Shown one piece after another: positions 1-64,000 of a DNA stretch of 64,000 bases (position 1 is the first letter of the stretch; each line of letters opens with the position of its first letter). The position numbers were made by a program, and so were the translations under genes. Source of the stretch: Intestinibaculum porci (GTDB taxonomy: Bacteria > Bacillota_I > Bacilli_A > Erysipelotrichales > Coprobacillaceae). The notes beneath the pieces were generated by a model. The model saw only the letters and a program-made list of their open reading frames with translations. It ran no database searches and was not told where the DNA came from. The stretch is from positions 2,046,001 through 2,110,000 of the forward strand of contig NZ_AP019309.1 in the NCBI RefSeq assembly GCF_003925875.1. Direction: 5' to 3'.

Positions 1-40
1 TTTGTTTTATTTCATGTAACTTAAGGGTTTCCGTTTCCAT
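1..40 (-). CDS. Start of a gene after truB, possibly ribF (partial)
   Basis: An ATG at 38-40 overlaps the truB stop as TAATG, and an open frame of 13 codons runs off the window edge (METETLKLHEIKQ). Such overlap suggests translational coupling to truB. In many Firmicutes the gene after truB is the bifunctional riboflavin kinase/FAD synthetase ribF, so that is the likely identity. This rests on gene order only; the visible residues contain no diagnostic motif. Confidence 0.4.
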   Translation of the reverse strand, partial: METETLKLHEIKQ

Positions 41-876
41 TAAAATAGCCCCCTTAAGCTTTTTAACTGGCCCTTGCCATCAGGCCCATAAATCGCTAAC
101 AGCTGTCCTTTCTGATTATAAACAGCCACCTGATGATCAATGTTCTGATGAATTTTCTTGCCATTCAAGGCGATGCTTTCATCTTCTAAAATAAGACGAT
201 CCATTGATGCAAAAGCCTCTTCTAACGGCATGATCGTATAACGTCCGGCCGCTAAATCTTCTAACGTGATCGCCTGATCAATCGTAAAGTCCCCGCTGCG
301 TGTACGTATGAGATCTTTCATATAGCCGGGATAACCCAGCTTCTTAGCGATATCAACGCATAAAGAGCGAATATAAGTACCTTTTGAGCAATCGACCTGA
401 AACGTAATCTCATTGTTTTCTTCTTTTAACAACTGAATATCTTGAATTGCAATCGGTCTTGCCGGTACATCGATATGCTCACCCGCTCTCGCGTATTCAT
501 AAAGCTTTTTGCCATGAATTTTAATTGCTGAATACATTGGCGGCTTTTGCATCGACTCGCCAATGAAACTCTGCAAAACATCCTCTAAATCGGCATAGCC
601 AGTAAACGGCTTTTCTTCTAACACCGTGCCGCTAGCGTCATAAGTATCCGTCGCCTTGCCAAGTGATAAGGTCGCAATATACTGTTTATGTTCGGCCGTT
701 AAAAACTGCAGCGCTTTAGTCGCTTTGTTGACGCAAACCACTAGTACGCCCGTTGCATCAGGATCAAGGGTCCCGGCATGGCCGACTTTTTTCGTATGTA
801 AGGTTTTTCTAACGATATTCACGACATCATGCGATGTCATGCCTTTGGGTTTATTGATAATTAATAGTCCATTCAT
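40..876 (-). CDS. truB: tRNA pseudouridine(55) synthase TruB
   Basis: Isomerises U55 to pseudouridine in the T-loop of tRNAs. The N-terminal block NGLLIINKPKGMTSHDVV and the catalytic motif GHAGTLDPDATG (Asp near residue 38) are typical of TruB, and 278 residues is a normal length. The open frame also allows a start four codons upstream at 888, but the ATG at 876 has GGTGAG at good spacing, and the protein then begins MNGLLIINK as in homologues. It lies 49 bases after tyrS with a terminator between them, and its stop overlaps the next start. No separate promoter is obvious, so read-through from the tyrS transcript may supply it. Confidence 0.95.
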   Translation of the reverse strand: MNGLLIINKPKGMTSHDVVNIVRKTLHTKKVGHAGTLDPDATGVLVVCVNKATKALQFLTAEHKQYIATLSLGKATDTYDASGTVLEEKPFTGYADLEDVLQSFIGESMQKPPMYSAIKIHGKKLYEYARAGEHIDVPARPIAIQDIQLLKEENNEITFQVDCSKGTYIRSLCVDIAKKLGYPGYMKDLIRTRSGDFTIDQAITLEDLAAGRYTIMPLEEAFASMDRLILEDESIALNGKKIHQNIDHQVAVYNQKGQLLAIYGPDGKGQLKSLRGLF

Positions 877-900
877 TTTTCTCACCATGTTCCATCATAC

Positions 901-924
901 CAAAAAGCCGTGGATTTCTCCACG
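901..924 (-). terminator. Terminator after tyrS
   Basis: On the minus strand CGTGGA, loop GAAA, TCCACG is followed by GCTTTTTGG. It sits directly after the tyrS stop and ahead of truB. Confidence 0.75.
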
Positions 925-925
925 A

Positions 926-2152
926 CTACTTATGATTAATAACGAAATATTTCTTCTTACCACGTCTGATGACAGTAACTTTATTGCCAAAAGCATGTTC
1001 TTTCGAGACAACGAACTTCTCATCGGTCACTTTTTCACCATTAACCATCACTGATCCGCCTTTGACGAACTGACGTGCTTCACGGTTAGAAGAAGCGGCG
1101 CCGCATTTGACTAAGGCATTGAGGATCATTAAATCTTCATCGACATCAACGCTAGGGACATTGGAGAAGCATGATTTCACCTGATCATAGCTTAAGTCAC
1201 GAATCTGACCGCTAAAGAGCATTTGTGAGACATCTAAGGCTTCTTTATAAGCATCTTCCCCATGTAAGAAGGTAATAACTTCACGTGCTAAGGCTTTATG
1301 CGCTTCACGTTTATGTGGCTCTGTGCGATTTGATTCTGCTAAACGTTCAATTTCGTCTTTTGGTAAGAACGTTAAGAATTTCAGGTAATCAATGACCTTT
1401 TCATCTTCGGAGTTAATAAAGAACTGATACAGTTCATAAGGTGAAGTCTTTTCACGATCTAACCAGATGGCTTTGCCTTCTGACTTACCAAATTTTGTAC
1501 CGTCGCTCTTCGTTAATAATGGCATGGTGAAACCATACAGTTCATCACCGCATTTACGTCTGGTTAATTCGATCCCAGCCGTAATATTGCCCCACTGATC
1601 CTGACCAGCCACCTGTAAGTTGACACCATGATCACGATGTAAAACATAGAAGTCCATCGCCTGTAAGATCATATAAGAGAATTCGGCATAAGTAATCCCT
1701 TCATCTAAACGACGACGGATAATATCCTTATTTAACATGTAGCCGACATTGAAATACTTACCATAATCTCTTAAGTAATCAATGAAGTTCATATCTTTGT
1801 ACCAGTCATAGTTATTGACAACCTCAAAGCCAAAGATATCTTCTGCCTGTTTCTTTAAACAGTTAAAGTTATGTTCGACCTGTTCATAAGTGATCATTGG
1901 TCTTTCCGCATTAGGTTTTGGATCACCAATTAAACCAGTGCCGCCGCCCACTAATAAAATCGGATGATGGCCAGCTTCTTTTAAACGTTTCGAAATCAAA
2001 AATGAAGAGAAATGACCAATATGTAAAGAATCTCCCGTTGGGTCCGTTCCAATATAGAATGTCATGCCGCCTTTATTTAATTTTTCTTTTAAATCTGGAG
2101 ATGAGACATCTTTAATCAAGCCTCGCCATTCCAGTTCCTCGTAAATACCCAT
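926..2152 (-). CDS. tyrS: Tyrosyl-tRNA synthetase
   Basis: Charges tRNA-Tyr with tyrosine; class I synthetase of the TyrRS type. The HIGH signature is HIGH at residues 44-47, and the KMSKS-like signature is KFGKS near residue 230. A C-terminal S4 RNA-binding domain (NREARQFVKGGSVMVNG) covers roughly the last 65 residues. The total of 408 residues fits bacterial TyrRS. The open frame extends upstream to 2215, but that part is the T-box terminator region. The ATG at 2152 has AAGGAGG eight bases before it and gives the usual N-terminus MGIYEELEWRG. Expression is controlled by the T-box leader just upstream. Confidence 0.97.
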   Translation of the reverse strand: MGIYEELEWRGLIKDVSSPDLKEKLNKGGMTFYIGTDPTGDSLHIGHFSSFLISKRLKEAGHHPILLVGGGTGLIGDPKPNAERPMITYEQVEHNFNCLKKQAEDIFGFEVVNNYDWYKDMNFIDYLRDYGKYFNVGYMLNKDIIRRRLDEGITYAEFSYMILQAMDFYVLHRDHGVNLQVAGQDQWGNITAGIELTRRKCGDELYGFTMPLLTKSDGTKFGKSEGKAIWLDREKTSPYELYQFFINSEDEKVIDYLKFLTFLPKDEIERLAESNRTEPHKREAHKALAREVITFLHGEDAYKEALDVSQMLFSGQIRDLSYDQVKSCFSNVPSVDVDEDLMILNALVKCGAASSNREARQFVKGGSVMVNGEKVTDEKFVVSKEHAFGNKVTVIRRGKKKYFVINHK

Positions 2153-2159
2153 TGCTTTC

Positions 2160-2385
2160 CTCCTTATAAATAAAAAAGAGAATTCCTCCCAAAGGACGAA
2201 TTCTCGCGGTACCACCTTTATTCGTACATGTCTGTACGCACTTTCTTTGATAACGAAGAATGTTCTCCGGCTAAACTTTGCATTTAGCAGCTCCCAAGTG
2301 TATTCAGCATCAGTCCCCGCTAGCTTGCACCACCCGCTAGCTCTCTACGCTTTTTCCAATGCGTACTTCTCTTGTTCAACGCTCT
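2160..2385 (-). promoter_or_regulatory. T-box leader of tyrS, specifier UAC (Tyr)
   Basis: The T-box core AGGTGGTACCGCG reads on the minus strand at about 2205-2217. It is followed by the terminator hairpin GAGAATTC...GAATTCTC with a T run. The stem I apical motif GGTGCAAGC is present. The candidate specifier TAC lies at 2302-2300 in the context GAA-TAC-ACTT. The UGGU of the T-box suits the A73 discriminator of tRNA-Tyr. Uncharged tRNA-Tyr should favour the antiterminator and raise tyrS expression. Confidence 0.93.
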
Positions 2386-2388
2386 TTC

Positions 2389-2416
2389 ATCATATCAAAT
2401 TGTGTTTGTTTGTCAA
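2389..2416 (-). promoter_or_regulatory. tyrS promoter
   Basis: TTGACA (2416-2411), a 16-base spacer and TATGAT (2394-2389) precede the T-box leader. Confidence 0.85.
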
Positions 2417-2472
2417 GTTTATTTCGCCCGTCTCACGCTTGACTGTTTATTTCGCCCGTCTCACGCTTGACC
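2417..2472. repeat. 28-bp tandem duplication at a gene end
   Basis: Two adjacent 28-base copies (2417-2444 and 2445-2472) differ only in the last base. The second copy holds the stop and last codons of the NlpC/P60-like gene. The first copy abuts the tyrS -35 box. Confidence 0.9.
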
Positions 2473-4261
2473 ATGAGGAATAATACGTTCTGCCGACTCC
2501 TGCTTTATAAGCGCGGAGTCGCACATAGACCTTCTTGCTTGTCGTATAAGCAATCGTCGAGGACGTTTTCAAGCGCGACACTTTGATTGTTTTCGTCTTT
2601 TTATTAAAGGCTTTGCTTTGTGAAAGCTGTAAAGTGACCCCGCTGCCTAGTGTTTTGGCCCATGAAACTTTTACTTTATTTTTCTTAGCTTTGATGCTTT
2701 TAATTTTTGAAGCACGTGGCGCTCTATCCGTCTTTTCATCATAGAGACGACCAATAGCAACTAAATTTGAATTGACCGAAGTGCCCTGAGCCACGCAGCC
2801 GCCTTCATCCCCGTAATAAGGACCACTCGCTCCTAATGATGCCCCTGAAGAAACATATAACTCCACATGGGTAATGTTTTTATAACGACCATTCTTCTTT
2901 GAAGAATAGAATAAAAGATCGCCTGGTTTTAAAGCATCAATACGGCTTTTCGTGGGCGCTGATAAACGTTTCTTCTTACTTAAGAAGCGCGCTTCTTCGG
3001 CGGCGGTTGGCGGATAATACTTTGATCCTAAGGTGAAGCCAGCCTGTTTATACACCCGCCAAACATAACTTGAACAATCCACATAACGTTTTTGTGTTCT
3101 CTTTGGCTGAGAGTAGTGACGTTTCTGATCATAGATCTTAAAAGCCTGTTTCATGATATTGTAGGTTGTATCATTAACGCACCAGAAATCACGGACAAAG
3201 CTGGCATTATCACCGGTAATCATCGTTGATAACTTACCATAATCATTGGCGGTGACAACATTCTGATCAAAAGTTAAGGCATCATTTGAAGTGCCGCTCA
3301 CATCAACAGTTGTCAAACCGCTAAAGCGAAGCGGATTGATCGTTTTTGACATACCCTTCTTTAAGATCGTATCTCTTAAAGAAGCGGGAATCGGATGCGT
3401 AATCTTCATCTTCGCCGTTAACAGTTTGCCATCAACATAAGCATAAAGATCTGCATCTAAGTTCTTATACACGCGGAAGTTCCCTTCTTCGTCTAAAATG
3501 ACATTGGGATTACTCGTCCCATAAATAACTCTTTCAGCCCCTTCGCTGCTGGCTCCTTCCATTTGGAGCGTGCCGTAATTAGCTTCATAAAACTGAATCG
3601 CATAAAGTACGTCATGCAGCTGCGGATTTGTGACGGTCAGATTCATCGTATGGGTTTCCACCACATTTCCGCCAACAATGACATGACATGTCACACTTTG
3701 ACCACTTGCATCAGTTGCTGTTATAACCGCCTGACCAATACTTATAGCTGTCATTTGTCCCGCATTTACCTTAACAATGTTTTCATCAGATGATGACCAA
3801 GTAACGGTTTTATTGGCTTTTAAAGTCACCGTATCATTGGGCATCATAACGACGCTGCTGAGATTTAAAGCAAACGGTGCATCCGTGTCTTCACGATAAC
3901 TGCTATTTGGTGTCTGTGATGTTGCAAGGGGCTGATAAATTGTCTGCGTTAAAGTAACATCCCCAACGCTAACCCCTTTGACATCCACATCTTTCGCTGA
4001 TGGATCTGATAAAGTGACATCATCATTGCTAGCCTGCCAGGCATAGGCATAACCATCATCATCTTTTTCAATGCCTTGGACATGAATGGTCCCATCGATC
4101 GCCACACCAGCGCCTTCTTCATCGACATCATAAGTGCTTGCGGTTTTTTGATTGGTACTAAAACCGCTCACCCATTTCGTGCCTGCCCCATGAACCGGTC
4201 CGATATTAAGACCAAACATTAAAGACAAGACAATAAAAAAACCTATCCATTTCTTTCTCAC
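2447..4261 (-). CDS. Secreted Ig-like / NlpC-P60-like cell wall protein
   Basis: A 604-residue exported protein with a signal peptide (residues 1-26, hydrophobic core IGFFIVLSLMFGLNIG ending VHGAG). Residues about 110-200 look like a bacterial Ig-like (BIG2) repeat (VVMMPNDTVTLKANKTVTWSS...). Residues about 385-510 carry an NlpC/P60-like peptidase: Cys near 395 in VDCSSYVWRVYKQAG, LKPGDLLFY, and His near 465 in THVELYVSSG. The last 75 residues form a lysine-rich, Fn3-like segment. The GTG start at 4261 has CAGGAGGG at good spacing. The likely role is cleavage of peptide stems in peptidoglycan; the substrate is unknown. No terminator is seen between this gene and the tyrS promoter. Confidence 0.8.
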   Translation of the reverse strand: MRKKWIGFFIVLSLMFGLNIGPVHGAGTKWVSGFSTNQKTASTYDVDEEGAGVAIDGTIHVQGIEKDDDGYAYAWQASNDDVTLSDPSAKDVDVKGVSVGDVTLTQTIYQPLATSQTPNSSYREDTDAPFALNLSSVVMMPNDTVTLKANKTVTWSSSDENIVKVNAGQMTAISIGQAVITATDASGQSVTCHVIVGGNVVETHTMNLTVTNPQLHDVLYAIQFYEANYGTLQMEGASSEGAERVIYGTSNPNVILDEEGNFRVYKNLDADLYAYVDGKLLTAKMKITHPIPASLRDTILKKGMSKTINPLRFSGLTTVDVSGTSNDALTFDQNVVTANDYGKLSTMITGDNASFVRDFWCVNDTTYNIMKQAFKIYDQKRHYSQPKRTQKRYVDCSSYVWRVYKQAGFTLGSKYYPPTAAEEARFLSKKKRLSAPTKSRIDALKPGDLLFYSSKKNGRYKNITHVELYVSSGASLGASGPYYGDEGGCVAQGTSVNSNLVAIGRLYDEKTDRAPRASKIKSIKAKKNKVKVSWAKTLGSGVTLQLSQSKAFNKKTKTIKVSRLKTSSTIAYTTSKKVYVRLRAYKAGVGRTYYSSWSSVRRAK

Positions 4262-4348
4262 AATAATTCCCTCCTGAGGAGATATTATATCTTATGTGAC
4301 CAGAAATTTTTAGGTTTTCTTGCGATTTATTAAAGAATGTTTAATGTA

Positions 4349-4699
4349 TTAACGGGTTTTCGGATAAATACATGGCACCACTTCACTAAATTCATAGCTA
4401 TGCCAGGCTTCATCATTGTAGGCACAATGATGTTCCCGTAAGGCCATATGGGTAAAGACATAGTTCCGCATTTCTACGGATGTCGGCTGTTTGACATTTT
4501 TGAGATTGTAATCACTGAAATAGAAATTCAATTCCGTAACCATTTTTTCCGGCTCTTTCACCCAGTATTCGAGATTGACATATTCCGGGGTAAAACGGAC
4601 TTTGACATAGTTATGCGATTCATCGATCGTTTTAAGAACATCCTGAATCAAAGCATTGCCATCATAACGACGATTCCGTAAACGTTCTAATAAACTCAA
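4349..4699 (-). CDS. Unknown 116-aa protein coupled to the ClC channel
   Basis: I do not recognise this protein. It is soluble, mixed alpha/beta in appearance, and rich in aromatic residues and His (TPEYVNLEYWVKEPEKM, HMALREHHCAYNDEAWHSYE). It has no signal peptide or membrane segment. Its ATG overlaps the ClC stop as ATGA (4696-4699), so translation is probably coupled to the channel. A role linked to the channel is inference from position only. Confidence 0.6.
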   Translation of the reverse strand: MSLLERLRNRRYDGNALIQDVLKTIDESHNYVKVRFTPEYVNLEYWVKEPEKMVTELNFYFSDYNLKNVKQPTSVEMRNYVFTHMALREHHCAYNDEAWHSYEFSEVVPCIYPKTR

Positions 4700-6003
4700 T
4701 CCAGATCACCTCGATCCCCAGTATGATAAGTATTAGGCGACGCATCGATACGTGAGGCATTCAGTTTTGAATAAATGATGCGCTGACTCGAATAAAGTCC
4801 TGAATAGCCAGAGAAAATGTAACAGATGATGCAGCAAAGGGCGAAATAGAGGATGCCATCACCGCCGAAAACTTCTACCGCTAAAAAGACCGGCGCTAGA
4901 AACGAGTTCGTAGCGGCGCCAAAGACACCGACCATCCCTAAAGCGGCGCCAAAGCCAGCGGGAATACCTAGTAATTTCCCCATCAGGCAGCCAAATGTTG
5001 CACCGATAAAGAAGGAAGGAACAACTTCTCCGCCTTTATAGCCCGCTTCCAGGGTAATGCTGGTAAATAATATCTTCCAGAAAAAAGCGGCGGGATGGAC
5101 ATGCCCCTTCATCGCTTCCCCGATGACATTCATCCCCGCACCATTATAATCCGTCGTTTTTAAAAGCGTCGTTAAGGCGATGATCAGACAGCCGCCGACA
5201 ATAATACGGATATAATGATTTTTTATATAACGACCATATAAATAACGCCCTAAATAGAGCATCTTAATAAAGAAGACAGAAATGATGGCACAGGCTAAAG
5301 ATAAAATGATGACCCGAACACTCATGAGGGAGTGAAAAGCTGGAATGTGCAACGGAAAGCGCACGGCTGTCGCGCCTAAACGCAATGAGAGATCACAGGC
5401 TAAGATACTAGCGATTAAGCCGGGGAAAATCACCATATAGGAAATGGAGCCAACATTGATCATCATCGTCCCAAAGGCGGCTGCCGCGACGGGCGTTCCA
5501 AATAACGCCGAGAAGAAGGCTGCCATCCCGATACGGGTAATGATCCCCATTTGTTTTTTATTGAGTTTAAAGAGACGGCCAACACCATTGGCTAAATCGC
5601 CGCCAATCTGCAAAGCTGCCCCTTCACGGCCGGCAGAGCCGCCACATAAATGCGTTAAAACGGTGCCGATAAAGATAGCTGGAATAAGTAAGAAAGGTAA
5701 TTTTTCCCCTTCTCTGGCCGCATCAATAATGTCATTAGTGCCTTTGCCAGATACTTTAAAGCTGTGATACATAAAGACAGTTACAATCCCGGCAATCGGT
5801 AAAAAGTACAATAACCATGGATGCGCCATTCTTAAAGTGGTGACATAAGTGACGCTTTGCGCAAATAGTGAGCCGACCACGCCGCAGACCACGCCGACCA
5901 CTAAGGAAATCGCTAGCCAGCGAAAACCTTCGATAATATAATAGTGAATCCGATGTTCATAGGTATCGGTTGTTTCTTTTAAATATTCTAATATTTCATG
6001 CAT
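4696..6003 (-). CDS. ClC-family anion channel/antiporter, probably fluoride type
   Basis: A polytopic membrane protein of 435 residues with the ClC gating signature GSAGREGAALQIGG near residues 121-134; the Glu of GREG is the external gate. The late motif KGGEVVPSFFIGATFG resembles the fluoride/proton antiporter branch (CLC-F). The usual chloride-coordinating GSGIP is replaced by GKGTND, which also fits that branch. The ATG at 6003 is preceded by AAAGGGGAA. A longer frame from a TTG at 6036 lacks a suitable binding site. I saw no fluoride riboswitch in the short upstream region. Chloride transport remains the alternative. Confidence 0.85.
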   Translation of the reverse strand: MHEILEYLKETTDTYEHRIHYYIIEGFRWLAISLVVGVVCGVVGSLFAQSVTYVTTLRMAHPWLLYFLPIAGIVTVFMYHSFKVSGKGTNDIIDAAREGEKLPFLLIPAIFIGTVLTHLCGGSAGREGAALQIGGDLANGVGRLFKLNKKQMGIITRIGMAAFFSALFGTPVAAAAFGTMMINVGSISYMVIFPGLIASILACDLSLRLGATAVRFPLHIPAFHSLMSVRVIILSLACAIISVFFIKMLYLGRYLYGRYIKNHYIRIIVGGCLIIALTTLLKTTDYNGAGMNVIGEAMKGHVHPAAFFWKILFTSITLEAGYKGGEVVPSFFIGATFGCLMGKLLGIPAGFGAALGMVGVFGAATNSFLAPVFLAVEVFGGDGILYFALCCIICYIFSGYSGLYSSQRIIYSKLNASRIDASPNTYHTGDRGDLD

Positions 6004-6069
6004 AATGATTCCCCTTTGTCTCCTTATTATACTCAATTATGTTAAAATTTACATTAAGGAATCAAACAA

Positions 6070-6097
6070 AATTAAAAAACGCCGAGAATCGGCGTTA
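6070..6097 (-). terminator. Terminator after ccpA
   Basis: AACGCCGA, a short loop and TCGGCGTT followed by TTTTTAATTTT on the minus strand. It overlaps the ccpA stop codon. Confidence 0.85.
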
Positions 6098-7096
6098 CTT
6101 GGTTGAATTTCTTTTGATCAAATGAGTTGAGACAATAACTTTATGTTCAGTGATTTCTTCCCCATTTAACATTTTCGTTAATAAACGAATGGCCATAGCA
6201 CCAAGTTCATAGACTGGCACATGAATCGTCGTTAAAGCCGGACGAGACATAATGGAATAGCTGGTATTCATCATCCCGATGACTTCCATATCATCAGGAA
6301 TGGCAATGCCATTATCCTGAGCCCCATTGACAACCGCTACAGCTTCTTTATCATAACCGTTTAAGACAAGCTGATGACGGTGATCTTTGAAATAATTTTG
6401 GAAGAATGGATAACTCTTTTCATAATGTGTTGAAGTAGAGATAATCCGCTCATCACCAAAAGTGAGACCATGGGCCGCAAAGGCTTCTTTAATGCCATCT
6501 GCAAACTCATCTAAGCGCACTAAATTCTGACGTGGTTTCACAAAAATGATATCATCAATACCACGATCAAGATAATCATTGGTGATTTCTTTAGAAATAG
6601 ACTTCGCATCAACGGAAATAGAACATAAGTTATCATCTTCTACTTCATAGCCGATCACAACAGTTGGAACATTGTATTTTTTCATCATTTCAATTTCATT
6701 ATCCACATTGTCGCTGTTGAATAATACGACCCCATCAGCACGTGATTTGATGACTTTTTCTAAAACGCTATTAACGGGATTGCCATCCCCAATTTCTTCG
6801 GTTGTGTAAATCGAGATATTGTAATCGAGTGTCCGCGCAGTATCACCGATCCCTCCAATCATATCTTTCACATGAGCGAATAATGACTCCGGAAAGACAA
6901 TGGCAATGGATGTTGTTTTAGAAGTCGCCAATCCACGCGCAATCTGGTTAGGTTTAAAGTCTAATTTCTTAATGGCGTCAAGGACGCGCTCTCTGGTGGC
7001 TGGTTTAACAACGTTTGAACCGTTAATGACTCGCGATACTGTCGCTAAGGATACCCCAGCTTCCTCAGCAACATCATAGATTGTTGTCTTCTTCAT
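6095..7096 (-). CDS. ccpA: LacI-family regulator, catabolite control protein CcpA
   Basis: A 333-residue LacI/GalR regulator. The N-terminal helix-turn-helix TIYDVAEEAGVSLATVSRVI is followed by the hinge helix NQIARGLATSKT, which is CcpA-like. The rest is a periplasmic-binding-like core (SIAIVFPESLFAHVKDM...). In Firmicutes CcpA with HPr-Ser-P binds cre sites and controls carbon metabolism. The ATG at 7096 has AGGAGAAG upstream; an extension to 7117 is not needed. It is the third gene after DUF948 and ytxH genes, an order close to that around Bacillus ccpA. A cre-like site overlaps the operon promoter, so autoregulation is likely. Confidence 0.88.
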   Translation of the reverse strand: MKKTTIYDVAEEAGVSLATVSRVINGSNVVKPATRERVLDAIKKLDFKPNQIARGLATSKTTSIAIVFPESLFAHVKDMIGGIGDTARTLDYNISIYTTEEIGDGNPVNSVLEKVIKSRADGVVLFNSDNVDNEIEMMKKYNVPTVVIGYEVEDDNLCSISVDAKSISKEITNDYLDRGIDDIIFVKPRQNLVRLDEFADGIKEAFAAHGLTFGDERIISTSTHYEKSYPFFQNYFKDHRHQLVLNGYDKEAVAVVNGAQDNGIAIPDDMEVIGMMNTSYSIMSRPALTTIHVPVYELGAMAIRLLTKMLNGEEITEHKVIVSTHLIKRNSTK

Positions 7097-7106
7097 ATGT
7101 CTTCTC

Positions 7107-7568
7107 CTACTTATCAAATTCGTTAATGATTTCGTCTAATTCGTCTTCTACTTCATCGATCTGCTCATCGACATGGCTATCTGGAACAATGCCCTGATCA
7201 TCCTGCTTTTTCAGGTTATCAAGTAAAGCATTTAACTGATCGATAACTTTCGCAACGCCAGCTGCGACTTTGTCATAAGAATCAGAATCTTTGACTTTTT
7301 CTAACAGGTCTTCGGCTTTTTTCTGCAGCTCTTCGATTTTTTCTTTGGTCGAATCTTTGAATGCGTCACGATCAAATTCATCGGCAGATTTTTTCATTTT
7401 CTCAATCGTTTCCCCTAAGATCGCTTCCACGTCTTCCTTGGTGAGACCTTTCATCTTCTCGCATTTTTCTTTCAAATCTTCCCGCATTTCACTGCCCTTT
7501 TTCGGAGCGAGTAAAACACCGGCAATGGCGCCAATCGTCACGCCCGCTAAAAACTTACCTAAATTCAT
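7107..7568 (-). CDS. YtxH-like membrane-anchored protein
   Basis: A 153-residue protein with one N-terminal membrane segment (GKFLAGVTIGAIAGVLLAP, residues 3-21). A long, highly charged coiled-coil region follows (KGSEMREDLKEKCEKMKG...). This is the layout of YtxH-domain proteins, which are of uncertain function and are sometimes linked to the stress response. The ATG at 7568 follows AGAGG by eight bases. The stop lies 10 bases before the ccpA start, so the two are co-transcribed. Confidence 0.8.
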   Translation of the reverse strand: MNLGKFLAGVTIGAIAGVLLAPKKGSEMREDLKEKCEKMKGLTKEDVEAILGETIEKMKKSADEFDRDAFKDSTKEKIEELQKKAEDLLEKVKDSDSYDKVAAGVAKVIDQLNALLDNLKKQDDQGIVPDSHVDEQIDEVEDELDEIINEFDK

Positions 7569-7589
7569 GTGCAATACCTCTCTTTTCTT

Positions 7590-7892
7590 TTATTTTTTCT
7601 TGAAAAATGATTTCAGCCCAACCAGTGTCCCTAGTAAGCCGGCATTATTACTCTTCTTTTTCTTAGTAAAAATGTTGTTAACGAATTCCACAGGGGCATT
7701 CAGCTGATCCATTTTATAGTTCACATCGTCAACCGTTTTATTCACTTTCGTCACGGTGATATCGATATCTTGTGATAAATGACTGACATCCTTCAATGTC
7801 TGCGCTGTCTTTAAGAGCGTAATTCCTAAACAGATCAAGGCAAAAGCCCCCGCTAGAATCAGAAACGCAAGACATATATCAAATATACTCAT
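7590..7892 (-). CDS. DUF948-family small membrane protein (YtxG-like)
   Basis: A 100-residue protein with a membrane segment at residues about 3-28 (IFDICLAFLILAGAFALICLGI) followed by the heptad-rich DUF948 pattern (VSHLSQDIDITVTKVNKTVD) and a basic C-terminus ending KSFFKKK. The ATG at 7892 is preceded by AGGAGATATGAC. The longer frame to 7988 reads through the promoter and is rejected. It is the first gene of the operon with the ytxH-like gene and ccpA. The family function is unknown. Confidence 0.8.
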   Translation of the reverse strand: MSIFDICLAFLILAGAFALICLGITLLKTAQTLKDVSHLSQDIDITVTKVNKTVDDVNYKMDQLNAPVEFVNNIFTKKKKSNNAGLLGTLVGLKSFFKKK

Positions 7893-7917
7893 GTCATATC
7901 TCCTCTCAATTACTTCT

Positions 7918-7946
7918 ATTATTGCACAAAATTCAAGCGCTTTCAA
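7918..7946 (-). promoter_or_regulatory. Promoter with cre-like operator for the DUF948-ytxH-ccpA operon
   Basis: TTGAAA (7946-7941), a 17-base spacer and AATAAT (7923-7918). A cre-like palindrome TTGAAAGCGCTTGAA spans 7946-7932, overlapping the -35 box, with one departure from the usual degenerate consensus. Binding of CcpA here would block RNA polymerase. Confidence 0.65.
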
Positions 7947-7971
7947 GCTAACTTTACAATATTTAAAATAA

Positions 7972-7998
7972 AGTTTCTCGGAGAACATCCGAGAAACT
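7972..7998 (-). terminator. Terminator after murC
   Basis: AGTTTCTCGGA, loop TGT, TCCGAGAAACT then TTATTTT on the minus strand, between murC and the next promoter. Confidence 0.75.
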
Positions 7999-8020
7999 AT
8001 GATTCTTTTTTAATTATCGC

Positions 8021-9337
8021 CTACTTGTCGGCCTTTTTCTTCGCTTCAATGACTAAATCTTCTAATTTATAAATATCCTTTGGACTCATAAACAAGAAGA
8101 CCGCATTATCATACTGTGCTAATTTAGCGGCGTCTTCAGCGTTTTCCTTTACCACTTTAGCACGTGGAATATACTGCGTAATTTCCGTTACATCAATATC
8201 GATGCCTGGTTCCTTATGCGCATTGGCTGGGAAGTCGACAAAGTATGGGTAATCAGCAGTATCCATAACCTGAGCGAAGCGTTTCGCAAAACGTAACGCA
8301 CGTGAGAAACGGTCGGGCTGATAAACAGCTACGATCTTCTTGCCCGGATATCTGATCCGCGTTTCATCAATGACATATTTAATAGCCGTTGGATGATGGG
8401 CGTAGTCATCAACGAAGACACAGTCACCATATGTCTTTACCGTATAACGACGTTTCACGCCCTGGAAGGTTGCTAAATGTTCCTGGATAAACTTGGCATC
8501 CATACCTTCTAAGTAACCTAAAGTAATAACAGCTAAGGTATCATATAATGTATGGATTCCATAGAATGGTAAGACAAAATGACCGAAAAGTTCACCATGT
8601 GCATAAACGTCAAAAGCTAAACCTTTCTCATTATTAATGACATTACGCGCCTGGATATCATTGCCATCTTTTAAACCGAATTTAATCACCGGCTTAGTCC
8701 AGTTCATATGTGGTAAGTATGGATCATCACCCCAGATGACGATCTTCTTTTTCGCCCGATTGCCATAATCTTCAAAAGCCTGTTTATAGCTATCGAAAGT
8801 CTTATAGTAATCGACATGATCCCATTCCACATTGTTAATAAGGGCATAGTCATTATAGTAATGTTTGAAATGGTTTCTGAATTCATCTACTTCGGAAATG
8901 AAGTATTTGGCATCTTTGACCGCATAGCCAGTTCCATCACCGATTAAGACATTGGTTTTGTCATAATCTTTGAATAAGTGATAGCACATTCCTGTTGTTG
9001 TGGTTTTTCCATGCGTACCAGCGATCCCGATAGAAATAAAGTTATTAAAGAAGTCACCTAAGAATTCACAATAGTTCTGACAGATGACATTGGGATTGTC
9101 CTGAGCCGCGGCCACTTCCGGATTGGAACGATCGAAATCATTCCCGGTAATGACATGCATGCCGTCTTTGATATTATCCTTATTCCATGAATAAATAGGG
9201 ATATGTCTCTTTTTTAATTCGTCTTCAATAAAGATATACTGATCTATATCACTGCCGGCTACCTCATAGCCTAAATCATGAAGGATTTCCGCTAAGGAAG
9301 CCATACCGGAACCTTTAATTCCTACAAAATAATACAT
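8021..9337 (-). CDS. murC: UDP-N-acetylmuramate--L-alanine ligase
   Basis: Adds L-Ala to UDP-MurNAc in cytoplasmic peptidoglycan precursor synthesis. The Rossmann-like N-terminus YYFVGIKGSGMASLAEIL, the ATP loop GIAGTHGKTTTTGM near residues 104-117, the central ligase motif (NNVEWDHVDYY) and the C-terminal DDYAHHPTAI match MurC. The length of 438 residues is normal. The ATG at 9337 follows GAGGTGAA. It stands just upstream of the ytx-ccpA operon but has its own terminator. Confidence 0.96.
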   Translation of the reverse strand: MYYFVGIKGSGMASLAEILHDLGYEVAGSDIDQYIFIEDELKKRHIPIYSWNKDNIKDGMHVITGNDFDRSNPEVAAAQDNPNVICQNYCEFLGDFFNNFISIGIAGTHGKTTTTGMCYHLFKDYDKTNVLIGDGTGYAVKDAKYFISEVDEFRNHFKHYYNDYALINNVEWDHVDYYKTFDSYKQAFEDYGNRAKKKIVIWGDDPYLPHMNWTKPVIKFGLKDGNDIQARNVINNEKGLAFDVYAHGELFGHFVLPFYGIHTLYDTLAVITLGYLEGMDAKFIQEHLATFQGVKRRYTVKTYGDCVFVDDYAHHPTAIKYVIDETRIRYPGKKIVAVYQPDRFSRALRFAKRFAQVMDTADYPYFVDFPANAHKEPGIDIDVTEITQYIPRAKVVKENAEDAAKLAQYDNAVFLFMSPKDIYKLEDLVIEAKKKADK

Positions 9338-9392
9338 GTTTATTCACCTCAGTGTTATTTTAACACAAAACTATTTTAACGTCTCTATAAAA

Positions 9393-10115
9393 TTAGCTTA
9401 ACCAGATATGTAATACCGCAATCATCTCACGCGTAAAATAAGTTGGCAAAAGATACCAGGGCGTCGGCGCGGCTAAGTTATCATATGTCAGATGATTCTT
9501 CTTCGCGTAGTAGTCACTGCGGTATAAATGGAAGTCATTAGAAACAATAATGATATGCTCATTGAGATTCTTTTCACCTAAAAGAATAGACGTGTTTTTC
9601 ATATTCTCATAGGTATTTCTCGCTTCCTGTTCCATGACAATATGAGCACTATCCACACCTTCATAGACCATCTGACGACGCATATACTCCGCTTCACTCA
9701 TATATTCATCACGACCGGTGCCGCCGGTGACGACGACATACGCTTCAGGATGGTACTTCATATAAGCAACGGCAGTGTCAATGCGGCTCTGGGCTAATTG
9801 TGAGCCAACTTTACAGCCTAAGACAACTACGGTTCCTTCTTGACCTGGCCGTTTACTTGTTTGGGCGATCGCCAGCGCGCTGCTTGTCAGCATGACACAT
9901 ATCACCAGGCTTAAAGCGAGGACAAGCATGCCAAGTTTGGCATGCTTTAAAATAAGAAAACGATTGACCTGGTGGAAATGCCTTGCATAACTGTAAATGA
10001 GCATAAAAAGTAAAATACCGCAGACATTTCCGCTATTAAGCACATGCGCCGTGAACACTGGAATCAAATACCAGACCATCATGACAATACATAAGATTTG
10101 GACAACCATTCCCAT
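9393..10115 (-). CDS. YdcF/SanA-like (DUF218) membrane protein
   Basis: A 240-residue protein with about three N-terminal membrane segments (residues 1-85). A DUF218 domain follows, with the early motif VVLGCKVG, the block VVVTGGTGRDEYMSEAEYM and the later EARNTYENMKNTSILL. Family members (YdcF, SanA) are tied to envelope integrity, but the substrate is not settled. The ATG at 10115 has AAAGGAGG seven bases before it. It lies 12 bases after the M24 peptidase gene and is probably co-transcribed with it. Confidence 0.8.
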   Translation of the reverse strand: MGMVVQILCIVMMVWYLIPVFTAHVLNSGNVCGILLFMLIYSYARHFHQVNRFLILKHAKLGMLVLALSLVICVMLTSSALAIAQTSKRPGQEGTVVVLGCKVGSQLAQSRIDTAVAYMKYHPEAYVVVTGGTGRDEYMSEAEYMRRQMVYEGVDSAHIVMEQEARNTYENMKNTSILLGEKNLNEHIIIVSNDFHLYRSDYYAKKNHLTYDNLAAPTPWYLLPTYFTREMIAVLHIWLS

Positions 10116-10127
10116 TGTAAGCCTCCT

Positions 10128-11207
10128 TTACCCAAGGACCTGTAAGTCTTTGGGATAGTGGTTTAAGATTTTGACACCATCTTTCGTCACTAAGACTAAA
10201 TCTTCAATGCGGACACCAAACTCATGCGGTAAGTATACCCCTGGTTCAATGGAGAAGATCATCCCTTCTTCAGCGATAATATCGCTCGTCGCATTGACTT
10301 CTCCCGCTTCATGACATAAACGGCCAATAAAGTGGCCTAGACGATGGTTAAATTGAGGACCATAGCCGCCTTCTGTAATAATATCACGAGCAATGCGATC
10401 AATATCCGCTAAGCGGACCCCTGGTTTAATAGCTGCCTGAGCCGCTAACTGGGCTTTGAGTACGAGATTGTACACTTCTTTTTGCTTATCTGATACTTTC
10501 TTATAGAAGAATGTTCTCGTCATATCGCTGCAATAACCTTCATAAACGCAGCCCATATCAACGATAATACTATCTCCCTCTTTTAACATTGTCCCGTCAT
10601 TCATATGATGCGGATTCGCCCCATTTTCTCCATAACCGACAATCGGTTCAAAAGAATGATCCGTCGCGCCATAAGATTTATAAATGGCTAATAACTGAGG
10701 ATCCATTTCTTTTTCACTATATTGACCAGTAGAAAGCAAATCTTTCATTTGCGCCATCGCCTGATCATTAATTTCACTCGCTTTGATCATCAGTTCCTGT
10801 TCATGGACATCTTTAACCCCACGCACTAAATCGACGCAGGCACTGCCGACTTCATAAGTCGCTGATGTTTTATCCATTAACGGCAATAAGTAGCGCGCTG
10901 GCATATTTTTATCGACGCCGACATGCTTTGCGTCTTTTAAATAAGAAGCGATCAAAGCTAAGGAATCATCAGCATCAGAGAACCAGGTAATCGGCAGGCC
11001 AAGATCTTCATCTACATAAAAGAGCTGATTGAAGAAGAGGCGATGGTCCCCTTCCTGAGAAAGGGCCATCACATATGTACGTTCATGCGGATAGTTGAGA
11101 TAACCGATTAAATAATCAATCGTTTCTGGTTCGGTGATCAGAAAATGATCATAACCAAAATCAGCCATCCGTTTTAAAACGAGATTAATTCTCTTCTGAT
11201 TTAACAT
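10128..11207 (-). CDS. M24 metallopeptidase, Xaa-Pro dipeptidase/aminopeptidase type
   Basis: A 359-residue pita-bread peptidase. An N-terminal creatinase-like domain (residues 1-125) precedes the catalytic domain. The metal ligands are visible: Asp in IVDMGCVYEG and YCSDMTRTF, His in LGHFIGRLCHEAG, and Glu in FSIEPGVYLP and VRIEDLVLV. The expected activity is release of residues before proline from short peptides. The gene starts inside the end of aspS (23-base overlap), so it is the third gene of the hisS-aspS transcript. Confidence 0.88.
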   Translation of the reverse strand: MLNQKRINLVLKRMADFGYDHFLITEPETIDYLIGYLNYPHERTYVMALSQEGDHRLFFNQLFYVDEDLGLPITWFSDADDSLALIASYLKDAKHVGVDKNMPARYLLPLMDKTSATYEVGSACVDLVRGVKDVHEQELMIKASEINDQAMAQMKDLLSTGQYSEKEMDPQLLAIYKSYGATDHSFEPIVGYGENGANPHHMNDGTMLKEGDSIIVDMGCVYEGYCSDMTRTFFYKKVSDKQKEVYNLVLKAQLAAQAAIKPGVRLADIDRIARDIITEGGYGPQFNHRLGHFIGRLCHEAGEVNATSDIIAEEGMIFSIEPGVYLPHEFGVRIEDLVLVTKDGVKILNHYPKDLQVLG

Positions 11208-12951
11208 CTGCGCACACCTCGATGCCTAATTCTTCTAACTGTTCATCAGCGACAACGCCTGGTGCATCAGTGACTGGATCACTCGCGCTGGTATTTTTAG
11301 GGAAGGCAATAACATCTCTTAAGCTTTCGCTTTCCGTTAATAACATCGCGACACGGTCTAAGCCTAAAGCGAAACCGCCATGTGGTGGAGCCCCATACTG
11401 GAAGGCATCGACGAACCAGCCAAACTGACTGCGGATACGTTCCGGCGTAAAGCCTAACGCTTTAAACGCGCGATCCTGTAATTCTTCATCATAAATACGC
11501 TGACTGCCGCCGCCTAATTCGAAACCATTTAAGACGATATCATAAGCATCAGCTAAGCAGTGCGCTGGATCGGTATCGATCTTATCTAAATCAGATTCTT
11601 TTGGCCGTGTGAACGGATGATGCATCGCATAGTAACGACCTTCATCTTCACGATATTCAAACATCGGGAAATCCACGATCCATAAGAAATCAAAGGTATG
11701 TGGATCATATAATTTAAGTTCTTTCCCTAAGTGGTTACGGATCGCTGCTAACGCATCACAGACAACCATATAATGTGAATCGGCCACAAATAACAGTAAG
11801 TCATTATCATGAGCATCCATCGCTTCACATAAGCGTGCCATCTGCTCTTCATTGAAGAACTTCGCAATTGGACCTTTAGGACCTTCAGCGGTTATCTTTA
11901 ACCAAGCTAAGCCTTTGGCTTTATATTTCTTCGCAATTTCACCTAAGGCATCAATCTTCTTACGTGAGAAGTTGCCCGCTTCCCCTTTCACATTGATCCC
12001 TTTGACATGACCGTTGGCGTCTATTGCGCTCTTGAATACGGCAAAATCAACATCTTTAACCGTTTCATTTAAGTTCACTAATTCTAAGCCAAAACGAGTA
12101 TCTGGTTTATCAATCCCGTATTTTTCCATCGCATCATGCCAAGTCATACGGCGTAATGGTAAATCGATATCAATACCTTTGACATCATGCATAATTTTAG
12201 CGACTAACCGTTCGCCTAAATCTAAGATCTGATCTGTATCCATGAAAGACATTTCAACATCGACCTGCGTGAACTCTGGCTGACGGTCCGCACGTAAGTC
12301 TTCATCACGGAAACATCTGGCAATCTGATAATACTTTTCAAAACCAGACACCATCAATAACTGTTTGAATAACTGTGGTGACTGAGGCAGAGCGTAAAAT
12401 TCTCCTTTATGCACACGTGATGGCACTAAGAAGTCACGTGCCCCTTCTGGTGTCGATCTGTTTAAGTAAGGTGTTTCAATTTCTACGAAGTCTTCGTTAT
12501 CTAAAAATTCATGAATCGATTTCACAATCTTCGCACGAGTGATAATTTTGTTTTGTAAAACTGGTCGACGTAAGTCAAGATAACGGTATTTCATACGGGT
12601 TTCTTCACTTGCATCTGTCTCATCAGCGACGATAATTGGTGGCTGTTTCGCCTTGTTAATAACCTTGAATTCTGACACTTCAATTTCAATATCCCCGGTT
12701 GGCATCTTTGGGTTTTTAGAACTACGTTCTAAGACCTTGCCTGTTACCTGTAAGATATATTCATTTTTAACATCTTTGATTGCATCATTGAAGTTTTCTC
12801 CAAAGACGCACTGCGTGATCCCATAACGGTCACGTAAGTCCACGAAAGCAATTGCCCCCATGTTTCTCTTTTTCGCAACCCAGCCAATTAAAGTGACCGT
12901 TTTTCCTGCATCAGCTAACCGTAATTCACCATTGTTATGTGTACGTTTCAT
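11185..12951 (-). CDS. aspS: Aspartyl-tRNA synthetase
   Basis: Class II synthetase charging tRNA-Asp. It has an N-terminal OB fold (residues 1-100, TVTLIGWVAKKRNMGAIAFV), motif 2 around FRDEDLRADRQPEFTQ, a bacterial GAD insertion, and motif 3 GFALGLDRVAMLL near the C-terminus. At 588 residues it is the full bacterial form. The start overlaps the hisS stop as TAATG (12949-12953). It shares the T-box leader with hisS, and the leader's best specifier codon is in fact Asp. Confidence 0.97.
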   Translation of the reverse strand: MKRTHNNGELRLADAGKTVTLIGWVAKKRNMGAIAFVDLRDRYGITQCVFGENFNDAIKDVKNEYILQVTGKVLERSSKNPKMPTGDIEIEVSEFKVINKAKQPPIIVADETDASEETRMKYRYLDLRRPVLQNKIITRAKIVKSIHEFLDNEDFVEIETPYLNRSTPEGARDFLVPSRVHKGEFYALPQSPQLFKQLLMVSGFEKYYQIARCFRDEDLRADRQPEFTQVDVEMSFMDTDQILDLGERLVAKIMHDVKGIDIDLPLRRMTWHDAMEKYGIDKPDTRFGLELVNLNETVKDVDFAVFKSAIDANGHVKGINVKGEAGNFSRKKIDALGEIAKKYKAKGLAWLKITAEGPKGPIAKFFNEEQMARLCEAMDAHDNDLLLFVADSHYMVVCDALAAIRNHLGKELKLYDPHTFDFLWIVDFPMFEYREDEGRYYAMHHPFTRPKESDLDKIDTDPAHCLADAYDIVLNGFELGGGSQRIYDEELQDRAFKALGFTPERIRSQFGWFVDAFQYGAPPHGGFALGLDRVAMLLTESESLRDVIAFPKNTSASDPVTDAPGVVADEQLEELGIEVCADVKSEEN

Positions 12952-14222
12952 TACTCTAAACCTAAGCCTTTCTCTAATGTTTTCACAATATCTTCAAAAG
13001 CAACTTTCGTCTGCTCTTTGGTGCGATTGTTTTTCATCTGGACAAATTCGCCCTGAACTTCTTCTTCCCCTAAAATAATGGAATAAGCAGCTTTGAAACG
13101 ATCAGCCGATTTAAACTGACCTTTTAAACCTCTTGAGGCATAATCCATATCCGTCGCAAAGCCATTAGCTCTTAACATCGCCACAATCTGCATTGCGACA
13201 TCTTTCGCCTCATCACCAAGCGGCATAACATAAGCATCAATGCCCGCCGTTTCTTCTTCATCCGCTCCTTCTAAGGCAATCATTAAGCGTTCCATACCGA
13301 AGGCAAAACCTACACCAGGCGTTGCTGGACCGCCTAATTCTTCCACTAAACCATTGTAACGGCCGCCGCCGCCAACCGTCGACCCAGAGCCTAATTTTGG
13401 ATCATCAGAGATGATTTCAAAAACAGTATGAGAATAGTAGTCAAGACCACGCACTAAGTTGGTATCAATGACATAGTCTACTTCTAACATATCTAATAAT
13501 TCACACACTTTATCAAAATGCGCTTTCGCGCTGTCCGTTAAGAAATCAATCGTCTTAGGAGCGCTTTTCATCGCTGGATGATGCGCATCGACTTTACAGT
13601 CTAAAATACGTAATGGGTTCTTATCAAAACGAGCCTGACAGTCACTGCATAATTCTCCTAAAACCGGTCTGAAGTGATCCTGCAGCGCTGCTCTGTAGGC
13701 ATCGCGGGAATCGGCATCCCCTAACGTATTGAGGTGTAAAGTCACATTCTTTAAACCTAGCGCTTTAACAACGGTTAATGCCATCATCATACATTCCACG
13801 TCAACATAAGGGCTTTCCACCCCTAACATTTCCACCCCAAACTGATGGAACTGGCGCTGACGGCCATTTTGTGGACGTTCATAACGGAACATTGGTCCCA
13901 TGTAGAATACTTTTGTCAGTTTTTCTGGTAAAGCATACATTTTGTTTTCGACATATGCGCGGGCAATGCCAGCTGTCCCTTCTGGACGTAAAGTCATCAG
14001 ACGGCCTTTACGATCACTAAATGTATACATTTCTTTGGTCACGACATCCGATGTGTCGCCGACCGCACGATTGAATAATTCCGTGTGTTCAAAAATCGGT
14101 GTACGCATTTCTCGTACGTGGTAATTAGAAGCCACGGTTCTTAAAATTCTTTCGAGTTTTTCCCACTTTTCACAGGAATCAGGAAGAATATCCACGGTTC
14201 CTCTTGGTGCACTGTATTTCAT
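12951..14222 (-). CDS. hisS: Histidyl-tRNA synthetase
   Basis: Class II synthetase charging tRNA-His. Motif 1 begins APRGTVDILPD. Motif 2 is MFRYERPQNGRQRQFHQFG. The histidine-A motif LVRGLDYYSHTVFE and motif 3 GVGFAFGMERL are all present. The length is 423 residues. The ATG at 14222 follows AAAGGAGATATT; five upstream codons in the open frame belong to the leader. The order hisS-aspS behind one T-box is common in Firmicutes. Confidence 0.97.
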   Translation of the reverse strand: MKYSAPRGTVDILPDSCEKWEKLERILRTVASNYHVREMRTPIFEHTELFNRAVGDTSDVVTKEMYTFSDRKGRLMTLRPEGTAGIARAYVENKMYALPEKLTKVFYMGPMFRYERPQNGRQRQFHQFGVEMLGVESPYVDVECMMMALTVVKALGLKNVTLHLNTLGDADSRDAYRAALQDHFRPVLGELCSDCQARFDKNPLRILDCKVDAHHPAMKSAPKTIDFLTDSAKAHFDKVCELLDMLEVDYVIDTNLVRGLDYYSHTVFEIISDDPKLGSGSTVGGGGRYNGLVEELGGPATPGVGFAFGMERLMIALEGADEEETAGIDAYVMPLGDEAKDVAMQIVAMLRANGFATDMDYASRGLKGQFKSADRFKAAYSIILGEEEVQGEFVQMKNNRTKEQTKVAFEDIVKTLEKGLGLE

Positions 14223-14229
14223 AATATCT

Positions 14230-14440
14230 CCTTTCAAATAAAAAGACGCCCTTTTCTAAGGACGTCATACTCTCATATTACGCGGTACCACCTTAGTTCA
14301 TGTTGCCATGCCCTCTCCGTTAACGCTGGAAAGCGTGCTTGCGCATTCTCCAAAGTGTCCCATAGTGTCCTTATCATCATTTCCACCAGCCATGATGTCT
14401 CTATCATAATTCAACTATTTAATCTTCTTCTCAGAATCTG
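14230..14440 (-). promoter_or_regulatory. T-box leader of hisS-aspS, specifier probably GAC (Asp)
   Basis: The T-box core AGGTGGTACCGCG lies at about 14281-14293 (minus strand). It is followed by the terminator GACGTCCTT...AAGGGCGTC with a T run. Aligning the 3' side of stem I with the tyrS leader (codon followed by ACTT and a GGAG block) places GAC at 14359-14357. The His codon CAC overlaps it at 14357-14355. The discriminator-pairing base is U, which does not suit the C73 of tRNA-His but can wobble with the G73 of tRNA-Asp. Confidence 0.88.
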
Positions 14441-14445
14441 GTTTG

Positions 14446-14474
14446 ATTATAAAACAAGTCCCCTTTAAAATCAA
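14446..14474 (-). promoter_or_regulatory. Promoter of the hisS-aspS T-box transcript
   Basis: TTGATT (14474-14469), a 17-base spacer and a perfect TATAAT (14451-14446). Confidence 0.8.
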
Positions 14475-14483
14475 CTAAAAACA

Positions 14484-14510
14484 GGCAAGCGCCACTTGGC
14501 GCTTGCCCCT
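14484..14510 (-). terminator. Terminator after the Ig-like protein gene
   Basis: GGCAAGCGCCA, a short loop and TGGCGCTTGCC followed by TGTTTTT on the minus strand. Confidence 0.85.
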
Positions 14511-14516
14511 TATGAT

Positions 14517-15419
14517 CTATAAAACATTCTCACTATTGCTCCAGACAATGCCATTGACCTTCTTATGCGCGTCAAAATAGAAGATCTTATACCACATATG
14601 CCCCTTCAGCTTCGCAAAGTAAATCACCTTGAGATAAGCGCGGCTTGATGGTACATTATGATACGCATCATTGGCAAAATCAGCCTGATCACTAAAAGTG
14701 ATACGATAGGTTGTTTCGCCATACGCTTTCCACAGATCAGATAAACGAGAGCCCATTACAATCCCGCGATCATCCTGCGGATCATTGGTATTGTCCTCAT
14801 TGAAATACCAGTAATAGCTGCGTCCATGCGCTTTCGTATACTCGAAATAATGCGAGTAGCCATCAAGTTTAGAGGTGTTTTTGACATAAAAATCATTGTA
14901 CGTTAAAGCCTTTACGGTCGTGATCGTACATGTATAGGTTTCCCCTTTCACTTTGGCTTTAATCGTCCCCGTCCCGGGCTTTAATGCCTTGATCGCACAA
15001 AAGTCCTTATAAGCGGTCAGCTTAAAAAGTTTCTTGTTAGCTGACCATTTCGGGACACTCCCCCAGAGCTTGCTGACTTCTAAATACGTCGTGTTCCCGA
15101 CAAAGGAATACACGCGCTGCCGATCCAAGTGGGAGCGTAAAACGCTCACCCGCGCCTTATAGTGTCGCCCTTGAATGGTGGCGACAAGCGTTGTTGTGCC
15201 GGCCTTAAGACCGGTCACTACCCCTTTATCATTCACGGTGGCGATGCGGGGATTCTTAATGCTCCAGGTGACGGGATCCTGATTATTTTTCATCTTAAAC
15301 GTGTAGCGGTTGCCAACATATAATTTCATGGCTGAGACATTGAGCTGTGGTGTAGCGGCATATAAAGGAGTGGGGCTGCTTAAGATCATAAGTAATGATA
15401 AAACAAGTGTTTTTTTCAT
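14517..15419 (-). CDS. Secreted protein with Ig-like (BIG2) domain
   Basis: A 300-residue exported protein. The signal peptide is residues 1-22 (KKTLVLSLLMILSSPTPLYA). A BIG2-type Ig-like domain follows at about 23-95 (LNVSAMKLYVGNRYTF, WSIKNPRIATVNDKGVVTGL, AGTTTLVA), then a second, weaker repeat. The C-terminal 130 residues are of no recognised family (YYWYFNEDNTNDPQDDRGIV). The ATG at 15419 has GGAG eight bases before it; upstream in-frame codons are not needed. The likely place is the cell surface; the ligand is unknown. Confidence 0.7.
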   Translation of the reverse strand: MKKTLVLSLLMILSSPTPLYAATPQLNVSAMKLYVGNRYTFKMKNNQDPVTWSIKNPRIATVNDKGVVTGLKAGTTTLVATIQGRHYKARVSVLRSHLDRQRVYSFVGNTTYLEVSKLWGSVPKWSANKKLFKLTAYKDFCAIKALKPGTGTIKAKVKGETYTCTITTVKALTYNDFYVKNTSKLDGYSHYFEYTKAHGRSYYWYFNEDNTNDPQDDRGIVMGSRLSDLWKAYGETTYRITFSDQADFANDAYHNVPSSRAYLKVIYFAKLKGHMWYKIFYFDAHKKVNGIVWSNSENVL

Positions 15420-15523
15420 ATGCATTTCTCCTTCATAAGATAAGATCGACGCTTTTCCTGCTTTCATCGTTTCATATTATTATGTTATTGTTTTAAAAAT
15501 AATATGGGAAATTGTGGGAATAT

Positions 15524-15547
15524 AAAAAGGACTCTATGAGTCCTTAT
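15524..15547 (-). terminator. Terminator after fbp
   Basis: AAGGACTC, loop ATA, GAGTCCTT then TTTATATT on the minus strand, abutting the fbp stop. Confidence 0.8.
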
Positions 15548-17493
15548 TAAGGTAATGTTGTGTACGACAGATCCGTCTCTAACTGGTGCTCTTTAATCAC
15601 ACCGCTCTTATAAGCTTCCACTAATTCTAATAAATCACGGATCTGACTGCGTAAGGCCGCACCGTTGTCCGTCTCGGCGACGCGTAAGCGATGGTGCATA
15701 TATTCCACCACTTCAATACTCGGTGTGTTATCCCCGCCACGCACGAAATCATGATGTTCAGCTAAGGCTAAGTGATGGGAATTAAAGATCAGGGTATAGC
15801 CGGCGATCCCGGTTTTAGAATGATAGGCCTTTGAGATGCCGCCATCAATGACAAAGACTTTGCCATGAGCACGAATCGGCTTTTCGCCTTTCTTCACTTT
15901 GACAGGGACATGGCCATTGACAATATGACCCGTTTGCGGATCAATACCAAACTCCTTCAGGATGAGATCCGCATATTCTTCCTGTTTGCTCAATGAATAA
16001 TAGGCATTGTAGTTTTCCACATGCGTTTTTACATCTTCAATCAGGCAGTGTTCAAAGGTACTCATCTTATCTTTGCCAAATAATGGTGAAGCAGGACCGC
16101 ACCAAAGATAATAAAAAATATCCGTGGCATAAACATCCTGACTAAAATAGGCCTGTCGCGCTTTGCGTTCGAAGTAGTCCATCAAGGCTTTGCCGGAATA
16201 AGGGCCTTCTAAGGTTTCGACCGTCGCAAAACTGCCATCTTCATTCATCGGAATACAGCCATGGAATAACAGATTGCCATTAATGACCTTGTACATCGAG
16301 CCGTTGGTAAAGAAGAATTCAATATGTTTCTTGAGGACATCACTATGGGTAAAGCTGTACACAAGAGAATCCATCAGAGAGCTCTCTTCTGGGGTGAGAG
16401 CATACGGATGGGCTGGATCAATAGTGGGAAAATGACCATCTTTAAGCGGATAAGTGACACCTGCAATGGTCACTGTTTTCTTGTCATAGTCAATCGCCTC
16501 TAGCAGCAAGCGATGATCTAAGTGATATTCCGGATGACGGCCGATCATCTGCCCTTCTAGTTTAAGCATAATGATGGTAATGGCTTTACACATCTTGGCC
16601 GCTAAACGTAAATCCACCTGATCGGAAATATTACGATCAAAAAGATGAGGCATAAAGCAGTCACATGGATCATCCCCATACATTTTGCCGGCAAATTCGG
16701 ATAAAGGACGAATATTAATGCCATAGCCATCTTCAATAACATCAAATGAGTTATAGTTGGTCGCAATACGTAACACGCTCGCCACGCAGAGCGGATTGCC
16801 AGCCGCCGCCCCCATCCAGTGGGCATCATGATTGCCCCATTCAATATCAACATCATGGAAACGAATGAGCTCTTTCATGATCTTATCAGCATGGGGACCA
16901 CGATCAAAAATATCACCGATAATATGAATAGCATCAATGGTTAAATTCTGAATCAAATGGGATAAAGCCACAATCATTTCTTCGCCTAAACCCGTTTCAA
17001 TAATGCCATTAAGAATTTCCTGGTGGTACAGTTTCTTATCCGGATCACTGGCATCAATATGCAGCAGTTCATTAATGACATAGGCATATTCACTTGGAAT
17101 CTTCCGATAGACCTTCGTGCGGGTATATTTTGATGAGACAACTTTGCAGACGGCAATCAAACGATTGATCGTGGTCTTCTGCCAGCCCTGCTCATCTTCA
17201 TCATGATTTGTCGATAGACCATGACGCGGATAATAAATCAGATTGGCGAGATCCGCTTTCTCTTTAGGAGAAAGCAGATCCCCAAAGGTTTCATTAATTT
17301 TATAAAGAACAACACCGGAAGAACTTTTCATCATGTAAATGAAAGCTTCACTTTCGCCATGTAAATCAGAAAAGAAATATTCGGTGCCTTTCGGTAAAGC
17401 TAAAATGGATTTGAGATTGATGATTTTGGTACTCGCCGCTTCCTTGGTAGGATACTGACGGCTTAATAATTTTAAGTAATCTAAATCACGCAT
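15547..17493 (-). CDS. fbp: Class III fructose-1,6-bisphosphatase
   Basis: Gluconeogenic removal of the 1-phosphate of fructose-1,6-bisphosphate. The 648-residue length and the metallophosphatase motifs identify the Bacillus YydE-type class III enzyme: FFSDLHGES near residues 41-50, HIIGDIFDRGPHADKI and the following EWGNHDAHWMGA, NGHVPVKVKKGE, and FVIDGGISKAYHSKTGIAGYT. The ATG at 17493 follows AAGGAGGCGATTCTT. It has its own promoter and terminator and is therefore a single-gene unit. Confidence 0.95.
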   Translation of the reverse strand: MRDLDYLKLLSRQYPTKEAASTKIINLKSILALPKGTEYFFSDLHGESEAFIYMMKSSSGVVLYKINETFGDLLSPKEKADLANLIYYPRHGLSTNHDEDEQGWQKTTINRLIAVCKVVSSKYTRTKVYRKIPSEYAYVINELLHIDASDPDKKLYHQEILNGIIETGLGEEMIVALSHLIQNLTIDAIHIIGDIFDRGPHADKIMKELIRFHDVDIEWGNHDAHWMGAAAGNPLCVASVLRIATNYNSFDVIEDGYGINIRPLSEFAGKMYGDDPCDCFMPHLFDRNISDQVDLRLAAKMCKAITIIMLKLEGQMIGRHPEYHLDHRLLLEAIDYDKKTVTIAGVTYPLKDGHFPTIDPAHPYALTPEESSLMDSLVYSFTHSDVLKKHIEFFFTNGSMYKVINGNLLFHGCIPMNEDGSFATVETLEGPYSGKALMDYFERKARQAYFSQDVYATDIFYYLWCGPASPLFGKDKMSTFEHCLIEDVKTHVENYNAYYSLSKQEEYADLILKEFGIDPQTGHIVNGHVPVKVKKGEKPIRAHGKVFVIDGGISKAYHSKTGIAGYTLIFNSHHLALAEHHDFVRGGDNTPSIEVVEYMHHRLRVAETDNGAALRSQIRDLLELVEAYKSGVIKEHQLETDLSYTTLP

Positions 17494-17514
17494 AAGAATC
17501 GCCTCCTTGGCTTC

Positions 17515-17542
17515 ATTGTACTAAGAATCAAAAGCTTTGCAA
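17515..17542 (-). promoter_or_regulatory. fbp promoter
   Basis: TTGCAA (17542-17537), a 16-base spacer and TACAAT (17520-17515). Confidence 0.7.
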
Positions 17543-17606
17543 GATCCATTCGCGAATTTTACAAATTCCTTACAATCCAAGCGTTACCATCCCAAATTTT
17601 CCCATC

Positions 17607-17632
17607 AGAAAAAGGATGATTGCTCATCCTTT
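17607..17632 (-). terminator. Terminator after the relA-linked membrane protein gene
   Basis: AAAGGATGA, loop GCAA, TCATCCTTT then TTCTG on the minus strand. Confidence 0.75.
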
Positions 17633-18398
17633 AATCATCATCGTCAGGGAAGATGTAATCTTTGGCTTTATGAAGATCATCAGAAACGGTGATCTTTTTG
17701 TTCATCTGATAGTGACCTAAAGCAAAAGCTTTCTTGCCTGGCAGATAGATTGCATCCGCCGCTGTAATCTTTCTTAAATGCAGACCATTAGCCGTAAATG
17801 GGTTGAGGTTTTTCACTCCCATAATTGTCACCTGACGTGTTTTTATATCATAGTAAGGCACTAACGCATAGCGGCTCGCACCGATCTTTACCTGCGGGTA
17901 CGATCCGTATTTACGGCCATCTTCATAGTAGAAGAAAGCCTGCTGGAGCGACGAAGGATCAAGCTTCGTATCCTCATCAAAAGTTGTCGTTAAATAGATC
18001 GCGTGATGATAAGCGCGAACCCCATGATCCTGATGTTTTAGATATTTATCTTCATGCTTAGCGCAGCGCCCCATCACATCCTGACCGTTAAAGATAAACG
18101 TAACGACACCTTTATAATCACAATAATCACGCACCTTTAAGGATGACGCTGTTTCATCTTCTATTTTGGCTTTAGGAGCATATTTTTCTACTAGCGTTTT
18201 CAGTAACGTCATATCCCCCTTTGGATTGGTATTCTGGTTATGATAAGCCTTTTCCAGCTTCCCAATCTTTTCATAACAGCCAATATAGTCGGTATTAAAC
18301 ATCTTCTTTTTAATGTAATACCCAAAATAGCCAAAACCAGCGATTAATAAAGCAATAACCACAATAATAATCAGCGTATTTGCATTCTTTTTCTTCAT
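17631..18398 (-). CDS. Membrane-anchored protein of unknown function
   Basis: A 255-residue protein with one N-terminal membrane segment (residues 8-28, TLIIIVVIALLIAGFGYFGYY) preceded by lysines, so the bulk should lie outside the membrane. The extracytoplasmic part has no family I recognise (TFIFNGQDVMGRCAKHEDK, FYYEDGRKYGSYPQ). The C-terminus is acidic (FPDDDD). The ATG at 18398 follows AAGGAG, 11 bases after the relA stop, so it is likely co-transcribed with relA. Confidence 0.65.
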   Translation of the reverse strand: MKKKNANTLIIIVVIALLIAGFGYFGYYIKKKMFNTDYIGCYEKIGKLEKAYHNQNTNPKGDMTLLKTLVEKYAPKAKIEDETASSLKVRDYCDYKGVVTFIFNGQDVMGRCAKHEDKYLKHQDHGVRAYHHAIYLTTTFDEDTKLDPSSLQQAFFYYEDGRKYGSYPQVKIGASRYALVPYYDIKTRQVTIMGVKNLNPFTANGLHLRKITAADAIYLPGKKAFALGHYQMNKKITVSDDLHKAKDYIFPDDDD

Positions 18399-18409
18399 AT
18401 TCAAACTCC

Positions 18410-20626
18410 TTAATGAATCACGCGTTTTATTGTAGCAATTCCCTGAATTTTATTCAAGTTATCAATGCACTGCTGAAGCGTTTCGGCATTATCTACTGAT
18501 AATGTCAGTTTAATAATCGCATCCAAATCATGAATGCCGGCATTGATATTGAGAATATTGACATTGCATGAACCTAAACACGTCACCACATCATTGAGGA
18601 GGTTTGGCCGATCTAAGCCATTGAGCTCTAAGTCCACATTATAACGCTTATTTTCTAAGTTGGTATAATCCCAGTAAACATCAATAAGACGGCCTTTATC
18701 AATATTGGCCACGTTTGGACAATCGGCACGATGGACTTTGATTCCCTGCCCTTTGGAAACGAAACCAACAATTGGATCGCCCGGAATCGGTGAGCAGCAT
18801 TTACTTAACTGCATCTTTAAACCAGAGACATTTTTGACGCTGATGCCGATACTCTTTTGATGTTTCTTATTATTGCTGGCATAATTCTGATTCTTCTTGA
18901 GCATCTTTGATAAGTTATCAAGGAAGCTGCGCTTTTGTGGTGCAACCTTTTCTAATAATGTCCCCGCCGTAGCCTGACGCTTACCAATCGAGGTTAAGAT
19001 CTCATCAAAATTCCGGGCGCCAAAAGAACCTAAATAAGAGCGATAAGTTTCTGGATCAAGATAGGTCTTTTCATCTAAACCGCGGTTGCGGATTTCTTCA
19101 CGGAGAATGCGGCGTCCTTCTTCGATAAATTCTTTGGAATTTTCAGCATCGGATTTCGCAATCCAGGCACGAATCTTATTACGCGCACTCGCCGTGCGAA
19201 CAAACTTCAGCCAGTCTTCACTTGGCTTGGCCGCATTGTTGGTTTTGATCTCACAGATATCCCCGGTCTTTAATTTGGTATCAATTGGCACCATCACATT
19301 ATTGACAATGGCTCCGACGGCATGGTTGCCGACTTCAGTATGAATACGGTAGGCAAAGTCAATCGGCGTCGAACCGTTTGGTAATTCGATAATTTTCCCT
19401 TGGGGCGTTAAAACGTACACATTGGCTTCAAAGATATCGCGCTTAAGGGTATTGTAATACTCCTGGGCTTTTTCATCTTTGACTTCATCACTGATGGTAA
19501 TAAAGTCTGATAACCACTGTAATTTCTCACCGATTTCCTTCTGTTCAGCTTTCGCACTATAGTTCTTGCCTTCCTTATAACGCCAGTGCGAAGCGACCCC
19601 GCGCTCAGCGAGTTCATCCATTTCTTCGGTACGGATCTGAATTTCAAAGATATGGCCGCCTTCGCCAATCACCGTCGTATGTAATGACTGATACATATTT
19701 GGTTTTGGCATCGCAATATAGTCTTTAAAACGGCCTGGTAAAGGACGATATTTTTCATGGATAATCCCTAACACTTCGTAACACTCCACTTTTTCTTTCA
19801 GAATGATACGTAAAGCATTAAGATCATAAAGTTCATCAAAACGTTTATGTTTGATGACCATCTTTTTATAAATCGAATAAATATGTTTCGCGCGCCCTTT
19901 AATACGGTATTCTAAGTGATGATCATCAAGCAGCTTAGAAACCGAGGCAATCATCTTATCGACATGCTCTTTACGTTCACTCTTTTTCTGTTCAAGCAAG
20001 TCAACGATTTCATGATAAGCTGTTGGATCTAAGTAATAGAGGCATAAGTCCTCTAATTCCACGCGGATATCATTAATCCCTAAACGATGTGCAATCGGCG
20101 CATAAACTTCCAGCGTTTCACGGGCAATACGCTGCTGTTTTTCTGGAGGCATATACTGCAGGGTCCGCATATTATGCAGACGGTCCGCTAATTTAATTAA
20201 GATGACACGGATATCCTTCGCCATGGCAATGTAAATCTTACGGTGATTTTCCGCATAGATTTCACTTTCTTCCATGTAAGGCATCTTATTGATTTTCGTG
20301 ACACCTTCGACTAAGGATGTGATCTCTTCCCCAAAACGTTCCACCATCTCATCATGTGGCACATCGCAGTCTTCCATGACGTCATGAAGCAGCCCTGCCG
20401 CAATGGTCATCGGCCCCGTCTGCAGGGTACATAAAATATACGCGACCCAAATCAGATGAATGGTATATGGTTCGCCGGAGCGGCGTTTCTGACCTTTATG
20501 TTTGACCATAATAAAGTCATACGCTCGCTGAATCAGATCCATGCTTTCTTTTTTAGTGATATAGGTAGAGGCGAGCTCTTTCACATCTTCAAATGTGACT
20601 TGATCTTTTGCACCTTTAATTGTCAT
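18410..20626 (-). CDS. relA: Bifunctional (p)ppGpp synthetase/hydrolase (Rel)
   Basis: Makes and degrades the alarmone (p)ppGpp. The domains run in the usual order. The HD hydrolase has AAGLLHDVMEDCDV near residue 82 and KLADRLHNMRTL. The synthetase has YDLNALRIIL and PKPNMYQSLHTTV. The TGS domain has VYVLTPQGKIIELPNGSTPIDFAY. A zinc-finger/helical region (KCCSPIPGDPIVGF) and a C-terminal ACT domain complete it. About 738 residues is full length. The frame opens with GTG ATG; ATG at 20626 is given, with GGGGGTG upstream serving either. The order recJ-apt-relA matches Bacillus. Confidence 0.96.
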   Translation of the reverse strand: MTIKGAKDQVTFEDVKELASTYITKKESMDLIQRAYDFIMVKHKGQKRRSGEPYTIHLIWVAYILCTLQTGPMTIAAGLLHDVMEDCDVPHDEMVERFGEEITSLVEGVTKINKMPYMEESEIYAENHRKIYIAMAKDIRVILIKLADRLHNMRTLQYMPPEKQQRIARETLEVYAPIAHRLGINDIRVELEDLCLYYLDPTAYHEIVDLLEQKKSERKEHVDKMIASVSKLLDDHHLEYRIKGRAKHIYSIYKKMVIKHKRFDELYDLNALRIILKEKVECYEVLGIIHEKYRPLPGRFKDYIAMPKPNMYQSLHTTVIGEGGHIFEIQIRTEEMDELAERGVASHWRYKEGKNYSAKAEQKEIGEKLQWLSDFITISDEVKDEKAQEYYNTLKRDIFEANVYVLTPQGKIIELPNGSTPIDFAYRIHTEVGNHAVGAIVNNVMVPIDTKLKTGDICEIKTNNAAKPSEDWLKFVRTASARNKIRAWIAKSDAENSKEFIEEGRRILREEIRNRGLDEKTYLDPETYRSYLGSFGARNFDEILTSIGKRQATAGTLLEKVAPQKRSFLDNLSKMLKKNQNYASNNKKHQKSIGISVKNVSGLKMQLSKCCSPIPGDPIVGFVSKGQGIKVHRADCPNVANIDKGRLIDVYWDYTNLENKRYNVDLELNGLDRPNLLNDVVTCLGSCNVNILNINAGIHDLDAIIKLTLSVDNAETLQQCIDNLNKIQGIATIKRVIH

Positions 20627-20648
20627 CACTCATACACCCCCTATTATG

Positions 20649-20672
20649 AAAAAAGAGACGGCTTTGTCTCTT
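20649..20672 (-). terminator. Terminator-like hairpin after apt
   Basis: AAAAGAGAC, loop AAAGCC, GTCTCTTTT then TTC on the minus strand, between apt and relA. Some read-through to relA is likely because no strong promoter is seen after it. Confidence 0.7.
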
Positions 20673-21191
20673 TTAATAACTTAGTAATGAACAAACGTTG
20701 TAGCCTTTTGCTTTTAAACGATCCGCTGCTTTCAGATCTTTTAATTCAATGACAAAAGCAACGCCAGCAACGATGCCGCCCATTTCTTCAATCAAGTCAA
20801 TGGCTGCTTCGACAGTTCCGCCGGTAGCGAGCAAGTCATCAACGACTAAGACACGATCACCTTTTTTGATAGCATCTTTGTGCATTTGAATTTCATTTGA
20901 TCCATATTCGAGATCGTAAGATTTAGAAACAACTTCTCTTGGCAGTTTGCCAGGTTTACGAACAGGGACAAAGCCAGCGCCAAGTTCGATTGCGACTGGA
21001 CAGCCAAATAAGAAGCCACGGGCTTCAGGCCCAGCGACAACATCAATGTTTAAATCTTTTGCAAAATCAGAGATCTGTTTCACTGATTCCTTAAATGCTT
21101 CCGCATTTTGTAACATTGGTGTGACATCTCTGAAAATAATTCCTTCTTTGGGAAAGCCAGGAATACTAGCGACATAATCTTTTAAATCCAT
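20673..21191 (-). CDS. apt: Adenine phosphoribosyltransferase
   Basis: Salvages adenine to AMP with PRPP. The 172-residue protein carries the PRPP-binding loop [13 protein letters not shown] near residues 113-125. Other APRT blocks are [28 protein letters not shown] and PVRKPGKLP. The ATG at 21191 follows TTAGGAGGACG. It sits between recJ and relA, as in Bacillus. Confidence 0.96.
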
Positions 21192-21259
21192 AAATACGTC
21201 CTCCTAAATACTTATTTATTATACCAAATCCTGCCTCTAAAACAAAGTAGTTTTAAGGA

Positions 21260-22903
21260 TTAAGCAAATTCTAAATCATCATCATTAACGATCTCTTCGA
21301 TAATCATATTGACGCTTTTAAAACCATGATACTCATTGATTGATAAAGTACCGACCATCGTGAGCTCTTGATTGAGATAGTCTTCATAACGGTCCCCTTT
21401 GCCGAAATAAAGAGCCGCAAAACGGCCTGCTTCGAGCGTTTTATCAAAACGCAGATGCTTGCCTTCACTTAACTGACGCAAACCATCAAAGGTGACATCC
21501 TTTAAAATAAATAACGGCTGCTCATTCGTTTGTCCATAAGGTTCTAACGCTTCTAAACTGCTGACATTATCAATGGTAAGTTCTTCAAAAGAAACCGGAA
21601 TGACAACTTTTTCCGCGTTGAAATCACGACCATCGATATCTTTGAGTAAAGCCTGATGCAAGTCTTCGAAATGACTTTGCGCCACGCTAAAGCCGCCCGC
21701 CATGGCATGACCGCCAAACTGAATGAGTAAATCTTTATGGGCATCAAAGAATTCATAAATATTGAAGCCATTGACCCCGCGGGCCGATCCTTTATAGGTC
21801 TGACTCTCTTCATCATAATGCATGACTAATGCCGGCTGTTCGTAGGTTCTCGTATATTTACCGGCAATCAAACCGATAATTCCTTCATGAACATTTTCTG
21901 AGGCATAATAGAGACAATGTTCGTGCTCTTCCTGCATCGCTTCTTCATACTGCGCATTGGTGAGCGACTGTCTTTTTGTATTAATCTTTTTCGCATTTTC
22001 ACTGACCGCTTCCATAAAGCGCATGGGACAGTCTTTCTGAAAGAATTTCACCAAATTATTCGGATTGACAATTTCCGGCAAGCGCCCAAAGGCGTTGATT
22101 TTGGGGGCAATGGTAAAACCAATCGAGGTTGTTGAATAGCGCTGATTCCCTAGTAAAAGATCTAACTGAGGATAATGTTTCTCAGCCATGAAAGCGAGAG
22201 AGCGTTTGACAACACTGCGGTTTTCATCACGCAAAGGCATCATATCAGAAATCGTCGTAATCGCCGCTAAAGAATATAAATAGGGATCATGATGCCCTAA
22301 TAAAGCCGCCGCTAATTTATAGGCAATAAAACCGCCACAGATCTCTTTCATCGGATAACTATCCCCTAATTTCGGATGGACAATGGCACAGGCATCAGGA
22401 TAGTCATCGCCTTCAAAGGTATGGTGATCGGTAATAATGACATCCACTCCTAGTTCATTGGCTTTTTCAACGGCTTCAAACGCCTTAATGCCATTATCGA
22501 CAGTAATAATGAGATTGTAGCCTTTCTCAGCCATCTGCTCCACGCGATGGACATTGAGACCATAGCCATCTTCAAAACGATTGGGAATATGGAAACCGAC
22601 ATGGATATTTAATTCATGAAAAGCCTGCACTAAAATGGATGTAGCTAAAATGCCATCACAGTCATAATCCCCATAGATGACAATCTTTTCCTTTTTTTCA
22701 ATGGCCTCCCAGATACGATCTAAGGCCATTTCTCCTTCCGTAAATAAAGAGAAGTCATGATAAATCAGACGCGGATTGATCATCTGCTGATACGCTTCTA
22801 AGCTTAATCCTTTTTCCTCAATGACTTTCGCCAATAAGGGATTGACATGATAATCCTTGATAATCTGGCTGGTTTTAGACAGCTGATCTATTTTATATTT
22901 CAT
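21260..22903 (-). CDS. recJ: Single-strand DNA exonuclease RecJ (short form)
   Basis: A DHH-family 5'-3' single-strand exonuclease for repair and recombination. The metal motifs are visible: IVIYGDYDCDGILATS near residues 75-90, IITVDNGI, VIITDHHTFEGD, and the DHHA1-type block LIQFGGHAMAGGFSV. At 547 residues it is shorter than the Bacillus protein (nearly 800) and lacks the C-terminal extension, as in many other bacteria. The ATG at 22903 follows TTTGGAGGAA. Confidence 0.94.
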   Translation of the reverse strand: MKYKIDQLSKTSQIIKDYHVNPLLAKVIEEKGLSLEAYQQMINPRLIYHDFSLFTEGEMALDRIWEAIEKKEKIVIYGDYDCDGILATSILVQAFHELNIHVGFHIPNRFEDGYGLNVHRVEQMAEKGYNLIITVDNGIKAFEAVEKANELGVDVIITDHHTFEGDDYPDACAIVHPKLGDSYPMKEICGGFIAYKLAAALLGHHDPYLYSLAAITTISDMMPLRDENRSVVKRSLAFMAEKHYPQLDLLLGNQRYSTTSIGFTIAPKINAFGRLPEIVNPNNLVKFFQKDCPMRFMEAVSENAKKINTKRQSLTNAQYEEAMQEEHEHCLYYASENVHEGIIGLIAGKYTRTYEQPALVMHYDEESQTYKGSARGVNGFNIYEFFDAHKDLLIQFGGHAMAGGFSVAQSHFEDLHQALLKDIDGRDFNAEKVVIPVSFEELTIDNVSSLEALEPYGQTNEQPLFILKDVTFDGLRQLSEGKHLRFDKTLEAGRFAALYFGKGDRYEDYLNQELTMVGTLSINEYHGFKSVNMIIEEIVNDDDLEFA

Positions 22904-22919
22904 AGTTCCTCCAAAATAA

Positions 22920-22946
22920 AAAAATAACTGTCCGAGGCAGTTATTT
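22920..22946 (-). terminator. Terminator after the ComN-like gene
   Basis: AATAACTG, loop CCTCGGA, CAGTTATT then TTTTTATTTT on the minus strand. Confidence 0.8.
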
Positions 22947-23228
22947 AAAAATCAGATCATTGAAATCTGTAATTTCTTTCTTACGTGCATCAACAATCAC
23001 TTTCGCTCTTAAAAAATCAAATAACTCAGAAAAATTGAGAGACATGATATCATTGATAACATCGCAATATTCAACTGTCACTCTATCTTTCCATTTCACA
23101 TTATAAAGATATGATTTGATGTCGTCAGCATCAATTCTCTGAATACCTTCATTCTTTAATTCATGTGCTTTTGTATGGATAATAAAGATGATTTCATCCG
23201 GTAACGGATCTTTAAGACGAATCTTCAT
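22941..23228 (-). CDS. ComN-like post-transcriptional regulator
   Basis: A 95-residue soluble protein. The pattern KAHELKNEGIQRIDADDIKSYL, then NVKWKDRV, then VINDIMSLNFSELFDFLRAK resembles the post-transcriptional regulator family typified by Bacillus ComN (YrzD), which acts on comE mRNA. Its place just upstream of recJ-apt-relA agrees with the Bacillus neighbourhood. The ATG at 23228 follows GAAGGAA; the open frame upstream to 23309 has no good binding site. The assignment is by pattern and synteny, not by search. Confidence 0.6.
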   Translation of the reverse strand: MKIRLKDPLPDEIIFIIHTKAHELKNEGIQRIDADDIKSYLYNVKWKDRVTVEYCDVINDIMSLNFSELFDFLRAKVIVDARKKEITDFNDLIFK

Positions 23229-23371
23229 TTCCTTCACTTTCCTTCCTGTTTTATCATTATATACGATATCGCCGCTAATGAAAAGGAATTTCCAAAGAAA
23301 ATTCAGCACCTTTGCCCTTAAAGTTCACCATTATTTACGTTTATTTTAATAATTAAGAGACTTTCGTATCT

Positions 23372-23401
23372 AAAAAGCAGACTGAATTAATCAGTCTGCT
23401 C
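23372..23401 (-). terminator. Terminator after the aminotransferase gene
   Basis: AGCAGACTGA, loop TTAA, TTCAGTCTGCT then TTTTAG on the minus strand; it overlaps the stop codon region. Confidence 0.85.
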
Positions 23402-24499
23402 ATGCAGATAGGCACTTAATAAGGAAAGGCCTTGTTTTATAATATGTGGGTCCTGGGTAAAACCAAAACGTAAGTAATATTCTTGATCGAAGCAAGCACC
23501 TGGGACAAAGAAGACCCCACACTTCGCCTGCAGCTCTTCACAGAGCGTTTTTGAATCAATCGGCGCGTGATAATGTAAGAACGCGACCGTTCCATCTTGC
23601 GGAATAACACAGCTCACTAATGGTTCAGAGGCAAGATACTCTTTTAAGATAGCTATATTTTTAGAGACGATATCACGGGAACGTTTTAAGACTTCCTCCT
23701 TGTGGCGTAAAACGCAACAGGTGAGATAATCATCAATGGCCCCCGTGGAAATCATCGTATAATCACGACGGAAATTGATTTGTTTAATAAGCGCTTTATT
23801 AGCTTTGATCCAGCCTAAGCGTAAGCCGGCAAAGGAATAGATCTTCGCTAATGAAGAAGTGGTAATCCCTAATTCATAGAGATCGCTGACAGAATCACAG
23901 TAAACCTGCGGATTAATCCCTTTGTAGATTTCATCAACTAAGATGTAAATAGATCTTCTCTGGCAGTAAGCGATGAGCTGCTCCATCAGATCCTGTTTGA
24001 TAATGGTGCCGGTGGGATTATTAGGCGCATTGAGGATGATCATTTTGGTACGATCATTAATGGCTTCTTTAAAGTCTTCGATTGAAGGCTCCCACTGCTT
24101 TTCTTCCTGTAATTCAATTAAAGTGTAATCACAGCCGAGTGAAGCCGGATAGGTATAGAACTGTTCATAGCCTGGGGTTAAGGCCACAATGTGGTCACCA
24201 GGTTCTAAGATGGTGTCCATCACATGCTGATTGGCATTGACAGCACCGCGGGTAATGGCGAGATTATCATGATCGCCAGTTTTATAAAGGGTGAGGATGG
24301 CGTCTTTGAGTTCTTGGGATCCTTGGATCGGTCCATAATCTAAAGGGATATCATAAATGTGATTTATGATATCCTCATGGGTTAATGATTCTAATTCGCG
24401 TAAAGACATGGCTTTGATGCAGGTATCTGCCAAGTTGTACCGACAACTCCCTTCATGCTCAGTCATCCATGTTTCAACGCTGAATTCTTTTAAATGCAT
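23387..24499 (-). CDS. PLP-dependent class I/II aminotransferase in an amino-acid ABC operon
   Basis: A 370-residue fold-type I aminotransferase. It shows the cofactor motifs IILNAPNNPTG near residue 155-165, YILVDEIYKG, and the Schiff-base lysine in TSSLAKIYSFAGLRLGWI. The N-terminus LKEFSVETWMTEHEGSCRYN belongs to a subgroup I have seen next to amino-acid transporters; its substrate is not known to me. It starts on the stop of the ATPase gene (TAATG, base 24499 shared). Control by the shared T-box suggests that its substrate is related to the amino acid sensed there. Confidence 0.8.
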   Translation of the reverse strand: MHLKEFSVETWMTEHEGSCRYNLADTCIKAMSLRELESLTHEDIINHIYDIPLDYGPIQGSQELKDAILTLYKTGDHDNLAITRGAVNANQHVMDTILEPGDHIVALTPGYEQFYTYPASLGCDYTLIELQEEKQWEPSIEDFKEAINDRTKMIILNAPNNPTGTIIKQDLMEQLIAYCQRRSIYILVDEIYKGINPQVYCDSVSDLYELGITTSSLAKIYSFAGLRLGWIKANKALIKQINFRRDYTMISTGAIDDYLTCCVLRHKEEVLKRSRDIVSKNIAILKEYLASEPLVSCVIPQDGTVAFLHYHAPIDSKTLCEELQAKCGVFFVPGACFDQEYYLRFGFTQDPHIIKQGLSLLSAYLHEQTD

Positions 24500-25245
24500 T
24501 AGTGCATAACCTTACTTAAGAAAAGTTTGGCACGATCACTTGATGGATGATCAAAGAACGCCTCCGCACTATTTTCCTCAACGATTTGGCCATCTTCTAA
24601 GAAGATGACACGGTCAGCGACCGTCCGGGCGAAGCCCATTTCATGGGTGACGATGATCATCGTCATCCCTTCTTTACCTAAGTCCTGCATAACCTCTAAA
24701 ACTTCTTCCACCATTTCTGGGTCTAAGGCACTGGTTGGTTCATCAAAAAGCATGATTTCCGGATTCATACATAAACTGCGGGCGATCGCTACACGCTGTT
24801 TTTGACCACCAGAAAGTTTATTAGGATACTGCGATGCTTTATCATCGAGACCAACACGCTTTAAGTATTTCATCGCCATATCTTTCGCTTCCTGATCGCT
24901 GCGTTTTAAGACGCGCGTCTGCGCGATGGTCAGATTTTCTAACACTGTCATGTTTGGAAAGAGATTGAAATGCTGGAAAACAAAGCCCATTTTGCCGCGC
25001 TGCGCCGCGTATTTCTTTTTGTTTTTTGCATCATAGAGTTCGCCTTCGAAATAGATGTGGCCAGATTCCGGAACTTCTAAACCGTTAATCGCGCGGATTA
25101 ACGTTGATTTTCCGGAACCAGAAGGGCCAATCAAACAAACGATTTCTCCCTTTTTGACTTCCAGAGAGACATCATTTAAGGCTTTTAATTTACCGAATTG
25201 TTTGGTGATATGATCCACTTTGATCATTGTGTCTGTATTAGTCAC
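24499..25245 (-). CDS. Amino-acid ABC transporter ATPase (GlnQ/ArtM type)
   Basis: A 248-residue ABC ATPase. Walker A is GPSGSGKST (residues 38-46), the Q-loop is VFQHFNLFP, the signature is [15 protein letters not shown], Walker B is [14 protein letters not shown], and the H-loop is IIVTHEM. The sequence resembles polar amino-acid importers. It overlaps the permease gene by 8 bases and the aminotransferase gene by 1. Confidence 0.93.
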
Positions 25246-25921
25246 TAGCAGATAACCTCTTTTCTAATTTCTTAGATAAATAAGAAATTGTTAATGTCAT
25301 GACAAGATAGAATGGAATAACTAACGTATAGGCTGACATATAATCATAATATGTATTCCCGATATTTTTGCTGGCCTGGAATAATTCTACTGCCCCGATC
25401 GTGGCGAGTAATGATGTATCCTTGATTAAGACAACGAATTCGTTGACTAAGGTAGGAATAATCAGCTTAACGGCCTGAGGCAGAATGACGAAACGCATCG
25501 TGTCGGCTCTTGATAACCCTAAGGTTGAGCAGGCTTCCCACTGGCCTTTCGCCACCCCATTGATCCCGGATCTGATATATTCGGCCTGATAAGCAGCGGT
25601 ATTCATACTCATGGCAATCACCCCGATGAGATACTGATTCGGACGGATCACCGATCCGGTCATCTGTCCGATAATCAGTGGAATAACGGTAAAAATATAA
25701 GAAATCTGAACTAACATTGGCGTCCCACGAATAACTTCGATGTAGAACGTAGAAATAGCTTTAAGGATTTTTGAGTTTGACATACGCATAGCCTGTAATA
25801 AAACCGCTAAGACAAACCCAATGGCCAGTGAAACAGCCGCCAATCCTAAGGAAATCAGTGCAAACTGAAAATAGTAGAGCAGATTCCCTGGTGTAAAGAT
25901 GGTGCCAAGAGCTGGAAACAT
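25238..25921 (-). CDS. Amino-acid ABC transporter permease
   Basis: A 227-residue HisMQ-type permease with about five membrane segments. The EAA-type loop [19 protein letters not shown] near residues 140-158 contacts the ATPase. The motif [12 protein letters not shown] is typical of polar amino-acid permeases. It is encoded between the binding protein and the ATPase and likely forms a homodimer in the membrane. Confidence 0.93.
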
Positions 25922-25945
25922 AGAATACCCCCTAATATTTATGAA

Positions 25946-26719
25946 TTACTTTTCAAGCTTCTTTAAGCCGTATTTATTTGTTAATTTCTTGTAGTCTTGA
26001 GAAGCTAAAAACTTCGTTAAAGCTTTGTTCATTAAGTTGATCATCTTTTTATTGCCCTGTTTTGCAATAATGTAGTTCTTTTCATCTAATAATGACTGGC
26101 TTAAGACTTTAAAGTTCTGCGCTTTGGCATAGTTGTTAGCAACAGCTAAGTCAACGACAACCGCATCATACTGATTTGCTGTTAATGCAGAGAAGATTTC
26201 CTGAGCATTTGATACCGAAGATACTTTTGCATTCTTAACGGCTTTGGCAGCTTTTTCACCTGTTGAACCAGACTGCGCTGCTAACTTCTTGCCTTCTAAG
26301 TCTTTGACAGTCTTGATCTTAGAGTTCTTATTGACAACGGCTACCTGAGCAGTTGCAGTATATGGATCAGACCATTCTACTTTTCTCTTCTTATCATATG
26401 TGAAGCCAGAAACACCGACATCAACCTGACCAGCCTGAACCTGTGAAACGATGTTATCAAATGACATCTGATTCCATTTGAATTTATAAGTTGTGTTCTT
26501 ATCATTTAAATAAGATGGGAATAATTTAACCATGTCGGCATCGAAACCAACGATGTTGCCTTTTTTATCTAATGATTCATAAGGTGCATAGTCTGGTGAA
26601 GTGGCAATATTAATGGTCACTGTCTTTTTCCCATTTGATGTTGTTGATGAGGATGAACCGCAGGCTGTTAAAGTTGCGATCATCGCCGCTGATAAAGTTA
26701 CTTTTACTAATTTTTTCAT
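25946..26719 (-). CDS. Amino-acid ABC transporter substrate-binding lipoprotein
   Basis: A 257-residue family 3 solute-binding protein. The lipoprotein signal is MKKLVKVTLSAAMIATLTACG, with Cys near residue 20. Family blocks include ATSPDYAPYESLDKKGNIVGFDADM, the Arg/Lys-type QVDVGVSGFTYDKKRK, and AAQSGSTGEKAAK. The ATG at 26719 follows AAGGATATTCAAT; a longer frame to 26779 reads into the T-box terminator. It is the first gene of the transporter operon, and the leader predicts arginine or a related substrate. Confidence 0.9.
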   Translation of the reverse strand: MKKLVKVTLSAAMIATLTACGSSSSTTSNGKKTVTINIATSPDYAPYESLDKKGNIVGFDADMVKLFPSYLNDKNTTYKFKWNQMSFDNIVSQVQAGQVDVGVSGFTYDKKRKVEWSDPYTATAQVAVVNKNSKIKTVKDLEGKKLAAQSGSTGEKAAKAVKNAKVSSVSNAQEIFSALTANQYDAVVVDLAVANNYAKAQNFKVLSQSLLDEKNYIIAKQGNKKMINLMNKALTKFLASQDYKKLTNKYGLKKLEK

Positions 26720-26757
26720 ATTGAATATCCTTCTTTCCCTCTCACTTGAAAACAAAA

Positions 26758-26995
26758 AAACGTCTCCTGCCTTACGCAAGAGACGAATATAAACGTATTC
26801 GCGGTACCACTCTTCTTGATATCAATCGATATCCACTCTCTCCTTAAGGCGGAACACCGCAATCCCTACTCATTTCAGGATCGCCTTTCGGAAGTACGTT
26901 TCATTTTCCTCGTATGTCTCAGTCTCCCACCATCACTGATTCGCTTGCCACCGGTTGAAAAATTACTTTTCTTCGTCATCAAGTTTTTATTTATG
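26758..26995 (-). promoter_or_regulatory. T-box leader of the ABC transporter operon, specifier probably CGU (Arg)
   Basis: The T-box core AGAGTGGTACCGCG reads on the minus strand near 26801-26814. It is followed by the terminator CGTCTC...GAGACG (26785-26761) and a run of T. On the 3' side of stem I the codon before ACTT, the position that aligns with TAC in the tyrS leader, is CGT (26898-26896). The overlapping ACG (Thr) is the main alternative. The leader fills most of the gene-free stretch 26720-27098. Confidence 0.85.
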
Positions 26996-27000
26996 TATTT

Positions 27001-27028
27001 AGTATACTTCAATCATGATAATTGTCAA
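27001..27028 (-). promoter_or_regulatory. Promoter of the transporter T-box transcript
   Basis: TTGACA (27028-27023), a 16-base spacer and TATACT (27006-27001). Confidence 0.85.
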
Positions 27029-27098
27029 GCACAATTTGTATACATGATATTGTTTAAAAAAGCGAAAATGAGAAAGTTCTATTTGTGACTAAACGAAA

Positions 27099-27383
27099 TC
27101 AATACTTTTGACGACGCACTTTACGATCTTTAAAGAAGATATTTAAGAGTTTGGTAAAGAGTTTATGTGTTGAAGCGATCACATCATTAAGATCCTGCAG
27201 AGACGCAAAGGCATCCTCGACTGTCTCATTGAGTTCGGCAATCTGTGGGCGATATTCTTCTTCGACCTGACGATGAAAATCATCAATGACACTGCGCAGC
27301 ATCAAAATCTTTATACCGATATAGATGAGTACAACACCTAACACAAGAAAGAGCAGCGAAGCGATAATTTTTCCAATGATCAT
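27099..27383 (-). CDS. Small membrane-anchored coiled-coil protein
   Basis: A 94-residue protein with an N-terminal membrane segment (residues 5-28, KIIASLLFLVLGVVLIYIGIK) and a heptad-like cytoplasmic or surface part (VIDDFHRQVEEEYRPQIAEL). The tail is basic (KDRKVRRQKY). It resembles DUF948-type proteins in layout, but I cannot assign it to that family. Its start overlaps the preceding 59-residue gene by four bases. Confidence 0.6.
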   Translation of the reverse strand: MIIGKIIASLLFLVLGVVLIYIGIKILMLRSVIDDFHRQVEEEYRPQIAELNETVEDAFASLQDLNDVIASTHKLFTKLLNIFFKDRKVRRQKY

Positions 27384-27559
27384 ATATTTTTCTTCAACTC
27401 CTTAATCGCTGTAATGAGAGCATGTCCTTCAATAATGCGCACAGTTCCCGGCACTTTTAATAAAGCTAAGCTCGCTAATAAAGAATGATTGGAATAAGGC
27501 CACAAATAATACAAAGCCATAAACTTTTTTACAGTTAACTTGTCATCTATTTTACGCAT
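27380..27559 (-). CDS. Small protein of unknown function (59 aa)
   Basis: Begins MRKIDDKLTVKKFMALYYLW and ends KELKKNI. It has no membrane segment or known motif. The ATG at 27559 follows AGGAGGG at good spacing; an ATG two codons upstream is too close to the binding site. It is coupled to the next gene by ATGA and lies 52 bases after the SWIM gene. No function is proposed. Confidence 0.55.
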   Translation of the reverse strand: MRKIDDKLTVKKFMALYYLWPYSNHSLLASLALLKVPGTVRIIEGHALITAIKELKKNI

Positions 27560-27611
27560 AGGCATCCCTCCTGCTTTAAGTGTAAAGCATTACCGCACTT
27601 TTGTGAAGGCT

Positions 27612-29309
27612 TTATGATAAATCATCAATCGCTTTCGCTTCAACTAAAAGCGGCGATAACTCTTCATGCATCAGTTTACGTCTTGGATACTTCTCACAGT
27701 AATGACTGACTAAGTATTCAATCTGATCCGTACCGCCTTTTAAATCAATCATCGCTCTTAAAATACCAGCTAACTCTTTATAGTGCTGCCGCGTACCAGC
27801 TTTTTTCACCATATTATTCGCAATGCGTTTATAAGCATTGACTAATACTTCCGGATGTTCTTTTTTCAAATAGCCGCGCGCCTTATTAACCTCGGTTAAA
27901 TCACTCGTGCTATTGATCATCTTAATGAGGGCATCATATTCCCGATCAATAGCTAGTAAGTAAGCCTTCGCCTCGGGATCATCGATCTGATCTAAATATT
28001 TCATGCGACTTTGCGGCCAGTATTTTTTGGAAGAATTGAGTTTAATCTCCCGATAGATTTCAAAGTGATGATCACCATACATAGTAAACATCTGATCCAA
28101 AGATCTTAAGTATTCTTTACGCATATTGGCTTTCTTATATAATTCTTTTAAGAAATAGTAATCATAATAAACCGAGTGGGGATCTTTTTCAAAAGGAATC
28201 TGTTCTTTGATATAGTTCATCAGCCATTTGGTTTCATCATGGGTGGCACAGTATTCGGTAAAAAAACGACGAATATTGATATGTTTCCAGTTCTTCATCG
28301 CTAAAATACGAATGTCTTTCTTATTGTTGGCGCGAATCAGCAAGCGTAAGTAAAATAACACCCACTGCTCGTAGTTTTTCTCTTCTTTAGGTTCCATCGC
28401 TTTTTTGCCATCAAAGGAGTCGATGACCTGCTTAGCAAGCGCGAGTGACCGCGCAAAATAACGATCTTCAAAAGCATGATTAAGTAAGTAGAAATAATCA
28501 TCTCTAAAGATGCTGGCATCTTTTTCCATCGCATGAGCTGTAATTAACTGATACACTTCATCCTGATTCTCAATCCCGCCGATGGCTCTTTTATAATAAA
28601 CGTTAAGATCACGAATAAAGTTTTTAATCGTATTGCTGGCATGTTCATAATAGAAGCCATCTAGCTGACTGTACATATGATCAATCACTTCAAAAGCATG
28701 TAAGTAAGCATGCGCTTCTAAGAAGTTTTCAAGATGAGGCTCTAAATGCTGGCGGATTTCCCCAAAAAAGTAATCGGCGATCTGATGGGACAAATAGATC
28801 ACCTGGGAGTTTTCGTACTTTGGATTATCGTCACGATAGCCCTGCATAATGGCATCTATTTCCTCATTGACTTTCTCCACCTGAGCGCGGGTTTTCGCTT
28901 CCTGACGTTCATCATAACGCACGAGTTTTTTAAAACGTTTGAGCAATTCCCCATCGCCGTTAAGCAGGATTGATAAAAAGTCTTTCATTTCCTGTTCATT
29001 TACGAAGTTTAATAAATCCTCGACATCATGGGGATCAACACGCATTTCATCTTCTAAGCGATCTTCGACGGCAAATAACAAGGCGGCTTCATGGGCACAG
29101 GCATGGCCTTCACGGCCGCGTTCACATTCGCAGTCCATCGCCGTAATATTATTACCCATATGTTTAATCATGACATGATCAACATCACCATCAAGAACAT
29201 CTGCCTCAATCAGATGATCAGCCATTTTAATATGAATAACATTGCCAGCTTCATAAATTTTATAGCCGGCATCAAGTTCTCGGGCATCAAAATTGTTTTC
29301 CCAAGCCAT
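27612..29309 (-). CDS. SWIM zinc-finger protein
   Basis: A 565-residue protein with a SWIM-type zinc finger near residues 58-75: Cys-x-Cys in DCECERG and Cys-x-His in HACAHEAAL. The remaining 480 residues are helical, rich in Tyr, Asp and Lys, and may form repeats (for example IKEQIPFEKDPHSVYYDYYF). SWIM domains bind nucleic acid or proteins; in bacteria such proteins often accompany SNF2 helicases, but none is present here. The ATG at 29309 follows AAAGAGGTG. It heads an operon with two small genes. Confidence 0.75.
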   Translation of the reverse strand: MAWENNFDARELDAGYKIYEAGNVIHIKMADHLIEADVLDGDVDHVMIKHMGNNITAMDCECERGREGHACAHEAALLFAVEDRLEDEMRVDPHDVEDLLNFVNEQEMKDFLSILLNGDGELLKRFKKLVRYDERQEAKTRAQVEKVNEEIDAIMQGYRDDNPKYENSQVIYLSHQIADYFFGEIRQHLEPHLENFLEAHAYLHAFEVIDHMYSQLDGFYYEHASNTIKNFIRDLNVYYKRAIGGIENQDEVYQLITAHAMEKDASIFRDDYFYLLNHAFEDRYFARSLALAKQVIDSFDGKKAMEPKEEKNYEQWVLFYLRLLIRANNKKDIRILAMKNWKHINIRRFFTEYCATHDETKWLMNYIKEQIPFEKDPHSVYYDYYFLKELYKKANMRKEYLRSLDQMFTMYGDHHFEIYREIKLNSSKKYWPQSRMKYLDQIDDPEAKAYLLAIDREYDALIKMINSTSDLTEVNKARGYLKKEHPEVLVNAYKRIANNMVKKAGTRQHYKELAGILRAMIDLKGGTDQIEYLVSHYCEKYPRRKLMHEELSPLLVEAKAIDDLS

Positions 29310-29444
29310 TCATTTCACCTCTTTACAATATAAAAAAAGATTTCTAATACAGATATGTTTGTAAATCATAGGAATGTATAGAGAGCAAATTTAAGAATCT
29401 CTTCTCAAATCTATTTTCATTATATGATAAAACATTAAAAAATA

Positions 29445-29617
29445 CAATAAAAAGAGATGTACCCACAAGAAGTCGCTCCTAACGTTTGGCACATTCACCT
29501 AGGGACAAGAAACTTTGTGAAACGGGTAGGGACCAAGGTATGTTTCACGGTGCTTTTAGGGAATGATTGTGATAAGGATGTGCCTATATAAATCAATGAC
29601 TTCTTCACATCTCTTGA
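29445..29617 (-). ncRNA. Structured RNA candidate with 6S-like hairpin architecture
   Basis: A gene-free stretch of 385 bases (29310-29694) holds one long foldable unit. Closing stem: 29452-29460 pairs with 29607-29615 (9 bp), then 29467-29474 with 29598-29605 (8 bp). Next comes a symmetric 13/13 internal loop (29475-29487 and 29585-29597). The next stem pairs 29488-29494 with 29578-29584, and an apical stem pairs 29517-29523 with 29542-29548. A rod of about 165 nt with a central bubble is the shape of 6S RNA. On the minus strand a TATACT box lies six bases before the stem and a T-rich run follows it. The plus strand cannot be excluded, and no sequence family was confirmed. Confidence 0.55.
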
Positions 29618-29634
29618 GGCTAGTATAACGTTGT

Positions 29635-29656
29635 GATGTGGCAAAGATGTGGCAAA
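29635..29656. repeat. 11-bp tandem repeat beside the structured RNA
   Basis: Two exact copies of GATGTGGCAAA (29635-29645 and 29646-29656), upstream of the TATACT box of the minus-strand RNA candidate. It may be a regulator site or chance. Confidence 0.8.
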
Positions 29657-29661
29657 AATGT

Positions 29662-29688
29662 AAAAAGTGCACCATTTTTCAGGTGCAC
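29662..29688 (-). terminator. Terminator after htpG
   Basis: GTGCACC, loop TGAAAAAT, GGTGCAC then TTTTTAC on the minus strand just after the htpG stop. Confidence 0.8.
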
Positions 29689-29694
29689 CATCAA

Positions 29695-31596
29695 TTATTT
29701 ACTTGCGCTAATCATTAAAGAGGTAATTTTATTAGAGAATTCAACTGGATCTTCGACTGGGAAACCTTCAATTAATAAAGCTTCATCAAAGAGGATTGAG
29801 GCATAGTCTTTCACCTGATCAGGATTCTTTTCATAAACGGACTTTAAGGCATTAAACAATTCATGTTTAGGGTTAATTTCCAAAATACGACCCGCTTTCA
29901 CCTGCTGAGCTTCGGCATTAGGCATCGCATTGAGGACTTTTTCCATTTCGAAGGATACCCCTTCGCTTGAAGAGAGGCAGACTGGATGTGATTTTAAACG
30001 TGAGGTTAACTTCACATCAACAACTTTATCGCCTAAAGCATCTTTAATTGTCTCTAATAATGACTTGTTATCCGTAGATTCCTGTTCCAGTTCTTTCTTT
30101 TCTTCCTCAGATTCGATATTTAAATCACCCTGAGAAACATTCTTGAATGGTTTTTCTTTATAATCACGCATCATCTGTAAGCAGAATTCATCCACATCCT
30201 GAGTTAAGTAAAGGATATCATAACCTTTATCTTTCACTGTTTCTACCTGTGGCAATAAATCGATCTTTTCAACGGTTTCCCCGCTGGCAAAATAGATTTC
30301 TTTCTGATCTGCTGGCATTTTGTCAACGTATTCTGCTAATGTGATATAATCTTTTTCTTTGGCTGAATAGAACATTAATAAATCCTGCAGCTTATCTTTT
30401 AACATACCATAGGAATTATAAATACCAAACTTCAGCTGAATGCCGAAGTTCTTCCAGAACTTCTTGTAACCTTCGCGGTCATTTTTTAACATATCCGTTA
30501 ATTCTTTGGTAATACGTTTTTCAATACGATCCGCAATGAGCTTCATGCTGCGATCATTTTGTAACATTTCACGAGAGATATTTAAGTTTAAATCCTGAGA
30601 ATCGACTAACCCACGAACGAAACGATAATGTTCTGGGACTAAATCTTTCGCTTTATCCATAATGAAGACACCACGGGAATAAAGCTGTAAGCCTCTTTCA
30701 TAATCACTTGAGAAGTAATTCATTGGCACTTTTGATGGAATGAATAATAAGGAATCATAAGTGACCGCCCCTTCAACACGGTTATGCATGACGCGCTGTG
30801 GATTTTCGAAGTCATTGAATTTTGATTTATAGAAATCATTGTATTCTTCTTCCGTGATATCTTTCTTATTACGTTTCCAGAGTGGCACCATACTATTTAA
30901 AGTTTTGGTTTCCGTCACATCTTCGTATTCATCACTGTCTTCTTTCTTCTTAGAGACTGTCATATCCATCTTAATTGGATAATGGATGTAATCTGAATAT
31001 TTCTTTACCAGTCTTTCAATTTCATACTGATCTAAATACTGATCATAATTTTCATCATCCGTATTAGGTTTTAAGTGTAAAACAATTTTTGTGCCATGAT
31101 GATCTAAGCTAGAAGGCAAGATTTCATAACCATCAGAGGTATCAGAAACCCAGACGTAAGCCTGATCATCACCATATTTCTTAGAGAAAACTTCAACTTT
31201 ATCAGCGACCATGAAAGCAGAATAGAAACCTACCCCAAACTGACCGATGATATCGACATCGCTCTTGCCATCTTCAATGGCCTGTTTGAATTCATTAGAG
31301 CCAGAGTTTGCGATGGTCCCTAAATGTTCATCAAGTTCCGCTTCATTCATCCCAATCCCATGATCTTCAATGGTAATGGTACGTTTTTCTTTATCTGTAT
31401 CGATACGGATATCCATGTCTTCTCTTGAGAAGCCCTGAATATTGTCCTTTAAAGCTTTATAGTACATCTTATCTGATGCATCGCTGGCATTGGAAATTAA
31501 CTCTCTCAAAAAGATTTCTTTATGTGTATAGATTGAATTAATCATTAAATCTAACAAACGTTTAGATTCTGATTTAAACTGTTTTTTATCACTCAT
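29695..31596 (-). CDS. htpG: Chaperone HtpG (Hsp90)
   Basis: ATP-dependent chaperone of 633 residues. The GHKL ATPase motifs are present: ELISNASDASDKMYY near residue 33, IEDHGIGMNEAEL near 76, GSNEFKQAI, and the lid/glycine motif IGQFGVGFYSAFMVAD. The middle domain shows GVFIMDKAKDLVPEHYRFVRG and NISREMLQNDR. The ATG at 31596 follows AAAGGAGATATCAAG. Two CIRCE-like operators flank the promoter, implying HrcA repression and heat-shock induction. Confidence 0.97.
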   Translation of the reverse strand: MSDKKQFKSESKRLLDLMINSIYTHKEIFLRELISNASDASDKMYYKALKDNIQGFSREDMDIRIDTDKEKRTITIEDHGIGMNEAELDEHLGTIANSGSNEFKQAIEDGKSDVDIIGQFGVGFYSAFMVADKVEVFSKKYGDDQAYVWVSDTSDGYEILPSSLDHHGTKIVLHLKPNTDDENYDQYLDQYEIERLVKKYSDYIHYPIKMDMTVSKKKEDSDEYEDVTETKTLNSMVPLWKRNKKDITEEEYNDFYKSKFNDFENPQRVMHNRVEGAVTYDSLLFIPSKVPMNYFSSDYERGLQLYSRGVFIMDKAKDLVPEHYRFVRGLVDSQDLNLNISREMLQNDRSMKLIADRIEKRITKELTDMLKNDREGYKKFWKNFGIQLKFGIYNSYGMLKDKLQDLLMFYSAKEKDYITLAEYVDKMPADQKEIYFASGETVEKIDLLPQVETVKDKGYDILYLTQDVDEFCLQMMRDYKEKPFKNVSQGDLNIESEEEKKELEQESTDNKSLLETIKDALGDKVVDVKLTSRLKSHPVCLSSSEGVSFEMEKVLNAMPNAEAQQVKAGRILEINPKHELFNALKSVYEKNPDQVKDYASILFDEALLIEGFPVEDPVEFSNKITSLMISASK

Positions 31597-31611
31597 CTTG
31601 ATATCTCCTTT

Positions 31612-31638
31612 TTAGCACTCTTTATATTTAACTGCTAA
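31612..31638. promoter_or_regulatory. CIRCE-like operator 1 at htpG
   Basis: TTAGCACTC, exactly nine bases, then AACTGCTAA. The CIRCE consensus is TTAGCACTC-N9-GAGTGCTAA, so the left arm is perfect and the right arm has two changes. It lies between the -10 box and the ribosome binding site. Confidence 0.8.
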
Positions 31639-31642
31639 AGGT

Positions 31643-31671
31643 ATCTTACACCATCATTTTAGCACTGTCAA
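31643..31671 (-). promoter_or_regulatory. htpG promoter
   Basis: TTGACA (31671-31666), a 17-base spacer and TAAGAT (31648-31643). The -35 box lies inside the second CIRCE-like element. Confidence 0.85.
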
Positions 31672-31685
31672 TAAATAGCTGCTAA
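31659..31685. promoter_or_regulatory. CIRCE-like operator 2 at htpG
   Basis: TTAGCACTG, nine bases, then AGCTGCTAA: CIRCE with one change in the left arm and two in the right. It covers the -35 region. Confidence 0.75.
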
Positions 31686-31692
31686 ATTAAGC

Positions 31693-31720
31693 AAAAAGAA
31701 AAGAGATGATTGCTCATCTC
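31693..31720 (-). terminator. Terminator after the GGGtGRT gene
   Basis: GAGATGA, loop GCAA, TCATCTC then TTTTCTTTTT on the minus strand. Confidence 0.8.
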
Positions 31721-31734
31721 CTTTCGAGAAAAAA

Positions 31735-32736
31735 CTATTTAGATGCTTCTTCGATTGCAACAGCAACGGCAACAGTAGCACCAACCATAGGGTTGTTACC
31801 CATACCGATTAAGCCCATCATTTCTACGTGAGCAGGAACTGATGAAGAACCAGCGAACTGCGCATCTGAATGCATACGACCCATAGTATCTGTCATACCA
31901 TAAGAAGCTGGACCAGCAGCCATGTTATCTGGATGTAATGTACGACCAGTTCCACCACCAGATGCAACTGAGAAGTATTTCTTACCTGCTTCAAGTCTTT
32001 CTTTCTTATAAGTACCAGCTACTGGATGCTGGAAACGAGTTGGGTTAGTAGAGTTACCAGTGATAGAAACATCAACGTCTTCTTTCCACATGATGGCAAC
32101 GCCTTCACGCACGTCATCTGCACCATAGCAGTTAACTTTTGCACGATCACCATTAGAATATGGTGTACGGCTTAATTCTTTGACTTCACCAGTGAAATAA
32201 TCAAACTGAGTTTCTACATAAGTGAAACCATTGATACGTGAGATGATCTTAGCAGCATCTTTTCCTAAACCGTTTAAGATAACTCTTAATGGGTTCTTAC
32301 GTACTTTGTTTGCGTTTAAAGCGATTTTGATTGCGCCTTCAGCAGCTGCGAATGATTCGTGACCTGCTAAGAATGCGAAACACTGAGTTTCTTCGTCTAA
32401 TAATCTTGAGCCTAAGTTACCATGACCTAAACCTACTTTACGGTCATCAGCAACTGAACCTGGGATACAGAATGACTGTAAACCAACACCGATTGTCTTA
32501 GCGGCATCAGCAGCTTTCTTATCACCATGTTTTAATGCTAAAGCAGCCCCTACAGTGTAAGCCCAGCAAGCATTTTCAAAACAGATTGGCTGAGTTGATT
32601 TTACAATGTTATAAACATCGATACCAGCATCGTCGCAGATTTTTTTCGCTTCTTCGATGTCTTTGATTCCATATTCGTTGAGAGTTTTGTTAATTTGGTT
32701 AATACGTCTTTCGTAACCTTCAAATGTAATTGCCAT
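31735..32736 (-). CDS. GGGtGRT family protein
   Basis: A 333-residue protein of the conserved but uncharacterised GGGtGRT family. The name-giving motif is FSVASGGGTGRTLHPDNM near residues 248-265. Other features are a glycine-rich start-to-middle (SVADDRKVGLGHGNLGSRLL) and ENACWAYTVGAALALKHG. There is no signal peptide. The ATG at 32736 follows AGGGGGAG. Codon choice is strongly biased towards a small set, as in highly expressed genes. It is encoded directly after the TSCPD-type protein and is almost certainly co-transcribed; a joint function is likely but unknown. Confidence 0.85.
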   Translation of the reverse strand: MAITFEGYERRINQINKTLNEYGIKDIEEAKKICDDAGIDVYNIVKSTQPICFENACWAYTVGAALALKHGDKKAADAAKTIGVGLQSFCIPGSVADDRKVGLGHGNLGSRLLDEETQCFAFLAGHESFAAAEGAIKIALNANKVRKNPLRVILNGLGKDAAKIISRINGFTYVETQFDYFTGEVKELSRTPYSNGDRAKVNCYGADDVREGVAIMWKEDVDVSITGNSTNPTRFQHPVAGTYKKERLEAGKKYFSVASGGGTGRTLHPDNMAAGPASYGMTDTMGRMHSDAQFAGSSSVPAHVEMMGLIGMGNNPMVGATVAVAVAIEEASK

Positions 32737-32754
32737 TATCTTATTCTCCCCCTA

Positions 32755-33447
32755 TTATTCTTTTCTTGGATCAATGTACTTAGCAGCATCTGCGAATCTA
32801 CCATATGTACCAGTGGCTTTCTTGATGGCTTCATTTGCATCCATACCATCTTTAACCATATCCATAACTCTTCCTAAGTTTACATATTCGTAACCGATGA
32901 TTTCGTTGTTTTCATCTAAAGCGTTACGAGTGATATAACCTTCAGTTAATTCAAGATATCTTGGGCCTTTTGCTTTTGTTGCATAAGAAGTACCAACCAT
33001 TGATCTTAAACCTTTACCTAAGTCTTCAAGACCAGCACCAACAACTAAGCCGCCTTCAGAGAATGCAGACTGAGTACGACCGTAAACGATCTGTAAGAAT
33101 AATTCTCTCATTGCAGTGTTGATGGCATCACATACTAAGTCAGTATTTAATGCTTCAAGAACTGTACGACCTACTAATGCTTCAGCGGCCATAGCTGCAG
33201 AATGAGTCATACCTGAACAGCCAACAGTTTCGATTAAAGCTTCTTCGATAATACCTTCTTTAACATTTAAAGATAATTTACAGCATCCCTGCTGAGGTGC
33301 ACACCAGCCGATACCATGAGTGTATCCATTGATATCAGATACTTCTTTAGAGTAAACCCATTTTCCTTCTTCTGGGATAGGTGCACATCCATGATGAGCT
33401 CCCTGAGTAACAGTGCACATGTTCTGCACTTCACTACTATAGATCAT
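32755..33447 (-). CDS. TSCPD/NifU-like Fe-S scaffold-type protein
   Basis: A 230-residue protein partnered with the GGGtGRT gene. Conserved cysteines lie at WCAPQQGCCKLSLNV and ETVGCSGMTHSAAMAAEALVG, the pattern of the NifU N-terminal-like/TSCPD group, suggesting metal or Fe-S binding. The first 45 residues contain another Cys-His cluster (MCTVTQGAHHGCAPIP). The ATG at 33447 follows AAGGAGG. The codon bias matches that of its partner. The biochemical role is not established as far as I know. Confidence 0.75.
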   Translation of the reverse strand: MIYSSEVQNMCTVTQGAHHGCAPIPEEGKWVYSKEVSDINGYTHGIGWCAPQQGCCKLSLNVKEGIIEEALIETVGCSGMTHSAAMAAEALVGRTVLEALNTDLVCDAINTAMRELFLQIVYGRTQSAFSEGGLVVGAGLEDLGKGLRSMVGTSYATKAKGPRYLELTEGYITRNALDENNEIIGYEYVNLGRVMDMVKDGMDANEAIKKATGTYGRFADAAKYIDPRKE

Positions 33448-33586
33448 TGTTTTTCCTCCTTGTTTTTATTTACGTCCCTTTTGCCATCCGCTACCATACA
33501 AATGGCATGACGCGATCTAGAGTTTTTTAACCCTCGGAAACAAATTTTCCTGTCTATATGATATCGCTAAACTTCTTTTTTTTAAA
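33448..33586 (-). promoter_or_regulatory. Promoter and structured 5' leader of the TSCPD-GGGtGRT operon
   Basis: A weak promoter (TTTAAA 33586-33581, 17 bases, TATCAT 33563-33558) precedes a leader of about 105 bases with three possible hairpins: 33536-33540 with 33546-33550; 33520-33522 with 33533-33535; and 33473-33476 with 33509-33512. Inside the last, the segment 33502-33506 can pair with either 33483-33487 or 33494-33497. Mutually exclusive pairings just before the binding site would suit a regulatory RNA, but I match no known riboswitch class. Confidence 0.4.
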
Positions 33587-33628
33587 GACTTTTTAAGTAA
33601 ATTTGTAAACTTTTTAATTTATCATTTT

Positions 33629-33668
33629 ATATTCACATCTTTTATGTTTTCGCATTCAATGTGAATAT
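33629..33668. repeat. 10-bp inverted repeat between two operons
   Basis: ATATTCACAT (33629-33638) and ATGTGAATAT (33659-33668) form exact inverted arms around 20 bases. It may be an operator of the TSCPD operon or a weak terminator of the ABC operon. The rest of 33587-33729 shows only AT-rich sequence. Confidence 0.6.
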
Positions 33669-33729
33669 TTTTATCTCTATTTTATCACTATTTGCGAAAT
33701 ACCCTATTAACCTATCTTAATTGTATAGA

Positions 33730-35322
33730 TTAAAGCCTAATTAAACGTCCATCATGAGCGGAGCGCCGATGGGAAATAGAAAGCACGGTGCGCCCTTTAC
33801 TCACCTGATCTAAAGCATGCATCACCTTTTCCTCTGTTTCCTTATCAAGTGAAGCGCTCATCTCATCTAATAATAGAATTTCCGGATCACAGACGATGCT
33901 GCGGGCGATCATTAAAAGCTGCAGCTGCCCCTGAGAGAAATTGACATCTTTCATCGGCGTCTCAAGTCCCTTAGGCAAACGCTTTATTTCATCAGTCAAA
34001 GACACCATGGTAATAGCCTTTTCAATCATCTCATCAGTGATTGTCTCATCATAAAGGGTCACTTGATCTTTCACGCTTCCTTCGACCAGAGTCACGCCCT
34101 GCTGACATAAAGCAATAAAATGACGCTGATTGGCATTATGTAAATCAGGCGTGTGGCCGGCTAGTAAAATTTGACCACGCCATGGCTGGTAGAGACCTAA
34201 CAATAACTTAAACACTGTACTCTTGCCCTTACCGGTCCGGCCAACAAAAGTGACATGTTCCCCTTTTGCGACATCAAATGAAAAATCTTTTAAGACCGGT
34301 TCATCCTTATAGCCAAACGTCACATGATCAAAATGGATATACGGTCCTACGCCTTCATAGCTTGGCATTTTTTGCTCTGCAATCTTTAAAAAATCCTGCA
34401 TCCGACTCATCCCCGCTAAAGCTTCCTGAATGCTTTGGATTTCCATGCCAATCGATTCTAACGGGGCAAAAAGCTGTCCGATATAGGCCATTAAAGCAAC
34501 CGCATTGCCCGCGCTGATGCCAAATAATAAGCGCATTTTATAGCCTTGGGCGGCTCCGATCATGAGTAAACCGATGACAATGGCTTGAATGGTGAGAATC
34601 ATTGGTGAATAGACACTATCCAACAAATTTGATCTGTTTTGGGCCTGGTAAGAATCTTCAATGTATGTATCATATTTATTTTCCATGTAATCTTCTTTTT
34701 CAAAGATATGAATCATTGATAAGACCCGCAGTGTTTCCGGGATATGATGATTGACTTTTGCTATCGCCGCGCGATTTTGCTTTTGTGACGACAAAGAAGA
34801 TTTCTGAAAATATCTGGTCAGAAAGACAATGATTGGCATAACGATCAAGACGATCAGACCTAAACCAATACTACGCGTAAAGATTACAATCAAAAGGCCG
34901 ATCAGCTGAAAGCCATCTGCCAGCATTCCCACAATGCCATCACTATAAAGACTATCAATGGTATCCGCATCATTGACAAAGAGTGAAGCGATCTCCCCGC
35001 TTTCATGATCTGTCAAATAAGAAGTTGGCAATTGATTAAGCTTTTTGGCTAAGGCACTGCGCATACCATGGGTCAGTTTCTGGCCAAAAACTGTGATCGC
35101 CATATTTTGCATTGACGCGAAAAGATCACTTAAGACAATCAAGCCTAAATACCCTAAAGCCAAAAGCAAGGAAACATCTTTTTGCGTTGTCAGATGATTG
35201 ACAATATTTTCTAGTGCTAACGGTGGTAATAATGACGTGGTAATACTGAAAGTTATCAGCACTACCATCAGGATAAATAGACGCTGATGGGCATGAATAA
35301 CCTCTTTTACAATCTTACGCAT
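33730..35322 (-). CDS. ABC exporter half-transporter (degenerate signature)
   Basis: A 530-residue fusion of a six-helix exporter domain (residues 1-300) and an ATPase domain. Walker A is GRTGKGKST, Walker B is ILLLDEMSAS, and the H-loop is LSISHRRS. The signature is FSQGQLQLLMIARS instead of LSGGQ, so one ATP site of the pair is probably impaired. The protein ends soon after the H-loop, shorter than usual. The ATG at 35322 follows GGAGGAAAGGACC. It overlaps its partner gene by 8 bases, and the two should form a heterodimer. The substrate (drug, lipid or peptide) is not evident. Confidence 0.88.
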   Translation of the reverse strand: MRKIVKEVIHAHQRLFILMVVLITFSITTSLLPPLALENIVNHLTTQKDVSLLLALGYLGLIVLSDLFASMQNMAITVFGQKLTHGMRSALAKKLNQLPTSYLTDHESGEIASLFVNDADTIDSLYSDGIVGMLADGFQLIGLLIVIFTRSIGLGLIVLIVMPIIVFLTRYFQKSSLSSQKQNRAAIAKVNHHIPETLRVLSMIHIFEKEDYMENKYDTYIEDSYQAQNRSNLLDSVYSPMILTIQAIVIGLLMIGAAQGYKMRLLFGISAGNAVALMAYIGQLFAPLESIGMEIQSIQEALAGMSRMQDFLKIAEQKMPSYEGVGPYIHFDHVTFGYKDEPVLKDFSFDVAKGEHVTFVGRTGKGKSTVFKLLLGLYQPWRGQILLAGHTPDLHNANQRHFIALCQQGVTLVEGSVKDQVTLYDETITDEMIEKAITMVSLTDEIKRLPKGLETPMKDVNFSQGQLQLLMIARSIVCDPEILLLDEMSASLDKETEEKVMHALDQVSKGRTVLSISHRRSAHDGRLIRL

Positions 35323-37027
35323 GGTCCTTTCCTCCTTCAATGAGTTTGACATAATGAACATTTTTAGCCATTAAGGCATCATGCGTGTCCACCTGCACTT
35401 TATGGTCATCGATAAAAACCACCTGATCAAGCTGCGGCAAAATGCTGAGACGATGGGTCATGAGTAAAATGATATGACCAGACAGCTTTCTTAAATGATC
35501 CAAAATCTTTTGCATCGTCGCTTCATCGACCGCAGAAAAAGGATCATCTAAAATGATAATAGGTTTTACGTGCGCTAACGCACGTGCTAATGCCACGCGA
35601 GCGGCCTGACCGCCCGATAACGTTAAACCGCCATTGCCAATCATTGTATCCATACCATCTTTAAAATGACTGACCTCTTCATCTAGACAGACGAGCTTTA
35701 AATACTCAGCCACGTCGATCTCATCACCTAAACTGATATTGTTAGCGATACTGTCACTTAGCAGCATTGGATCATGGCCCATATAGGTGATCGTTCCATG
35801 CCTATCATGGGGCGGAAGACTTTTAAGATCCTGCCCATTGATATAAATACGCCCCTGATAATTGGCTTCGCCAATGAGCGCTTTCCCTAGTAAGCTTTTC
35901 CCGCTGGCGACTTCACCGGTAATACCAATCATTTCATTTTGATGAAAGGTCATGTTTATATCACTAACAGCCGTTTCCTGATGACCAGGATAATACACCA
36001 TGACCTGATCAAAAGATAAATCTTCTAAAGCATTGAGATGATTTGGATAATTGTCATGAATAGGATCAGCCATTAAAGGCTGCAGACGCCCCCAGGAAAC
36101 TTGCGCTTTCTGCACCGCATTAAAGAGTTTAGCCGCATGGGAGACTTTTGTGGCTAATTTGGTAAAGCAGGCTAAAAAGGTTGTAAAGTTCGCTAAATTC
36201 CAGACTTTCCAGCCGCTATGTAAAACATTACGACCGCCAAAATAAATAATCAGGACCACGCCAAACATGGCAATCGCATCATACAACGGAGTTAAAGCCC
36301 CTTCAAAGATATTCGAAATCGCACTTTTATGTTCATAATCAGATAATTGCTTTTCATACCGCGCATTGACCCTCTCTTCGCGGCCATTAACACGATATAA
36401 CAAAGCATTAGTAATGCGATCCATCGTCATCGTATTAAGAATCGACTCACTTTCCTTATAGGCTTTATTGGCTTTGACCACCTGCTTTTTTAATAAATTG
36501 GCAATGATATACGCCAACGGGGTAAATAGACAAGCTAAAAGCGTTAAACGGACATCATAATAAAAAAGCATCGCTAAATAGGCAATCATGACAACACCGG
36601 TATCAAAGACTTCGGTGGTAAACTTGCGCATACCTTCAACGCAGCTATCCACATCACTGATGGCCTTCGTCATCAGGGAGCCCGTATCATCACCTAAGTG
36701 CCGATGCAATAAAGCATTATAAAGTAAACGGCGCATGGTTCTTGAAGTATGATTGGCAAAGATGCGCACACTGAAACGTTTGATCGCCCGAAAAATCTGC
36801 ACGAGTGCAATCACTAAAATATAAATAAGCGCTAAGCGCACTAAATCGATGGCTTCTATTTTCTTTTGTAAAAGATCATATAAGCCTTGGACAAGCTGGC
36901 CCTGGAAATAAGGTCCCGCCGCCATGCCAATATTATAAATAAGCCCAGAAATCGTGACGATGAATAGCACCGGTGCTTCGCGTCTAAAGTAACTGATCAG
37001 CTTTTCTGGATGACGGATAGATTTCAT
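35315..37027 (-). CDS. ABC exporter half-transporter (canonical signature)
   Basis: A 570-residue half-transporter with an N-terminal membrane domain and an ATPase domain. Walker A is GEVASGKSL, the signature is the canonical LSGGQAARVALARAL, and Walker B is IIILDDPFSAVDEA, with Asp where the catalytic Glu usually follows. The H-loop is LMTHRLS. One canonical and one degenerate partner is the usual design of heterodimeric exporters such as BmrCD or LmrCD. The ATG at 37027 opens the operon; I saw no adjacent regulator. Confidence 0.88.
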   Translation of the reverse strand: MKSIRHPEKLISYFRREAPVLFIVTISGLIYNIGMAAGPYFQGQLVQGLYDLLQKKIEAIDLVRLALIYILVIALVQIFRAIKRFSVRIFANHTSRTMRRLLYNALLHRHLGDDTGSLMTKAISDVDSCVEGMRKFTTEVFDTGVVMIAYLAMLFYYDVRLTLLACLFTPLAYIIANLLKKQVVKANKAYKESESILNTMTMDRITNALLYRVNGREERVNARYEKQLSDYEHKSAISNIFEGALTPLYDAIAMFGVVLIIYFGGRNVLHSGWKVWNLANFTTFLACFTKLATKVSHAAKLFNAVQKAQVSWGRLQPLMADPIHDNYPNHLNALEDLSFDQVMVYYPGHQETAVSDINMTFHQNEMIGITGEVASGKSLLGKALIGEANYQGRIYINGQDLKSLPPHDRHGTITYMGHDPMLLSDSIANNISLGDEIDVAEYLKLVCLDEEVSHFKDGMDTMIGNGGLTLSGGQAARVALARALAHVKPIIILDDPFSAVDEATMQKILDHLRKLSGHIILLMTHRLSILPQLDQVVFIDDHKVQVDTHDALMAKNVHYVKLIEGGKDHA

Positions 37028-37083
37028 GAAACTCCCCCTTTATCTTTCATGATAGTCTTCCTATTTCATGAATTCAATGTTTT

Positions 37084-37111
37084 AAAAACGAGAATCTACC
37101 TAAGATTCTCG
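37084..37111 (-). terminator. Terminator at the end of the broken kinase gene
   Basis: CGAGAATC, a short loop and GATTCTCG then TTTTTAAAA on the minus strand; the stop codon lies inside the stem. Confidence 0.8.
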
Positions 37112-37593
37112 TTGTATACTTTTAATTTTTCAATACGGAGGTGTAATCCCTGCGCGCATCTTTCAATCCGTTCTTCTGCAATATAAGCACGCTCCTGATG
37201 CGCATGCAAAAGCGCAATCCATCGCTGTGATGCCCTATATAAGGCAGCATAATCAATACTTTTATGTTCTTTTAAAACAATATGAAGGATTTCATCAAAA
37301 TCCCTATTTTGCTTAGTAAAGAATGTGCCATATGCATTTTCAAAATTCATCTCGTAAATCTGTTTTTGACTGCCCATTGCTTGCCCTGAGTCATAAATCG
37401 GTGCAACAGATCGCCATTTAAGCGTATTGACATCACGAATAATACCAAAATTGCCTAAGTGACGATCACAATTGATCATCAGGTAATCTAAAATGAACAT
37501 CTTTGTCAGATACTCAAAGGCACGAGGCACTTCGTGTTTGTTTAGAATTTCTCTATAATCTGCATAAAGATCTTCAGGTGACTTATGCACTAA
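37096..37593 (-). pseudogene. C-terminal fragment of a HipA-like kinase gene, cut off by an IS element
   Basis: Residues from LVHKSPEDLYADYREIL to the stop. It keeps the kinase catalytic loop NCDRHLGNFGIIRD (Asp and Asn of the HxD-x4-N pattern) and the metal-binding PIYDSGQAM. On its own it lacks the ATP-binding half. An in-frame GTG at 37590 could give a 164-residue peptide, but no ribosome binding site supports it. The reading frame continues exactly into 39740-39748 once the IS element is removed. Confidence 0.85.
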
Positions 37594-37773
37594 GTGAACC
37601 TCCCACGGCTAAAGCCGCGGGCATCTCTAACCTCCGCCTCAAAAGAAGCAGAGGAGAAATGATGACTCCCTGTCCCTGCATGCAACATGCCCGAACCGGT
37701 TTCCCTGGTTCGCTGACTGAAACTTATAGTTCCAGACAGCTTAGCTGCACTGACGGCAGGGCTGCCATGCTGA
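37594..37773 (-). ncRNA. Likely omega-RNA (TnpB guide scaffold) region
   Basis: The 180 bases between the tnpB stop and the right end are GC-rich and foldable. They end in a hairpin (37602-37621, CGGC/GCCG core) characteristic of the right end from which TnpB guide RNAs are made. The guide would be the flanking host sequence that begins TTAGTGCATAAG. The 5' limit probably lies inside tnpB. This is inferred from the family; no transcript evidence. Confidence 0.5.
37602..37621. repeat. Right-end palindrome of the IS605-type element
   Basis: Imperfect palindrome CCCACGGC / GCCGCGGG around TAAA, seven bases from the proposed right cleavage site; it would be recognised by TnpA as single-stranded DNA. 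Confidence 0.75.
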
Positions 37774-39150
37774 CTACTCTTCCGGCGCAGAGCAGACTGC
37801 AAGAGCCTGTCTGTACACGGAAAGGGTAATCTTGGTTCTCTTCGCGGCGTCAGGGACTTTTGCCGTAACGCGCGACCACTCAGTTTCTACGAGAGTGGAT
37901 TTAAGGAGACGCATCAGATAGCGTGCGCCTATATTATAGCTGGCGTTAAGATCGCAGTTGTACATCTTGCCGCTTTTAAACTGGCATACATCATACGGCG
38001 TATTTTCTGAAATCTCATGACCTCGCTTAACCCTCCCGCTACCGTCGAAGGCAAGGCGAGATGTATATTTCGGACTGACTGTAGCATAGCGGATACCGAT
38101 GCGGTGAAGCATTCCACATGTTTTGTGGAACACCTCCATCTTCCTCCACTGCGCTGTTTTTTCGGAGCCCCTAAAATTTCTGCTCAGATGCTCAAACACA
38201 ACAGCATCAGCGTGAACTTCTTCAGCAAAGGCAGCTATCTGATGTGCTGTCTGGCATGCGATGTTCATATTCGTGCCGAGTATCTTTGTATTGATGTGAC
38301 TGAGTGAAGCGTATCTGCCGGACTGGGCACGGATGCCTCTTTTTCTGTGTCTCAGATGTTCCAGACGGTCTTTCTCACCTGCAAGTCTTATAAATCGTCT
38401 TGCAGTAACAGTGCCGTCAGGCAGCATTGCCGAACACACAGCATCATTTCCTATTCCGAGATCAACGCCGACGATCACGTTCACATTTTCTCTCAGACTG
38501 GTCTTTTTGCGGGTAAGCACATAGGCAAAAACCCAGTGACCAAATGAGCGCACAAGGGACGGCGATGCCATTTTCCATCCGTCGGCCATCTTCTTTGAGA
38601 TATAATGAGCATCGCTGCTTTTAACCTTGATTCTATAATAGCACCAGTCCTTCCCGTTCCACAGCTTAACGGAAAGCGATCCGTCAGTGTTTGGAACGTA
38701 CATGTTGTCCTTGTAGAATGAAGGCGCAATATCCGGCCCGGCACAGAACTTAGGCGCATGACGTTTGGTTGGCCGCATGCCGTTACTGACGCGAGCATAC
38801 TGAATGTCTTCATATCGTTCAGTGTTTGATACGAATGATGACACATGGCCAATCGCACGCATGATCACATCTCTTCTGAGATATGAAGGAAATTTATAAT
38901 ATAGTCTGTCGAACGAAGAGTAGAGCGCACTTCTGTTTTTTGTGCTGTGAATCAGGCTCTCAACATATGTTTTTGCGTCCAGCGTATCAAGACCGCGGAT
39001 TTCATCCCAGTGAGAAACACAGACGTTAATAACATAGTTCAGTGTAGCATGATAAAGGTCAGATGTCATTCTGATATAGCGTGACACCTGCTGTGATATG
39101 CCTTTTGTATGCACTATATAGCGCGTAACATCTTTGTTTCCCTGATCCAT
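37774..39150 (-). CDS. tnpB: TnpB, RNA-guided nuclease of IS200/IS605 type, with degenerate zinc finger
   Basis: A 458-residue TnpB. The RuvC catalytic residues are present: Asp in IVGVDLGIGND, Glu in AVVFEHLSRNF, Asp in YNCDLNASYNIG. The usual four-cysteine zinc ribbon between the second and third motifs has lost its first pair: where TSRTCSxCG would stand the sequence reads TSRLAFDGSGR, leaving only Cys in DVCQF and YNCD. The N-terminal region is helical and basic. TnpB cuts the empty donor site with an RNA guide and so retains the element; whether this one is active is open. The ATG at 39150 follows AGGAGGAG. Confidence 0.88.
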   Translation of the reverse strand: MDQGNKDVTRYIVHTKGISQQVSRYIRMTSDLYHATLNYVINVCVSHWDEIRGLDTLDAKTYVESLIHSTKNRSALYSSFDRLYYKFPSYLRRDVIMRAIGHVSSFVSNTERYEDIQYARVSNGMRPTKRHAPKFCAGPDIAPSFYKDNMYVPNTDGSLSVKLWNGKDWCYYRIKVKSSDAHYISKKMADGWKMASPSLVRSFGHWVFAYVLTRKKTSLRENVNVIVGVDLGIGNDAVCSAMLPDGTVTARRFIRLAGEKDRLEHLRHRKRGIRAQSGRYASLSHINTKILGTNMNIACQTAHQIAAFAEEVHADAVVFEHLSRNFRGSEKTAQWRKMEVFHKTCGMLHRIGIRYATVSPKYTSRLAFDGSGRVKRGHEISENTPYDVCQFKSGKMYNCDLNASYNIGARYLMRLLKSTLVETEWSRVTAKVPDAAKRTKITLSVYRQALAVCSAPEE

Positions 39151-39171
39151 AGCGTACTCCTCCTTCCTGCT

Positions 39172-39633
39172 TTATCTCTTCTTTCTTGGGCGTCCGCCAA
39201 CTCCGCGTTTTGTGCGCTGCCCGCGGATATATGTTTCCACCTGCTCTCTGGTGCGGTCACTGACTGTAGCCACAAAATAAGACGGATTCCACAGATGTCC
39301 GCCCCATAGCTGTGACTTAATTTCAGGATGTGATCTGAAAAGGCGCCATGCCGAAGTTCCCTTGAGAACTTTTACTGCGTCCGATATGCATAGCTGCGGT
39401 CTGCAGTCTACGAGCATATGGATGTGATCCGGCATAGTTTCCATGGCAATGATGCCGATGCCAAGGTCCTCTGCAATTTCACGGATATCCTTTTTGAAGT
39501 CGGCTTCAACAGAGCCGATAATAACAGGCCTTCTGTATTTGGTGGCCCACACGATATGATACTGAAGAGAATACACGTATCCTCTTCCATGCGTAACATC
39601 TGAAAAATCAGTTGTATAAATATCTTCTTTCAT
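39172..39633 (-). CDS. tnpA: TnpA, Y1 (HUH) transposase of IS200/IS605 type
   Basis: A 153-residue single-strand transposase. The HUH motif is PDHIHMLVD near residues 70-78, and the catalytic Tyr lies in QVETYIRGQRTK near residue 138. The start LQYHIVWATKYRRPVI is classic for the family. The ATG at 39633 is close behind a TATAAT box, with AGGT as a weak binding site. It is encoded 21 bases upstream of tnpB in the same direction. The sequence appears intact, so the element may still move. Confidence 0.93.
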   Translation of the reverse strand: MKEDIYTTDFSDVTHGRGYVYSLQYHIVWATKYRRPVIIGSVEADFKKDIREIAEDLGIGIIAMETMPDHIHMLVDCRPQLCISDAVKVLKGTSAWRLFRSHPEIKSQLWGGHLWNPSYFVATVSDRTREQVETYIRGQRTKRGVGGRPRKKR

Positions 39634-39692
39634 ACCTATATTATACCATATGTGCATAAAAAAATAAGTTTTTATACGTTTTTTATAAAAAA

Positions 39693-39734
39693 GCCCGCCT
39701 TACTCATGACTAAAGTCACGAGCGTGCGGCGGGC
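39693..39734. repeat. Left-end palindrome of the IS605-type element
   Basis: Nested palindrome: outer arms GCCCGCC / GGCGGGC and inner arms CTCATGAC / GTCACGAG, just inside the proposed left cleavage site at TTGAC. Confidence 0.75.
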
Positions 39735-39739
39735 AAATC

Positions 39740-40971
39740 GTCAATTTCCGCATTTTTTAATAAGGCATAGGCAGTAATGAGCTCAGTGTTTTCATCAATA
39801 AAGCAAGGGCACTGCGAAACAACGACATCGCCTAAATATGTAACCGTATAAGGAACATAGGGAAGCTGCAAAGCTTCACTTAAAAACGTGCTTAACACTT
39901 CACAAAATGGCTCAAAGCCTTTTGCTTTATAAGAGCCCTTTAATAAATAGCGCTGATGATCTTCGCCTACAATCCATGATTTTTTAACATTCCATCAGAA
40001 GTATTATTCGGTGTAAACAAATCCGGCTGTTTTAACATTATCTTTCCGTCAAAAGTTGCTTCCTGATAATCATGAGAATGAAAATCATGATCAAAGAAAT
40101 TAATATCTTGCCACGATAATGGTGCGTTTACAGGATTCAGCCAGTACTGATCTGAAAGTGATAAGCCATAAGCCACATTTAATAATTCTAAGCCGTTTTT
40201 TATATGTAAATTGTATAATAATTCGTCCAGACCATCACGCCAGGACGGAATGCCGCGGCCACGAAACCATGAGGTGAGCGCCTGCGCATTTAAATGATGA
40301 TGCACAAAGCCTTCTAAAGGCGCATAGTCCTCATGCAAAACCTCCTCTATCTTGACGATATTCTGTGTCGCATTATTCATTATGACTTTTGCGACCTTCC
40401 TATTCTTATTCATCAAATAATAGGACGTAAAGCCTTCATGATAAGGATTTACGATAAAATAATCTTCATCCGGATAACGATTATAATGTTTCCCAAAGTG
40501 TGTTTCTTCCCATCTCGCACACTCCTGCTCTAAAACTGGAAAATCTAATGTCACCGCTAAATATGACTGCGCATAGCCTTTCACCTTTTGTTTGTAAAGT
40601 CGTAATGCGGCTTTTTCAAGTCGCTTTTGATTTTTATGAATATAATCAAGACGTTTTTGTAAGAGCTTTTGCGTGTTTTGATCATAGTTATTAAGAAGAA
40701 GCGGTATGATCGCTTTATAAGGAACTGGAAACATATTGGCAAGCATGGCTTTACCAATTCCGGTCTGACCATCATATAATCTCAAGATCGCTGGTGTAGA
40801 TCTTTTCAAACGGCCGTTTTCAAAATCACGATCACTTAAATCCGTGATGGGAATAAAATAAATCCAGTGAGAAAGTCTGATCACGATGCCACTTATCTCA
40901 TTTTTTAACATGTTTTTATGATTTTTTCTTAAATAATCCAGATAATCTGGCATGACTGTGTATAAGTGCAT
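39740..40971 (-). pseudogene. ToxN/AbiQ-like toxin domain fused to HipA-like kinase, N-terminal part, frameshifted
   Basis: Residues 1-165 match the ToxN/AbiQ pattern of type III toxins: LYTVMPDYLDYLRKN, GIVIRLSHWIYFIPITD, LANMFPVPYK, a run like RLDYIHKNQKRLEKAALRLY and DFPVLEQEC. From about residue 175 a HipA-like kinase follows: TSWFRGRGIPSWRDGLDELL, GLSLSDQYWLNP, DINFFDHDF. The frame breaks at a run of six T (39980-39985); one more base would continue it into SWIVGEDHQRYLLKGSYKAK and onward to 39740, where the IS element sits. ATG at 40971 with AGGAGGA. Two lesions make it a pseudogene, unless the first is a sequencing error. Confidence 0.85.
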
Positions 40972-40986
40972 AAGCATTCCTCCTCA

Positions 40987-41075
40987 CAAAAGAAAACAGA
41001 GGCAGTATTTTACCACCTCTGTTTATATCCAACTAAGGCTCTGGTTCTCCGATTTCGAAATCCATTGATTTCTTA
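40987..41075 (-). ncRNA. Candidate RNA antitoxin/leader upstream of the ToxN-like gene
   Basis: Between a promoter and the toxin-like gene lies a transcript of about 85 nt ending in a terminator: AACAGAGG (41023-41016), loop, CCTCTGTT (41002-40995), then TTTTCTTTT. The first 50 nt can fold: GGTT...AACC enclosing GAAATC-AATG-GATTTC. Promoter, short RNA, terminator, then toxin is the layout of type III toxin-antitoxin loci, though those normally have several tandem repeats and I see only one unit. A terminator of the glucosidase gene is the simpler alternative for the hairpin. Confidence 0.4.
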
Positions 41076-41080
41076 ACCCT

Positions 41081-41109
41081 ATTTTAACATGAGCCCATGC
41101 TTAAATCAA
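41081..41109 (-). promoter_or_regulatory. Promoter directly after the glucosidase stop
   Basis: TTGATT (41109-41104), a 17-base spacer and TAAAAT (41086-41081). It would start the short RNA and the ToxN-like gene. Confidence 0.6.
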
Positions 41110-42486
41110 TTAATCTAAATCTTCACCATTAGATTTGAAAGCTTTCGCAATCCAGTAGAATGATTTTTTAGGAATACGTTTTAAATCTTTAATGTCTTCA
41201 TCCGTACGGTTGACATAAACGAAGCCATAACGTTTCGCCACCTGGCATGAAGAAGAAGGAATATCAATTGGCCCCCAAGTGATATAGCCCAAACATGCGA
41301 CGCCATCTTCTAAGATCGCATTCTTCATTGCCTGGATATGTTCACGATGATATTTGATCCGATAATCATCATTAACGGTGCCTTCGCTATTTAATTCTTC
41401 ACGGGCACCCATTCCATTTTCTAAGATGAAGAGTGGTTTATGCCATCTTTCATACATATCATTCATGACCAGACGCAAACCGATGGCATCTTTTTCCCAG
41501 CCCCATTGTGTCGCTTCAAGATATTTATTCTTCACGACATGCTGATCCATAATATCACTATATGGTGTTGTCATATCTAAGTGCCCTTCTGATAAGACAT
41601 TTGATTTATAATATGAGAAACATAAATAATCACAAGTATATGTCAATAATTCTTCATCGCCTTCTTCGAAGGTTGGCATCCAGCCGCGATTTTTTAAATA
41701 GTTTTCATAGTAATATGGATACTTACCAGTTGCCTGAACTTCTGCCGTCCAGTAATTGACTAAATCACTGATCTGTCTGACAAATAAGTTGTTTTGTGGA
41801 GAGGTTGTTTCGGGATAGAACTGAGTAATCGTGGTCATCCCGCCAAATTTGGCATCAGGTACCAATTCTCTTAACGCTTTTACCGCTTTACAATGAGCGA
41901 TCATGACATTATGTGCAACCTGATACAAGAATTTTGCTTTGCTTTCGCCTTCAGGCACTTTTTCCGCATTAGAGTAAATTAAACTGCAGGCATGTAAGTT
42001 TTGTTCATTGAAACTCATCCAATGTTTAACACGATCACCGAAACGCTGCATGCAGACACGCGCATAACGTTCAAATAAATCCACTACTTTACGAGAGGCA
42101 AAGCCATTATATTCTTTAACTAATTTATAAGGCATATCGAAATGCACTAAAGTGATCATTGGGGTAATGCCATTCGCGATCAGTTCATCGATCAGGTTAT
42201 TATAGAAAGCAACGCCTTCTTCATTGACTTCGTCATCACCATTAGGAATAATACGTGACCAGGCAATTGAGAAACGATAGAAGTTAAAGCCCATCTGTTT
42301 CATTAACTGGATATCTTCTTTATAACGATGATATTCATCAATCGCTACCTTCCAGTCCGCATGGCCTTCAGGGGTTGGACGCACATCATAGATTGATAAG
42401 CCCTTTCCTCCTTCATCCCAGGCACCTTCCGTCTGGAATGATGAGACGCTGCCGCCCCAGTAAAAATCTTTAGGTAACTGTTTCAT
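41110..42486 (-). CDS. GH1 6-phospho-beta-glucosidase
   Basis: A 458-residue glycoside hydrolase family 1 enzyme. The acid/base Glu lies in HWMSFNEQNL near residue 163, and the nucleophile Glu in PLFILENGMGA near residue 355. The N-terminus FYWGGSVSSFQTEGAW is typical. The phospho-binding loop near the C-terminus (SSCQVAKRYGFVYVNR with following KRIPKKS) favours 6-phospho-glucosides from PTS uptake over free glucosides. No PTS gene adjoins it. The ATG at 42486 follows AGAGGAGGATT. Confidence 0.9.
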   Translation of the reverse strand: MKQLPKDFYWGGSVSSFQTEGAWDEGGKGLSIYDVRPTPEGHADWKVAIDEYHRYKEDIQLMKQMGFNFYRFSIAWSRIIPNGDDEVNEEGVAFYNNLIDELIANGITPMITLVHFDMPYKLVKEYNGFASRKVVDLFERYARVCMQRFGDRVKHWMSFNEQNLHACSLIYSNAEKVPEGESKAKFLYQVAHNVMIAHCKAVKALRELVPDAKFGGMTTITQFYPETTSPQNNLFVRQISDLVNYWTAEVQATGKYPYYYENYLKNRGWMPTFEEGDEELLTYTCDYLCFSYYKSNVLSEGHLDMTTPYSDIMDQHVVKNKYLEATQWGWEKDAIGLRLVMNDMYERWHKPLFILENGMGAREELNSEGTVNDDYRIKYHREHIQAMKNAILEDGVACLGYITWGPIDIPSSSCQVAKRYGFVYVNRTDEDIKDLKRIPKKSFYWIAKAFKSNGEDLD

Positions 42487-42562
42487 TTATAGAATCCTCC
42501 TCTTTTTTCGACACCACCACCTTATCAAATTCTCTATCCCTTTGCATGATATTTGCAGAAAG

Positions 42563-42587
42563 ATGAAAAAATACCATACTTTTTCAT
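42563..42587. repeat. Inverted repeat in the bgl-panT divergent region
   Basis: ATGAAAAA (42563-42570) and TTTTTCAT (42580-42587) around nine bases, between the divergent glucosidase and pantothenate operons; it may be an operator. The rest of 42487-42754 holds the rightward promoter and a 5' leader. Confidence 0.6.
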
Positions 42588-42609
42588 ATAGTTACCAATC
42601 GCAATTTTA

Positions 42610-42637
42610 TTGCATTTTAAAAGTCGTCGTTTATAAT
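42610..42637 (+). promoter_or_regulatory. Promoter of the pantothenate/CoA operon
   Basis: TTGCAT (42610-42615), a 16-base spacer and TATAAT (42632-42637). A leader of about 110 bases follows, with a hairpin TGATG-a-CCA / TGG-CATCA at about 42665-42686. Confidence 0.75.
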
Positions 42638-42754
42638 AAGAATGTCTTGAAGTTAGCACTTTTGTGATGACCATTTTGGCATCAACCGCTAAGGGATGGA
42701 CAAATTTATAGAAAGCGTTGCATCATTTGAGCAACAGTGGAGGAAAAATTTTAT

Positions 42755-43345
42755 ATGAAAAGAACAAAGAGCTTAACCTATCTCGCCCTTTTTATGGCGA
42801 TTGAAGCCGTCCTGGTGATGGTTCCCTTTTTAGGATTTATTCCGATCGGACCCTTAAGAGCCACGACCCTTCATATTCCCGTCATTATTGCGGCGATCGT
42901 TTTAGGAACCAGAGAAGGCTGCCTGGTCGGATTGATTTTTGGCTTATTTTCTTTATTCAATAACACCATTAATCCTACCGTCACTTCATTTGCCTTCTCG
43001 CCTTTTATCAGTGGTAATATTTTAAGCGCCGTGATCGCCATCGTGCCGCGCGTTTTAATCGGATTTGTATCTGGTGAAGTGTATCGTCTGATGAAAAACC
43101 GTTTTCCTACTGCCGGGATGTTTGTGAGCTCTTTTTTAGGTGCTCTGACCAACACAGCCCTGGTTTTAGGTGGGATTTATCTTTTATTCGGCCAGGCCTA
43201 TGCCAAAGCCTTAGGCCGCAGTTTTGCGTCATTAGCACCTTATTTTATTTCTGTAATGAGTACCCAGAGCTTACTTGAAGCCGTGGTCGGCGCGATTGTT
43301 GCCGTCGCCGTTTCCAAAGCTCTGCTTAAAGTCAAGAGAGGATAG
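42755..43345 (+). CDS. panT: ECF transporter S component, probably pantothenate (PanT)
   Basis: A 196-residue membrane protein with about six segments and the S-component look (LALFMAIEAVLVMVPFLGFI, GPLRATTLHIPVIIAAIVLG, NPTVTSFAFSPFISG). It would bind the vitamin and share the general ECF module encoded elsewhere. The substrate is inferred from its place two bases before coaBC and upstream of coaX. The ATG at 42755 follows GGAGG; the frame opens earlier at a GTG that is itself part of that binding site. Confidence 0.85.
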   Translation: MKRTKSLTYLALFMAIEAVLVMVPFLGFIPIGPLRATTLHIPVIIAAIVLGTREGCLVGLIFGLFSLFNNTINPTVTSFAFSPFISGNILSAVIAIVPRVLIGFVSGEVYRLMKNRFPTAGMFVSSFLGALTNTALVLGGIYLLFGQAYAKALGRSFASLAPYFISVMSTQSLLEAVVGAIVAVAVSKALLKVKRG

Positions 43346-43347
43346 TT

Positions 43348-44535
43348 ATGAAAAAAATTGTCATAGGGATTTCCGGCTCCATTGCGGCCTTTAAATCCGT
43401 TCAGTTTATCAGCGACCTTCTCAAAGAAGGTTTTGATTTGGAAGTCATCCTCACAGAGGCGGCCGCAAAATTTGTCTCCCCTGTGACGATTCAGGCTTTA
43501 ACCAAGAAAAAAGTCTACGTTGATGTCTTTGATGATGAACCCGGGATGATTACTCATATCGATTTAGTCAAAGATGCGGATCTGTTTATGATCGTGCCCG
43601 CTTCCGCTAATACCATCGCGAAAGTCGCCAACGGTATCGCGGATAACATGCTAACCGCCAGCTTTTTAGCGGCCACATGCCCCAAGCTCATCGCTCCAGC
43701 GATGAATACCCATATGTTGGAAAATAAAGCAACCCAAAGAAATATCCAGACTTTAAAGGAAGATGGCGTCTATTTCGCACAAAGTGATGTCGGCTTACTC
43801 GCCTGTGGCGTCGTCGGCAAAGGCAAATTAACCGATTATACGTCGCTGCGATTGATGATGGATTACGCTATGAGCGATCATCCTTTAGCCGGTAAAAGCG
43901 TCCTCGTGACCGCCGGTCCAACCCAGGAAGCGATGGATCCGGTCCGCTTTATTTCCAATCATTCATCCGGCAAGATGGGCTACGCCATTGCCCGCGCTGC
44001 TTTCGTTTTAGGCGCCAAAGTCCACTTATTAAGCGGTCCGGTCGCTTTAGCGCAGCCCCCTTATGTCAGCTTTGAATCATTCACTTCGGCGTTAGAATTA
44101 GAAAAGCTGATGCTAAAAGAAGCACCTTTCTTTGATTATATCATCATGGCTGCGGCGGTTGGTGATTACCGCGCAGCATCAATCGCAACGGAAAAAATCA
44201 AAAAACAAGGTGACACCTTAACGATCACTTTCCAAAAGAATCCTGATATTCTCGCAGAGTTAGGAAAAAACAAACAGCCCCATCAGGTCATCTGCGGTTT
44301 TGCGATGGAAACGGAAAACCTCTTAGAAAATGCGAAAGAAAAACTGCTTAAGAAAAATGCGGATATGATTATTGCCAATTCTTTAAAAACTGCCGGTGCC
44401 GGTTTCCAGGGTGATACCAATATCATTACCATGATCACCAAAGAGGCCATTGAACCTATTGAGAAAAAAAGCAAAGAAGAACTTGGCTATCTGATTTTAA
44501 GAAAATGTATGAAACTGGAGGAACACACATGTTAG
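43348..44535 (+). CDS. coaBC: Phosphopantothenoylcysteine decarboxylase / phosphopantothenate-cysteine ligase
   Basis: Bifunctional enzyme of coenzyme A synthesis, 395 residues. The N-terminal flavoprotein domain (residues 1-185) has GISGSIAAFKSVQFI, the active-site region PASANTIAKVANGIADN and APAMNTHML. The ligase domain shows LVTAGPTQEAMDPVRFISNHSSG and AAAVGDYR. The ATG at 43348 follows AGAGGATAG. It overlaps coaX by seven bases. Confidence 0.96.
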   Translation: MKKIVIGISGSIAAFKSVQFISDLLKEGFDLEVILTEAAAKFVSPVTIQALTKKKVYVDVFDDEPGMITHIDLVKDADLFMIVPASANTIAKVANGIADNMLTASFLAATCPKLIAPAMNTHMLENKATQRNIQTLKEDGVYFAQSDVGLLACGVVGKGKLTDYTSLRLMMDYAMSDHPLAGKSVLVTAGPTQEAMDPVRFISNHSSGKMGYAIARAAFVLGAKVHLLSGPVALAQPPYVSFESFTSALELEKLMLKEAPFFDYIIMAAAVGDYRAASIATEKIKKQGDTLTITFQKNPDILAELGKNKQPHQVICGFAMETENLLENAKEKLLKKNADMIIANSLKTAGAGFQGDTNIITMITKEAIEPIEKKSKEELGYLILRKCMKLEEHTC

Positions 44536-45311
44536 TCGTCGTCGATATCGGCAATACCAATATTACGATGGGCTTTTACAAAGATGATAAGCTCATCGAT
44601 AACTACCGCTTAACCACCAAATTTCAGCGTACCTCAGATGAATATGGCGTCATGATCGCCTCTTATATGAATGCCATCGGCTATAAAATGGCCGATATCG
44701 AAGATGTCATTATTTCATCCGTAGTGCCTAAAATTAACTATTCATTTTCCAGCTCCATTATTAAATATGCCCATGTCACCCCAACTTTTGTTGGCCCGGG
44801 CGTCAAAACAGGGATTTCCGTCAAGATTGAACATCCCTCTTCGTTAGGGGCTGACCGCCTGGTCGATGCCGTCGGTGCTTATTATACCTATGGCGGTCCT
44901 TGTATTGTCATTGACTTTGGCACTGCCACAACCTATGACGTCGTTTCGGAAAAAGGTGAATTTTTAGGTGGGGCCACCAGTGCCGGCATCGGCATTACCG
45001 CCGGCGTACTTTCTTCGATGGCTGCTCAGCTGCCGGAAATTGAAATCTTTAAACCCGATCGCATCATTGCAAAAAATACCGTCAAATCGATGCAGGCTGG
45101 GGTTGTCTTTGGGTATATTGGCCAGACCGAATATATCATTAAACAGATCAAAGAAGAATATGGCGATCCTCATATGAAAGTCATTTCGACCGGCGGTCTT
45201 GGTAAGATTATTGCCCATGAAACAGATCTTATTGACATCTATGATCCCGACTTAACCTTTAAAGGTTTAAAGATCATCTACGATAAGAACAAGCCTCAAT
45301 TGAAAAAGTAA
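44529..45311 (+). CDS. coaX: Type III pantothenate kinase
   Basis: Phosphorylates pantothenate, the first step to CoA; 260 residues. ASKHA-fold motifs are MLVVVDIGNTNITMGFY at the N-terminus, GADRLVDAVGAYY near residue 103, and IVIDFGTATTYDVV near 122 (Asp). The ATG at 44529 follows CTGGAGGA; an earlier in-frame ATG at 44505 lies inside coaBC and lacks a site. With panT and coaBC it makes a compact uptake-to-cofactor operon. It is the last intact gene before the IS30-type region. Confidence 0.95.
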   Translation: MLVVVDIGNTNITMGFYKDDKLIDNYRLTTKFQRTSDEYGVMIASYMNAIGYKMADIEDVIISSVVPKINYSFSSSIIKYAHVTPTFVGPGVKTGISVKIEHPSSLGADRLVDAVGAYYTYGGPCIVIDFGTATTYDVVSEKGEFLGGATSAGIGITAGVLSSMAAQLPEIEIFKPDRIIAKNTVKSMQAGVVFGYIGQTEYIIKQIKEEYGDPHMKVISTGGLGKIIAHETDLIDIYDPDLTFKGLKIIYDKNKPQLKK

Positions 45312-45412
45312 ATTCCGCTTAAATTTAAATTCCGGTTTTGTGTAGTTTTGTCTTACAAATGCCTTTATTAAAGGAATTCGTTAGCGCTTATTAGAAATTC
45401 AGAGGTCAAAAC

Positions 45413-45460
45413 ATGTCTGATTTTACTAAATTGATTGCTAATAATGAAAAAAGATTGTAG
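45413..45460 (+). CDS. Very short ORF (15 aa), possibly a gene remnant
   Basis: MSDFTKLIANNEKRL followed by TAG, with AGAGG seven bases before the ATG. It may be the start of a gene cut by the neighbouring insertion element, a tiny peptide, or chance. The surrounding stretch 45312-45522 otherwise shows only a terminator. Confidence 0.25.
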   Translation: MSDFTKLIANNEKRL

Positions 45461-45462
45461 CG

Positions 45463-45520
45463 AAAAATGTGGAACTTCGCACCTCACATTTCTGTGAAGG
45501 ACTTATTTCCACATTTTTTT
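45463..45520. terminator. Terminator-like compound hairpin next to the IS30-type gene
   Basis: Outer stem AATGTGGAA (45466-45474) with TTCCACATT (45507-45515), inner stem TCACA/TGTGA, and T runs on both strands, so it could end transcription both ways. Confidence 0.65.
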
Positions 45521-45522
45521 GA

Positions 45523-46914
45523 TTACTTTTTCTTTAAAACTGAAGGCTTTAACTCCACCTTGTCTTTATCGATTTGGCTATAGCCTTTGCACTTTAGAGC
45601 CTCATAGATCTCCGGCATCATGAAAGCCGTGTTTTCATAGAGACTTCTGCCGCCATAGAGCTTGCGGGAGTAGGAGTTGATATTATTAACGGCTCTGTTA
45701 AGGGCCTCCTGACTTACAAGCCCAAGCTTGCGGAGATCCTTTTTCTTAGGGCAGATATATCTTAAAACAAGATGCTCGTTCTCAAGTGATCCCTTCTGAT
45801 TTGAATGCATCGCATCACAGTAGAAGATTCGGCATGTTCCTGACTCTCTGTCTTCGAATTCATCGGCCAGCGAGAATTCACTGCCTCTGTCAGTCAGGAT
45901 AGACCCTATATTATTAATAAATACATCCGGGCCAAGCAGCTTTTCAATATAGTCAAGGCCATTCACCATCTCCTCAGCTGTTTTTTCATCATGATAGACG
46001 GCAAGAAATACACCGCCTGGCATGATCTTAAAAGTCTGAATAAACGGGCCGTTAGAAACATCATTATAAACGGTATCCATAAGGATATAGCCGACAGGAT
46101 GATCAATTGCCTGCTCGCTATCAGGCCGTTCTGCACCATCATAGAGCTTAACGCTATGATTGATGCTGTACTGTGCGGCCACAAGGGGGTTGTATTCAAG
46201 AAAGTCCTTGAATGTTCTTCCGGTTAAATAGCCGCTGTCCTTGCGCTTTCTGTACTGGTTAGCGCGTACCTTAGGCATCTTTCTTCTCTTTACCTGGTTT
46301 CTGAGCGCCAGGCTATTGATTCCAAACTGTTCAAATGCACCCTGCTCAATATAGTTGTACAGGCACTTTTCGGAAATTTTGAGCTCAGGATGCTCGTTAA
46401 GAATTGCATACGGTGACTTGCCCTGTTCAAGCTCAGGCTTGATGATATCAGCCATCCACTGAGCCTCTGAATAGGTGAGGTTGAAGCCCATTCTCGAATC
46501 CCTAAGCATATATTCGTATGCTCTTTGGGCCACATCTGCTCTGTAGTAGTATTTTGAGAATCTGCAGCTGGGGGCTTTGGTGCAGCCGTTGCAGACGCCC
46601 GGTGATCTGTCCCTTTGATTGCATTTAAACAGGGTGTAGTCAGTGCATTCCATGAACACCTCATGGCTGGTTCTGCACTCCCGTCCTCTTGTGCACTTTT
46701 TGTAGTTGGCGCAGTCAAAGGGTGCCTTGCTTGGCGATCCTGAAGGAGTTCTGTGATTCCGAATTTCCTTAGCGACGGTAGTTGGATCTTTATGAATGGT
46801 CTTGGCAATTTGGGCCTTATTAAGGCCGCTCTTGAGACCTGCTTCAATCTTTTCTCGAAGCTCATAAGTTATGTGCTTCTGATATCCTATGGGCTTTTTA
46901 GCGGCTCTTTCCAT
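45523..46914 (-). CDS. IS30-family transposase
   Basis: A 463-residue DDE transposase. The N-terminal helix-turn-helix is IEAGLKSGLNKAQIAKTIHKD and the following TTVAKEIRNHRT. A cysteine-rich stretch lies at about 65-120 (NYKKCTRGREC, CNGCTKAPSC). The catalytic residues are Asp in LMDTVYNDVSNG, Asp in ILTDRGSEFS and Glu in GSLENEHLVLRY. It is longer than IS30 itself (383 residues) because of the cysteine-rich insert. The ATG at 46914 follows GGAAGG by eight bases. The frame is intact. Confidence 0.88.
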   Translation of the reverse strand: MERAAKKPIGYQKHITYELREKIEAGLKSGLNKAQIAKTIHKDPTTVAKEIRNHRTPSGSPSKAPFDCANYKKCTRGRECRTSHEVFMECTDYTLFKCNQRDRSPGVCNGCTKAPSCRFSKYYYRADVAQRAYEYMLRDSRMGFNLTYSEAQWMADIIKPELEQGKSPYAILNEHPELKISEKCLYNYIEQGAFEQFGINSLALRNQVKRRKMPKVRANQYRKRKDSGYLTGRTFKDFLEYNPLVAAQYSINHSVKLYDGAERPDSEQAIDHPVGYILMDTVYNDVSNGPFIQTFKIMPGGVFLAVYHDEKTAEEMVNGLDYIEKLLGPDVFINNIGSILTDRGSEFSLADEFEDRESGTCRIFYCDAMHSNQKGSLENEHLVLRYICPKKKDLRKLGLVSQEALNRAVNNINSYSRKLYGGRSLYENTAFMMPEIYEALKCKGYSQIDKDKVELKPSVLKKK

Positions 46915-47107
46915 TCTTATCACCTTCCTGCATTACTGTTTGGTAGCAGTAATCAATTAATGTGTAGGGATAGAGTCTTCTCATTAATGCGTCCTCTTCG
47001 ACTTCTGAAAGCTTTCTGCAACGTTTTTTGCCTTTCGAAGGGCGCATAGTCCCATTGATTTCTCGGCTATCGTTCTTAATAGCCGCCTTCTTTGTGATAT
47101 TTGACAT
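46898..47107 (-). CDS. Small basic protein upstream of the IS30-type transposase
   Basis: 69 residues, highly basic (MRPSKGKKRCRKLSEVEEDAL), no recognised family. The start at 47107 follows AAGGAGG. It overlaps the transposase start by 17 bases, suggesting coupled translation and membership of the same element; it may be an accessory DNA-binding protein. Confidence 0.5.
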   Translation of the reverse strand: MSNITKKAAIKNDSREINGTMRPSKGKKRCRKLSEVEEDALMRRLYPYTLIDYCYQTVMQEGDKNGKSR

Positions 47108-47135
47108 GTTTAATGCCACCTCCTTGATATTTTTT

Positions 47136-48104
47136 CTATTTTTTGGCGGTTTCCCGCTTCTTTACAAAGAAGTTTAACACCGTCAGGGCGGATTCACATT
47201 TTTCCCATGTTGGTAATGGGCAGGCAACATCATCGCGGAGGAAGCTGTTTTTTACGCAATCTTTGGTGAGACCTTTAGTAACGGTCATGAAACTGTTTTG
47301 ATAGAAATCTTTGAAGTGATCAGCGATAAATGAGCATATAAGATTAGAAAGCAAATTATCACTCATTTTATTGATCTTAGGGGTTGCATAAAGATATTCC
47401 AGGAGTGCTCTAAGCCGACCATGAAAATCCTCAAGGCTGCTGTCGCCGTGAAAGATCTGATGCAGGTATAGAAGGATATCAAAAAGGTTTTCACGCATAA
47501 AAGGGATAATTCCCAGCGGAAACACGGCATGAGTTTTATGAAGGCTTTTGGAGTAGATGCGCTGAAGCTGAAATTCATAAGGAGTATCGTTAATGTTTAC
47601 GATCTTCTTGTAATGCCCGAATTTTATCCAGTCATGTGCGTTCTCATCAGAAAAATCGGGTATTGTTCTCACAATATCCTCTGCAGAGAAGGTGTTCATG
47701 ATATATGAATAGGTGGCGTTGATGAAAAGCATGATGTCATAAGCAAGTTCAGTTGATGAAAGGCAAGCTTCATAAAGCTTTTTAACCAGTCTGAAAAAGA
47801 ATCTGTTATCAGAGCGCACTAAAAGGGCAACGGAAAAGTTATTGTTCCATAAGTGGTTATTTGCGCAGTCAGGAAAGACGTGCTCAGGCTTCTGCTCTGC
47901 ACTAGAAGAATTTCTAATGAGCTCTTTGAAGCATGAGGAAATCTTATCATTGAAGGAAAAGGAACCATCACATAAATGCATATTTAAACTTTTATACTTG
48001 AAAACAGGCGTGGTGTGTATTACTATCATATTGTCTTGTTGGACAGATGATGAGAAGCTTTTCCAGGGCGTTAACTCATCATCTTTTTTTGTCCTTACCT
48101 CCAA
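47136..48104 (-). CDS. Unknown protein, first ORF of the IS30-type unit
   Basis: Up to 322 residues, mixed and rich in Phe, Asn and Ser; I do not recognise it (FKYKSLNMHLCDGSFSFND, FPLGIIPFMRENLFDILLYL). The frame opens at a TTG at 48104 without a clear site. A GGAGG at about 48099-48103 instead serves a three-codon ATG ATG AGT TAA in another frame. The next in-frame ATG is at 48029 (MIVIHTTPVFK) and is a plausible true start. It is followed at 29 bases by the small basic ORF, so it is likely part of the element. Confidence 0.5.
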   Translation of the reverse strand: MEVRTKKDDELTPWKSFSSSVQQDNMIVIHTTPVFKYKSLNMHLCDGSFSFNDKISSCFKELIRNSSSAEQKPEHVFPDCANNHLWNNNFSVALLVRSDNRFFFRLVKKLYEACLSSTELAYDIMLFINATYSYIMNTFSAEDIVRTIPDFSDENAHDWIKFGHYKKIVNINDTPYEFQLQRIYSKSLHKTHAVFPLGIIPFMRENLFDILLYLHQIFHGDSSLEDFHGRLRALLEYLYATPKINKMSDNLLSNLICSFIADHFKDFYQNSFMTVTKGLTKDCVKNSFLRDDVACPLPTWEKCESALTVLNFFVKKRETAKK

Positions 48105-48292
48105 ATCGAATTTAGTTTAACACTTTAATATCATGATAATTTTATCACATTTTAAAATAACTGAATAACTAAATTCATAAAAAACATAAGGATTAATAAG
48201 TGAATGATAGAATTCACGTTAGAAATATCTAACTGGAATTTCGAAAATCAATTGACGCGATAAGAACAAGAACAAGAAATCTTAAATTGTTG

Positions 48293-48321
48293 TTGACAAA
48301 AGAATGCGGCTTTGGTATTCT
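48293..48321 (+). promoter_or_regulatory. Promoter of tRNA-Gly copy 1
   Basis: TTGACA (48293-48298), 17 bases, TATTCT (48316-48321). The stretch 48105-48292 upstream is AT-rich and I see no gene in it. Confidence 0.85.
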
Positions 48322-48339
48322 ATAGGAGCACTAAGAAAT

Positions 48340-48414
48340 GCCGCATTCGTATAACGGCTATTACATCTGCTTGCCATGCAGAAGATGCCGGTTCGATTCC
48401 GGCATGTGGCTCCA
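48340..48414 (+). tRNA. tRNA-Gly(GCC), copy 1
   Basis: A 75-base cloverleaf with encoded CCA. The acceptor stem GCCGCAT pairs with ATGTGGC. The anticodon stem is TCTGC/GCAGA around TTGCCAT (anticodon GCC), the T arm is GCCGG-TTCGATT-CCGGC, and the discriminator U is as expected for tRNA-Gly. It has its own promoter and terminator. Identical in sequence to the copies at 50207 and 51689. Confidence 0.96.
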
Positions 48415-48425
48415 TTTGAAAGTGC

Positions 48426-48454
48426 AGAAGGAACGTTTGTTCCTTCTTTTTTTA
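48426..48454 (+). terminator. Terminator of tRNA-Gly copy 1
   Basis: GAAGGAAC, loop GTTT, GTTCCTTC then TTTTTTT. Confidence 0.85.
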
Positions 48455-48510
48455 TCTACTTTTATCTTTTACTTAAATATATTATTCACATATTTTTGTG
48501 AGCATATCAT

Positions 48511-48539
48511 TTGTCTTCTGAGTGATAGCCCTTTATCAT
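48511..48539 (+). promoter_or_regulatory. Candidate promoter of the aldehyde dehydrogenase gene
   Basis: TTGTCT (48511-48516), 17 bases, TATCAT (48534-48539). Confidence 0.55.
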
Positions 48540-48574
48540 AGTGATCACAAATTCTTAAAACGAGGAGGACAAAT

Positions 48575-50056
48575 ATGAATCAGCATTTACTAGATACATA
48601 TCAATTATATATTGGCGGCAAGTGGCGTGATGCCAGCAATGGTGCCACGATGACCACCACCAATCCGGCTAACGGCGAAACCTTAGCAACCTTTGCGGAT
48701 GCCACAAAGGAAGATGTCGATTTAGCCGTTGAAGAAGCCTGGAAAGCTTTTGCGACCTGGAAACATACAACGGTCAAAGAGCGGGCGAAAATTCTTAATG
48801 CCATCGCTGACGTCATCGATGCCAATAAAGAATATTTAGCCCGCGTAGAATCCATGGATAATGGCAAACCAATCCGTGAAACGCTCACGATTGATATTCC
48901 TTATGCAGCCGATCACTTCCGTTATTTTGCCGGCTGTATTCTCGCTGAAGAAGGACAGGCGACCATGCTTGATAGCAACACGTTAAGTCTCATCTTAAGA
49001 GAACCAATTGGGGTTGTCGGGCAGATTGTTCCTTGGAACTTTCCCTTCCTAATGGCAGCCTGGAAACTAGCCCCTGTTTTGGCGAGCGGCGATGCGACAG
49101 TCTTTAAATCCTCTAGTACCACTCCATTATCGGTCTTAGAGTTAGCCCGCTTAACACAGGATATCATCCCTGCTGGCGTTTTCAATGTGATCACTGGGCG
49201 CGGCTCAGCCTCTGGGCAGTTCTTATTAGATCACCCAAAAATCTCTAAACTTGCCTTCACCGGCTCGACGGAAGTAGGCCGCAGCGTCGCTAAAGCGGCC
49301 GCTGATAAACTCATTCCAAGCACTTTAGAATTAGGCGGAAAATCAGCGAACATCTTCTTTGATGACTGCGACTTTGAAAAAGCCATGGATGGCTTACAGT
49401 TAGGGATTCTCTTCAATCAGGGACAGGTTTGCTGCGCAGGATCCCGCGTCTTTGTCCAGGAAGGTATTTATGATCGTTTCGTCGAAGAAGCGGTCAAACG
49501 TTTCAATGCTGTGAAAGTTGGTGATCCATTAGATCCGACAACACAGATGGGCGCGCAGATCAATAAACGTCAGCTTGATAAGATCTTAAGCTATGTCGAA
49601 ATCGGTCAAAAGGAAGGTGCCCATGTTGCTTGCGGCGGTTATGCCTTAACAGAAGGCGATTATGCGAAAGGCAGCTTTATGGCCCCTACCCTCTTAGTAG
49701 ATGTCACCAACGACATGCGTGTCGCTCAGGAAGAAATCTTTGGTCCTGTCGCAGTGATCATCAAATTCAAAGATGAAGCCGATGTCATTGCCATGGCTAA
49801 TGATTCGCAGTACGGTCTTGGCGGCGGGGTCTGGAGCGAAAACCTCAATCGTGCCATTCGCGTATCTCGCGCGATTGAAACGGGCCGTGTCTGGGTTAAC
49901 ACTTATAATCAGATTCCGGAAGGTGCCCCATTTGGCGTCGTCAAGACATCGGGCATCGGTCGTGAAACCCATAAAGTCATCTTAGAGCACTACACACAAA
50001 TGAAAAACATCATGATTGATCTTTCGGATAAACCTTCTGGTTTCTATCCAAACTAA
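48575..50056 (+). CDS. NAD(P)-dependent aldehyde dehydrogenase
   Basis: A 493-residue member of the aldehyde dehydrogenase superfamily. The cofactor region is GQIVPWNFPFLMAAWKLAP, FTGSTEVGRSVAK comes next, the general-base Glu lies in LELGGKSANIFFDDCDF near residue 250, and the catalytic Cys lies in FNQGQVCCAGSR near 285. The C-terminal EEIFGPVAVI, then VWVNTYNQIPEGAPFG are typical of broad-range and betaine-type enzymes; the natural aldehyde cannot be read from sequence. The ATG at 48575 follows GAGGAGG. It is a single-gene unit with its own terminator, lying between two identical tRNA-Gly genes. Confidence 0.93.
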   Translation: MNQHLLDTYQLYIGGKWRDASNGATMTTTNPANGETLATFADATKEDVDLAVEEAWKAFATWKHTTVKERAKILNAIADVIDANKEYLARVESMDNGKPIRETLTIDIPYAADHFRYFAGCILAEEGQATMLDSNTLSLILREPIGVVGQIVPWNFPFLMAAWKLAPVLASGDATVFKSSSTTPLSVLELARLTQDIIPAGVFNVITGRGSASGQFLLDHPKISKLAFTGSTEVGRSVAKAAADKLIPSTLELGGKSANIFFDDCDFEKAMDGLQLGILFNQGQVCCAGSRVFVQEGIYDRFVEEAVKRFNAVKVGDPLDPTTQMGAQINKRQLDKILSYVEIGQKEGAHVACGGYALTEGDYAKGSFMAPTLLVDVTNDMRVAQEEIFGPVAVIIKFKDEADVIAMANDSQYGLGGGVWSENLNRAIRVSRAIETGRVWVNTYNQIPEGAPFGVVKTSGIGRETHKVILEHYTQMKNIMIDLSDKPSGFYPN

Positions 50057-50062
50057 AAGTTT

Positions 50063-50094
50063 AAGCTTCATCACGCGATGAAGCTTATTTTTTT
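50063..50094 (+). terminator. Terminator of the aldehyde dehydrogenase gene
   Basis: AAGCTTCATC, loop ACGC, GATGAAGCTT then ATTTTTTT. Confidence 0.9.
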
Positions 50095-50159
50095 ATATGT
50101 AATTTTCTCCTATTTATCACACTTTTTCATATCATAGCTTTATTATTTGAAATTTTTCA

Positions 50160-50188
50160 TTGACAGTTTCCTCTTCTTTTGGTATTCT
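50160..50188 (+). promoter_or_regulatory. Promoter of tRNA-Gly copy 2
   Basis: TTGACA (50160-50165), 17 bases, TATTCT (50183-50188). Confidence 0.85.
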
Positions 50189-50206
50189 TTAGGAGCACTA
50201 AGAAAT

Positions 50207-50281
50207 GCCGCATTCGTATAACGGCTATTACATCTGCTTGCCATGCAGAAGATGCCGGTTCGATTCCGGCATGTGGCTCCA
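50207..50281 (+). tRNA. tRNA-Gly(GCC), copy 2
   Basis: Identical over all 75 bases to the copy at 48340. The -10 box and the start region AGGAGCACTAAGAAAT are also shared, while the promoter spacer and the downstream terminator differ. Confidence 0.96.
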
Positions 50282-50292
50282 TTTAATAGTGT

Positions 50293-50317
50293 ACGAACCG
50301 AAAGGTTCGTTTTTTTG
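50293..50317 (+). terminator. Terminator of tRNA-Gly copy 2
   Basis: ACGAACC, loop GAAA, GGTTCGT then TTTTTTG. Confidence 0.85.
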
Positions 50318-50340
50318 TTTAATTATCTCTTTAAGCAGCC

Positions 50341-50374
50341 AAAAAGCGTAGGAAACCTATTCCTACGCTTTTTG
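50341..50374. terminator. Bidirectional terminator after azlD
   Basis: AAAAAGCGTAGGAA, short loop, TTCCTACGCTTTTT; T runs on both strands. The 97 bases between it and azlD show no further feature. Confidence 0.85.
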
Positions 50375-50471
50375 ATTCATCAGCCCGTAAACAAACATTT
50401 TCCATCAGATGACCTTCCTGCAGTTGGGATCGCACATGATCTGTGCATTCACCAGAATGATCTGCAATTTT

Positions 50472-50807
50472 TTAAAAAACAAACTGGACAAGAACCATAT
50501 AAACCGCTGTGCCTAAGGCCATCGATAAAATCATCTGACGTTTTAACTTATAAACAAGCGCCGTGACGACCACGCCAATGATTTCCGGCATACCATGAGA
50601 GCTGCTTGTAAACCACTCTACATGACGTAAACAGTAAATCACTAATAAACTAAAGACTGCCGGACCTAAAACCTGACCAAGATATTGGATTGTTTTAGGA
50701 ATAGGCTTTCCTTCCGGAAAGATGAGATAAGGTAAAAAACGGGTCAAAACCGTCGCCAGAACCACAACGGCGACAGTAATGATCGCCTGCATCATCGTCA
50801 TTTTCAT
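50472..50807 (-). CDS. azlD: AzlD-family branched-chain amino acid exporter subunit
   Basis: A 111-residue protein with four membrane segments. The conserved [22 protein letters not shown] near residues 22-43 is the AzlD hallmark, followed by [13 protein letters not shown]. The ATG at 50807 follows AGGAGGATCC and overlaps the azlC stop as ATGA. It functions with AzlC, exporting branched-chain amino acids or analogues. Confidence 0.9.
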
Positions 50808-51535
50808 ACTGGATCCTCCTCATAGCATCGTCTAAAAAGCAATAAGAAGACAAGAATTGTCATCATTGCCGGAACGATAAAGCGATCCGGACCAAAAAGG
50901 ATGAGACAAATGAGCGAGCCAGCTAAGCCAAGCAGCTGCGGGCCGTGGATGATCACGTAATCTTTAAAGCAATAGCTTCCTTGCTTTTTTAAACGATCCC
51001 CATCTTTTAGCCATTGGCTCATAAAAATCGAGACAAACATTGCCGTCATGACAAAGGATAAGCCTTCGGTATTAAAGGAGATCAGAGAGCCAAAAAAAGC
51101 CCCTAAAGCGCAGCCAGCGATCCAGTATAACTGATCGAGCAGTGAGACAAAGAAATAAAAACGATAACGATTAAGGGTTGGCGGAACATACGCATCATAA
51201 TTCACCGCAAAGGTTTCATCGCTCGTCGTATAGATGAGATAAAACTTATACCCTTTTGCGCCGTGGTATTTTTTTAACATTGCCAAACCATAAAAGAGAT
51301 GGCGCGCACCAATCATTAAGGCTGTCATAAAGGCCGAAAACGGATGAAATGATGATAAGAGAATATCGGTCATCAAAAATTCCATCGAACCAGTATAAAT
51401 AATCGCTGCGGTTAAAACAGGCAGCCAGATCGGAAAACCATGGGTCACCATCAAAACCCCATAGGTCATTCCTAAAAAGACATAACCAAACATCACGGGA
51501 ATGGTTTTTGGAAATGCTGCTTTTAATTCATTCAC
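50804..51535 (-). CDS. azlC: AzlC-family branched-chain amino acid exporter
   Basis: A 243-residue membrane protein. The family pattern [43 protein letters not shown] and [13 protein letters not shown] is clear. A GTG at 51535 with AAGGGGG seven bases upstream is the best start; an ATG eight codons earlier (51559) has no binding site. It pairs with AzlD. The two-gene unit is bounded by tRNA-Gly copies 2 and 3. No Lrp-type regulator adjoins. Confidence 0.9.
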
Positions 51536-51641
51536 AAAGATCCCCCTTCCTGCCTTCATTCTATCATTACGAGGAAATCTTATGCAAGGTTAATTATATA
51601 TTCCTAGCGGGTTAATGAATAAAACTTTTTGAAAAATCATG

Positions 51642-51670
51642 TTGACAGGAATGGCTGCTTTTGGTATTCT
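51642..51670 (+). promoter_or_regulatory. Promoter of tRNA-Gly copy 3
   Basis: TTGACA (51642-51647), 17 bases, TATTCT (51665-51670). Confidence 0.85.
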
Positions 51671-51688
51671 ATAGGAGCACTGAGAAAT

Positions 51689-51763
51689 GCCGCATTCGTA
51701 TAACGGCTATTACATCTGCTTGCCATGCAGAAGATGCCGGTTCGATTCCGGCATGTGGCTCCA
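51689..51763 (+). tRNA. tRNA-Gly(GCC), copy 3
   Basis: Identical over all 75 bases to the copies at 48340 and 50207; the bases before it (ACTGAGAAAT) differ by one from the other two. Confidence 0.96.
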
Positions 51764-51774
51764 TGAAACAGTGC

Positions 51775-51799
51775 AGCGGACCAAACGGTCCGCTTTTTT
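51775..51799. terminator. Terminator shared by tRNA-Gly copy 3 and the LytTR cluster
   Basis: AGCGGACC, loop AAAC, GGTCCGCT with T runs on both strands; the last LytTR gene ends at its edge. Confidence 0.8.
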
Positions 51800-52274
51800 A
51801 ATATTTCCGATTGATATAAGCTTCGATAAAGCTTTTAAAATAATGTGGCGTAATGGTAAAACACGCCTTCCCGATATAAACCTGGTGATTGATCAGCTGA
51901 TCAATCACCGTCATATTAATATAACAGTTTTTATCGATGCGAATAATCGTATCTTTTTTTACTTGCTTTTTGAAAAGCCGAAAGCTTTTCTCGGTAATAA
52001 TCACGTTCTCTTTTCTAAGATACAAAACCACCCAGGGTTTACGATGGTAAATCCATATGAGCTCCTGAAGAGAAAAATAATGCATCACTTCCTGCTCATC
52101 AGGGAGTGAATACATTACCTCTAAAAGAGAAGGCTTATGGGCATAAAACAAACAAAGATTGATTAATGAAGGACTGCTCTCCTGGGAAATTGTTTTTCCA
52201 TGATATTGGAGATAATAACTCTGATTTTCCCTGCAGAGAGCATAGTCCCCATTATACGACGCGATGATGCGCAT
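51798..52274 (-). CDS. LytTR-type DNA-binding protein
   Basis: 158 residues; the C-terminal part (about 65-158) resembles a LytTR domain (FSLQELIWIYHRKPWVVLYL, IIRIDKNCYINMTVIDQL). The N-terminal 60 residues match nothing I know. The ATG at 52274 lies inside the end of the preceding 97-residue gene and has no clear ribosome binding site. Either it is translated by coupling, or the two are one gene split by a frameshift. It lies last in a minus-strand set of related regulators. Confidence 0.65.
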   Translation of the reverse strand: MRIIASYNGDYALCRENQSYYLQYHGKTISQESSPSLINLCLFYAHKPSLLEVMYSLPDEQEVMHYFSLQELIWIYHRKPWVVLYLRKENVIITEKSFRLFKKQVKKDTIIRIDKNCYINMTVIDQLINHQVYIGKACFTITPHYFKSFIEAYINRKY

Positions 52275-52545
52275 AAAGATTCATCGTTTTTTGATCATAT
52301 TCCTGATGACGTAAGTAACTGCCTTCTAAAAATTCAATATGTTTTTGCGTTTTGTAAGCCAAAATCGCCAATTCATTCAGCGAGGTGTCACCATCGTCAT
52401 AAAACAGGTAACGATCATAGTGTTTCTGAAATAATTCTTTTGCGAAATCGTAAAGATTGTCAGTAATGGTAATAATCAAGCCTCCTTCCTTGTGCAGTAC
52501 ACGTTCATTTGACAAAGGATGTTTCTGGTAAATCAGGTAATGCAT
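52252..52545 (-). CDS. Receiver-like N-terminal domain protein of the LytTR cluster
   Basis: 97 residues, with the block RYLFYDDGDTSLNELAILAY that recurs in the two genes upstream (FIDDGYHKLDEFALFL and VYDDGLLDLKRLRFVI). It lacks the DNA-binding part, which is supplied by the overlapping next gene in another frame. The ATG at 52545 follows AGAGGTGAGG. It may be a separate sensor subunit or half of a frameshifted regulator. Confidence 0.55.
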   Translation of the reverse strand: MHYLIYQKHPLSNERVLHKEGGLIITITDNLYDFAKELFQKHYDRYLFYDDGDTSLNELAILAYKTQKHIEFLEGSYLRHQEYDQKTMNLYAHHRVV

Positions 52546-52561
52546 AACCTCACCTCTTTTC

Positions 52562-53107
52562 TTATCGTTTCTTTGGTACTTGAGTATTCAGATAAGCATC
52601 TTTTGAAAAGCTTAAGAATCCCGCCTTTTTCAGAGTACTCATATGTTTTACAAAATGCTCGTCATTTGTTTTAAGTAAGCCGCGACGGGAATAAATGTAA
52701 TAAAGATCCGCTAAATGATAGACATAATAAATGTCACGGCTATAAAGCTTCTTTAAGCGATGATTTTCATCATAGAAGACAAAGAAGGTATCAGCTGCTT
52801 CATTACTTCCTTTGACGCCTTTCAAATAGTGAACATAAGCCTCTTCGAAGGCTATTTCACGCTTTCGTGTTAAACCAATCAGCTGCACTTTTAAATGATT
52901 ACTGACAAGAAATAGCGCGAATTCATCAAGTTTATGATAACCATCATCGATAAAGATCCGTTTGGTATAGAGCGGATTACTTAATTCTAGTAAGTAATCC
53001 AAATAATTAGTTAATACATGACCGTCGCACTCTAACCTCAGCTGCTCAAGATCAGCCGGCAAACGACATGATTCATGACAATAAATAAGTAATTTCTGTG
53101 TATACAT
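52562..53107 (-). CDS. LytTR-like regulator with receiver-like N-terminus
   Basis: 181 residues. The N-terminal domain (1-95) has the shared FIDDGYHKLDEF block. The C-terminal half has LytTR character (LYSRDIYYVYHLADLYYIYS, HFVKHMSTLKKAGFLSFSKD), but it stops before the last strands of a normal LytTR fold and may be impaired for DNA binding. The ATG at 53107 follows GGGGGATATC. It is the second gene of the set. Confidence 0.6.
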   Translation of the reverse strand: MYTQKLLIYCHESCRLPADLEQLRLECDGHVLTNYLDYLLELSNPLYTKRIFIDDGYHKLDEFALFLVSNHLKVQLIGLTRKREIAFEEAYVHYLKGVKGSNEAADTFFVFYDENHRLKKLYSRDIYYVYHLADLYYIYSRRGLLKTNDEHFVKHMSTLKKAGFLSFSKDAYLNTQVPKKR

Positions 53108-53196
53108 AAAGATATCCCCCAAACACGTTTATCCTATCATAAAATATCTTTTACCAATCAAACAAAGAAACAGCCGGTGAGAGCTATAAACGGATT

Positions 53197-53823
53197 TTAC
53201 GGATGATCTTCCGTTAAATAATCAGTGATTTTTTGTTTGATGTGGGCATTGAGTACGATACTCTGATGATTTTCAAAATAGAGTCGGTAAGCCGTCATAT
53301 AATGGATTTTATTCAGATTAATGAAGAGGCCATGGCCGACACTGCATAATTTATGCAAGGATGCAAACGGTGAAAACATAAAATAAGCATTCACCGTATA
53401 GTCATCTTTTTCACTAGAAACCAGATATGTCTTCGCTAAGCGTCTGATCATCAGAATCTCGCTATATGGAATATAGTGCTTTTTCATTGACGTGTCATAG
53501 AAACAACAGTCGTTTTCTAAAAGGTGGATTGAAAAAAGAAGCACCGAAATACTAGGCGTTTTCTTATGGACCAATGCCGCAAAGCGCTCGGCTTTGTAGA
53601 GACGCAAGGCATCATTAGAAAGAAAAATCAGCTGATGTTTGCCATTTTTAATGACAAAGCGCAATCGTTTTAAGTCAAGTAACCCGTCATCATAAACAAC
53701 CATAATTTGAGATTGGAGGTGGAGAACCTTAATAAGATAAGATTCATAATCATCATAGTTGTCACAATAAGCGCTTACACTTTTTGCAATTTGGAGATCT
53801 CTGGTATAAAGATAAACGTTCAT
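53197..53823 (-). CDS. LytTR-type regulator with receiver-like N-terminus
   Basis: 208 residues. The N-terminal domain (1-100) has the VVYDDGLLDLKRLRF block. A full LytTR domain follows from about 110 (YIPYSEILMIRRLAKTYLVS, GHGLFINLNKIHYM, ENHQSIVLNAHIKQKITDYL). LytTR proteins often control bacteriocin, competence or virulence genes, usually with a histidine kinase, but none lies here. The ATG at 53823 follows GAGGTGAGAG. It is the first gene of the set and probably the most complete. Confidence 0.7.
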   Translation of the reverse strand: MNVYLYTRDLQIAKSVSAYCDNYDDYESYLIKVLHLQSQIMVVYDDGLLDLKRLRFVIKNGKHQLIFLSNDALRLYKAERFAALVHKKTPSISVLLFSIHLLENDCCFYDTSMKKHYIPYSEILMIRRLAKTYLVSSEKDDYTVNAYFMFSPFASLHKLCSVGHGLFINLNKIHYMTAYRLYFENHQSIVLNAHIKQKITDYLTEDHP

Positions 53824-53919
53824 AACTCTCACCTCACCTATATCCTAGCACGTCTTTTTTTAAGCTTGTTACAAGTTGTGTGAACGTTTATTGCGCCTTT
53901 TCTCGTCTCACCTCAAAAA

Positions 53920-53945
53920 AAGCGTTACAGGCCCTGTGACAGATT
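53920..53945 (-). terminator. Terminator-like hairpin upstream of the LytTR set
   Basis: GTCACAG, loop GGC, CTGTAAC then GCTTTTTTT on the minus strand, about 100 bases before the first LytTR gene. No minus-strand gene ends nearby, so it may be an attenuator or an operator palindrome. Confidence 0.4.
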
Positions 53946-53997
53946 GCCTATAGCGCTTTAGAGACAGATCGTTTATAATGTCAGCGAGGTGAAACAT

Positions 53998-55167
53998 ATG
54001 AACTACGCAGACCGTATGAGCGTCTTTGGGGAAAGTATTTTTACGACGCTCGCAAAAATGCGCTATCAACGAAGCGCAGAAGGAAAAGAAGTTATCGACT
54101 TAAGCATTGGGGCCCCCAATATTCCCCCCGCTTTAAGAATTCGTGAAATCATATCGAAAGAAGCTTTAGACCCGAAAAATTATGTCTATGCCATTACCGA
54201 TCTGACGGATTTACAAAATGCTGTGGCCGCCTGGTACGCGCGTCGTTACGGCGTTAAAATTGACGCGCAAAATGAAGTCAGCTCTTTATTAGGCTCCCAG
54301 GAAGGCTTATCTCATTTAGCCCTCACTTTGATCAATCCTGGAGATATTGTCTTAGTGCAGGATCCCTGCTATCCCATCTTTCGTGATGGACCATTATTAG
54401 CGGGCGCTGATGTGCATTATATGCCATTACTAAAGGAAAATGATTATTTAATTGATTTTGAGGCTATCGATGAAGAGGTGGCAAAGAAAGCCAAATTAAT
54501 GGTTGTCTCTTATCCTAATAATCCTACATGTGCCATCGCCAATGATGATTTCTATCATCGCCTGATCGCCTTCGCTAAAAAATATGACATCATCGTCTTA
54601 CACGATAATGCCTATTCTGAGTTACTTTATACAACGCCAGGGCACTCTTTCTTAGAATATGAAGGGGCCAAAGATGTTGGCTTAGAGTTTAATTCCCTTT
54701 CTAAAACCTATGGCTTAGCGGGTGCGCGCATTGGCTTTGCGATCGGCCGGAAAGATCTGATTGATGAAATCAAAGTTTTAAAATCGAACTTAGACTATGG
54801 CATGTTCCTGCCAATTCAGAAAGCCGCTATTGAAGCGATCACTGGTGATCAGCGATGCGTTGAAGAAACCCGTAATGCTTATCGTCATCGCCGTGATTTA
54901 CTCGTTGATGGCTGTCAGGCCATTGGCTGGAATATTGAGAAGCCTTTAGGAACCATGTTTGTGTGGGCGAAAATTCCTGATCATTATCAGGATGCTGAAA
55001 GCTTTACTTATGATTTATTCAATAAGACCGGCGTCTTAGTGGTCCCTGGCAATGCCTTTGGCACCCATGGCGAAGGTTATGTCCGGATGGCTTTAGTGCA
55101 GGATGATGAGACGATTAAACATGCCTTAGAGGTTATGGATGCAAGCGGAATCTTTCAATCACATTGA
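53998..55167 (+). CDS. Class I/II aminotransferase, LL-diaminopimelate aminotransferase-like
   Basis: 389 residues, fold-type I PLP enzyme. IDLSIGAPNIPPALRI, then GSQEGLSHLALTLINPGDIV, VVSYPNNPTCAIA, ILHDNAYSELLY-type block, and the Schiff-base Lys in FNSLSKTYGLAGARIGFAIG. The pattern resembles the DapL-like group; alanine or aspartate transaminase is possible. The ATG at 53998 follows GCGAGGTG; a GTG three codons upstream is part of that site. A TATAAT box lies at about 53974-53979, with no good -35. It overlaps the next small gene. Confidence 0.85.
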   Translation: MNYADRMSVFGESIFTTLAKMRYQRSAEGKEVIDLSIGAPNIPPALRIREIISKEALDPKNYVYAITDLTDLQNAVAAWYARRYGVKIDAQNEVSSLLGSQEGLSHLALTLINPGDIVLVQDPCYPIFRDGPLLAGADVHYMPLLKENDYLIDFEAIDEEVAKKAKLMVVSYPNNPTCAIANDDFYHRLIAFAKKYDIIVLHDNAYSELLYTTPGHSFLEYEGAKDVGLEFNSLSKTYGLAGARIGFAIGRKDLIDEIKVLKSNLDYGMFLPIQKAAIEAITGDQRCVEETRNAYRHRRDLLVDGCQAIGWNIEKPLGTMFVWAKIPDHYQDAESFTYDLFNKTGVLVVPGNAFGTHGEGYVRMALVQDDETIKHALEVMDASGIFQSH

Positions 55168-55567
55168 TTTAAGCGGTCTCTTCACGCGCAAGGTGCAGTT
55201 TCTTTGTCTTTGTATCCTTTGTCTTGGCATCGGCGCTATGACGCTTATGCACCAGCAGGATTTGCTTTTTAATAAGATCTCAAAGGCAACGCTCAAAGCG
55301 CGATCTGATAAGGTAACGATGACGACTCGCGATGGGCTAAGCTACCCGCTTTATACTTATCAGGGGTATAAGCACCAAAGTCTGTTTAGTCATCGCTCAA
55401 CCGATCCTGCCATTTATGTTGTGCCACATACGCATATCTTTTATAGCGCTTATGAAGTGCATCATTATAAAGCTGTTCTTAGCCATCGCCTTTGCTTTAT
55501 CTTGGGATCTTTTGCCTTCAGCTTACTCTTTTCTATCTTGTATCGAAAAACACCGTTTCAGCCATGA
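55139..55567 (+). CDS. Small two-helix membrane protein of unknown function
   Basis: 142 residues with membrane segments at about 20-40 (VQFLCLCILCLGIGAMTL) and 113-133 (RLCFILGSFAFSLLFSIL), leaving an outer loop of about 75 residues (DKVTMTTRDGLSYPLYTY). It overlaps the aminotransferase gene by 29 bases with AGAGG upstream of the ATG, so it is probably translated by coupling. No family recognised. Confidence 0.55.
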   Translation: MQAESFNHIDLSGLFTRKVQFLCLCILCLGIGAMTLMHQQDLLFNKISKATLKARSDKVTMTTRDGLSYPLYTYQGYKHQSLFSHRSTDPAIYVVPHTHIFYSAYEVHHYKAVLSHRLCFILGSFAFSLLFSILYRKTPFQP

Positions 55568-55578
55568 AGCGGTGTTTT
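55547..55578. terminator. Bidirectional terminator between convergent genes
   Basis: AAAACACCG and CGGTGTTTT with an inner stem; it serves the rightward small membrane gene and the leftward 198-residue gene. Confidence 0.85.
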
Positions 55579-56170
55579 AATATTCACGATCACGAAGGAC
55601 GCAAAGCAATATGATCATGATCGTATAAACCAGTAAACTAATTGGTAAGGAAATATGCAATGCATAATTGATCAAATGATGATAAGTGACATTAATCGCA
55701 TTGGTCATTAATAAGGTGGTCGTCACCGCTAAAAGAACAAATAGACGCCCTCTTAAGATCTGATAGCGCTCATCATTAAAAATGAAAAATAATACCGCCG
55801 CTAAGATCATCAGCGCGATGGACAATACGACAATCGAAACACGATTGAAATAAATGCGTTCCTTCGAAACATTGAAGAAGACTTTCATCACTTCACTCAC
55901 CGCATGCAAAAAAGCGCCGCTAGCCATCACAATGAGCGATTGGAGTAAATAGGATGTATGATGGTTTTTAAGATATGCCCGTTCACCTAAAAGCAGTAAG
56001 AAGTCTCCTAAGACAATAAAGAGACCGCATAAAACATCAATGCCTTTCACGAGGCTAGCATCCTGAAAAAAGCTATACATCCGCTGAATACTTAAGAAAA
56101 CACCAAGGATCGCACAAAGTAGTAAACTGAGTGATAAAACCGTATAAAGCAAAATCGTTTTGATTTTCAT
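55577..56170 (-). CDS. Multi-pass membrane protein of unknown function
   Basis: 197 residues with about six membrane segments (LLYTVLSLSLLLCAILGVFL, VLCGLFIVLGDFLLLLG, ISLLVYTIMIILLCVL). There are no polar catalytic motifs and no family I can name. The ATG at 56170 follows GAGGTGAAACGG. It lies just after rplT, but a terminator stands between, so it may be transcribed separately or by read-through. Confidence 0.65.
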   Translation of the reverse strand: MKIKTILLYTVLSLSLLLCAILGVFLSIQRMYSFFQDASLVKGIDVLCGLFIVLGDFLLLLGERAYLKNHHTSYLLQSLIVMASGAFLHAVSEVMKVFFNVSKERIYFNRVSIVVLSIALMILAAVLFFIFNDERYQILRGRLFVLLAVTTTLLMTNAINVTYHHLINYALHISLPISLLVYTIMIILLCVLRDREY

Positions 56171-56182
56171 CCGTTTCACCTC

Positions 56183-56214
56183 AAAAACAAAAGAAGACCA
56201 CCTAAGTGATCTTC
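56183..56214 (-). terminator. Terminator after rplT
   Basis: GAAGATCAC, short loop, GTGGTCTTC with one mismatch, then TTTTGTTTTT on the minus strand. Confidence 0.75.
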
Positions 56215-56226
56215 ATTTCACTGTTA

Positions 56227-56586
56227 TTATTTTGCTAAAGCTTCTTTAGCAGTATTCACAATTGCTGTGAACCCAGCAGGATCACTGATTGCGATTTCTG
56301 ATAACATTTTTCTGTTAATTTCAACGTTTGCTAATTTTAAACCATGCATTAACTGTGAGTATGAGATTTCATTCATACGAGCTGCAGCGTTGATACGTGC
56401 AATCCATAATTTTCTCATTTCTCTCTTAAGCTGTCTTCTATCTCTGTATGCATATTTATAAGAATGCATAACCTGTTCATGAGCAGTCTTATATAATTTA
56501 TGTTTAGCACCGAAATAACCTTTTGCTAATTTTAAGCTCTTTTTTCTTCTACGTGTTGTTGTATAGTTACCTTTAACTCTTGCCAT
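56227..56586 (-). CDS. rplT: Ribosomal protein bL20
   Basis: 119 residues, the standard length. It begins [25 protein letters not shown] and holds [21 protein letters not shown], both diagnostic. It binds 23S rRNA and, in Firmicutes, the leader of its own operon. The ATG follows AGGAGGATAC. It is the last gene of infC-rpmI-rplT. Confidence 0.98.
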
Positions 56587-56608
56587 TGTTGTATCCTCCT
56601 ATATTTCC

Positions 56609-56797
56609 TTAGATTCTTGATTTAATTCTCTTATAATCTGAAGGATGCACTGTTGAAGATTTTGCTAAATGTTTCTTCTGTTTATGTGTTTTGTTTGCAG
56701 CTAAGTGAGAAACATAACCATGGCTTCTCTTTAATTTTCCGCTACCAGTCTTCTTTAATCTTTTCTTAAGACCGCTATGTGTTTTCATTTTTGGCAT
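56609..56797 (-). CDS. rpmI: Ribosomal protein bL35
   Basis: 62 residues: [20 protein letters not shown], then a basic tail with [15 protein letters not shown]. The ATG at 56797 follows AGGAGGAATTGAC; two earlier in-frame codons from a TTG are not used. It stands between infC and rplT. Confidence 0.98.
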
Positions 56798-56809
56798 TGT
56801 CAATTCCTC

Positions 56810-57349
56810 CTACTTTTTTGACTTTTTAGGTGCGAGCACCGCCGTCAGTGTTCGCCCTTCAAGTTTTGCTGGCTTTTCAATGACGCAGTAATCAGCACAC
56901 TCTGCGACGAAATCATCAAGTATCTTCTGACCAATATCGATATGCGCCATCTGACGACCTCTGAAACGAACGGCAATTTTGACTTTATCACCGGATTCTA
57001 ACCATTTTAAGGTACGCTTTAATTTGACGTTTTTATCGTGAACATCGATCGTTGGTGAAAGCTGCGTTTCCTTTAAAGAAACAGCCTTAGAGTTCTTTCT
57101 CATTTCTCTTGCTTTCTTCTGCTGTTCAAAACGATACTTACCGTAATCCATGATACGGCATACTGGTGGTTTCGCCTTTGGGGCTACACACACTAAGTCT
57201 AAGCCTGCTTCATTCGCCTTTGCCTGCGCTTCGCGGGAACTCATTGTGCCCACCTGTTCGCCATGATTATCTACGACACGAACTTCTCTAAATCTAATTC
57301 TTTCATTCACCAAATCTTCGTTCTTTTGTGGTTTGTCATACTTTCTGAT
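56810..57349 (-). CDS. infC: Translation initiation factor IF-3, probable AUC start
   Basis: Binds the 30S subunit and checks the initiator tRNA and start codon. It carries NERIRFREVRVVDNHGEQVG, then VCVAPKAKPPVCRIMDYGKYRFEQQKK, and the C-terminal domain with SPTIDVHDKNVKLKRTLKWL and FRGRQMAHIDIG. The frame opens at a GTG (57358) that is fused to the GGAGG site and so is too close. The AUC codon at 57349-57347 has ideal spacing. A rare start codon is the known means of IF-3 autocontrol in other bacteria (AUU in E. coli). The protein is about 179 residues, with a short N-terminal extension. Confidence 0.93.
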   Translation of the reverse strand: MRKYDKPQKNEDLVNERIRFREVRVVDNHGEQVGTMSSREAQAKANEAGLDLVCVAPKAKPPVCRIMDYGKYRFEQQKKAREMRKNSKAVSLKETQLSPTIDVHDKNVKLKRTLKWLESGDKVKIAVRFRGRQMAHIDIGQKILDDFVAECADYCVIEKPAKLEGRTLTAVLAPKKSKK

Positions 57350-57358
57350 AAAAGCCAC

Positions 57359-57497
57359 CTCCTCAAATAATTTTTAAATAAAAAGTGAGCGCATAATGCA
57401 CCCACTGTCTCGAAGAATTCATCTTGTGACATTTGCCCATCGACATCATCAATCGGGCGAGAAGTAGGTACTTCTTCTTTCCACTTTTTATTTACTC
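57359..57497 (-). promoter_or_regulatory. L20-type leader of infC-rpmI-rplT with terminator
   Basis: A leader of about 140 bases holds several hairpins (for example AGAAGTACCTACTTCT and GCCCGATTGA...TCGATGGGC). It ends in a terminator, GTGGGTGC-ATTAT-GCGCTCAC (57405-57385) then TTTTTATTT, a few bases before the infC binding site. This agrees with the L20 leader of Firmicutes, where bL20 promotes early termination. The family was not confirmed by alignment. Confidence 0.75.
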
Positions 57498-58379
57498 GTT
57501 CAATATACACGTGAAAACGTACGTTGTCAACGTCTTTTTGTATTTTTTGGCACCAGTTGAGCCCAGTTTGTAAAAATCTTCTGGCACATCGGCGCTAAAG
57601 GTCATTTCTTTATGCGTCAATGGATGCACAAAGGCAAAGACATCCTGATGCAAAGCTACCCGATGGATGCTATTTCTGTGACCGCCATATTTGACATCAC
57701 CAGAAATCGGATGATGTAACACCTCCGCCATATGGACGCGAATCTGATTCTTACGCCCGGTATCAATGGTGATCTGCATCATCGTATACCCTTTACTGCT
57801 ATTGATTGACTGATAATGGGTAATCGCCTGTTTGCCTTCTTTTGCGACGTAGACTTTACCTGCTTTATTTTCCTGTAAACAGGTTTTGATTGTTCCGCCT
57901 TTGATAACCTTGCCTTCGACAATCGCCACATAGCTGCGCACTTTCACATAATCATTCCAATGTTTAGTCAGCGCCTCATAGAGAGCTTTCTTCTTCGCAA
58001 ACATCAAAACGCCCGATGTCTCCTGATCTAAGCGATGGACAAGAAAGATCTTTTCATGTTTTTTCGTTAAATAATCCTTTACGATCGCATAAGCGGTTTT
58101 GCTTTTATTATTCATCGTTTGTTCACTCACCAGACCACTTGGCTTATTGATGACAATCAGATCCTCATCTTCATAGAGAATCGGAAAAGCAAGACTTTGT
58201 TTTTGTCCGATGGTTACCTCATCCCCGTTATGGAGCGGAAAGGCAAAATTGGTCTGCACCGTTCCATTGACAAACACCTGACCATATTTCAAGGCGTTTT
58301 TCAAGGCATTACGCTTTTTCCCAGTTTCTTTTAATAAATAGTCCATGAGGGTCATTTCTTCTTTGACTTTATACATCAT
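57492..58379 (-). CDS. RluA-family pseudouridine synthase
   Basis: 295 residues. An N-terminal S4 domain (RNALKNALKYGQVFVNG) precedes the catalytic domain with HRLDQETSGVLMFAKK near residue 128 (catalytic Asp) and INKPSGLVSE. It modifies uridines in rRNA or tRNA; the target cannot be told from sequence. The frame starts ATG ATG at 58379 after AAGGAGACCT and overlaps the glycerate kinase end by 11 bases. Its last codons carry the infC promoter. Confidence 0.9.
   Translation of the reverse strand: MMYKVKEEMTLMDYLLKETGKKRNALKNALKYGQVFVNGTVQTNFAFPLHNGDEVTIGQKQSLAFPILYEDEDLIVINKPSGLVSEQTMNNKSKTAYAIVKDYLTKKHEKIFLVHRLDQETSGVLMFAKKKALYEALTKHWNDYVKVRSYVAIVEGKVIKGGTIKTCLQENKAGKVYVAKEGKQAITHYQSINSSKGYTMMQITIDTGRKNQIRVHMAEVLHHPISGDVKYGGHRNSIHRVALHQDVFAFVHPLTHKEMTFSADVPEDFYKLGSTGAKKYKKTLTTYVFTCILNE
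57502..57530 (-). promoter_or_regulatory. Promoter of the infC operon
   Basis: TTGACA (57530-57525), a 17-base spacer and TATATT (57507-57502). It lies inside the last codons of the pseudouridine synthase gene. Confidence 0.85.
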
Positions 58380-59487
58380 AGGTCTCCTTTAAATACTGAC
58401 GCACTTCTTTGGCTAGTGATGTCATCCCTTCACGCAGCTGCATCATCAATGGTATATCATCATGATTGATGCAGCGCACATCGCTAAAACCAGCCTGTAA
58501 AAGTGTGTCTTTATGATTGACTTGCCCGGCGAAAGCCACAATCGGCTTATGATATTTTAAAGCCAGCTTTAAAACACCTTGCGGCGCTTTCCCCATCAAC
58601 GTCTGCGCATCCATCTTCCCTTCGCCCGTTAAGATCAGGTCACACTCCGCGACCGCCTCTTCTAAATGGGTTAATCGCATCACTTCGTTAATGCCCGATG
58701 TTAAGGTGCCCTTTAAATAATTGACGATCGCAAAGCCCAGTCCGCCAGCGGCACCGGCACCAGCCGTAAAAAGATCATCCTGACCATTCACCTGCGCCGA
58801 CAATTTGCCATAGCGACGCATGCCGGCATCTAAACGAGCTAAGTCATTTTCCGCAATGCCTTTTTGCATCCCAAAGACATATGTGGCGCCTTTTTTGCCA
58901 ACAAGTGGATTATCGACATCACAAAGGCCTTTAAAAGTAATATGTCCATAACGTTCATGAAGCGTTCCTAAATCAATATGATCAATCGCTGTCAGGGATG
59001 CCCCCACTGGCATTAAAAGCCCGCCATCTAGATCATAAAAACGCACACCTAACGCTGCTAACATGCCCATCCCGCCATCATTAGAGGCGCTGCCGCCTAA
59101 TGTGATGACAATCGTATGCACGCCATATTCGGCCGCATAGCGAATCATTTCCCCGACACCTAAGCTGGTAATCAACGCGCCATTTTTCTCCTCTTCTTTG
59201 AGATATTCCAGGCCACACGCCTGCGCGCATTCAATAATGGCCAGATCGCCAATAATCGCTAACTGGGCACCCACGTTGCGAAAATCTGGTCCGTTCACAA
59301 ATAATTCATGAATAGTGCCAGAGAGGGCAGAGTTAATAGCGGACATTGTTCCCTCCCCGCCGTCAGCGAGCGGTTTAATCGTGACCGGGACATCTTTCAT
59401 ATCCGCGCATGCTGTTTTTACAGCCTCTCCGGCCTGATAAGCAGTCATGGATTCTTTAAACGAATCAAATGCGGCTAAAATTTTCAT
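58369..59487 (-). CDS. Glycerate kinase (GarK/GlxK family)
   Basis: 372 residues. The family motifs are MKILAAFDSFKESMTAYQAGEA, IKPLADGGEGTM, ITLGGSASNDGGMGMLAALG, GLCDVDNPLVGKKGAT and LTGEGKMDAQTLMGKAP. The enzyme phosphorylates D-glycerate, feeding it into glycolysis at 2- or 3-phosphoglycerate. The ATG at 59487 follows AAAGGGGGGC. It overlaps the pseudouridine synthase gene; no other glycerate or glyoxylate gene adjoins. Confidence 0.94.
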   Translation of the reverse strand: MKILAAFDSFKESMTAYQAGEAVKTACADMKDVPVTIKPLADGGEGTMSAINSALSGTIHELFVNGPDFRNVGAQLAIIGDLAIIECAQACGLEYLKEEEKNGALITSLGVGEMIRYAAEYGVHTIVITLGGSASNDGGMGMLAALGVRFYDLDGGLLMPVGASLTAIDHIDLGTLHERYGHITFKGLCDVDNPLVGKKGATYVFGMQKGIAENDLARLDAGMRRYGKLSAQVNGQDDLFTAGAGAAGGLGFAIVNYLKGTLTSGINEVMRLTHLEEAVAECDLILTGEGKMDAQTLMGKAPQGVLKLALKYHKPIVAFAGQVNHKDTLLQAGFSDVRCINHDDIPLMMQLREGMTSLAKEVRQYLKETYDV

Positions 59488-59515
59488 GCTAAAGCCCCCC
59501 TTTTTTCATTTTAAT

Positions 59516-59539
59516 AAAAACACTAGATAAAATCTAGTG
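59516..59539 (-). terminator. Terminator after the PAP2-like gene
   Basis: CACTAGAT, loop TTT, ATCTAGTG then TTTTTATT on the minus strand. Confidence 0.85.
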
Positions 59540-60190
59540 CTTGTAGCGGTTATGATAATCTTTTTTGAAAATGTAGAGATCCTGACGATAAACGATAATA
59601 TAGAAAACAAGCGCCATGAGAATCGCTAAAAGGACATCAATAATGCCATGCTGCTTGACGAAGAAGACACAGATACAGATCATAAAACATAAAAGGTCAG
59701 AAAAGATTTTTTGTTTATGGGTTAAATGATCGCTGTGGCTTAAAGCTAAGGCAAAGCCAATGGAATTATAGACATGGATACTTGGTAAGACATTGGTTGG
59801 CGTATCCATGAAATAAATAAAGTTTGTTAATATGCAGGCAATATTACGATTCGGTAAATGGGCTGGCCGTAAATCTAACATATTGGGATAAACGGCGGAA
59901 ACGATCAAGAAGATCGTCATCCCGCTAAAAGTAAAGGTAATCAGTTTCAGATAATTCTTCTGATCAAATAAGAAGGTATACAGATAACTGAAAGCCATAT
60001 AAGGGAACCACGCGTAATAGAAGAAAATCATCCATTCACAAAAAGGAATCTGATAATCTAACGGCGTCGTTAAAATATGATAATGGGTTGGCTTTAAAAC
60101 ATGCTCGATGACAAAGAAGCCTAATAAATAGACCACTAAGTACAAGGCACAAAGCAGATATTTGATATCAATATGCGCTTTTTTCTTCAT
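59534..60190 (-). CDS. PAP2-superfamily membrane phosphatase-like protein
   Basis: 218 residues with about six membrane segments. The motifs NVLPSIHVYNSIG (Pro-Ser-x-His, near residue 137) and FVKQHGIIDVL (Lys-Gln-His-x3-Asp, near 184) fit the PAP2 active site, though the first KxxxxxxRP motif is only partial (LRPAHLPNR). Lipid phosphate phosphatase or lipid transferase activity is likely. The start overlaps the prfC stop as TAATG, so it is co-translated with prfC. Confidence 0.75.
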   Translation of the reverse strand: MKKKAHIDIKYLLCALYLVVYLLGFFVIEHVLKPTHYHILTTPLDYQIPFCEWMIFFYYAWFPYMAFSYLYTFLFDQKNYLKLITFTFSGMTIFLIVSAVYPNMLDLRPAHLPNRNIACILTNFIYFMDTPTNVLPSIHVYNSIGFALALSHSDHLTHKQKIFSDLLCFMICICVFFVKQHGIIDVLLAILMALVFYIIVYRQDLYIFKKDYHNRYKH

Positions 60191-61782
60191 TAGTTTTTCG
60201 AGAATTCGGCTAATTCCAGACCGCTATTACGTTCCGTAGCCCAGTTGATACCCCAGGTATTAGAGAATAACAGTAAAGTATTGCCCTTTAAATCTTCGAC
60301 ATACTTCGTATCCGAAGATAAGTTTAGAGTTTTGACATCAATATCTTTGTTTACAACCCAACGGATAAACTGATATGGCAATGGGGTATTGACAATTTCC
60401 ACATTGTATTCGTTCTTTAAACGATACGCTAAGACTTCAAACTGTAAGACCCCAACGACGCCGACGATAATTTCTTCGAAACCGCCGCCCAGTTCGGTAA
60501 AGATCTGGATCGCCCCTTCCTGGGCAATCTGGGTAATCCCTTTGACGAACTGTTTACGTTTCATCGTATCGCGGTTACGAATACGGGCAAAATGTTCTGG
60601 TGCGAAGGTTGGAATACCTTCAAAGGCAAAATGTTTTTTGCCTGTCACAATGGTATCGCCAATGGAGAAGATGCCAGGATCGAAAACCCCGATAATATCA
60701 CCAGAGTACGCTTCCTGAATTTCTTCACGCTCATCGGCCATTAAGGATTTGGACTGATTGAGTTTAATTTTCTTTTTCCCCTGAACGTGATAAACATCCA
60801 TTCCTTTGGTAAACGTACCCGAACAGATACGCATGAAGGCCATACGGTCACGATGACGTGAGTTCATGTTGGCCTGAATCTTGAAGACAAAGGCACTGAA
60901 ATCTTCACTCATCGGATCAATCGGACCTTCGTCGCTCATACGAGGCATTGGCGGCGTTGAGAAATCTAAGAAATGTTCAAGGAATGGTTCAACCCCGAAG
61001 TTGGTTAACGCGGAGCCAAAACAAACGGGTGACAGTTTTCCTTCATGGACGCGGTCTAAATCAAAGACAGCTCCGGCACCATCTAATAATTCCACATCAT
61101 CCTGCAGCGTCGCATAATAGTCATCGCCGATGGCTTCTTTTAAGCTTGGATCATCCACAGCCGTAATGATTTCTTCAGCTTTATTGCGGGCGCCTTTAGA
61201 AGCGGCGACGAAGCGGATGACTTCGCGTTTTTCGCGTTCATAAACCCCTTTGAATTCTTTCCCGCAGCCAATTGGCCAGTTGATCGGATAAGTTTCCACG
61301 CCTAATTCCTGTTCGATTTCTTCTAACAATTCATAAGGATCTTTGGCTTCACGGTCCATTTTATTAATAAAGGTAAAAATTGGAATATGTCGCATTGCAC
61401 AGACTTTGAATAATTTTCTCGTCTGATCTTCGACCCCTTTAGATGCATCAATGACCATGACGGCACTATCAGCCGCCATTAAGGTACGATAAGTATCTTC
61501 AGAGAAGTCCTGATGGCCTGGCGTATCTAGGATATTGATACAATAACCGCCGTAATTGAACTGTAAAACGGAACTGGTAACGGAAATCCCACGCTGTTTT
61601 TCAATTTCCATCCAGTCTGAAACGGCATGGCGCATATGCTGCTTGCCTTTAACCATCCCAGCTTCCTGAATCGCGCCCCCGTATAACAGGAACTTTTCTG
61701 TTAATGTTGTTTTCCCAGCATCCGGATGGGAAATAATTGCAAACGTACGCCGTTTGCTCACTTTATCTGTGAATGCAGACAT
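60190..61782 (-). CDS. prfC: Peptide chain release factor 3
   Basis: A translational GTPase that recycles RF1/RF2; 530 residues. The G1 motif is ISHPDAGKTTLTEKFL, then the switch region MEIEKQRGISVTSSVLQF, the G3 motif LDTPGHQDFSEDTYR, and the G4 motif FINKMDRE. The family-specific C-terminus (LPYQFIRWVVNKDIDVKTLN) separates it from EF-G. The ATG at 61782 follows AAAGGAGGAAAA. Confidence 0.96.
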   Translation of the reverse strand: MSAFTDKVSKRRTFAIISHPDAGKTTLTEKFLLYGGAIQEAGMVKGKQHMRHAVSDWMEIEKQRGISVTSSVLQFNYGGYCINILDTPGHQDFSEDTYRTLMAADSAVMVIDASKGVEDQTRKLFKVCAMRHIPIFTFINKMDREAKDPYELLEEIEQELGVETYPINWPIGCGKEFKGVYEREKREVIRFVAASKGARNKAEEIITAVDDPSLKEAIGDDYYATLQDDVELLDGAGAVFDLDRVHEGKLSPVCFGSALTNFGVEPFLEHFLDFSTPPMPRMSDEGPIDPMSEDFSAFVFKIQANMNSRHRDRMAFMRICSGTFTKGMDVYHVQGKKKIKLNQSKSLMADEREEIQEAYSGDIIGVFDPGIFSIGDTIVTGKKHFAFEGIPTFAPEHFARIRNRDTMKRKQFVKGITQIAQEGAIQIFTELGGGFEEIIVGVVGVLQFEVLAYRLKNEYNVEIVNTPLPYQFIRWVVNKDIDVKTLNLSSDTKYVEDLKGNTLLLFSNTWGINWATERNSGLELAEFSKN

Positions 61783-61865
61783 GATATTTTCCTCCTTTTT
61801 TTATACACATCAATGTATGATATTTCATCCCCCTTCATTTGTCAATAAATTCCCTTCAAGACGCC

Positions 61866-61892
61866 AAAAAGTGATGAGAATTTCTCACCACT
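61866..61892 (-). terminator. Terminator after the secreted protein gene
   Basis: AGTGGTGAGAA, short loop, TTCTCATCACT then TTTTGG on the minus strand. Confidence 0.8.
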
Positions 61893-62723
61893 TTAATAAG
61901 CAAGGTATTTTGTTTTCGCATTCACTTGTACTTTCATATCATGGGCATCAAAGCTAATGATCCTAAAGTCTTCGACGTTTTTAAACGTTTTCATGGTCTT
62001 TTTCGTTCCTTTGAGCGTTTCTTTAATAAGCTTTATGCGCATTTTTTGGCCTTGACGCACGCTTGTAAAATAGTAGATCGACCCTTTCACAAAAGCTGTT
62101 TGATCACTCGCAGACTTGGTTGTTAAAACACGGATCAGCTGATCTTTATTATGGACGATCTGCCCTAAGATCAATTCATGTTCCTCTCTGCGGGTGACAA
62201 AGTACTGCTTATAAAAAGCTAACGGATGATTGACATACTGAAAGGAGCGATAAGCCATTTTCTTCGTTTTGCTATCAAAGACCATATAGCCATAGTTTTC
62301 CGACTGCATTGGTAAGTTTAACAAATATAGATTCTGCTTATACTTCATCTCTAAAAGCACACCTTGATCTTCTGATAAACCCTCATACAAAGTCGTTTGT
62401 TGACCTGTTTTAAAGATAATCTTTTTGATTTGATAATAATACTGATATCTAAATGGTGTCTCCCGATCCAACTTTTCTAAGAAATAGCCCTGAAGGCGAC
62501 TGACAATGATGCGATCGGTCTTTAACGTCATGTTTTTCTTGCCATAGCGATAGATGACCTGACCATTTTTAGCCTGCAAAGTTAAAGCGCCGATTTTTCG
62601 TTTTCCTTCATGAAAGCTGTAGCCATACTCATTGCTTTGACCATAGTACATGAGATCTTCCGCCTGGACACTGTTTATTGTAATAAGGCTGAAGATCACC
62701 AATAATACAAGTAATTTCTTCAT
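61893..62723 (-). CDS. Secreted protein of unknown function
   Basis: 276 residues with a signal peptide (residues 1-22, KKLLVLLVIFSLITINSVQA). The mature part looks like a run of beta strands with recurring YxxxxKK and YFxxxR patterns, as in beta-propeller-like or DUF5050-type surface proteins, but I cannot name a family. The ATG at 62723 follows AGAGG by eight bases; the frame continues upstream to a GTG at 62732. It is a single-gene unit. Confidence 0.6.
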   Translation of the reverse strand: MKKLLVLLVIFSLITINSVQAEDLMYYGQSNEYGYSFHEGKRKIGALTLQAKNGQVIYRYGKKNMTLKTDRIIVSRLQGYFLEKLDRETPFRYQYYYQIKKIIFKTGQQTTLYEGLSEDQGVLLEMKYKQNLYLLNLPMQSENYGYMVFDSKTKKMAYRSFQYVNHPLAFYKQYFVTRREEHELILGQIVHNKDQLIRVLTTKSASDQTAFVKGSIYYFTSVRQGQKMRIKLIKETLKGTKKTMKTFKNVEDFRIISFDAHDMKVQVNAKTKYLAY

Positions 62724-62782
62724 GAACATCACCTCTACCTATTATTTTAATAAAATAAGTTCATGAAGTAAAAAGAATCTGA

Positions 62783-64000
62783 TTAAATAGCAAAAATACC
62801 ATCTTTGAAAATCATCACCCTTGAGCCATCTTCTAAAGTGGCTTCGATATTTAAATCAGGGGTGCCAATCATAAAGTCCACATGATTTAAAGAATCATTA
62901 ACGCCATGGGCATATAATTCTTCTTTACTCATTCCTACACCATCTTTTAAGCATTCTGCAAAGCCTTTACCAATTGCTAAATGACAAGCCGCATTTTCAT
63001 CGAAGAGTGTATTATAAAATAGGATTCCCATCTGCGAAATTGGTGAATCATAAGGCACTAAAGCTGCTTCGCCTAAATAATGGGAGCCTTCATCTGTTTC
63101 AATCATACTGCGCAAAGCTTCTAAGCCTTCTTTTGCCTCATAAGCGACAATTCGCCCATCTTTAAAAGTCAAAGAGAAGTCTTTAATCAATGTGCCATTA
63201 TTATTGAGCGGCAATGAGGCATAGACGATGCCATTGACATCTTTGAAGTTTGGCGAAGTAAAGATTTCTTCGGTTGGCATATTAGGGAAACTATAAAGGC
63301 CGTCAGTCGTATAGCTGCCGCCTCCCGCAAACAAGTAATCTTTATTCATCCCAACCGTTAAATCCGTGCCTAAGCTATTGGTATAATGTAATGAGCGAAT
63401 CTTCATCGCATTGAGCTTATTGACACGATTTTCAAAAGAGACACGATGGAGATCCCAGGTTTTTAATGGATCAAGGGTATCGACATAGCAGACATGATAG
63501 ATTGCCTGCCATAAAGCTTCGAGCGCTTCCTGATCACTCATATCCGGGAATACTTTATTAGCCCAGCGCTTAGATGGTGCACCAACGATACACCAGCGAT
63601 CAATCATCAGATCCAAGTGATCATAGAATAACTTGCAGGCTTCATGCATGGTATTCATGCGCGTCTGCATCTTCATCGGATCAACTTCTTTAAACATTTC
63701 GGGATCTTCACTTGTAATCGATAAAACCGCTGCATGCTTTTTAGCATAATCATTATGTAAATCTACTAAATAGTTGGGCACTTCTTTAAAATAGTCGACA
63801 TCATTATGCATATAGCGCGCTTTGGCGATTTCATCATCAACATAATGGGGAATAACATCGCGGGCTCCGGCCGCGAAAGCAGCCTTAGCGACGGCTTTGA
63901 CTAATGGCGCACATTCCACATCTGCGGTAATGACGAGGTCCTGTCCTTTCTGAATATTCAATCCTTTTTTCACAATCAGCTGTGCATATTTATTGATCAT
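62783..64000 (-). CDS. M29-family aminopeptidase
   Basis: 405 residues; the ATG is the last codon of the window, so upstream signals are not visible. The family pattern is clear: YAQLIVKKGLNIQKGQDLVI, the metal-site segments near the C-terminus (GTDLTVGM, FPNMPTEEIFTSP and the downstream HLAIGKGF, DFMIGTPDLNIEA). M29 enzymes (AmpS, PepS, aminopeptidase T) release N-terminal residues from peptides in the cytoplasm. The length is near the usual 410. Confidence 0.93.
   Translation of the reverse strand: MINKYAQLIVKKGLNIQKGQDLVITADVECAPLVKAVAKAAFAAGARDVIPHYVDDEIAKARYMHNDVDYFKEVPNYLVDLHNDYAKKHAAVLSITSEDPEMFKEVDPMKMQTRMNTMHEACKLFYDHLDLMIDRWCIVGAPSKRWANKVFPDMSDQEALEALWQAIYHVCYVDTLDPLKTWDLHRVSFENRVNKLNAMKIRSLHYTNSLGTDLTVGMNKDYLFAGGGSYTTDGLYSFPNMPTEEIFTSPNFKDVNGIVYASLPLNNNGTLIKDFSLTFKDGRIVAYEAKEGLEALRSMIETDEGSHYLGEAALVPYDSPISQMGILFYNTLFDENAACHLAIGKGFAECLKDGVGMSKEELYAHGVNDSLNHVDFMIGTPDLNIEATLEDGSRVMIFKDGIFAI

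Follow-up and report, generated by a model that had tools for sequence, protein, structure and literature searches.

A candidate small RNA with a rod-shaped fold and three looped UCCCUA motifs upstream of a SWIM-like gene in Intestinibaculum porci

Introduction

UCCC is assumed to be a characteristic motif of small RNAs (sRNAs) that block Shine-Dalgarno (SD) regions in low-GC bacteria, and SD-binding UCCC loops have been described for RNAIII, RsaE, SprD, FsrA, and LhrC (PMC4132741). In Listeria, LhrC requires LisRK and has three CU-rich sites that are redundant (PMC4132741), and in streptococci CiaR drives the csRNAs from a TTTAAG-N5-TTTAAG repeat with 11-bp spacing (PMC8186281). A second kind of RNA relevant here is 6S RNA (RF00013), which occurs in two copies in some Firmicutes (PMC8414754). 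Ms1 RNA of Actinobacteria is structurally related to 6S RNA and binds the RNA polymerase core (PMC9130861).

The RNA predicted in this study, from the Intestinibaculum porci genome, resembles LhrC in having three redundant C-rich UCCC sites and a low-GC Gram-positive host, and further in its two-component control, predicted here, and its link to the cell envelope (PMC4132741). However, LhrC exists in five copies and is built of two hairpins with a terminator loop, whereas the predicted RNA is single-copy and forms one continuous rod, and the two have no sequence relation (no Rfam match). With the csRNAs, it has in common an 11-bp direct repeat at an intergenic sRNA promoter (PMC8186281), but the repeat here is TTTGCC-N5-TTTGCC, the RNAs are unrelated in sequence, and the regulator is putative rather than an established CiaR. 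The likeness of its proposed mechanism to these systems is one of analogy, not homology. The rod shares size, closing stem, and central bubble with 6S RNA, yet it differs in having no covariance-model match, no conserved blocks, and no conservation in the family. As for Ms1, described for Actinobacteria, no Rfam family matched the rod above its gathering score.

Results

A rod is predicted between htpG and a SWIM-like gene

The window, a stretch of 64,000 nucleotides of contig NZ_AP019309.1, contains a 385-bp gap between htpG (29695-31596, minus strand), whose identity is confirmed by NCBIfam, and a SWIM-like gene (27612-29309, minus strand). The latter gave no match to Pfam or NCBIfam at E ≤ 0.001, and its protein is 65% identical to that of "uncultured Erysipelotrichaceae bacterium isolate RUG246." Within this gap, segment 29449-29617 folds into a single rod on either strand.

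From this fold and comparison with shuffles, we predict a minus-strand sRNA of ~167 nt (29449-29615; 5′ AAGAGAUGUG ... ACAUCUCUUUUU 3′), its 5′ boundary taken from a -10 box and its 3′ boundary from a U-tract. The RNA is closed by a 9-bp outer stem (5′ arm, 29607-29615; 3′ arm, 29452-29460) and a second stem of 8 bp (5′ arm, 29598-29605; 3′ arm, 29467-29474); the arms of both are 100% complementary and lie where a sequence-only reading of this DNA had located them. Pairing probabilities leave a symmetric central bubble unpaired, with GAUUUAUAUA on the 5′ side (29585-29594) and AAACGUUAGG on the 3′ side (29478-29487). Beyond the bubble, the MFE structure has a 7-bp stem (GGCACAU, 29578-29584, with AUGUGCC, 29488-29494) and an apical 7-bp stem (GUGAAAC, 29542-29548, with GUUUCAC, 29517-29523). 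The apical stem had been drawn previously on the plus strand; it is recovered in the minus-strand MFE structure, but the plus-strand MFE structure differs at the top, being branched and without it.

Fold energies were compared with those of dinucleotide shuffles. The plus strand had an MFE of -46.4 kcal/mol (z -2.15; 5 of 200 shuffles equally good) and the minus strand -40.1 (z -1.84; 12 of 200), and the exact 167-nt segment gave z-scores of -2.06 (minus) and -2.31 (plus). With z about -2 on either strand, the energy excess of the rod is modest. Rarer than this excess was its end-to-end closure, since 26 pairs linking the outer 45 nt were found in only 6 of 1000 shuffles.

We also considered a small protein encoded in the rod. 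Pfam returned nothing for the 44-residue plus-strand ORF or the 37-residue minus-strand ORF, PHROG gave them only weak matches, the best at E 0.09, and the candidate was rejected.

Promoter and 3′ end signals favor the minus strand

Upstream of the predicted 5′ end is the -10 box TATACT (29622-29627, minus strand), which ranks second among the -10 hexamers scored by PWM across 29260-29760. It lies 6 nt from the predicted +1, A29615, the base with which the closing stem begins. No good -35 box was found 17 bp from TATACT, as is expected for an activator-dependent promoter. At the other end, the rod closes with a terminator-like U-tract, TTTTT (29449-29453), which has no counterpart at the plus-strand 3′ end. 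The stem preceding this tract pairs over a far longer range than terminator hairpins normally do, and a compact hairpin is lacking. Promoter, stem, and U-tract agree on the minus strand, and as sequence signals they favor it. Both the strand assignment and the reading of the motifs described below were made post hoc, with the sequence already seen.

The predicted unit is set apart from its neighbors. The htpG intrinsic terminator (29666-29689, minus strand) lies upstream of the predicted sRNA promoter, and directly past the sRNA U-tract the downstream SWIM-like gene has its own promoter (TTGTAT-17-TATAAT, 29419-29447, minus strand), the top-scoring site in 29260-29760 with a PWM score of 9.8. 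Placed between the two, the rod does not obviously belong to either gene as leader or trailer.

Three UCCCUA motifs lie in loops of the predicted minus-strand RNA

The plus strand carries TAGGGA three times, starting at 29500, 29527, and 29557. The sequence-only reading had noted these copies correctly and left them unexplained; on the minus strand they become UCCCUA, and all three fall in loops. Motif 1 (29557-29562) is in an internal loop with a mean unpaired probability of 0.82, motif 2 (29527-29532) in the apical loop with 0.83, and motif 3 (29500-29505) in an internal loop with 0.79, compared to an overall mean of 0.46 for the minus-strand rod. As a set, they exceed randomly drawn 6-mer triples in unpaired probability (P about 0.01). 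Any 6-mer was present three times in about 5% of shuffles (99/2000), whereas none of the 2000 had three copies of TCCCTA. The repeats had looked unexplained because the less likely strand had been worked on.

Candidate targets were sought by a duplex scan, carried out without a shuffled energy control, that covered the 64-kb window and the 17 kb surrounding the dlt-like operon described below, and none stood out. Short exact complements to the RNA likewise gave no convincing start-site target genome-wide. The stretch around UCCCUA site 3 (AGGGACAAGAAACTT-type) has an exact complement of 15 nt at C1:2175115 and C1:257609, within a repeated ORF (about 1870 nt from stop to stop) whose two copies appear to be identical. 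Lying deep inside this ORF, the complement is probably due to chance.

The predicted promoter carries a direct repeat shared with a dlt-like operon

In the -35 region upstream of TATACT is an 11-bp direct repeat, TTTGCCACATC-TTTGCCACATC (29635-29656, minus strand), a candidate activator operator. The pattern of this repeat, an 11-bp gap, and the -10 box has two zero-mismatch sites in the genome, here and at C1:91016-91050, with identical spacing from repeat to -10 box. The remaining genome matches to the repeat pattern have 2 mismatches and are about as many as those of a reversed control, and a family-wide scan of the 42 other genomes revealed only two sites, each with 1 mismatch. At both zero-mismatch sites, a direct repeat of ~11 bp replaces the -35 box at a fixed distance from the -10 box, as at OmpR-type promoters. 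The OmpR-type DNA-binding domain has 10 matches in the genome.

Three genes follow the site at C1:91016-91050. They encode an AMP ligase resembling DltA, a decarboxylase dependent on PLP, and an MBOAT protein resembling DltB, none of which reaches the curated cut-off that NCBIfam sets for the family named. By inspection, the 5′ leader of the operon measures about 17 nt. Orthologous or related dlt-like genes of nine relatives did not have the same repeat upstream, so that this control is specific to the lineage at best. The operon (C1 about 85.6-91.0 kb; 2626-7994 in locus coordinates) has the decarboxylase, of diaminopimelate/ornithine type, as an inserted gene, and possibly serves to modify the envelope with an unusual amino acid or amine.

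The rod is found in a single species

No homologue of the rod was found by blastn in 60 relatives. A single-sequence covariance model of the rod recovered 1 of 43 family genomes, namely this genome alone. Among the 316 genomes of the order it recovered no homologue either, as the lone other match (E 0.015, in apparent coding DNA) is within chance for that number of genomes. An exact-pattern scan of viral contigs gave 52 matches, and none fit the covariance model. A SWIM protein search with a contig scan for congeners found one close relative and none with the rod, and in the syntenic gap of the one congener both flanking genes are present and the rod is absent.

This distribution, along with the modest fold z-scores, would fit a non-functional inverted-repeat remnant, such as a worn MITE or the end of a mobile element, or chance pairing in the gap. 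Its absence from the congener, however, fits the fast turnover of sRNAs equally well as meaningless sequence. Moreover, the genome holds no second copy of the rod, no target-site duplication is evident by eye, and phage and plasmid collections searched with blastn had no match outside the AT-rich flank. The mutual fit of promoter, stem, and U-tract also argues against a remnant, a reading that we consider unlikely.

The rod is not a recognizable 6S RNA

The sequence-only reading had proposed a 6S-like RNA and an Rfam search for its confirmation. At E ≤ 10, region 29310-29700 gave no match to RF00013; two Rfam matches were listed for the gap, both far below their gathering scores. The whole genome contained only two RF00013 loci, both outside the rod. 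One, at C1:2887681-2887789 (minus strand), scored 47.0 bits, above the gathering score, and the other, at C1:1584143-1584304 (plus strand), was full length at 36.2 bits, below it. Just downstream of the latter is a small ORF that we take to be DUF896-like. A CCCACCUG...ACAUAACAGGG block is common to both of these 6S candidates, and the rod lacks it. Across the family, 6S RNA was found in 40 of 43 genomes and the rod in 1 of 43. With no RF00013 match, no conserved block, and no conservation in the family, the rod is not a recognizable 6S RNA. The earlier proposal that the htpG-SWIM gap holds a gene for a structured RNA is supported by the fold, the fitting promoter, and the U-tract, but its identification as 6S fails on the Rfam and block comparisons; a 6S gene elsewhere, one part of what had been named as counting against it, is present as two matches, one of them above gathering.

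The rod might still be a third, highly diverged 6S-type RNA that would bind RNA polymerase through the central bubble. It has the 6S layout of closing stem, central bubble, and apical stem, which alone is not diagnostic; its size of about 167 nt fits; and the order on the minus strand resembles that of 6S RNA, with the closing stem followed by the A/U-rich GAUUUAUAUA, then GG, and the upper arm. Two 6S copies are possible in Firmicutes (PMC8414754), but this genome already has two candidates, as does the congener, and neither the shared block nor the family-wide conservation of 6S RNA extends to the rod. We judge this reading improbable.

Two RF00013 matches each were found in this genome and in the compared congener, with no more than one in every other family genome, possibly a genus-specific 6S duplication. 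Other structured RNAs annotated in the window are T-box leaders on the minus strand at 2189-2388 and 26776-26988, the second of which immediately precedes an operon for an amino-acid ABC transporter (26779-24499), and three plus-strand tRNA-Gly(GCC) genes with identical Rfam scores (48340-48414, 50207-50281, and 51689-51763), which span 3.5 kb with unrelated protein genes between the copies.

Plus-strand and leader readings

The plus-strand RNA folded in the sequence-only reading has the more stable structure (-46.4) and a TACAAT box at 29443-29448. Its promoter, however, scores 4.55 versus 9.8 for the SWIM promoter on the opposite strand, its 3′ end is without a U-tract, and its TAGGGA motifs are not preferentially unpaired (P 0.11 against random 6-mer triples), and we give it little credence. 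A cis-acting leader (attenuator or riboswitch) of the SWIM-like gene, to which the strand, the position directly upstream, and the terminal U-tract would be suited, is very improbable, as this gene has its own strong promoter past the rod and is present (65% identical) in the congener, where the rod is absent.

Discussion

The rod is probably a regulatory sRNA of about 167 nt, linked to envelope stress and encoded on the strand opposite to that folded in the earlier reading. A fuller account, to which we give about an even chance of being right, is a stand-alone, activator-controlled, trans-acting sRNA on the minus strand, probably with an OmpR-type regulator and with multiple UCCC sites for SD pairing. 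The basis for this mechanism is that the predicted RNA joins the UCCC sites with the 11-bp repeat. Transcription would start at about 29615 from the TATACT promoter, which has no usable -35 box and would be switched on by a response regulator, likely of OmpR type, binding the 11-bp direct repeat. The sRNA would then be co-activated with the dlt-like cell-envelope operon carrying the same repeat, and its three looped UCCCUA motifs may pair with G-rich SD regions and so keep the target mRNAs from being translated, a mode of working we liken to that of Listeria LhrC or the streptococcal csRNAs. Unlikely, though conceivable, is a bolder version in which the RNA represents a new sRNA family, a species-restricted scaffold, co-induced with envelope-modification genes, that unites three SD-pairing loops with a 6S-like rod.

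A literature search on this bacterial group found no paper on 6S or small RNAs. The example indicates that rods need to be read on both strands, since it was the choice of strand that made a familiar type of motif out of repeats that had lacked an explanation. If the proposed mechanism is true, it would give the family to which this bacterium belongs an sRNA regulon that is specific and open to testing, and it would show that the pairing of an envelope-type regulator with a multi-UCCC sRNA may be a solution reached anew beyond Listeria and the streptococci.
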